A DNA stretch of 23,963 bases, taken from positions 1 through 23,963 of the IMG/VR virus record IMGVR_UViG_3300037485_001400; one strand, given 5' to 3'. Both the position numbers and the translations under genes were made by a program. This stretch comes from a virus. This document shows positions 1 through 23,963 of the stretch, in pieces (positions within the stretch are counted from its first letter, which is position 1; every line of letters begins with the position of its first letter). Below the pieces are notes generated by a model. That model worked only from the letters and a program-made list of their open reading frames with translations. It was not told the origin of the DNA and did no database searches.

Positions 1-159
1 CTCATCGACACCAAGAGATTCCACAAGATTGCAAATAGACTTCCCGAAATTAAATCCTGCCCTTTCATCTTTTGGATAAAACAATCGTGTACGCTGTGCA
101 AGTGCACAGTTCAATGAAGCCAACGAATTATTTTGGGCACTCTGAACAGTTTCCTTCAC
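1..159 (-). CDS. Unknown early protein, N-terminal 53 residues (runs off left edge)
   Basis: An open frame begins at a GTG (157-159) and stays open for 53 codons to the edge of the window. An AAAGGAG ribosome binding site (166-172) sits six bases upstream, the same spacing as in the neighbouring genes, so the GTG start is well supported. The frame begins inside the 3' end of the preceding gene, overlapping it by 32 bases, as is usual in this cluster. The visible part starts MKETVQSAQNN, holds two cysteines, and reaches FGKSICNLVESLGVDE at the edge. I recognise no family. The gene is easily missed because it starts with GTG and is cut by the window. Confidence 0.75.
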   Translation of the reverse strand, partial: MKETVQSAQNNSLASLNCALAQRTRLFYPKDERAGFNFGKSICNLVESLGVDE

Positions 160-493
160 AGTTGACTCCTTTACATATATTTTTAATTAGGAATAACTTA
201 CCGGCTTCAACTTCAATTGATACACTGTTGACATCCCTTGCTTTATGTGCGAAACGAATTTTGTACCAAAACAATTCAGCACGGGTTTGTAAGTATCCCT
301 CTTCCATTTGAATTTCTTTTCTTTTCTTTTCAATGACAGTACATGATGCCCTCATACTATTCCATTCTTCAGCCTCATTGTCGGAAAGTTCACCGATCTT
401 AATATTCTCTTTTCCACTGTCGCTCCCTATTGACCTGAGTTTGTTCATTAAATCATTAACCATACCTTCGAGCAATCCATCGAACTCATTCAT
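128..493 (-). CDS. Unknown early protein with Cys-rich C-terminus
   Basis: A 121-residue protein starting MNEFDGLLEGM. The ATG at 491-493 is chosen because AAAAGGAG (500-507) lies six bases upstream; a TTG two codons earlier would touch the binding site. The middle is charged and probably helical. The last 15 residues carry four cysteines spaced C-x4-C-x3-C-x2-C (CKGVNC, CEGNC, CSEC), a compact cluster that could bind zinc or iron; that role is inferred. It lies downstream of the single-strand-binding protein gene, across a gap of about 115 bases holding terminator-like hairpins. It overlaps the next gene, whose GTG start lies inside its 3' end. No family is recognised. Confidence 0.7.
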   Translation of the reverse strand: MNEFDGLLEGMVNDLMNKLRSIGSDSGKENIKIGELSDNEAEEWNSMRASCTVIEKKRKEIQMEEGYLQTRAELFWYKIRFAHKARDVNSVSIEVEAGKLFLIKNICKGVNCEGNCSECPK

Positions 494-507
494 ATACAAC
501 TCCTTTT

Positions 508-608
508 ATATGATAAATTTGTAAAAGCCCAACCAACTCATCTGAGTCTATTACCGAAATTAGAAAATCCTTCGGTGTTCGAAAAAGAGCGATCGGGCTC
601 AGGTAAAA
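508..608 (-). terminator. Intergenic gap with weak terminator-like hairpins
   Basis: Read on the minus strand after the gene ending at 609, GAGC (597-600) and GCTC (587-590) form a short GC stem with a six-base loop, followed at once by TTTTT (582-586). A second stem follows, ACCGAA with TTCGGT (571-576 and 553-558, 12-base loop). A 12-base dyad, ACTCA-TC-TGAGT, lies at 536-547. The four-pair stem is weak, so this may be partial termination or RNA processing. I see no gene in the gap. Confidence 0.35.
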
Positions 609-1397
609 TTACCGTTTTTCCCTTTTCGGTGACTGCACCGGAGGGGCTTTCTTTTCGATACAATCTTCAAGGCCGAGCTCGGCGAGTAGCTCCTTCTCCT
701 CATCGTTGAGGTCGTCCTCGTCATACGTCCAGTCAGCGATTTCGAGTTCCATATCCTCGATAACGTCTGTGCTACGTTTCTTCCCCTTCATTTCTTTGGC
801 CAAATCCTGACGGCCGATGAAATTTGTGAGCTTCGTTTTTAATACCGTATCTTCGGCCTGTACTTCTTCTTTTTTTGAAGCAACAGGTTTGACTTCTGCA
901 CCATCGGTTGAAACAGTGTTATCAACTTCATAACACTCGACAACTGTGACATTTGTGAATCCATCTTCGCCTTCACCCGAATACGCGACCTTAAGTTTAC
1001 AGTCGTACGCATATTTCGACGCGAATGATCCGATGAGAGGTTCGAGATCGGCAGGATCTGCCGGGCATGCTTCACCGGTAACTGTTTTGACGTACTGACG
1101 AATTTTTCCTGTACCGAATTCGGAACTTCCGTACATCATATTGTCGACTATCATTTTTCCTTTGAATTCACCTTCAATGACGATATGCTCACGCGTAACC
1201 ATGAGATTACCGTTTTTCGAAAGACGGAACTCGGCAAGATTGAGTCGTGCAATATAAGTGCCGGCAGGAACTTTGTCAAAACTTGAATTCTCATACTGCT
1301 CACCAGCGTCGTATGTTTCACGACCTTTTCTCAACAACTCTGCGAAATTCGAACTTTGTGCAGGTGTTGCACTTCGTACTGCTCGTTCTTTAGTCAT
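609..1397 (-). CDS. DUF669-like single-strand DNA-binding partner protein
   Basis: A 262-residue protein. Residues 40-95 hold the pattern VPAGTYIARL, then REHIVIEGEFKGKMIVDN, which resembles the core of phage DUF669 proteins. These are thought to bind single-stranded DNA and to work with Sak4-type recombination ATPases. The gene directly follows such an ATPase, which supports the call. The C-terminal third is strongly acidic (about residues 205-245, with DEDD and DEEKELL) and ends in a basic tail. Acidic tails are common in single-strand-binding proteins, where they contact partners. AAAGGAG lies six bases before the ATG. The gene is visibly richer in G and C than its neighbours, which may reflect codon choice for high expression. 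Confidence 0.65.
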   Translation of the reverse strand: MTKERAVRSATPAQSSNFAELLRKGRETYDAGEQYENSSFDKVPAGTYIARLNLAEFRLSKNGNLMVTREHIVIEGEFKGKMIVDNMMYGSSEFGTGKIRQYVKTVTGEACPADPADLEPLIGSFASKYAYDCKLKVAYSGEGEDGFTNVTVVECYEVDNTVSTDGAEVKPVASKKEEVQAEDTVLKTKLTNFIGRQDLAKEMKGKKRSTDVIEDMELEIADWTYDEDDLNDEEKELLAELGLEDCIEKKAPPVQSPKREKR

Positions 1398-1450
1398 AGA
1401 TACTCCTTTATAAATAAAAGTATAATGATGGCTTTAGGCGCCACCGTTGC

Positions 1451-2335
1451 CTAACTTCTTGGTTTTCTACTAACTCTGGGAAGACCTCCATCTACTGAAC
1501 TTGTCTTTACCGTAGTTTGCGGTTTCACGAGTTTATTGTAAAATGCATCATTGTACCTTTTGTATGCTGATTTCTCAGGAATAGACTCATCGGTAAAATC
1601 AAAAGGTATAGACTTAATACGTGAACCATCAGTATACAAAAAATTCTGAGAGGTTCGTGTACCAGCTTCAACAGTGTTATCTCCACGTATGACTAACTCG
1701 CGCTCCCCTCGTTCATCGTACTGTATATGCACGATAATATCAGCAAAAGCATTGTAGAATTTTGTTGCTTGACCGCCAAGTTGAACAGTTAATTTCTCGT
1801 ACTCAACTCCCTGACGAGTCTTCAGAGTTTTCATCTCCGTATGAGCGGTAACCCCAAGACCAAATCCTGCATTAAGTATCTTCATTTGTTCTGTACGAAA
1901 CTCCCTTTCGATAAACTTCCACGCCGTTCCCCAAGCTTCATCTCTTGGAGAAGTCAGGTTCATCGATCGAAGGCAGAAGTCATAGCACCACTCATACGCC
2001 ATATACCCTGTATCTATTATTACCGTTCTGCAATAATCAGGTTCAGATTCGAGAAGGTACACAATCTTTTTGAAATCTTCCCAAGAGCTGATATTCACCT
2101 TCTTACTTGAAATACTAATCCCTCCAGGTTCACAAAATATGAAGAACGGATCTTCGAACTCTTTGAACAAGCTCGATTTTCCTATCTTTCTATCACCAGA
2201 GACAAGATGGATAAATTTACTTATATCAGTTTCAATTTCTCCATTTGCCCTCGGAAGTTCTAATCTTGATACAATACCACGTTGAACTGGTTCAGCAACG
2301 TGGCCTCCTCGTTTTGTTCTTGAAACTAACGGCAT
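1451..2335 (-). CDS. Sak4-like RecA-fold recombination ATPase
   Basis: A 294-residue ATPase. The P-loop reads GDRKIGKSS (residues about 47-55) and a Walker B strand reads TVIIDTG (about 104-110). GVTAHTEM near residue 163 sits where phage proteins of this type carry a sensor. The layout matches AAA_24/Sak4-type phage nucleotide-binding proteins, RecA-related ATPases that promote single-strand annealing with a single-strand-binding partner. The DUF669-like gene downstream is the expected partner. The start is set at 2335, because AGGAG (2342-2346) lies six bases before that ATG but abuts the ATG at 2341. The gene overlaps the upstream nuclease by 44 bases, so the two are probably translationally coupled. 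The C-terminal 30 residues are basic and low-complexity. Confidence 0.82.
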   Translation of the reverse strand: MPLVSRTKRGGHVAEPVQRGIVSRLELPRANGEIETDISKFIHLVSGDRKIGKSSLFKEFEDPFFIFCEPGGISISSKKVNISSWEDFKKIVYLLESEPDYCRTVIIDTGYMAYEWCYDFCLRSMNLTSPRDEAWGTAWKFIEREFRTEQMKILNAGFGLGVTAHTEMKTLKTRQGVEYEKLTVQLGGQATKFYNAFADIIVHIQYDERGERELVIRGDNTVEAGTRTSQNFLYTDGSRIKSIPFDFTDESIPEKSAYKRYNDAFYNKLVKPQTTVKTSSVDGGLPRVSRKPRS

Positions 2336-3284
2336 ATCCATCTCCTAATTCTTTGAAAAGTGTATCAGCTTGAGCATATCCAGCTATTGATTCAGATGAA
2401 CAAGCTTCGAGAAATTGGCAAGCTGAAAAGTCAAGACACCTTGTCGAATTTCTGTATACTTCATTATTGTCTATCGAATACCTGATCTGTTTCATTATAA
2501 CACCAAGTTCTTTTTTGAATTTGGCCTTATCCTCTTCAGTGTACGATATAATATACCTTTTGAAATAATGACTCGGATTTTTTCTTATATCACCTTTCAG
2601 CTTTTTTCTATAATCATCAAAATCATCTTGAGTTATTTTTGCTCTCGTCTCCGGCCTCCTTATGACATTATGATACGACCCATTTATTTTGATCTTGTCG
2701 GCTGCTTCAACACCCATTGTATATATCTGGTGTTGAAAGTCAAATGACAACATTTTAGGCATAGCATTTTCATTTATTCTTGAACTGGTTTTATGATCAA
2801 GTGTGTAATTAAACCCGTCGAATTGAAGGCCAAGGTCAATCTTCATTCTATATTTAATTCCGTCGATTACTACTACAACTGGCCTCTCGACAAATAACAC
2901 TTTCGATTTTTTGAAATCATTTTTGTATTGCTTCACATACTCTTCGATAAGAACCTCTACTATTAAGGCGTCAATCTGCACTTCCAACGACGACTTACCA
3001 CTGATATCATTATCTTCACTATTTATAAATAAATCGAGCCAAACCGAAACAGTTCCGTTGTCAGGAGTTTCCCCAGTTACCTTATACCAATTGTATACCT
3101 TTTCAATTATATGATGAAACATAGTCCCGAAACTTGTTGTACGATTATCACCACCTGGTAGATACCACCTCTTTGCCTTAAATAAAAATTTTGCCGGACA
3201 AGTAAGGTATGTTTTGATCATAGACTGAGTAATCCCGATTTCTTCAAGATTATACTCTTTATCAAATTCTACACCACAGAACAT
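2292..3284 (-). CDS. Cas4/RecB-like PD-(D/E)XK nuclease with Fe-S cysteines
   Basis: A 330-residue nuclease. The motifs come in family order: helix FGTMFHHIIE (52-61), the metal aspartate in MKID (D150), LDHKT (D163, K165), and QHQIY (184-188, the QxxxY motif). Four cysteines fit an iron-sulphur cluster: C29 in LTCPAKF, and C283, C289 and C295 near the end. This matches the Cas4, AddB and phage PDDEXK_1 exonucleases, which resect DNA ends to give single strands for recombination. No CRISPR genes are nearby, so a role in phage recombination or replication is more likely than spacer acquisition. AAGGAGG lies just before the ATG. The gene overlaps the glycosylase gene by 16 bases and the ATPase gene by 44. 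Confidence 0.85.
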   Translation of the reverse strand: MFCGVEFDKEYNLEEIGITQSMIKTYLTCPAKFLFKAKRWYLPGGDNRTTSFGTMFHHIIEKVYNWYKVTGETPDNGTVSVWLDLFINSEDNDISGKSSLEVQIDALIVEVLIEEYVKQYKNDFKKSKVLFVERPVVVVIDGIKYRMKIDLGLQFDGFNYTLDHKTSSRINENAMPKMLSFDFQHQIYTMGVEAADKIKINGSYHNVIRRPETRAKITQDDFDDYRKKLKGDIRKNPSHYFKRYIISYTEEDKAKFKKELGVIMKQIRYSIDNNEVYRNSTRCLDFSACQFLEACSSESIAGYAQADTLFKELGDGYAVSFKNKTRRPRC

Positions 3285-3775
3285 ACTGCCTCCTTAAGTG
3301 ATCTTATTGTATGGAAGTAATAAGGACTCGCCTTGTTCCCGGTCCTCAATATAAACGATGGATGTAGTATTGTTTTGCAAGGTTTTAGCAATTTCTTGTA
3401 GTAAACTTCAGCTTCTTTACCAACAAGTATTGTAATTTTTGGCCTAACAGCTTCATATATTTTCATTATGTTAGGCATACAAGCAAACACCTCATCCTCT
3501 TCAGGCTCTCTGTTTTTTCCACCGAGTTTATCAGTAGGATGACAAAGAACAATATTTGAAATATAATATGTAAACTTAATCTTTGTTTCAGTTATAAATG
3601 TATCAAGTAATTTACCACTAACACCATAGAATGGAATACCAGTCACGTCTTCAGAATTGCCTGGACCTTCACCTAAGAATAAAACATCCGCTGGGAGAGA
3701 TCCTTTACCAATGCAGATTCTATGCCGCGTTTTCGCCAAGCCGCACCTTGCGCACTCTATTCGCAAATTCCTCAT
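3269..3775 (-). CDS. Uracil-DNA glycosylase, family 4-like (Fe-S)
   Basis: A 168-residue protein with the family 4 layout. Motif A reads GEGPGNSED (35-43), followed by GIPFYGVSGKLLD; the usual family sequence is GEAPG, so one residue differs. NIVLCHP (74-80) and REPEEDEVFAC (89-99) follow, with HPS at 138-140 near the end. Cysteines C8, C11, C78 and C99 match the four iron-sulphur ligands of this family. The enzyme should remove uracil from DNA and start base-excision repair. The start ATG directly follows the ligase stop codon (TAAATG), and the end overlaps the nuclease start, so the ligase, glycosylase and nuclease are probably made together. The lack of KRRIH argues against UdgX. Confidence 0.82.
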   Translation of the reverse strand: MRNLRIECARCGLAKTRHRICIGKGSLPADVLFLGEGPGNSEDVTGIPFYGVSGKLLDTFITETKIKFTYYISNIVLCHPTDKLGGKNREPEEDEVFACMPNIMKIYEAVRPKITILVGKEAEVYYKKLLKPCKTILHPSFILRTGNKASPYYFHTIRSLKEAVCSVV

Positions 3776-4588
3776 TTAAATGAGACCTTTAAATTGATCC
3801 AAGGTGCAATCTTCAACCCGTTTGTCATCTCGCATTCTATTGAATGCAGGATGCCGGAGTTTCCCTGACTTGAAAACCTTCTTTCCTGTAAACTGTGCAA
3901 CTCCCCCCTCATAGTACCCTGGATGCGCGTACATATCGGCTTTCATGTTGTCATCGAACCCAGATGATGTACCAATACTCTCAACCTTACCAGTTTCTTT
4001 ATTGTATAGACCTATTCTAACCTGATTACAGGCCCAGCCTGAAAGCGTACTGGCCCCACTTCTAATACATTCCATAATCACGTAGTCGCCAGTGTACTCT
4101 TTTTTGTACCTGAAGAAAGAACCATCGGTAAGATCTTTAAGAACGTACCCTTCGTGTCCAGCTGCGATCGCATCAAAGTTATTCACAATGAACATCGGGC
4201 TGTAGTTGTTTATAGCAACGAACCTTGACGATAGACTCTTCGGGATCGACTTTTTATTAGTCGACCAGAACACCACCCTGTCCCTATACGGACTATCGTT
4301 TGCCCACTGTGTACCAAATATGTACTCCCCTATGACAATCATATCAGATGGTGTACTAATGAGTTGAGATCTGAACAAACCGTCTTTCGTGAACAGACCG
4401 CTCGGTGTAACTGCACACCACCAACCGTCATACTTAAGCTGAACAACTTCATTAGATTTTGCTGCTCTACAATGTCTAATGAAATCGTCCTTACCAAGCG
4501 ACATGTAATTTGTCTCGTCAGCAAGGGTACCACTATGAATTTTTGTAATGAGATCACTACAGGGCTGATCGAGTAATGTAAATTTCAT
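3776..4588 (-). CDS. ATP-dependent DNA ligase (small phage type)
   Basis: A 270-residue nucleotidyltransferase. The catalytic lysine motif is KYDG (52-55). It is followed by TKDGLFRS, the glutamate in VIGEYIFG (E88), HEGYVLKD (145-152, motif IV) and RYKKEYTG (160-167, motif V). The C-terminal HPAFNRMRDDK (246-256) matches the end of the OB fold in ATP-dependent ligases. The enzyme should seal nicks in duplex DNA. At 270 residues it is near the minimal size, with no extra DNA-binding domain seen. GGAG lies about eight bases before the ATG. It opens a run of four repair and recombination genes with no gaps between them, ahead of the glycosylase, nuclease and ATPase. Confidence 0.85.
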   Translation of the reverse strand: MKFTLLDQPCSDLITKIHSGTLADETNYMSLGKDDFIRHCRAAKSNEVVQLKYDGWWCAVTPSGLFTKDGLFRSQLISTPSDMIVIGEYIFGTQWANDSPYRDRVVFWSTNKKSIPKSLSSRFVAINNYSPMFIVNNFDAIAAGHEGYVLKDLTDGSFFRYKKEYTGDYVIMECIRSGASTLSGWACNQVRIGLYNKETGKVESIGTSSGFDDNMKADMYAHPGYYEGGVAQFTGKKVFKSGKLRHPAFNRMRDDKRVEDCTLDQFKGLI

Positions 4589-4600
4589 ATAAACTCCAAT

Positions 4601-4795
4601 TTATTTTGGCCAGATATTTGTAAAGAAATGATAGACATCTTCCGCTGCATGACTAAACTTACGATCGTGATACCATGAAATAAACTCTTCGTAAGTTTTA
4701 ACCTGACTTTTAAGTGCCTCTTCCCATATTTCACCACCGCACACTTCGCAACAAAACTCGTTCTCTTCCATAATCGATTGTATTGTTTTTGGCAT
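4601..4795 (-). CDS. Small unknown protein with a CxxC pair
   Basis: A 64-residue acidic protein starting MPKTIQSIMEEN. It holds CCEVCGGE near residue 15, a single CxxC pair that may bind metal as a dimer or act as a half zinc ribbon. The rest is aromatic and charged (FISWYHDRKFSH, VYHFFTNIW) and probably helical. I set the start at 4795, because AAAGG lies five bases before that ATG, the same arrangement as other genes here. A longer frame from GTG at 4852 adds 19 mostly hydrophobic residues but has no well-spaced binding site. The gene lies 12 bases ahead of the ligase gene. No family is recognised. Confidence 0.6.
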   Translation of the reverse strand: MPKTIQSIMEENEFCCEVCGGEIWEEALKSQVKTYEEFISWYHDRKFSHAAEDVYHFFTNIWPK

Positions 4796-4914
4796 ATAAC
4801 CTTTCAGTAAGATGGTTGCGATAATGAATCTACCCACACACATAAGTTTCACACACTACCGCAACCCTCAAACATCTCGATTTGTATCACTCCGATTTAT
4901 ACAGCTACCAGTTA

Positions 4915-5286
4915 CTATCCTCTGGCAGCACGTTTCGGGGCCGATACCACAGGTGGCTCGGGTTCCGTTTCCGGAAGCGGATCGGGTTCGTCAATAACTT
5001 CGACGATGGGTTTTTTGGAAAGGCCCTTGTACTCCGATTCGAGCGCCGCAGCGTTTTTGTTCATGTAATTACGGACACCCTTCACCTTCGTGGGTGATAC
5101 CCGTATCAGACCATCTGCCACGTTGACTTCATCGGCGATTTCGACATCGGTCTTGTTCCGCTTCATGAGGAGATCCGCGATGAGATCGACACGTTGCTCT
5201 TTCGTGAGTTTACCTTTCGCTGCTTTTTCGGGTTCCACTATTTCTACTGCTGCTGCTGTTGGTGCTTGCTTGACTACTCGTGCCAT
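4915..5286 (-). CDS. Nested in-frame short protein, possible DNA-binding
   Basis: A 123-residue protein read from an internal ATG (MARVVKQAPTAAAV) in the same frame as the longer gene. AAAAGGAG sits six bases before this ATG, one of the strongest binding sites in the window. The middle (KLTKEQRVDLIADLLMKRN, DVEIADEVN, KVKGVRNYMNKN) looks like short helices with a possible helix-turn-helix character. The tail is PDPLPETEPEPP followed by basic KRAARG. Its GC-richer codons resemble those of the genes at 609-1397 and 8279-8749. An abundant DNA- or RNA-binding protein is my guess, not something the sequence proves. The upstream domain may use this only as a C-terminal extension. Confidence 0.55.
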   Translation of the reverse strand: MARVVKQAPTAAAVEIVEPEKAAKGKLTKEQRVDLIADLLMKRNKTDVEIADEVNVADGLIRVSPTKVKGVRNYMNKNAAALESEYKGLSKKPIVEVIDEPDPLPETEPEPPVVSAPKRAARG

Positions 5287-5709
5287 TGTTGGCTCCTTTT
5301 GGATGATTTGTTGTCGTACTTCACTTTCCTTAAGATAATGCAGAACCTTAAACATAGTCATTGAAAGCTTCGACTCCCTCCTTTCAAGGATCGCTTCACA
5401 ATTTTGATAAAATGTATCAGTTAAGATTACCCCAAACCTGTGGGCATCATCACTTATCAATTTATATTCAATCATCAATGTAGCATTTTCAAGAGTAAGA
5501 CCACCTTGGTACGGCTCTAAAAACGCTTGTACCCACCAATCGTTAATAACCGATTCAACATTGAATCTTTCCCCAGATAATGAAGAATTAAGCATTGCCA
5601 TAAATGAATCATGTCTAACCATATATTCTCCATCAAATGACTTCTCTTCATATTTTGTACCGTTGGTGTGTATACCAAGTTTCTGTGCAGCTGATCTTTT
5701 ATACCTCAT
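4915..5709 (-). CDS. Unknown two-part early protein (full-length frame)
   Basis: A 264-residue frame starting MRYKRSAAQKLG, with AAAGG before the ATG. The first 141 residues look like a folded domain of mixed helix and strand (FNVESVINDWWVQAFLEPY, LMIEYKLISDDAHRFG). The last 123 residues differ clearly: Ala- and Lys-rich, basic in the middle, with a Pro/Glu-rich tail. The DNA of that second part is also richer in G and C. A perfect ribosome binding site and ATG lie exactly at the boundary (5286), in the same frame. So this may be a fusion of two genes, or one gene that makes both a long and a short protein. I recognise no family for the first part. Confidence 0.65.
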   Translation of the reverse strand: MRYKRSAAQKLGIHTNGTKYEEKSFDGEYMVRHDSFMAMLNSSLSGERFNVESVINDWWVQAFLEPYQGGLTLENATLMIEYKLISDDAHRFGVILTDTFYQNCEAILERRESKLSMTMFKVLHYLKESEVRQQIIQKEPTMARVVKQAPTAAAVEIVEPEKAAKGKLTKEQRVDLIADLLMKRNKTDVEIADEVNVADGLIRVSPTKVKGVRNYMNKNAAALESEYKGLSKKPIVEVIDEPDPLPETEPEPPVVSAPKRAARG

Positions 5710-5717
5710 ATAAACCT

Positions 5718-6023
5718 TTATTTTTGATAAAATGAAGGAGAGCAGAGGTGGGAGACCCTGTCACCATTGAAGGTACTCTCCAATGAAAATTCTTCGAAAT
5801 TGTTAATGTATTCACCAGCACCCACCCACTGTTCAATTACATAATATTCATTTTGACAACGCCTTAAAGTGACACGCACTCTATCAGGATCTTGTTTCCA
5901 AATTTCAGGTCTACCATAAACAGCCCACCACTGGGGAGAACCGTTAGCATTCTTGTTACGACGATGGTAGACCCGTTGATTCGGTTTCAACCTTTTGACT
6001 TCATATAGCTTAATTGGCCGCAT
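5718..6023 (-). CDS. Unknown basic early protein
   Basis: A 101-residue protein starting MRPIKLYEVKRLKPNQRVYHRRN. It is rich in arginine and aromatic residues (PQWWAVYGRPEIW, DRVRVTLRRCQNEYYVIEQW), which suggests a small beta-rich fold that could touch nucleic acid. Its ATG overlaps the previous stop codon in a TAATG junction. With only a weak binding site, it is probably translated by coupling to the upstream gene. Its own stop codon runs into the ribosome binding site of the next gene. I recognise no family. Confidence 0.65.
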   Translation of the reverse strand: MRPIKLYEVKRLKPNQRVYHRRNKNANGSPQWWAVYGRPEIWKQDPDRVRVTLRRCQNEYYVIEQWVGAGEYINNFEEFSLESTFNGDRVSHLCSPSFYQK

Positions 6024-6349
6024 TAATCAACGCCTGAACACTTTTTACTAATCGACTCCTTCATCATTGATTCAAGGATAATTAAATAATTTATGGTATC
6101 ACCAATCTTCTCGTCCACCAAATCAGTAGTTGCCGACAATTTACCTTCGATAAGATCAAGTACCGACACAAGATGTTTAGCAAGCATCCCGGCCAGTGCT
6201 TTTTCTGGTGTTGTAACCAATATTTCAGCTGCTCTTTTGAAATTATACAAACGGTCTCCATGTGAATACTCTTTTGCTTTTCTACTTAATGTATCGCGAA
6301 TAGCATTTATTCGATTCTCGAGAATTGCATCAAACTCTTTTTCATTCAT
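6023..6349 (-). CDS. MazG/DUF1599-like all-helical protein
   Basis: A 108-residue protein starting MNEKEFDAILENRINAIRD. The ATG at 6347-6349 is chosen because GAAAGG lies seven bases before it; a longer frame to 6403 has no binding site and begins with unlikely sequence. The pattern K-x-x-EY, then R-x-YNF, PEKALAGMLAKHLVS, and DEKIGDTINYLIILE is typical of phage DUF1599-like helical proteins. These are related to the MazG NTP pyrophosphohydrolases, where the EK..D residues near the end help bind metal. It may act on nucleotides, but some members are known only by domain. Its stop overlaps the next start by one base. Confidence 0.6.
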   Translation of the reverse strand: MNEKEFDAILENRINAIRDTLSRKAKEYSHGDRLYNFKRAAEILVTTPEKALAGMLAKHLVSVLDLIEGKLSATTDLVDEKIGDTINYLIILESMMKESISKKCSGVD

Positions 6350-6359
6350 ACAAACCTTT

Positions 6360-6638
6360 CTACAATCCACATTGACAATGATAGTATTTAATATCAACCA
6401 CAATTTTTTGAGTTCTTGTCCTAAACGACTCTAATTTTCTTCCACAGTCATTGCATTCATCCTCAAAGTAAACTTCAAGGATATCAGTTTTACTAACGAA
6501 CTCTTTGTAAATGTCAATAGCTTTATCCTTAAATCTCGATCTCTGTGCATTATCCATCTCGACATCAAAACTTAGCACAAGGACATTCGGATAAAGCCCG
6601 TGAGCCAAATCTCCTTTATCATGCACGAACAACTTCAT
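6360..6638 (-). CDS. Small unknown protein with zinc-ribbon-like cysteines
   Basis: A 92-residue protein starting MKLFVHDKGDLAHG. The first half is a hydrophobic strand and a helix (VLVLSFDVEMD, RFKDKAIDIYKEF). The second half holds two cysteine pairs, ECNDCGRK (about 61-65) and YHCQCGL at the very end, spaced as in a small zinc ribbon. AGGAAG lies before the ATG, and the start overlaps the stop of the upstream resolvase gene (ATGA), so the two are coupled. Its stop is only 11 bases before the next start. I cannot name a family; a nucleic-acid-linked role is suggested only by its neighbours. Confidence 0.65.
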   Translation of the reverse strand: MKLFVHDKGDLAHGLYPNVLVLSFDVEMDNAQRSRFKDKAIDIYKEFVSKTDILEVYFEDECNDCGRKLESFRTRTQKIVVDIKYYHCQCGL

Positions 6639-7174
6639 CGTTTCTTCCTACTAAAATGACCCAAATGGTAAAGACCTATAGCAACGGCATCAGTACAATG
6701 AGACGACCCGAAATCTTTTCCGCAAACTCTCGTCACCTTCTCTTTCGTCTCATCTTTATCAAGATTACCTTTCCACTCTTGGGCGTTTACTATATGAACT
6801 TTTATACCATGTATCAGCATAAAGGCCATATATGAACCAATCAAATATGCAAGGGTGAACGTATGCCCTTGCTTTGTCGCTATAAGCGATTTATCCATAT
6901 CCTTCTTATTATTACCATAATAGTACCCTGACCATAATGCAGCACCCTCGATTACTGCTTCAGTTACTCCATGTAAATCTTCAAGAACTCTTGCAAACTC
7001 GAAGGTCATATATTTCAATTTTGATTCCTTACTTAAAGGTCGCATACTATTAGGCAAATTAATAGCGTGCACCACTGGAGAAAGCCCAGAATCTGTCCAT
7101 ACAGCTATTCCAGTGTTGTAACCAGGATCTATACTAAGCAGCCCATGCTGCAATTGCACTCTTGGTTTTCTCAT
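6635..7174 (-). CDS. RuvC-like Holliday junction resolvase
   Basis: A 179-residue RNase H-fold endonuclease. The acidic metal ligands are visible: D16 in LLSIDPGYNTG, E76 in AVIEGAAL, and the C-terminal HCTD (H159, D162) in CTDAVAIG. A basic stretch with the RuvC-like pattern QEWKGNLDKDETKEKV lies at 132-147. These match phage and bacterial RuvC resolvases, which cut four-way junctions made by recombination or replication. The first 10 residues before the fold come from a 41-base overlap with the upstream gene. No good binding site lies before the ATG at 7174, so a later TTG start, about seven residues in, is possible. The resolvase completes the recombination set encoded downstream. Confidence 0.82.
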   Translation of the reverse strand: MRKPRVQLQHGLLSIDPGYNTGIAVWTDSGLSPVVHAINLPNSMRPLSKESKLKYMTFEFARVLEDLHGVTEAVIEGAALWSGYYYGNNKKDMDKSLIATKQGHTFTLAYLIGSYMAFMLIHGIKVHIVNAQEWKGNLDKDETKEKVTRVCGKDFGSSHCTDAVAIGLYHLGHFSRKKR

Positions 7175-7559
7175 AAATTAATTTTGCATTTCCCTTAATG
7201 TTATACTGCATAGCAAGTCTGCAATAATAATTCCTGCTGGATAATATTTCGAGTACCCATTTCCAGTCTGGACCAAATTCTTGTTCGAGAAATATATGTA
7301 TCGAATACGATTCTTCAGTGTAAACCGAGTGTACTCCAGTAATAGTTGGTTTCACGAACCTAACTCGCTTTAGATATGACTCTCTACTTTCGAGAGTCAG
7401 CTCATACGTTTCAACAAACCGATAATCCTCATTGAGAACGAAAGCTGCACGAATATAATACTCATTATTGATACCCATCGCGATTGGTCTTTTCGAGACA
7501 CTATAATAAACTGCAACATCAGTCTCGCAAGGTAGTATCTTGAGTTCAGGATTTTGCAT
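7134..7559 (-). CDS. Unknown early protein
   Basis: A 141-residue protein starting MQNPELKILPCETDVAVYYS. It looks beta-rich in the first 75 residues (YYIRAAFVLNEDYRFVETYELTL is the longest such stretch), with helices near the end. GGTGG lies seven bases before the ATG. The start overlaps the upstream gene by 14 bases and the stop lies inside the resolvase gene. I recognise no family, and no membrane segment, signal or catalytic motif is visible. Confidence 0.6.
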   Translation of the reverse strand: MQNPELKILPCETDVAVYYSVSKRPIAMGINNEYYIRAAFVLNEDYRFVETYELTLESRESYLKRVRFVKPTITGVHSVYTEESYSIHIFLEQEFGPDWKWVLEILSSRNYYCRLAMQYNIKGNAKLIYEKTKSAIAAWAA

Positions 7560-7740
7560 TTATGACCACCTGTTTAGCATACCTGACCGTAGTCCAAAAC
7601 TTTTGAAAATGGGTACTAACGGCATCAGGTGCATTATTTAACTTGTGATATGCACTCTTATACTTATCAGAATGAATAAAATCTTCAATAGCTTCAATAA
7701 GGATTTCGTGTTCAAGATCCGTAACAACAATAGTTTTCAT
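7546..7740 (-). CDS. Small unknown helical protein
   Basis: A 64-residue protein starting MKTIVVTDLEHEILIEAIEDFIHS. It looks like one strand followed by two or three helices. GAGGG lies right before the ATG, which overlaps the upstream stop codon (ATGA). The small size and tight packing fit an accessory early phage protein. No family is recognised. Confidence 0.6.
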   Translation of the reverse strand: MKTIVVTDLEHEILIEAIEDFIHSDKYKSAYHKLNNAPDAVSTHFQKFWTTVRYAKQVVINAKS

Positions 7741-7955
7741 CCCTCGACCTTTCTATAGTGTCCATCTTTGGACAGTTCGAATTTTTGTCCCAACCCTAAT
7801 CCGAGTCTACCACCGTAAGATTCGAAACAAATATTACAAACGAGACCCCAAATAGGATTTCCACATATATGGACTTTTGCATCAAAAAACACTTGCCCTA
7901 TTGTGGCTCCACAAATATCACAATCTTGAGGTGGCGAACCAATCCATTCTTTCAT
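7737..7955 (-). CDS. Small phage zinc-ribbon protein
   Basis: A 72-residue protein starting MKEWIGSPPQDCDICG. Two CxxC pairs, CDIC and CNIC, are separated by about 25 residues and followed by the Gly-rich run GGRLGLGLGQKF. This layout is shared by a common group of short phage proteins with a zinc ribbon and a GLGxGxGQ tail, whose function is not known. The start is the ATG at 7953-7955, with GGGAGG four bases upstream; a GTG at 7967 lies within the binding site itself and is rejected. The leader (GATAACAT, then GTGGGAGG) nearly matches that of the gene just upstream. Confidence 0.7.
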   Translation of the reverse strand: MKEWIGSPPQDCDICGATIGQVFFDAKVHICGNPIWGLVCNICFESYGGRLGLGLGQKFELSKDGHYRKVEG

Positions 7956-7959
7956 AAAA

Positions 7960-7981
7960 CCTCCCACGGTTTATGTTATCG
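7960..7981 (-). promoter_or_regulatory. Conserved leader block, copy 2 (GATAACAT..GTGGGAGG)
   Basis: This block reads GATAACATAAACC then GTGGGAGG just before the ATG at 7955, and pairs with the copy before 8179. It crosses the stop codon of the upstream gene. Only the GTGGGAGG core recurs before the 47-residue gene at 9093. Confidence 0.5.
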
Positions 7982-8179
7982 GTAAATCACTCCTTGTTTC
8001 AAACGTAAAAAATTCTGTGGTAGATGGTGCGCGCAGGTCCCAACTGACAAACCTACGCTCTCATCTGTAAGGACAAATTCGGCAGGTTCTTCACGTCCAA
8101 AAACTTCAAGACACTCAGCACAATCGAACCCATGGTCTACATTGTCTATAGCCCCATTTGCAGCTTCAACTGCAACCAT
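7976..8179 (-). CDS. Small Cys/His protein, possible zinc finger
   Basis: A 67-residue acidic protein starting MVAVEAANGAIDNV. It holds DCAEC and, about 28 residues later, TCAHH; C-x2-C with C-x-H-H could bind one zinc ion. The start is the ATG at 8177-8179, because GGGAGG lies just before it; a GTG 12 bases earlier is part of the binding site. The 5' leader is nearly the same as that of the next gene, another zinc-binding candidate, which suggests shared control. I recognise no family. Confidence 0.6.
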   Translation of the reverse strand: MVAVEAANGAIDNVDHGFDCAECLEVFGREEPAEFVLTDESVGLSVGTCAHHLPQNFLRLKQGVIYR

Positions 8180-8182
8180 ATA

Positions 8183-8206
8183 TCCTCCCACAATTAATGT
8201 TATCCC
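8183..8206 (-). promoter_or_regulatory. Conserved leader block, copy 1 (GATAACAT..GTGGGAGG)
   Basis: The 24 bases before the ATG at 8179 hold GATAACATTAATT followed directly by GTGGGAGG. The same block, with changes only in the AT-rich middle, lies before the next gene at 7955. The GTGGGAGG part is the ribosome binding site. The conserved upstream half goes beyond what a binding site needs and may set RNA structure or bind a regulator. Confidence 0.5.
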
Positions 8207-8278
8207 TTCTGCGTTTCACGGGCTTAGGACCGTCTTTGGCCGCATTAGATACATCCCCGGTCTATTGTTAATTGTCAG

Positions 8279-8749
8279 TTACGACACTTTACGAACAATA
8301 ACGCCTACCATCTTATCTGCTCTGGCGAGAATAACGTCTGCTGTTTTAGCCGGGAACAGATAAGTCTCCCCCTCTTTCGTTGAATTTACTTTCGAACCGA
8401 ACTTCTTGCAAAACCCGGAAACAAATTCCCGGTAATTCGGAGATGCTTCTTTTGTAAAAGAAACGATAATCTGGATACCTTTAGCCGTTGCAACCTTTTC
8501 ATCGGCCTTAATTTCATACTGATCGAAATCCAGAATTTTTCTGGCCTTTTCCAAGGTTTCCATAGCAACAAGATCCAGGTTCTCTTCGGCCAGTTCTGTC
8601 GCATCCCTTAACGTAGAAAAACAATCGTCCCTGAAACGTCTGACGATTTCTTCAGCCGTATTTTCGGATGCAAAATTTACTAAACCGATACCGAACCCTT
8701 TAAACTGTGCAGGTTTCTTCTCGCCCGTGACTTTTGCTGTCTTTGCCAT
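8279..8749 (-). CDS. Unknown early protein, probably well expressed
   Basis: A 156-residue protein starting MAKTAKVTGEKKPAQFKG. The N-terminus is basic and the body looks helical (AEEIVRRFRDDCFSTLRDATELAEENL, given here in part), with a strand-rich end (GIQIIVSFTKEA, YLFPAKTADVILARAD). AAAGGAG lies seven bases before the ATG. The gene is the first one after a promoter with a perfect -35 box (8926-8931). It is GC-richer than its neighbours, like the single-strand-binding gene at 609-1397. Early position, strong promoter and codon use suggest an abundant protein. I do not recognise the family; a DNA-binding or host-takeover role is only a guess. Confidence 0.65.
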   Translation of the reverse strand: MAKTAKVTGEKKPAQFKGFGIGLVNFASENTAEEIVRRFRDDCFSTLRDATELAEENLDLVAMETLEKARKILDFDQYEIKADEKVATAKGIQIIVSFTKEASPNYREFVSGFCKKFGSKVNSTKEGETYLFPAKTADVILARADKMVGVIVRKVS

Positions 8750-8861
8750 AATAATTCTCCTTTAGAAAATAGTTAGATATAAAAAATTGTTTGTTAGGTA
8801 CTAAAGAGAAAACAGGTAGACAATCAACAAGCCAAAAAATACCTAAAACTGGATAGGCGGC

Positions 8862-8882
8862 ACCTTGCAAAAAGAACAAGGT
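8862..8882 (-). other. Hairpin in 5' leader
   Basis: ACCTTG (77-82 of this hundred, read on the minus strand) and CAAGGT (62-67) can form a six-pair stem with a nine-base loop. It lies in the leader between the promoter at 8903-8931 and the ATG at 8749. It lacks a T-tract, so it is not a terminator on this strand. It may stabilise or regulate the leader RNA. Confidence 0.3.
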
Positions 8883-8902
8883 ACAAACGTTACCATGTGC
8901 AC

Positions 8903-8931
8903 GGTATAATTTGGGCGACCGGGGATGTCAA
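8903..8931 (-). promoter_or_regulatory. Sigma-70-like promoter before the early genes
   Basis: On the minus strand a perfect TTGACA (8926-8931) is followed after 17 bases by TATACC (8903-8908). It points toward the gene at 8749 and the leftward early cluster. The start of transcription would fall near 8895. A dyad, ACCGTG-CA-CATGGT (8892-8905), overlaps the -10 box and the start; five of six arm positions pair. Such a site would suit a repressor, though none is identified. Confidence 0.6.
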
Positions 8932-8949
8932 AGAACAAATAAGTATTTA

Positions 8950-9093
8950 TTACTTACTATATCGATTCAAAAATTGTTCTAATTTCTTCTGGGAAAAATA
9001 AGCTGTAACACGGGAACCAGTTTTGCGATTTCTAACTGTAATCTGAAGTTTTCCTGTCTTTTTACTCTTTTCAATACTGAAGACGTAATTCAT
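8950..9093 (-). CDS. Small basic protein, 47 residues
   Basis: A short gene starting MNYVFSIEKSKKTGK and ending LEQFLNRYSK. GTGGGAGG lies five bases before the ATG, matching the binding sites of the genes at 8179 and 7955. The protein is strongly basic (over ten Lys and Arg). The pattern of two strands and a helix (KLQITVRNRKTGSRVTAYFS, then QKKLEQFLNRY) could be a small nucleic-acid-binding fold. It sits in the control region, ahead of the promoter at 8903-8931, so its own transcript must start further right, perhaps at 9538-9567. No family is recognised. Its size makes it easy to miss. Confidence 0.7.
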   Translation of the reverse strand: MNYVFSIEKSKKTGKLQITVRNRKTGSRVTAYFSQKKLEQFLNRYSK

Positions 9094-9129
9094 ACTTCCT
9101 CCCACAGAAGTTAGTTGTTACTATACCTT

Positions 9130-9158
9130 AAGACTTTACTGTATTCTTTAGAAGTCTT
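9130..9158. other. Inverted repeat in the control region
   Basis: AAGACTT (9130-9136) and AAGTCTT (9152-9158) form a seven-pair stem with a 15-base loop. It lies just before the 47-residue gene on the minus strand. It could fold in the leader RNA or act as a binding site; it has no strong GC stem and no T-tract. Confidence 0.3.
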
Positions 9159-9203
9159 TAGGCCGTTTATTCTGTTTGTTTCTACCTTCTTTTAGCCTTG
9201 TTT

Positions 9204-9217
9204 ATACATACATACAT
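9204..9217. repeat. Tetranucleotide repeat (ATAC)3
   Basis: Three tandem ATAC units followed by AT lie in the AT-rich control region. It may be a simple slippage-prone repeat; no coding frame uses it. Confidence 0.6.
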
Positions 9218-9411
9218 CTAACCTACCCCATAAATATACCTTACATACACATAAAGAACAACTAAAAAAATAGACAGTCTAACATATTTTTAGCGGTTAT
9301 TAGGCTAAATCTACGTAAGTTATTGTATTTTATAGACTTACAAAGACCTATAAAAACAGGCCGTTTCTCTATTATTTGTAAATTTTACAGAAATGGACAG
9401 GTTTATCTACA

Positions 9412-9432
9412 TAAAACGCCTTAAAAACGCCT
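9412..9432. repeat. Iteron-like repeat, copy 1 of a 21-base direct repeat
   Basis: A 21-base unit made of two half-units, TAAAACGCCT and TAAAAACGCCT, recurs exactly at 9480-9500, 68 bases away. The half-units are 10 and 11 bases long, close to one helical turn, so bound proteins would line up on one face of the DNA. This is typical of iterons or clustered operators. Confidence 0.6.
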
Positions 9433-9448
9433 AATATACGCTACTCTG

Positions 9449-9464
9449 TACCTACCTACCTACC
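9449..9464. repeat. Tetranucleotide repeat (TACC)4
   Basis: Four tandem TACC units lie between the two copies of the 21-base repeat. They lie in no coding frame I can support and could vary in number by slippage. Confidence 0.65.
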
Positions 9465-9479
9465 TATAGAATAGAGCCT

Positions 9480-9500
9480 TAAAACGCCTTAAAAACGCCT
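9480..9500. repeat. Iteron-like repeat, copy 2 of a 21-base direct repeat
   Basis: An exact copy of the 21 bases at 9412-9432. Here the run is longer, because GAGCCT just before it adds a third GCCTTAAAA-type unit (GCCTTAAAAC, GCCTTAAAAAC, GCCTTATTTT). Confidence 0.6.
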
Positions 9501-9537
9501 TATTTTAAACATAGAATTATTAGGTAGTATATACTGT

Positions 9538-9567
9538 ATTATAAAGGATAAGCTTATTTTTTATCAA
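9538..9567 (-). promoter_or_regulatory. Sigma-70-like promoter in the control region
   Basis: On the minus strand TTGATA (9562-9567) and a perfect TATAAT (9538-9543) are separated by 18 bases. Transcription would start near 9530 and run through the iteron-like repeats toward the 47-residue gene. It is placed just after the late-operon terminator, as expected for an independent early transcript. The leader would be more than 400 bases long, which is unusual and could leave room for a structured RNA. Confidence 0.5.
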
Positions 9568-9670
9568 TAGATATATAGATAGGTATACAGGGTATTTACT
9601 TTAAGGCATTCTTATGTCAAATCGGCTTTTTTACATAGGTAAATTTGAAGATAATTCTTTAAAATAAAGA

Positions 9671-9699
9671 AGGTTATAGACGGATGATTTCTATAACCT
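9671..9699 (-). terminator. Rho-independent terminator of the late genes
   Basis: AGGTTATAGA (9671-9680) and TCTATAACCT (9690-9699) form a perfect ten-pair stem with a nine-base loop. On the minus strand it is followed by TCTTTATTTT, a T-rich tail. It lies 40 bases after the stop of the holin-like gene, so it probably ends the long leftward late transcript. The stem is AT-rich but long. Confidence 0.7.
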
Positions 9700-9738
9700 C
9701 CCGAAGCAGCCAACCATTCGCGGCACGAAAAATGACTG

Positions 9739-9933
9739 CTAAGAAGATTCAATTTCCTTAGTATCGCCATTCACTCTGGAAGAACAATAGCTTTTTAGCG
9801 ATTGCATTGCCTTCGTATTGTTCTCAATAATCGAAATCAGCTTCTTCTGCAAGAACAATACATCGTAGATTAGGATAGCAGACATAACCCCCAATGCACC
9901 AAAGTTAGTCAACTCCTTCATTAAACTTTCCAT
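9739..9933 (-). CDS. Holin-like small membrane protein
   Basis: A 64-residue protein starting MESLMKELTNFG. One hydrophobic segment (about residues 12-29, GALGVMSAILIYDVLFLQ) is followed by a charged amphipathic helix (KKLISIIENNTKAMQSL) and a polar tail. One-helix proteins of this form at the end of phage late genes are often holins or holin-like; they let endolysin reach the cell wall. No endolysin lies in this window, so the link to lysis is inferred. The start at 9933 is chosen because AGGAG lies six bases before it; an ATG at 9939 touches the binding site. A terminator follows the gene. Confidence 0.55.
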   Translation of the reverse strand: MESLMKELTNFGALGVMSAILIYDVLFLQKKLISIIENNTKAMQSLKSYCSSRVNGDTKEIESS

Positions 9934-9975
9934 TCTCATCTCCTATTAATTAAGTTGAATTACCTATCGTCTATC

Positions 9976-12900
9976 CTACAGAATTGATCTCCACGCACCA
10001 CCTACAAATTCATACAAAGCACCAACTGCTGCCAATGGAATATTCGTTGACGGCGTAGCTCCTTTCAGGTCGTAAGAGTTAGCCCCTCCCCCAGCGGTGA
10101 GTAGCATACCACTTCCAGTACCTTCACCGGTAGCTTTAATCCCACTACCATTGCCACCAGAAGAAGTTGCAACCAAAGCATCACCGGCACTGTTTACGAT
10201 ATTAAGCTTTTTCAGATTCAGGGTTGCATTATTACCAGTAGTAAGTTGACCGTCTATCGATACTATGTTAGCATCAACTGTACCTGCACCACCAGCATCT
10301 GATAACGCTTTACCAGCTGTACCAGCTGTCGTATGACCCGACAGAGCTTCATCCCACACAGCATCAGCAATTGCAGATGGAGATGAACCTGCACTCGCAT
10401 CTATCAACGCCTTACCTGTACTACCGGCAGTTGAATGACCGGAAGTAGCTTCGTCCCATACACCATCTGCTATTCCATCAACAGTAGGAACCGCAGCAGT
10501 TATACTGGACTTCATTGTAGCGGTAAAATCCCCATTAGTTGGTGCATTAGTCAGATTAGTAACTGTCGTTATAGTGCCGGCAGTAATGTTAGTTGGCGTT
10601 GCTAACCCATTTTGAATCTTGGTAACAGCATCTGCCTTAACGGATGCAGCATTGATAGCATCAGTAGCAATACTTGTTGAAGTTATACCATTAGCTGCAA
10701 CACTTCCGACACTACCTCCTACGTTTCCGGTAACTGATCCAACTGCACCCGTAACTGACGCTGGCGTAGCAGCATTTAAAGATGCCTTCTGTAATGCACC
10801 GAAGTCTATATTACTTTGCGTAACTACATTGACACCTATTTGTGCAGACGAAGTTGATACTGCTGCACCAGCAACATCTACCATGTCAGACTTGACAAGA
10901 GCACTTACACCGGTGCCTGTATAATTCACAGGCTGAGTTGTACCCTGATTTGCATTGATCGTCGTGATACTTGTCGCAGCAACATTGTTCATATTCTTCA
11001 CATTAACATCAAGGATACCCGCAGTCGCTGGAGACGAAACCGCCGTCCCGAGTATCTTGGTCAAATTAGCATCAGCGGTCGGTGTTGAAGCAGTGCACGC
11101 AGTTGTAATACTTGCTTTTTCAGTTGCATTAAAGTCAGTTGTACCGGCACTCGTTGCATTCTTTACTGACTTAATGTTATTCGAGCCATCAAATTGCAAT
11201 TTATCAGTCTGAGTTTTTATGTCAGATGATTTTGCATCAAGGTTTGTACCTACTATATAACCGGCAGTCCCGGTGCCATAGGCTCCAGGTACAGCAGTTG
11301 ACCAAGGATCACCAGCTGCGGCCGCACTATTAAGTTTTGCACCGGTAGTACCAGCTGTCAAATGACCTGCGATAGCCTCGTCCCATACCGCATCAGCTAT
11401 AGTCGCTGGAGAAGAACCACTTGCAGCATCAGCTAAGGCTTTTCCAGATGATCCAGCCGTAGTATGCCCACCTAATTGTTCATCCCAGACAGCATCAGCT
11501 ATATCAGCTACAGCTGGCACACCTCCTGATGCTGATACTACATTCACGCCTATCTGGGCAATCGACGTACTTACTGAAGCACCAACTATATCACGTAAAT
11601 CAGCAGGCACTTTTCCAGCAGAGTGAGTTGTTAAAGTTATACCGTCAACCTGGACGAGATTCGATTTTACAACACCGCCCGAAACGTCAACTTGACCTGT
11701 CCCGCCACCGACAGATAGAAGCACACTCGTACCTATATCTCTTGCAGCAACAGGGGTAGTCCCACATTGAACCATGTTGACACCTAACTGAGCAATTGTA
11801 GTTGACACAGCAGACCCAGCAATGTACCTTAAATCACCAGGCATCATACCTACAGCATGAGTTGTAAGATTACTGCCGTCTATTTGTACAGTATTAGAGG
11901 CCACTACTCCAGTGTTGAGTGATACTTGACCAGTCCCGGTCCCTGGGGAGAGAAGGACACTCGCTCCAATATCTCTTCCGGTTTGGGCAGTTCCGCCGAT
12001 GTTCACGGCGTTGACACCAATTTGAGCAGCCGATGTACTTACGGCAGCTCCTGCAATATCTACCATATCGGATTTCACATAAGCGGTTGCACCAGTACCA
12101 GTGTAATTGGTAGGTTGAGTGGTTCCTTGATTAGCATTGACAGTAGTTACTGAAGTAGTTGCAACATTATTAATATTCTTTACATTGACATCCGGTATTC
12201 CAGCAGTCGCAGGAGTTGCAACTGTAGTGCCATTCCATTTGGTGACATTTACAGCTTGATCGGCGGCCAACGAATACCCTGTTTTATCATTATTAATACC
12301 AACTTCAACATCACCAAGTCCACGAATAATGTAAACTGACGTATTATCGGGTGTAGTGCCCCAACCATCGGCTACTGTAGCAAGTTTTGACGCACCAACA
12401 TATTGCTTAATGACTCTTGCTTGACCCGCTCCAGTTCCTCCAACTATTTGAACGATAGCCCCATCATAAAAATCATTAACTGCTGAAGTCCCAGCCCTAA
12501 GTGTGATAGTTGTTCCTGCTCCTGTTTGTGCTGTACCCGAATCGCAAAGAGCCATATTTTGACCCATCGTTCCGTCAGCAACAAAACTCGATCGAGCCGC
12601 ACCCCAAACACCAGCAGCTATTTCAGTTACTGCATCGGCAGCTAATTCACTTGCACCAATCGCATCCGCAGCTATAGCAGTAGCATCTATCGCGCCAGCA
12701 GCAAACTTAGCACTCGTGATAGCTCCGGTTGCAATCGAAGTTGCTGTAATAGTATTAGCACCAAGTGTGCTGATCGTCGGAGTTGAAGCTGTACAAGCGG
12801 TAGTAACTGAAGTCTTCATCGTTGCAGTTAGATCGCCATTTGTAGGAGCATTCGTTAAATTAGTAACTGTGGTAATTACTCCAGCAGTGATATTTGTTGG

Positions 12901-13740
12901 GGTTGCAAGCCCATTTTGGATCTTAGTTACTGCATCTGCTTTAACCGAAGCTGCATTAATTGCATCAGTTGCTATTGAAGTGGCTGTTATTCCATTTGCC
13001 GCAATAGATCCAACTGCACCTGTGACACTACCTACTGCACCAGTAACCGACGCTGGAGTGGCCGCGTTTAATGAGGTTTTCTGGAGTGCACCAAAATCAA
13101 TATTGGCCCGAGTCACTACGTTGACTCCAAGCTGAGCACTTGCAGTATTAACTGCTGCACCAGCGATATTAACCAGATTGACTCCAAGCTGAGCAGTCGA
13201 TGTCGAAACAGCAGCATTCGCGATATTCTTCAAGTTTACATCAAGAATACCAGCTGTTGCTGGAGTCGATACAGCCGTTCCAAGAATCTGAGTTGCATTG
13301 GCTTTGACTACACCCGATGTGACGTCTAACTGACCAGTACCCGTACCACTGGAGAGAAGAACACTTGCACCAACGTCTCTTCCAGTGAGCACCGTACCAG
13401 CGAGATGACTGATATTAGCCCTTCCAAGAGAGAATCTTGCAACCACAGTTCCGACAACCGATACTGCATTTACTGTTCCAGTGGTCACTACAACTGAAAA
13501 GTCATTTCCAGTAGCGTAGAAGGTGCCATCTGCTGACGTGTCTACCACCACATGGTGCATTCCAGTTCTTGCATCATAATCGACCGTTAGTGTCACACCT
13601 GATGTACTTTCAGTAGTTGAGTTTTTATAAACTGAAATAACAGGAGTGCCAGCCAATGTTATAGGTGTCCCGTCCGCCTGATGAGTATTAAAGTCAAAAG
13701 ACAGAGTTGTCCCTATTGCTCTATCACCTAAGTTTACCAT
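9976..13740 (-). CDS. Giant repetitive tail fibre or virion surface protein
   Basis: A 1254-residue protein rich in Ala, Thr, Gly, Val and Asn. Residues 1-107 form a beta-rich domain (TTLSFDFNTHQADG, PVISVYKN, GMHHVVVDTSADGTFY) like an Ig-type or baseplate-attachment fold. The rest is built of repeats: VWDExxxGHxTAGxxGKALxDA at about 751, 785, 1094 and 1128, many copies of AAVSTSxAQIGVNVV, and GRDxGASVLLSxGTGTGQ blocks. About 100 residues (213-311) recur at 977-1079. VWDE..GHTTAG and AGDPWSTAVPGAYGTGTAGYIVG motifs are widespread in phage fibre-like proteins. The end, ALYEFVGGAWRSIL, may be a tip. AAAGGA precedes the ATG. Adsorption to the host or fibre structure is the likely role; the receptor is unknown. 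Confidence 0.7.
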   Translation of the reverse strand: MVNLGDRAIGTTLSFDFNTHQADGTPITLAGTPVISVYKNSTTESTSGVTLTVDYDARTGMHHVVVDTSADGTFYATGNDFSVVVTTGTVNAVSVVGTVVARFSLGRANISHLAGTVLTGRDVGASVLLSSGTGTGQLDVTSGVVKANATQILGTAVSTPATAGILDVNLKNIANAAVSTSTAQLGVNLVNIAGAAVNTASAQLGVNVVTRANIDFGALQKTSLNAATPASVTGAVGSVTGAVGSIAANGITATSIATDAINAASVKADAVTKIQNGLATPTNITAGVITTVTNLTNAPTNGDLTATMKTSVTTACTASTPTISTLGANTITATSIATGAITSAKFAAGAIDATAIAADAIGASELAADAVTEIAAGVWGAARSSFVADGTMGQNMALCDSGTAQTGAGTTITLRAGTSAVNDFYDGAIVQIVGGTGAGQARVIKQYVGASKLATVADGWGTTPDNTSVYIIRGLGDVEVGINNDKTGYSLAADQAVNVTKWNGTTVATPATAGIPDVNVKNINNVATTSVTTVNANQGTTQPTNYTGTGATAYVKSDMVDIAGAAVSTSAAQIGVNAVNIGGTAQTGRDIGASVLLSPGTGTGQVSLNTGVVASNTVQIDGSNLTTHAVGMMPGDLRYIAGSAVSTTIAQLGVNMVQCGTTPVAARDIGTSVLLSVGGGTGQVDVSGGVVKSNLVQVDGITLTTHSAGKVPADLRDIVGASVSTSIAQIGVNVVSASGGVPAVADIADAVWDEQLGGHTTAGSSGKALADAASGSSPATIADAVWDEAIAGHLTAGTTGAKLNSAAAAGDPWSTAVPGAYGTGTAGYIVGTNLDAKSSDIKTQTDKLQFDGSNNIKSVKNATSAGTTDFNATEKASITTACTASTPTADANLTKILGTAVSSPATAGILDVNVKNMNNVAATSITTINANQGTTQPVNYTGTGVSALVKSDMVDVAGAAVSTSSAQIGVNVVTQSNIDFGALQKASLNAATPASVTGAVGSVTGNVGGSVGSVAANGITSTSIATDAINAASVKADAVTKIQNGLATPTNITAGTITTVTNLTNAPTNGDFTATMKSSITAAVPTVDGIADGVWDEATSGHSTAGSTGKALIDASAGSSPSAIADAVWDEALSGHTTAGTAGKALSDAGGAGTVDANIVSIDGQLTTGNNATLNLKKLNIVNSAGDALVATSSGGNGSGIKATGEGTGSGMLLTAGGGANSYDLKGATPSTNIPLAAVGALYEFVGGAWRSIL
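10504..10812 (-). repeat. Intragenic repeat, copy B (fibre residues 977-1079)
   Basis: This part encodes a near copy of fibre residues 213-311, with about seven substitutions and a four-residue insertion (GGSV-type) in the Gly/Val run. The DNA differs at about a quarter of positions in the stretch I compared, mostly at third codon positions. Confidence 0.7.
12808..13104 (-). repeat. Intragenic repeat, copy A (fibre residues 213-311)
   Basis: This encodes NIDFGALQK through TNLTNAPTNGDLTATMK, matched closely by residues 977-1079 of the same protein. Copy A lies nearer the N-terminus. The two copies are separated by about 665 residues of other repeats. Confidence 0.7.
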
Positions 13741-13752
13741 AGATCATCCTTT

Positions 13753-14490
13753 CTATCCAACTAAAACAGATTTACCAACAAGAACCGAATCACCAACAAG
13801 TGCTGAGTCATTGCCAATAAGACCATCACCACTTGCTGCTGCCGCTGCCATTTTATAGAAAGCCGATACCTCTACCCAGTCATCCGCAGTTGTACAGTTA
13901 TAGCCCGATGCTTTTGCACCAGATGAATTGTATATAATGTGGGCTAAAACAGTCCTATCGCTACCACCATTAACACCAAGTTGCACATCTATAGTTTGGC
14001 TATTAGAAGCGGTTAGGTCCACACCAGCTCCAGCTTTGTGGTATAGACCATCTATTCTAAGGCCATCCGCAGTGGTCGTAGTGATTGACACTGTTGGTTG
14101 TGATGGAGTTGCACCTCCTGCACCGCCAGTCACTTCAGGTTGACCTGATGTTGATAAACCGCTTGCACAAATAGCCATTGCAGCCCAGCAAGTGCAGGCA
14201 CCACTCAGTGTCACTACAACATTCTTTGATCCGGTCGATGCACTTTGCAATCGAAAAATGTACGATCGAATGTCCTGAGTATTACCACCTGGTTGTTGCA
14301 ACTGCATCTTATCTGATGTCATACTCGTACCATCGAAAGTTACACCTGAACAGGTACGCCCATCAGTCCTTAAAAAACGCATAGAAACACAAACAAAAAC
14401 ATCAGTTTTATTATTATTCAGTGCAAACGTAGCAGTTGTTTCAGTGGTCTTCACTCCACTATTTGCAGTATTACCAACCGAGACAGCCAT
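13753..14490 (-). CDS. Phage surface structural protein with LVG repeats
   Basis: A 245-residue protein starting MAVSVGNTANSG. The body looks all-beta (TTATFALNNNKTDVFVCVSM, SGVTFDGTSM, KNVVVTLSGACTCW, ASGYNCTTADDWVEVSAFY), like a jelly-roll or lectin-like virion protein. The end is a stretch of five- to six-residue repeats, GLIGN, SALVG, SVLVG, KSVLVG, which may form a short helix-like beta tail used in assembly. AAGGAG lies five bases before the ATG. It lies between fibre genes in the late block, so a fibre, tail or capsid decoration role is likely. I recognise no named family. Confidence 0.6.
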   Translation of the reverse strand: MAVSVGNTANSGVKTTETTATFALNNNKTDVFVCVSMRFLRTDGRTCSGVTFDGTSMTSDKMQLQQPGGNTQDIRSYIFRLQSASTGSKNVVVTLSGACTCWAAMAICASGLSTSGQPEVTGGAGGATPSQPTVSITTTTADGLRIDGLYHKAGAGVDLTASNSQTIDVQLGVNGGSDRTVLAHIIYNSSGAKASGYNCTTADDWVEVSAFYKMAAAAASGDGLIGNDSALVGDSVLVGKSVLVG

Positions 14491-14499
14491 AATAACTCC

Positions 14500-14793
14500 T
14501 TAAATTGTAATCATCGACTTCAGAATCTCAATGAAATAAATTGGAGACGAATTACCAGTTTTTGTTTGATTGTTATATGCTTCATCCATATTAAGCAATG
14601 CAACACCAAAAGACCTGATATAGTTCACGGAAACCTGAGTGAACCCCATGTCTAACAGGTCTTGGTCAACTAAGGTCTGCAAAAAATTGTAAAATTCTTT
14701 GTATCTTTTCATACTCTTCGAGATATCATTAGCGATATCTTTAGTGACTGAAACTACTTCCTGCATAGTTACCGGATTAAGTTGGCTTAGCAT
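14500..14793 (-). CDS. Small unknown protein in the fibre block
   Basis: A 97-residue helical protein starting MLSQLNPVTMQEVV. A run of helices (TKDIANDISKSMKRYKEFYNF) is followed by VDQDLLDMGFTQVSVNYIRSFG and a short hydrophobic end. The ATG at 14793 is chosen because GGAAGGTGGA lies just before it; a longer frame would overlap the upstream gene and add unlikely Arg/Cys-rich sequence. It lies among virion genes and may be a small structural or assembly protein. No family is recognised. Confidence 0.6.
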   Translation of the reverse strand: MLSQLNPVTMQEVVSVTKDIANDISKSMKRYKEFYNFLQTLVDQDLLDMGFTQVSVNYIRSFGVALLNMDEAYNNQTKTGNSSPIYFIEILKSMITI

Positions 14794-14816
14794 GGATTCC
14801 ACCTTCCATTTTAGAG

Positions 14817-15614
14817 TTAAACAAAAGCAACGATACTGCCTTCTACTGGTGTAAATGATAACCACGATGATCCGTGATACTGATAAACATTATCTTTGAC
14901 CCACCCATTTGCTGTAGCTGACGCAATATACCTATCACCTTCTGTTGGTGAACCTGGCAAACTCGAAGTTGGATCAAAAAATCCAATTACAGCGTCGATC
15001 CAATATTTACTTGCAATATTTGAATATTTTGCTTTCTTTTTCACATTAGTTGCATCAGCATCCTCAATTAGAAATTCATCATTTGGATACACCGTAGTTT
15101 TCTCGGTTAGAGCATTTATCTCCGCTGGAAGAGAGGTTATCAATGTCCCGTCAGCTAATTTAGAATTGACATTTGCAATCGAATCCGCAATATGCTTAGA
15201 CCCACCAAAATAATGTGGATCGTCAACAGTGACATTTGCAGTTTTTGTACTTCCATTAGCAGTTGTAACTTTCCATCCAGTATGATCATCATATTGCAGT
15301 GTATCATTTGAGTCGAGAGCAACTTTTACTATCTGATAATTAGTTGAACTCACCTTTAATGAGATTGTCACAGAAGAAATAACCGTATCTTTATTAAAGA
15401 CACTTATTCTTTTTATCTGCCTTTCAGTTGCAGCCACTGGAGGAGAAGTAATTTCTACCTCGGCCGCACCAGTAGATAATTCTTCATACTCATTACCAGG
15501 TATGAATGTAGTAGTTGTGTGGTCTGCGAAGTCGACTGTAACTTGCAGATTAGAAGTCGTTACCGTAACGTCTATTTCTGCAACTAACGATTTTGATGTT
15601 GTATCAAGTAACAT
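14817..15614 (-). CDS. Tail fibre protein with DUF2793-like C-terminus
   Basis: A 265-residue protein. The first 110 residues are beta-rich (LVAEIDVTVTTSNLQVTVDF). A middle segment reads EKTTVYPNDEFLIEDAD, then KKKAKYSNI, a pattern common in phage fibre and appendage proteins. The last 55 residues, with FFDPTSSLPGSPTEGDRYIA, NGWVKDNVYQYHGSSW and FTPVEGSIVAF, match the DUF2793 domain found in many phage fibre and baseplate proteins. AGGAG lies five bases before the ATG. It sits after the tail-tip genes, where fibre genes usually lie. Confidence 0.72.
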   Translation of the reverse strand: MLLDTTSKSLVAEIDVTVTTSNLQVTVDFADHTTTTFIPGNEYEELSTGAAEVEITSPPVAATERQIKRISVFNKDTVISSVTISLKVSSTNYQIVKVALDSNDTLQYDDHTGWKVTTANGSTKTANVTVDDPHYFGGSKHIADSIANVNSKLADGTLITSLPAEINALTEKTTVYPNDEFLIEDADATNVKKKAKYSNIASKYWIDAVIGFFDPTSSLPGSPTEGDRYIASATANGWVKDNVYQYHGSSWLSFTPVEGSIVAFV

Positions 15615-15622
15615 AGGTTCTC

Positions 15623-15856
15623 CTAACCAAGGAAAATTCTGGACATAATTTGTTGATGTGTAAGACCTGCACCGGTCGATACTATAACTTTTTCACCAGG
15701 GTCGCCAGTTACTACAAAACCATCACCAAGGGTTAGAGGTTCATACTCTTTTCCTCCAGTGGTGGACGTTTTGATAAGTAGAGTACCTTCTGCTGGAATT
15801 GGATCTTGCAGAATAACTCTGTTTGCAAGTTCTTTTGTTACTGTCGTTTCAACCAT
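15623..15856 (-). CDS. Short virion-associated protein
   Basis: A 77-residue protein starting MVETTVTKELANR. It is beta-rich, with a central PAEGTLLIKTSTTGGKEYE and GDPGEKVIVSTGAGLTHQ, and ends IMSRIFLG. AAAGG lies six bases before the ATG. It lies between the tail-tip gene and a fibre gene, three bases after the former. A small adaptor or fibre-linked protein is plausible; no family is recognised. Confidence 0.6.
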   Translation of the reverse strand: MVETTVTKELANRVILQDPIPAEGTLLIKTSTTGGKEYEPLTLGDGFVVTGDPGEKVIVSTGAGLTHQQIMSRIFLG

Positions 15857-15859
15857 AAT

Positions 15860-17557
15860 TTACCTTTGCCAGCAATCAATTTTTAATTGTCCGAGACTGT
15901 TCTGTTCGACTGCTGTTTTCCACAAACTTGTCAACCTAATTATGCTGTACCCATCAACTGTAAAATCTGTACCAAGAATTAATTCACCAGCATTAGATTG
16001 ACCATCAGTCCACATTGCTCTTACTCTTGAAGTGTTAGTAAACGGAGTGACTCTCATATTTGATACATACGAATAAGCATTGAACGTGACTGTTTCGTAC
16101 GACACTGGGAGAACCCTTTGTGGAACCTCCCCAAGCCATCCTGGAGTTTTCGAATAATTGGAATCGAACAGGTCTTCAAACGCCTGCACAAGTGACAATC
16201 TTATATTCATATCATTTATGTCACCGAAATCTATATTAGTGACTCTAAAATTACCATAAAGACTGTATTCATCACTATAAATATTGATCAGATCCCCTGG
16301 CCTCAGGTCGTAGTGTTGCCTATTTACTGTACATTCAACAAATACCCTTGGAAAACTAAATCTTTGCATTATTTCATTTAATCGACAAAAAGCAATTTCA
16401 GACCTAATGAACATAGTCAGGTCAATTTTCTTTTTGTTGATAAATCCATCAGCCATTAAAATTGCTGCTTCATTCTTAATCGTAATAACTTTCTTTTCGT
16501 AATTGAATGTACTATCAATAAACTCACCAATGAAAACATTTGGTACATCTCTCCAAGTTTCTCTCGTAATCATTAGTGAATTAAATTCAGAATCAGTTAT
16601 TGACCCTTTATTTATCGCATCTCTATCATACAAATTTGCAAGATAGAATGTATCATTAAATGAATAAAGAAAAACATCAGTAGCATCCCTTATATCGTCA
16701 AGGATTTGCCTAACTGAGACAGGTTCTATGATTGCAAAATTAATTCCATACAGTCTTCCAGCGGCTTCAGCCTCGGGTGTACCAAAAGAATCACCAACTG
16801 CATTGAACGATACGAGATCAATTTTTGAAGGATCTATCCCCATCATAAATTGAGAGTCGGTTAGAATATCATAAATCACAGCAGCTGGATTATTTCCAAT
16901 ATACTCATCGAAAAATTCAATTGCTGAATAATTGATAGGAAGAGGTTCCAGATTTCTCTTTACAATAAATTCGACTTTAGGCATAGTACCACCTGAAGTC
17001 GCAGGTATCCGGGAATCATATTCAAATGGTAATCCACCAACTGTATGAATTGATTTATCAAAGAACATGTGGGCTATACCCTTCATCTTGACAGGATATA
17101 GCAATTCATTCTTTAATGGTTCAGGAATATAATCGGAAGTACCATCATTAAATTGAGAAAACACCCACTGGGGAAAATGGGTAGATGGATCCGATAAATC
17201 AGAATACATATACTTGTCATTTATTAAAACTTGAGGAACAGACTGATCAGGATCATCAAAGTAAACTTGTCCTTTGCATATCAATAACCACGCGTACTCT
17301 GCCATATAGCACGTATCAACAAGCGAATAAATCTCAGTTTTCTCATTTCTCTTTGTTATTGCCGTCTCCATCTTAAGATATACGTACCTACCTTTTACTT
17401 TTACTTTGCCATAGGTAACTGGGACAGGCAATCCTTCAACATTAGTCGGATATGACGGTTTAGTTGCTCTATACAAGTCGTTGATCTGCACACCAACCAC
17501 ATTAGTAGACCCACCACTATTCCCTAATCCTAAAAATCCAAATGTACTTATCATCAT
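15860..17557 (-). CDS. Tail-tip / hub protein, J-like (Phage-tail_3)
   Basis: A 565-residue protein. The early GLPVPVTYGKVKVKG (42-56) and NPAAVIYDILTD (223-234) are typical of the phage tail-tip attachment proteins related to lambda J and the Phage-tail_3 family. DLRPGDLINIYSDEYSLYG near residue 420 is the usual later hub-domain motif. Such proteins close the tail tube, contact the host receptor, and carry fibres. At 565 residues it is shorter than lambda J and lacks its long fibronectin-like C-terminal part; the separate fibre genes downstream may do that job. It overlaps the L-like gene; ATG occurs twice in a row, and the second (17554) has the better spacing to GAGG. Confidence 0.78.
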   Translation of the reverse strand: MMISTFGFLGLGNSGGSTNVVGVQINDLYRATKPSYPTNVEGLPVPVTYGKVKVKGRYVYLKMETAITKRNEKTEIYSLVDTCYMAEYAWLLICKGQVYFDDPDQSVPQVLINDKYMYSDLSDPSTHFPQWVFSQFNDGTSDYIPEPLKNELLYPVKMKGIAHMFFDKSIHTVGGLPFEYDSRIPATSGGTMPKVEFIVKRNLEPLPINYSAIEFFDEYIGNNPAAVIYDILTDSQFMMGIDPSKIDLVSFNAVGDSFGTPEAEAAGRLYGINFAIIEPVSVRQILDDIRDATDVFLYSFNDTFYLANLYDRDAINKGSITDSEFNSLMITRETWRDVPNVFIGEFIDSTFNYEKKVITIKNEAAILMADGFINKKKIDLTMFIRSEIAFCRLNEIMQRFSFPRVFVECTVNRQHYDLRPGDLINIYSDEYSLYGNFRVTNIDFGDINDMNIRLSLVQAFEDLFDSNYSKTPGWLGEVPQRVLPVSYETVTFNAYSYVSNMRVTPFTNTSRVRAMWTDGQSNAGELILGTDFTVDGYSIIRLTSLWKTAVEQNSLGQLKIDCWQR

Positions 17558-18372
17558 AGCCTCACAGTAGTTATGGAATTTTCAGAAGGATCTTTTAATG
17601 GTACGTATGGCATACCAACAAAGTTAATAAGATTCTGATAAAATACTGCACAATATTCAACATCTTTTCTGCAACCGAAATAAACAGTAACTTGATCCCC
17701 ATTAACTGCATTAGTAAATGGCCGTACTAATGTAATGGAGTCGTCAATATTAGAACATGCGGTTATAAATGAAATCTCCCCTGTTTTATCCAATGTACAT
17801 TTTCCTGCTGGTAAATAAAATTGAATAGGCCCAAACTCACTGCTTATTAACTTCCTGCCACCATCTTCGACAGTTACAATCGCCACCCTTTTTACTGAAT
17901 CAGGTTTTATCCCACATACACTATCAGTGAACGTATTATTGCACAAAGCTTGAACATTTACTTTAGGAACAACCCGATTTGTTTCAAGCATTATTGAATC
18001 AAAATCAAGTGTGCATAACCCTTGTTCAAATCTTGGAATACGGGCATATCCGACAAAGATATTTTCTGCAATATCAGGTTCAGTTGAAAAGTACCTATTT
18101 ACAATGACCTTAATTTGGAGGATTCCGACATCAGGCATTATTGATCTTGCGATTACATTAGTTGCGGGAATAACAATCGTACATCTTGGTGTTTCGTGTT
18201 CAGAATTGTTTGAATGACCTGATCTATTTATCACTTCAGGTGTATATTTGATAGTATTTGCGATAACCGGATCAGAATTTGAAGTGAAATAATAAACAGT
18301 TTCACCTATATGAAAATCGTATGTTTCAACGAATCTATGTTCAAGTGATCGTTCAGAATTATCAATAGTCAT
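17554..18372 (-). CDS. Minor tail protein, DUF2163 / lambda L-like
   Basis: A 272-residue protein. The pattern LCNNTFTDSVCG (143-154), then FGCRKDVEYC (232-241) and FYQNLINFVGMPYVPLKD is the mark of the phage DUF2163/BR0599 family. Cysteines C144, C153, C234 and C241 match the four ligands that hold an iron-sulphur cluster in lambda L. The protein forms part of the tail-tip complex between the tube and the J-like hub. It overlaps the J-like gene by four bases (ATGA), so the two are coupled. GGAG lies before the ATG. Confidence 0.85.
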   Translation of the reverse strand: MTIDNSERSLEHRFVETYDFHIGETVYYFTSNSDPVIANTIKYTPEVINRSGHSNNSEHETPRCTIVIPATNVIARSIMPDVGILQIKVIVNRYFSTEPDIAENIFVGYARIPRFEQGLCTLDFDSIMLETNRVVPKVNVQALCNNTFTDSVCGIKPDSVKRVAIVTVEDGGRKLISSEFGPIQFYLPAGKCTLDKTGEISFITACSNIDDSITLVRPFTNAVNGDQVTVYFGCRKDVEYCAVFYQNLINFVGMPYVPLKDPSENSITTVRL

Positions 18373-18373
18373 T

Positions 18374-19006
18374 TTAAGAACTCCAAGATTCTGAAGGCAA
18401 TTCTTTAAATGTAAGTATCAACTCACTTAGAGCGGTTGATATGTGATTTAATTCTACGGTATCTTGATTGAATCTGCAAAGAATAAGTTTTCCAAATACA
18501 TCAATATCAGTTACAGCAATATTTCGATCTATACTTTCAGTAGAGATCATTACCAAATACCCATCAACGAGATGATCCGTTTCAAAATGATCTATACGAC
18601 GAGTTATAAGATCGCCATTATTCAATCGTATAAAAAATCTTTCGTATCCACGTTGTATATTTTGAAACTCATTTGGATATATGTGAAACTCACTACTACC
18701 ATTCAAAATATTCGAGTACAATTTGAAATCTGAATAAAAAATAGGCAACCAAAATTTTTCAAGTCTCCCATATCTACTACAAAAGAAATCGAGAAGATCA
18801 AATTCAGTTTGTTTATCAATATTAAAAAATCTATACTCAACTATATACGGGAGCTCACTGGTCAAGTTTCTTATAGCTATGAGGCCATTACCTCTCTGAA
18901 TGATATCCCTCCCAAAAAGAAATGTCCTTCCAGGGAGATTGGACCAATCCGGCTTCAATGTGAAAATATCGGATGTCGATCCTAATCCAAGACGTGAATC
19001 TCCCAT
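18374..19006 (-). CDS. Minor tail protein (lambda M-like)
   Basis: A 210-residue protein. FTLKPDWSNLPGRTFLFGRDII near the N-terminus, then RFFNIDKQTEFDLLDFF and GRLEKFWLPIFYSDF, is a layout seen in minor tail proteins next to DUF2163 genes, and resembles lambda M-type or DUF2460-like proteins. It probably joins the tail-tip ring. The next gene upstream shows a similar layout, so the two may be paralogues. It overlaps that gene by 25 bases. GGGAG lies nine bases before the ATG. Confidence 0.6.
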   Translation of the reverse strand: MGDSRLGLGSTSDIFTLKPDWSNLPGRTFLFGRDIIQRGNGLIAIRNLTSELPYIVEYRFFNIDKQTEFDLLDFFCSRYGRLEKFWLPIFYSDFKLYSNILNGSSEFHIYPNEFQNIQRGYERFFIRLNNGDLITRRIDHFETDHLVDGYLVMISTESIDRNIAVTDIDVFGKLILCRFNQDTVELNHISTALSELILTFKELPSESWSS

Positions 19007-19653
19007 GATCTTCTCTCCCTAAAAGTAAAATTAAATGTACTAAGCCCATGTGAGTCGTGCATTTCCTGATAAGATTCAAGATAACATGCCAACGTTGGAT
19101 AGAACATTGTAGTTTCCGCCATAAAATGTTCAGGTAGACCACCATAAAATTCAACAGTTGTCAGCCCAACACTTTTTATATTTGCAACCATCGTATCGAT
19201 AATACCATTTATATCCCTTATTACAATACCACCTGGCGGTTTGCCATTTTGGTTTGCTACTTGAAGATTGTACAAGCAAGTAATCTCTGCACTTGTTATT
19301 GTGTCAAGCCCAAATAGATCACCAACTTCAACGCACCTGAACGGTTCAGTATATATTGGTATAACTATATCCTGCTGAATCAAATGTATTAAAGTATTGA
19401 TAATCCTTGATGATTCCAGGCTATCTTCAAAAACTGAAATCATAATTTCTCTATAAGGATAGGTTCGTAAACCAGACCTCTGCTCAGCATAACTTTTTGA
19501 AGTGAATACGTTCGTCTCAAAACTGTATCGTACGACAAGACCGTTTACCCAGTTAGGAAAAAATCCAAAATCCATTACCGCTGGAGGAGAATATCCTTCA
19601 TCCTTATAAATCGGCGAATCACCGAAAGAATAATTTGAACCATAGATACTCAT
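18982..19653 (-). CDS. Minor tail protein, related to its downstream neighbour
   Basis: A 223-residue protein. FFPNWVNGLVVRYSFETNVF (31-50) followed by GLRTYPYREIMISVFED and DIVIPIYTEPF matches in layout the P-x-W, aromatic turn and W/I-x-P strand of the next gene. This suggests that both are minor tail proteins of one fold. The C-terminal YQEMHDSHGLSTFNFTFRERRSW is typical of a beta-sandwich end. GAGG lies before the ATG, and the start overlaps the upstream stop by four bases. Confidence 0.6.
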   Translation of the reverse strand: MSIYGSNYSFGDSPIYKDEGYSPPAVMDFGFFPNWVNGLVVRYSFETNVFTSKSYAEQRSGLRTYPYREIMISVFEDSLESSRIINTLIHLIQQDIVIPIYTEPFRCVEVGDLFGLDTITSAEITCLYNLQVANQNGKPPGGIVIRDINGIIDTMVANIKSVGLTTVEFYGGLPEHFMAETTMFYPTLACYLESYQEMHDSHGLSTFNFTFRERRSWEIHVLD

Positions 19654-20147
19654 TCTACATCCTCAATTCTCACCTTGCCCGGCAAATAACCAAATTTGAA
19701 ACCTCGATCATTGCAAGATTTCATTACTGATTCACAAGTATGTCCGATAAATACCATACCACGAAATATATCAGACCTTATCACGAATGCCCAAATTAGT
19801 ACATGAGTGTCTTTCATTTTTCTTGGAATCGCAATAGCCCCATAAGTTTGTTCATTGTCAAGAAATTTAATACATTCAGAATAATTATCACTAAACAGAT
19901 GAGCGATTGTTCTATCCTGCATTGCAAAGTATAATTCATTCTCATACAGTTGCGCATAACTCACAGCCAGATTTCTACTATTGCATTGGCAGACTATCGC
20001 TCTCGTTTTATCAGCAGGAGTTTTGCTCTCTACTACTCCAGCGGTCGAGCATGAACGAATGAACATAGGTTCGGTTTGCATACCTATCGTATGCACTACC
20101 CTCATTGGTATGATCTGACCTGTAGCAACTGGAATAAATAGAATCAT
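19650..20147 (-). CDS. Unknown Cys-rich protein of the tail block
   Basis: A 165-residue protein starting MILFIPVATGQIIPMRVV. It holds seven cysteines, among them CQC in the middle and HTCESVMKSC near the end, with no clear zinc pattern. I looked for a lambda K-type NlpC/P60 or JAB peptidase, usually encoded near the tail tip, but the active-site motifs are not present. The start overlaps the previous stop (ATGA) with only a weak binding site, so translation is probably coupled. No family is recognised. Confidence 0.6.
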   Translation of the reverse strand: MILFIPVATGQIIPMRVVHTIGMQTEPMFIRSCSTAGVVESKTPADKTRAIVCQCNSRNLAVSYAQLYENELYFAMQDRTIAHLFSDNYSECIKFLDNEQTYGAIAIPRKMKDTHVLIWAFVIRSDIFRGMVFIGHTCESVMKSCNDRGFKFGYLPGKVRIEDVE

Positions 20148-21139
20148 AATGGTATCCCAAAAAAAGGAAATACTCCTGTAACAATTTTTATACCAGTAGG
20201 AGTCCAGTTCTCGTCAAGACTATTGAAATCAACACTTATCACATTAATTCCTGTGCCGCTTCGTGTCAGAGCCCCATATCCTGTTACACTTGTAAAACAA
20301 CTTGCTAAACCAAGGCATTCATTAGCATCATAGTCAAGATTAAAAGGTAACGTAAACCTGGTATTAATTGAATCGGAAGTACCATTAATAGACACTCTGC
20401 ATAAATACATATTCCCCAATATATTCCTATATTTTATCTTTTTATATGGGGTGCCACTCCACCCAGTAAGAGTTGAAGATGATGAGTAGTCAACCCAAGG
20501 ATGTGACGTTGATCTTGAAACTATAGTGCCGTCACCTAATACCTTTAATGCCAACGTATACTCGTTTGTTAATTTGAGCATAACCTCGTCATTATCAAGT
20601 ACAGCCCCAGACTTCCTTGCATTGATAATCATCGCACTATCGTCAACATTTAGAGAATTAACGAAAGCATCGACAACCACCGCTGGGGTAGACTCACAAA
20701 CATAGTCCGCACTTTCCCCGGATATGGTAATCCCACCATCTTTAGGAACCAGAGGATCACCAACTACAACTGCATTCGATTTAATAGATCCTATAACTTT
20801 ATTAGGATCGAGAGTCAGACCTTGACACAATAAATTAATCCAAGGTGCTAAATTGGCTGGCGGATTTCCTACCACTACCGTGCCATCAGTATCGACAGTT
20901 ACGATAGTATTATTGTCAGTTACGATAGTGACCGATCCATCCGAATTTGCCTTTACTGTTGAAATTCCCGTTATATCTCCATATATAGTTTGGTGTTTAT
21001 GACCGAGAGTATCCTTTGCATCTTGAATAGAATCGCCAACCAACGTGTCGATAACTTCCTCATGATGTGCTGATTCAACTGCACCCCAAGGTGTTGGATC
21101 TCCAGGTACAACATAAGTAAACCCTTTTTTGGTCGCCAT
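20144..21139 (-). CDS. Fibre-like structural protein next to the tape measure
   Basis: A 331-residue protein. The N-terminus (TYVVPGDPTPWGAVESAHHEEVID) is followed by a beta run (STVKANSDGSVTIVTDNN, VTVDTDGTVVVG). The C-terminal 110 residues, with LTGWSGTPYKKIKYRNILG, LCRVSINGTSDSINTRFTLPF and GALTRSGTGINVISVDF, resemble the beta-sandwich ends of phage tail fibres, where sugar or receptor binding occurs. It lies between the tape measure and the tail-tip genes, an unusual place for a fibre. GAGG lies five bases before the ATG. Confidence 0.6.
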   Translation of the reverse strand: MATKKGFTYVVPGDPTPWGAVESAHHEEVIDTLVGDSIQDAKDTLGHKHQTIYGDITGISTVKANSDGSVTIVTDNNTIVTVDTDGTVVVGNPPANLAPWINLLCQGLTLDPNKVIGSIKSNAVVVGDPLVPKDGGITISGESADYVCESTPAVVVDAFVNSLNVDDSAMIINARKSGAVLDNDEVMLKLTNEYTLALKVLGDGTIVSRSTSHPWVDYSSSSTLTGWSGTPYKKIKYRNILGNMYLCRVSINGTSDSINTRFTLPFNLDYDANECLGLASCFTSVTGYGALTRSGTGINVISVDFNSLDENWTPTGIKIVTGVFPFFGIPL

Positions 21140-21141
21140 AT

Positions 21142-23304
21142 CTACCTCGTTAATTTGGTTATCTTGTATCTTTCGACACCAACAGCATTAACTATAGCAC
21201 GTCTACCTCTGGTAGAAGCCATGTATCTGTCAAGCTGCCTTTCATCCGTAACATTGACAATAGTTATATCGCCATTACTCGAAACCAATCCGCCCGAAGC
21301 CGCTCTTGATGAATTTGCAATTGTGGTCTGTGCTGCATACCCTTGTAATGATGGCGCAGGTATCATACCACGATTCAGTGCTTCAATAGTATGCGTCCCG
21401 TATTTATCAACAGCACTTTTCTTCAGAATGTACTCTCCACCTTCAGCATTTATTATGACCCCACCAGCTGAATGTGACTGCCCAAAAATCGGACCGCCAT
21501 CACCCATTGAATTTACACCAGCCTTCAATGTTTCAAATAATGCACCGATCATCATTGCCTTACCAAGTGCATTCGCCGCCGCCACTGGAGCGAGAGGGCC
21601 AGCAATTGCTATATCAACAAGACTGCTAACTGCAGCAGCGATCATTTTCTTTTCGATAAAACTTAATAAATCAATAAGGATACTTTTTAATGCATCTTTC
21701 ATTGCTTCGCGATTACCGTTAATCGAATCGACAAATCCTTGACCGAGTGATTCTCCAATTGATTGACCAACAGCAGCAAATTCTTCAGCATCTTGTTTAA
21801 ACTTATCGATCTGCTTTTCTCTTGCTTTCGAAGTTTCTTCATTTGCACGTGCTAATTCATCGGCCATCTGCTTTTGAAGTTTTTCATCTTCTTTCCTAAA
21901 ATTATCTTTGAACTCAATTTCTTTGTTATATAGAGCCTCTACATCCTCTTCATCTTTTTTCTTCCATTCAGTATAGGCATCTGACTCTGCTTTCTCTTTT
22001 TGACGCTGCCGTTCTTTCTCACGTTCCTGTTTTTCTTTCAGATCGAGCTGTTTTTGATTCAGTGCTTCTTCGGATAATTGATTCTTTAGTGCATTATCTT
22101 CACCAGCGGCGCCACCTAATTTTTTCATGATCCGATCAGCAGCAGCTTTTTGCTCTTCAACAGTTCTTTTCGGCAAACCTTTAAGTATTGAAGAAGGTGA
22201 ATTTTCACCGCCGTAAGGAGTCCCGGAGCCACTCCCATCCCCTATTAATTCATTCCCAGTAGTACCACCAACATTGCCAGCGTAAGTCAGCTGCCTGAAC
22301 CTTTCTTGCTTTGCATCTTCAGCTTTATTTTTTGCATAATCAATTGCCGCATAAGCTGCAAGAATACCAAGAGCAGCCACACCTATAGGGTTGGAGGCCA
22401 TAGCTGCTGACAAGCCCTTCATTGACCACTCAAGTGCAGTTACCGCTTTAGCCATATCATATATTTTAGTCGCAGCGAAATATGTAATAAGCACCGTCCC
22501 GAATTTAACAGCAAGTGGGATTATCGTATCAAGATTATCTATGAATTTTTCAGCAATGGGCATAGCATCATCACGTAATGCCTGAACTATTTTCTGGAAC
22601 ACTGGGAGGAGCTTCTTACCAAGTACCGATTTCATTTCTTCGATTTGATGCAGCACTATTATCAACGGGCCTTCACCAAGTTTGCCCATCTCTTTTGCGA
22701 ACCCTTTAATTTCACCTTGACCGGATGCGACTATCTTATTGAAAATCTGCTGCTGTGACATTGTCTTATCGACAGTTATACCAAATCTAATCAACGCTCT
22801 CTGATTACCAGTAGTAATTCCTCGTACAAACTGATTCGTCACATCTGCAACAGATTGACCGGTTTTTGCTGCCCAATCCATAGCCACTGGGAGGAGCTGT
22901 TTAATCTGCTCAGAATTTAGTTTCCTGTTAGCCATCATCGCAGACGCTTGCGTTAAAGCATCCTTTGAATATCTTGTTTCCAGTGAGTAGGCTTCAGCAA
23001 GTTTGATTATCTCTTCTGCATGTTTACCTAATGCGAGATTTAACTGCATTGTCACTTGCAACTCTTCGTCGTATGCCTTTACAGCTTCCAGCGAAAAACT
23101 CACTACCTTTTCGAGTGCACCTTTAACTGCTTCAGCACTCAGAACTCCTTTAAATACCTCCCCAAATCCATTCTTTGCTTTCTTTCCAACTTCATCTACT
23201 GAATTACCAACCTTCTTGAGCAGTGTTTCAAATTCGCCCATCTTGGCTGAAAAATCTCTCATCGATGCTTCGACTGAAAACTTGATTACCGATTCATCGC
23301 CCAT
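21142..23304 (-). CDS. Tape measure protein
   Basis: A 720-residue protein that runs through the tail tube and sets its length; by the lambda ratio (about 0.15 nm per residue) the tail would be near 110 nm. The N-terminal 300 residues are helical, with the typical ETRYSKDALTQASAMM, LLPVAMDWAAKTGQS and RFGITVDK segments. Hydrophobic stretches lie at about 261-280, 305-324 and 555-590. A long charged coiled coil lies at about 380-510 (EKQEREKERQRQKEKAE). The end HSAGGVIINAEGGEYILKK and VTDERQLDRYM are common at tape measure C-termini. It follows the frameshifted chaperone gene, as in most siphophages. AAAGGG lies six bases before the ATG. Confidence 0.88.
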   Translation of the reverse strand: MGDESVIKFSVEASMRDFSAKMGEFETLLKKVGNSVDEVGKKAKNGFGEVFKGVLSAEAVKGALEKVVSFSLEAVKAYDEELQVTMQLNLALGKHAEEIIKLAEAYSLETRYSKDALTQASAMMANRKLNSEQIKQLLPVAMDWAAKTGQSVADVTNQFVRGITTGNQRALIRFGITVDKTMSQQQIFNKIVASGQGEIKGFAKEMGKLGEGPLIIVLHQIEEMKSVLGKKLLPVFQKIVQALRDDAMPIAEKFIDNLDTIIPLAVKFGTVLITYFAATKIYDMAKAVTALEWSMKGLSAAMASNPIGVAALGILAAYAAIDYAKNKAEDAKQERFRQLTYAGNVGGTTGNELIGDGSGSGTPYGGENSPSSILKGLPKRTVEEQKAAADRIMKKLGGAAGEDNALKNQLSEEALNQKQLDLKEKQEREKERQRQKEKAESDAYTEWKKKDEEDVEALYNKEIEFKDNFRKEDEKLQKQMADELARANEETSKAREKQIDKFKQDAEEFAAVGQSIGESLGQGFVDSINGNREAMKDALKSILIDLLSFIEKKMIAAAVSSLVDIAIAGPLAPVAAANALGKAMMIGALFETLKAGVNSMGDGGPIFGQSHSAGGVIINAEGGEYILKKSAVDKYGTHTIEALNRGMIPAPSLQGYAAQTTIANSSRAASGGLVSSNGDITIVNVTDERQLDRYMASTRGRRAIVNAVGVERYKITKLTR

Positions 23305-23307
23305 AAG

Positions 23308-23939
23308 TTACCCTTTCAACCAACGATTGAACTCTTCCTTGTCAGAATTTACACCAACTCTTGAAGCAATACCAGTCATTTTCATTTCATGTTCCATATT
23401 TTTATAAGCAGCGTCACATAATGCATTTATTTTACGAACACTATACCTTTCAACGACTGCTTCAAAATCATGCCCACGTGAAACCAATAACTCAACAGCC
23501 CTGATTAGTCCGACGCTCCCATTTTTATCGCTTTTGCAGCCATTACTATCAGGGCAAACCAGTTTTTTATAAAATCAATATTCTGTTTCAGTATCACCAA
23601 AACGATAGTGATCGCTATTTCTGGATTTATACCTTCAAGAGTTTCGTCGTCGATACCAAGACTAATCTTAAGTACCTCTGGGGTATATGGCATTATAACG
23701 AAAAATAATTTATCCGAATTGAGGATCTCAAATTCAGTTTTATCTGAACCTTCGATCTTTTTTGACGCATAGAAATCGCGGAACGACAATTTTCTTTTCT
23801 TGAAATCTTCAGAAATACGTTCCAGCACTGGAGAAAGCGTAGCACACTTTGTGATAGTCCACGGTCTAACAATGAATTCGCCTACCTTTTCTCCATCAAG
23901 AAGAATTTCAGTCTGCGAAGGTGTCTTAATTTCATCCAT
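23308..23939 (-). CDS. Frameshifted tail assembly chaperone (G-T type, 210 residues)
   Basis: The longer product of the chaperone gene, made by a -1 frameshift at A AAA AAC (23562-23568). The first 126 residues come from the zero frame. After the slip, reading goes on in the -1 frame with LVCPDSNGC and SVGLIRAVELLVSRGHDFEA for 84 codons, to TAA at 23308-23310, four bases before the tape measure start. The -1 frame is open across the whole gap, which otherwise would hold no gene. In lambda, the matching G-T protein coats the tape measure during tail assembly, and the ratio of the two forms matters. The slip itself is inferred from sequence. Confidence 0.8.
23505..23939 (-). CDS. Tail assembly chaperone, short form (G-like, 144 residues)
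   Basis: The zero-frame product, starting MDEIKTPSQTEILLDGEKVG, with GGAGG four bases before the ATG. It is mostly helical with a beta start (EFIVRPWTITKCATLSPVL) and a hydrophobic C-terminal helix (EIAITIVLVILKQN). Size, place just before the tape measure, and the slippery site near its 3' end all match lambda G-like tail assembly chaperones, which bind the tape measure and do not enter the finished tail. Most ribosomes should end here at TAA (23505-23507). Confidence 0.8.
   Translation of the reverse strand: MDEIKTPSQTEILLDGEKVGEFIVRPWTITKCATLSPVLERISEDFKKRKLSFRDFYASKKIEGSDKTEFEILNSDKLFFVIMPYTPEVLKISLGIDDETLEGINPEIAITIVLVILKQNIDFIKNWFALIVMAAKAIKMGASD
23562..23568 (-). other. Slippery heptamer A AAA AAC for -1 frameshift
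   Basis: The zero-frame codons read ATA AAA AAC TGG, giving a classic X XXY YYZ heptamer at codons 124-126 of the chaperone gene. A one-base slip places the ribosome in the long -1 open frame, which ends just before the tape measure gene. I see no strong hairpin or pseudoknot by eye in the bases after it. Confidence 0.8.
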
Positions 23940-23963
23940 AAAGCCTCCGTTGTATATGTATCT

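Follow-up and report, generated by a model that had tools for sequence, protein, structure and literature searches.

Does a uracil-DNA glycosylase (UDG) gene lying among the recombination genes of a virus form one functional unit with its neighbours? The question is raised by a 23,963-base IMG/VR virus record (the whole stretch analysed, hereafter the window), whose genes lie on the minus strand and for which an earlier note had proposed a coupled cassette of ligase, UDG, Fe-S nuclease and Sak4-like ATPase genes with a DUF669-like partner next. By comparison with Pfam, PHROGs and NCBIfam, each part was assigned to a known family as the note had held, the ligase being the weakest call, and the relevant features are as follows:

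6635..7174, minus strand: RuvC-like Holliday-junction resolvase (phrog_1770, E 2e-9)
3776..4588, minus strand: probable ATP-dependent DNA ligase, divergent (phrog_114, E 1e-10)
3269..3775, minus strand: family-4 (UDGa-type) UDG (PF03167, E 6e-21; family-4 HMMs)
2292..3284, minus strand: PD-(D/E)XK exonuclease of the Cas4/AddB type (PF12705, E 4e-11; phrog_1218, E 2e-25)
1451..2335, minus strand: Sak4-like RecA-fold annealing recombinase, AAA_24 (PF13479, E 7e-24; phrog_124, E 5e-26)
609..1397, minus strand: DUF669/SSB-like protein (PF05037, E 8e-5; phrog_7778, E 1.5e-7)

The closely packed genes are transcribed in the order ligase, UDG, nuclease, Sak4 and DUF669, and the DUF669 gene predicted to follow Sak4 was confirmed by a Pfam match above the gathering score. 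The ligase and UDG genes meet in the claimed TAAATG (ligase end at 3776, UDG start at 3775), and the 16-base overlap of UDG and nuclease (UDG end at 3269, nuclease start at 3284) was likewise found, while the 44-base overlap of nuclease and Sak4 is correct given that Sak4 starts at its second ATG (2335). This start is probably to be preferred because of its AGGAG site 6 bases upstream; the first ATG (2341) would make the overlap 50 bases. The note had further read these junctions as fixing the stoichiometry of the products through translational coupling, which was not borne out. Overlap length was rejected as a sign of special coupling, since similar overlaps are ordinary across the window: 12 of the 32 same-strand junctions overlap, six of them by at least 10 bases, and four of these six lie outside the cassette. 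Moreover, the Shine-Dalgarno energies were strong for the nuclease (-12.1), DUF669 (-8.2) and Sak4 (-7.3) and fair for the ligase (-5.9), as judged against all ATGs on the strand (median -2.8, 10% mark -6.0), so that each of these genes has a site of its own. Only the site of the UDG gene was weak (-3.4), and this gene alone looks dependent on coupling, to the preceding ligase gene.

The UDG is a stand-alone gene product of 168 amino acids with no PolA in the same protein, and no PolA was found in the window. Its Fe-S cysteines (C8, C11, C78 and C99) are invariant across the UDG alignments, and its GEGPGNSED (motif A), IPF, NREP and HPS motifs are intact. An AF2 model (pLDDT 93) matched Thermus UDGa (1ui0) with a Z of 23.1 and an rmsd of 1.8 over 162 residues at 31% identity; against the UDG portion of the phiLo polymerase (9qhs), the Z was 14.8 and the rmsd 2.7 over 145 residues. 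The protein thus has in common with the UDGa enzymes of Thermus and Thermotoga the four-cysteine set, the GEGPGxxED, PF, NRxP and HPS motifs and the fold, but it is shorter, phage-encoded and only about 31% identical. Its match to TIGR00758 (UDG_fam4; E 2e-27, 95.7 bits) fell under the curated NCBI cut-off of 125.3, which is a naming rule and not a biochemical trait, and we filed the protein not as a typical member but as a putative family-4-like UDG that is divergent and short. UdgX was considered and rejected as its identity, as KNREP stands where the KRRIH loop is expected, with asparagine replacing the reactive histidine, and the score was below the TIGR03914 cut-off.

The nuclease has an active site of the RecB type (H57, D150 and D163-x-K165) and Fe-S cysteines at C29, C283, C289 and C295, and this combination of RecB motifs with one N-terminal and three C-terminal cysteines is shared with the Cas4/AddB-type phage exonucleases of phrog_1218. 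The four-cysteine sets that the note had seen in UDG and nuclease are thus present in both, and they align with conserved cysteines of the relatives. Sak4 has the RecA-like AAA_24 core with GDRKIGKS and TVIID as Walker A and B, and the DUF669 protein is its probable partner, judging from its family and position. Sak4 and its SSB are an established pair in recombination; a DUF669 SSB beside Sak4 is known from HK620, and up to 80% of sak4 genes adjoin an ssb (PMC5928155). The window resembles this recombination pair in that the DUF669 gene directly follows Sak4, and differs in that both stand in one gene row with UDG, a Cas4-like nuclease and RuvC, and in relatives also PolA.

The ligase was far less well defined. 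Its match to phrog_114 spans residues 139-263, the Pfam OB domain (DNA_ligase_A_C; E 0.0012) fell under the cut-off, and a comparison with PDB sequences gave no match. Motif I reads KYDGWW against KxDGxR, the arginine being absent, although GEY, EGYVLK and RYKK are present by eye; an AF2 model built without an alignment reached a pLDDT of only 36, and profile comparison with two neighbour-phage ligases gave a weak C-terminal match only.

Whether the arrangement exists beyond the window could be answered with alignment queries only, since single-protein IMG/VR scans with Sak4, UDG, the tail protein, the ligase and DUF669 yielded no relatives. An IMG/VR scan with a UDG alignment gave 455 viral relatives, and among the 80 kept, the order RuvC, UDG, nuclease, Sak4 and DUF669 occurs in L020/L100 and L047/L101. 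Short fecal "phage" UDG matches (MT83xxxx) were set aside, most of them grouping with or near bacterial-type UDGs and without module neighbours. A Sak4 alignment of the window and the L100/L101 loci, used as a query blind to UDG, found eight further loci (L151-L158), the Sak4 identity to the window being 60% for L151, 55% for L152 and 25-60% across the related IMG/VR contigs. RuvC, UDG, nuclease, Sak4, DUF669 and PolA follow each other in L151, L152 and L154, and the order is matched up to DUF669 in L155 and L158; in L151, the gene in the position of DUF669 encodes a protein 54% identical to that of the window. The remaining three contigs start within the nuclease: L153 runs on to PolA, and in L156 and L157 about 3 kb separates the nuclease from Sak4. 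UDG therefore lies directly upstream of the nuclease in 5/5 testable loci found through Sak4, and a RuvC-like gene precedes UDG in these five as well as in L100 and L101. PolA comes directly after DUF669 in L151 to L154, and a gene named primase-helicase-like on a zinc motif judged by eye comes after PolA in L151, L152, L154 and L101; in L100 it lies two genes farther along. Each of eight relative contigs carries exactly one UDG, the truncated L153 excepted, and PolA of these phages lacks a UDG part and begins with its exonuclease domain.

The conserved set is therefore the RuvC-like resolvase, UDG, the Cas4/AddB-type exonuclease, Sak4 and the DUF669 SSB, usually with PolA and primase-helicase genes downstream, which in the window phage, judging from its relatives, presumably lie beyond the end of the fragment. 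The idea of a conserved combined unit thus stood for UDG, nuclease, Sak4 and DUF669, but its boundaries had to be redrawn to leave the ligase out and to take the RuvC-like resolvase and PolA in. In the same way, UDG, nuclease and Sak4 recur in the order that the note had expected in related phages, but no ligase was found on eight relative contigs, several of them fragmentary; the ligase is, on this comparison, a putative local addition outside the conserved unit. As the order from UDG to DUF669 recurs in distant phages, a chance arrangement is excluded. It might still reflect common descent of the replication module alone, with UDG functionally unlinked to its neighbours, and such a reading would agree with each UDG group being a single clade and with the merely marginal statistical rejection of a common origin given below. 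Considering that the order survives even where the proteins are 25-30% identical, whereas the ligase varies among relatives, as do the small genes that separate RuvC from UDG, we regard this explanation as highly improbable.

A second group of phages has the UDG as the N-terminal domain of PolA (L004 (MW202455), L005, L057, L075, L084, L091, L095, L096 and L097), and the fused gene lies directly before nuclease, Sak4 and, where the contig is not cut off, DUF669. Isolates PMBT14, Serbin, P744 and Lebethron show the same arrangement, a UDG-type domain at the N-terminus of PolA and then the nuclease, Sak4 and DUF669 genes, and the isolates of this group are phages of Pseudomonas, Serratia and Yersinia. 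Each phage has a single UDG, which is either a free protein or part of PolA. In these four isolates and STP12, the UDG-type domain is without GE(A/G)PG, PF and NRxP, though the four cysteines and the UDG profile match remain. Desulfofustis MD02, Polewnik, Muddy and Margaret also have PolA, nuclease and Sak4, in some with one or two small genes between; here the cysteines of the UDG domain are gone too, and a Pfam match came from Polewnik alone and was weak, so that a remnant of the domain is only tentatively recognized. A UDG domain on a phage PolA has been published for PaBG (gp205) (PMC7412058), and the structure of one has been solved (PDB 9qhs). The fusions, among them the PaBG gp205 group, the polymerase of Thermus phage phiLo (9qhs), MW202455 and PMBT14, have in common with the window a family-4-like UDG domain in the replication region, and MW202455, PMBT14 and others further share nuclease, Sak4 and DUF669 directly after the UDG-bearing gene. 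In contrast, the UDG of the window is a separate gene of another clade; its protein has fewer residues ahead of the HP motif and a few more ahead of NRxP.

The note had taken the paired Fe-S sets of UDG and nuclease as a joint feature, and this did not hold. The Fe-S cysteines are kept in all eight free UDGs (the window and seven relatives), whereas the nuclease set is lost in five of ten relatives (L154, L155, L158, L100 and L101); all members of the fused group retain it, as do the window, L151 and L152, and the truncated L153, L156 and L157 retain its C-terminal part. Because the nuclease set is lost where the UDG set is kept, the two are not a joint trait. The window nuclease differs, moreover, in its CX5CX5C spacing from the CX2CX5C usual in the fused group, and its cluster is dispensable in sister phages. 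These observations bear on a dedicated pathway in which UDG would turn uracil into abasic sites from which the nuclease makes ends for Sak4 recombination. Such a pathway would suit the position of UDG directly 5' of the nuclease, which it overlaps in every locus with a standalone UDG except L100, by 4-31 bases or, if the earliest start is taken, up to 58, and the fact that only recombination genes lie downstream of it; a study on mycobacteria likewise links uracil metabolism with an AddAB-like nuclease, as dUTPase binds AdnAB (PMC13309787). However, the nuclease belongs with the Cas4/AddB exonucleases rather than the AP endonucleases, the five relatives named above lack its Fe-S set although they keep the UDG, and its family also occurs without an intact adjoining UDG in L014, L146 and L147. 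Further evidence against the joint working of UDG and nuclease suggested earlier comes from PMBT14, Serbin, P744 and Lebethron, which keep nuclease, Sak4 and SSB though the UDG-type domain of their PolA has lost its catalytic motifs, and we thus consider a dedicated pathway unlikely.

The same decayed domains, with cysteines but no catalytic motifs, together with the very fusion of UDG to PolA in one phage group, would be expected if the main role of UDG were that of a structural or processivity subunit in the polymerase complex of the phage, like poxvirus D4, with base excision secondary. Precedents are known: in vaccinia virus, UDG serves the polymerase as a processivity factor, and the binding of a herpesvirus UNG to replication factors does not depend on catalysis (PMC10253040, PMC10312458). 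Indeed, since the fused domains of five isolates lost their motifs, the UDG fold appears to be kept not for uracil excision alone. All eight standalone UDGs nevertheless retain the core catalytic motifs, the one deviation being AF in place of PF in L152, which speaks for excision being under selection in the group of the window and makes a mainly structural role rather unlikely there. Another possibility is that UDG acts outside replication, attacking host DNA or guarding against host enzymes that load phage DNA with dUTP or uracil. Host defences by nucleotide depletion and deaminases exist and count in favour of such a role, as does the action of glycosylases in phage-host conflict (PMC11078745). 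Considering that UDG has a fixed place within the replication block of both phage groups and not among accessory genes, this role seems quite improbable.

As for the origin of the UDG, the UDG tree gave a clade of free module UDGs (99/96) and a separate one of fused module UDGs (98/98). Monophyly of the two was marginally rejected (AU p 0.041), while an earlier, differently sampled set gave no rejection (p 0.136). The placement of free and fused UDGs apart suggests two separate recruitments and disfavours the free UDG as a simple fission product of UDG:PolA. In the Sak4 tree, the free-UDG and fused-UDG groups were split at 100/100, and the Sak4s of the window's group were nearer those of phages without an adjoining UDG (unrooted tree; AU p 0.228). 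A possible scenario, held only tentatively, is that UDG was recruited at least twice to an exonuclease-Sak4-SSB block, once free and once fused to PolA, several fused lineages keeping the fold after loss of the motifs and then of the cysteines. If true, the UDG fold would be a recurrent part of phage replication-recombination complexes with an added non-catalytic role, as in poxviruses.

Taking these lines together, we consider it fairly probable that the module is that half of a phage replication operon which serves recombination, and that its UDG removes uracil at the phage fork or behind it. From their families, the exonuclease would resect DNA ends, the DUF669 SSB would coat the resected strand, Sak4 would anneal the coated strand, the RuvC-like resolvase would resolve the joints, and PolA and the primase-helicase would extend and restart forks. 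UDG may excise uracil arising near the fork from incorporation by PolA or from cytosine deamination, and the abasic sites may be passed to the recombination machinery of the module or to the host. What the comparisons show is the gene order, the family of each part, the intact motifs and predicted fold of the UDG, and its place on PolA in the other phage group; the enzymatic activities, the physical association of the proteins and the flow from uracil excision to recombination are inferred. Uracil is a plausible problem for these phages because dUMP-related genes (dCMP deaminase, ThyX/ThyA-like) lie near PolA. The fused block usually adjoins dCMP deaminase and thymidylate synthase genes, whose products form and consume dUMP; PolA of PMBT14, Serbin, P744 and Lebethron is preceded mostly by kinase, pyrophosphatase, thymidylate synthase and deaminase genes; and L100 and L101 have HD nucleotidase and ThyX-like genes, the latter tested with Pfam for L100, and L100 also has a dCMP deaminase, which was not found in the 24 kb of the window. 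This dUMP link may be loose, nucleotide-metabolism genes being common in phage replication regions.

The family of every part, the UDG:PolA fusion (PaBG) and the pairing of Sak4 with a DUF669 SSB (HK620) are already known. The free UDG in this block, with its kept position, appears undescribed in the literature searched, in which no paper joining "Sak4" and "uracil-DNA glycosylase" was found, few subscription papers being covered. That the module, the ligase excepted, is kept in distant phages suggests that uracil removal is built into the replication of these viruses, tied in two phage groups to the core of replication and recombination. Their UDG domains form a natural series from free and intact to fused and decayed, and this series makes testable why phages keep a UDG, be it for base excision, for building a polymerase complex or for feeding recombination.

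In five phages of the second group compared with the window, a domain of the family-4 uracil-DNA glycosylase (UDG) type is carried at the N-terminus of PolA, as listed here.

PolA with UDG domain (phage, locus, coordinates)
PMBT14, L141, 3446-5950
Serbin, L142, 3390-6011
P744, L143, 3399-6005
Lebethron, L148, 3461-5977
STP12, L005, 3914-6418

The domain retained the four cysteines in all five phages and lacked the GExPG, PF, and NRxP motifs throughout, and is thus predicted from its sequence to be catalytically dead.

In the window, the probable ligase (3776-4588, minus strand) had KYDGWW as motif I, with tryptophan replacing the usual arginine after KxDG. A stretch of approximately 630 bases between the early and tail genes (9106-9738), devoid of any listed minus-strand gene longer than about 50 aa, is a possible control region, and the repetitive 1254-aa protein within the tail region (9976-13740) is probably a tail fibre or similar.

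As for the relatives of the window phage, the reading frame located just after PolA in L151 (11461-11685) consisted of several repeats of the ten-residue unit TALYGLIRPY, and the genes resembling QueC, QueD, and QueE by eye in L152 (15143-16752) hint at 7-deazaguanine DNA modification in that close relative.
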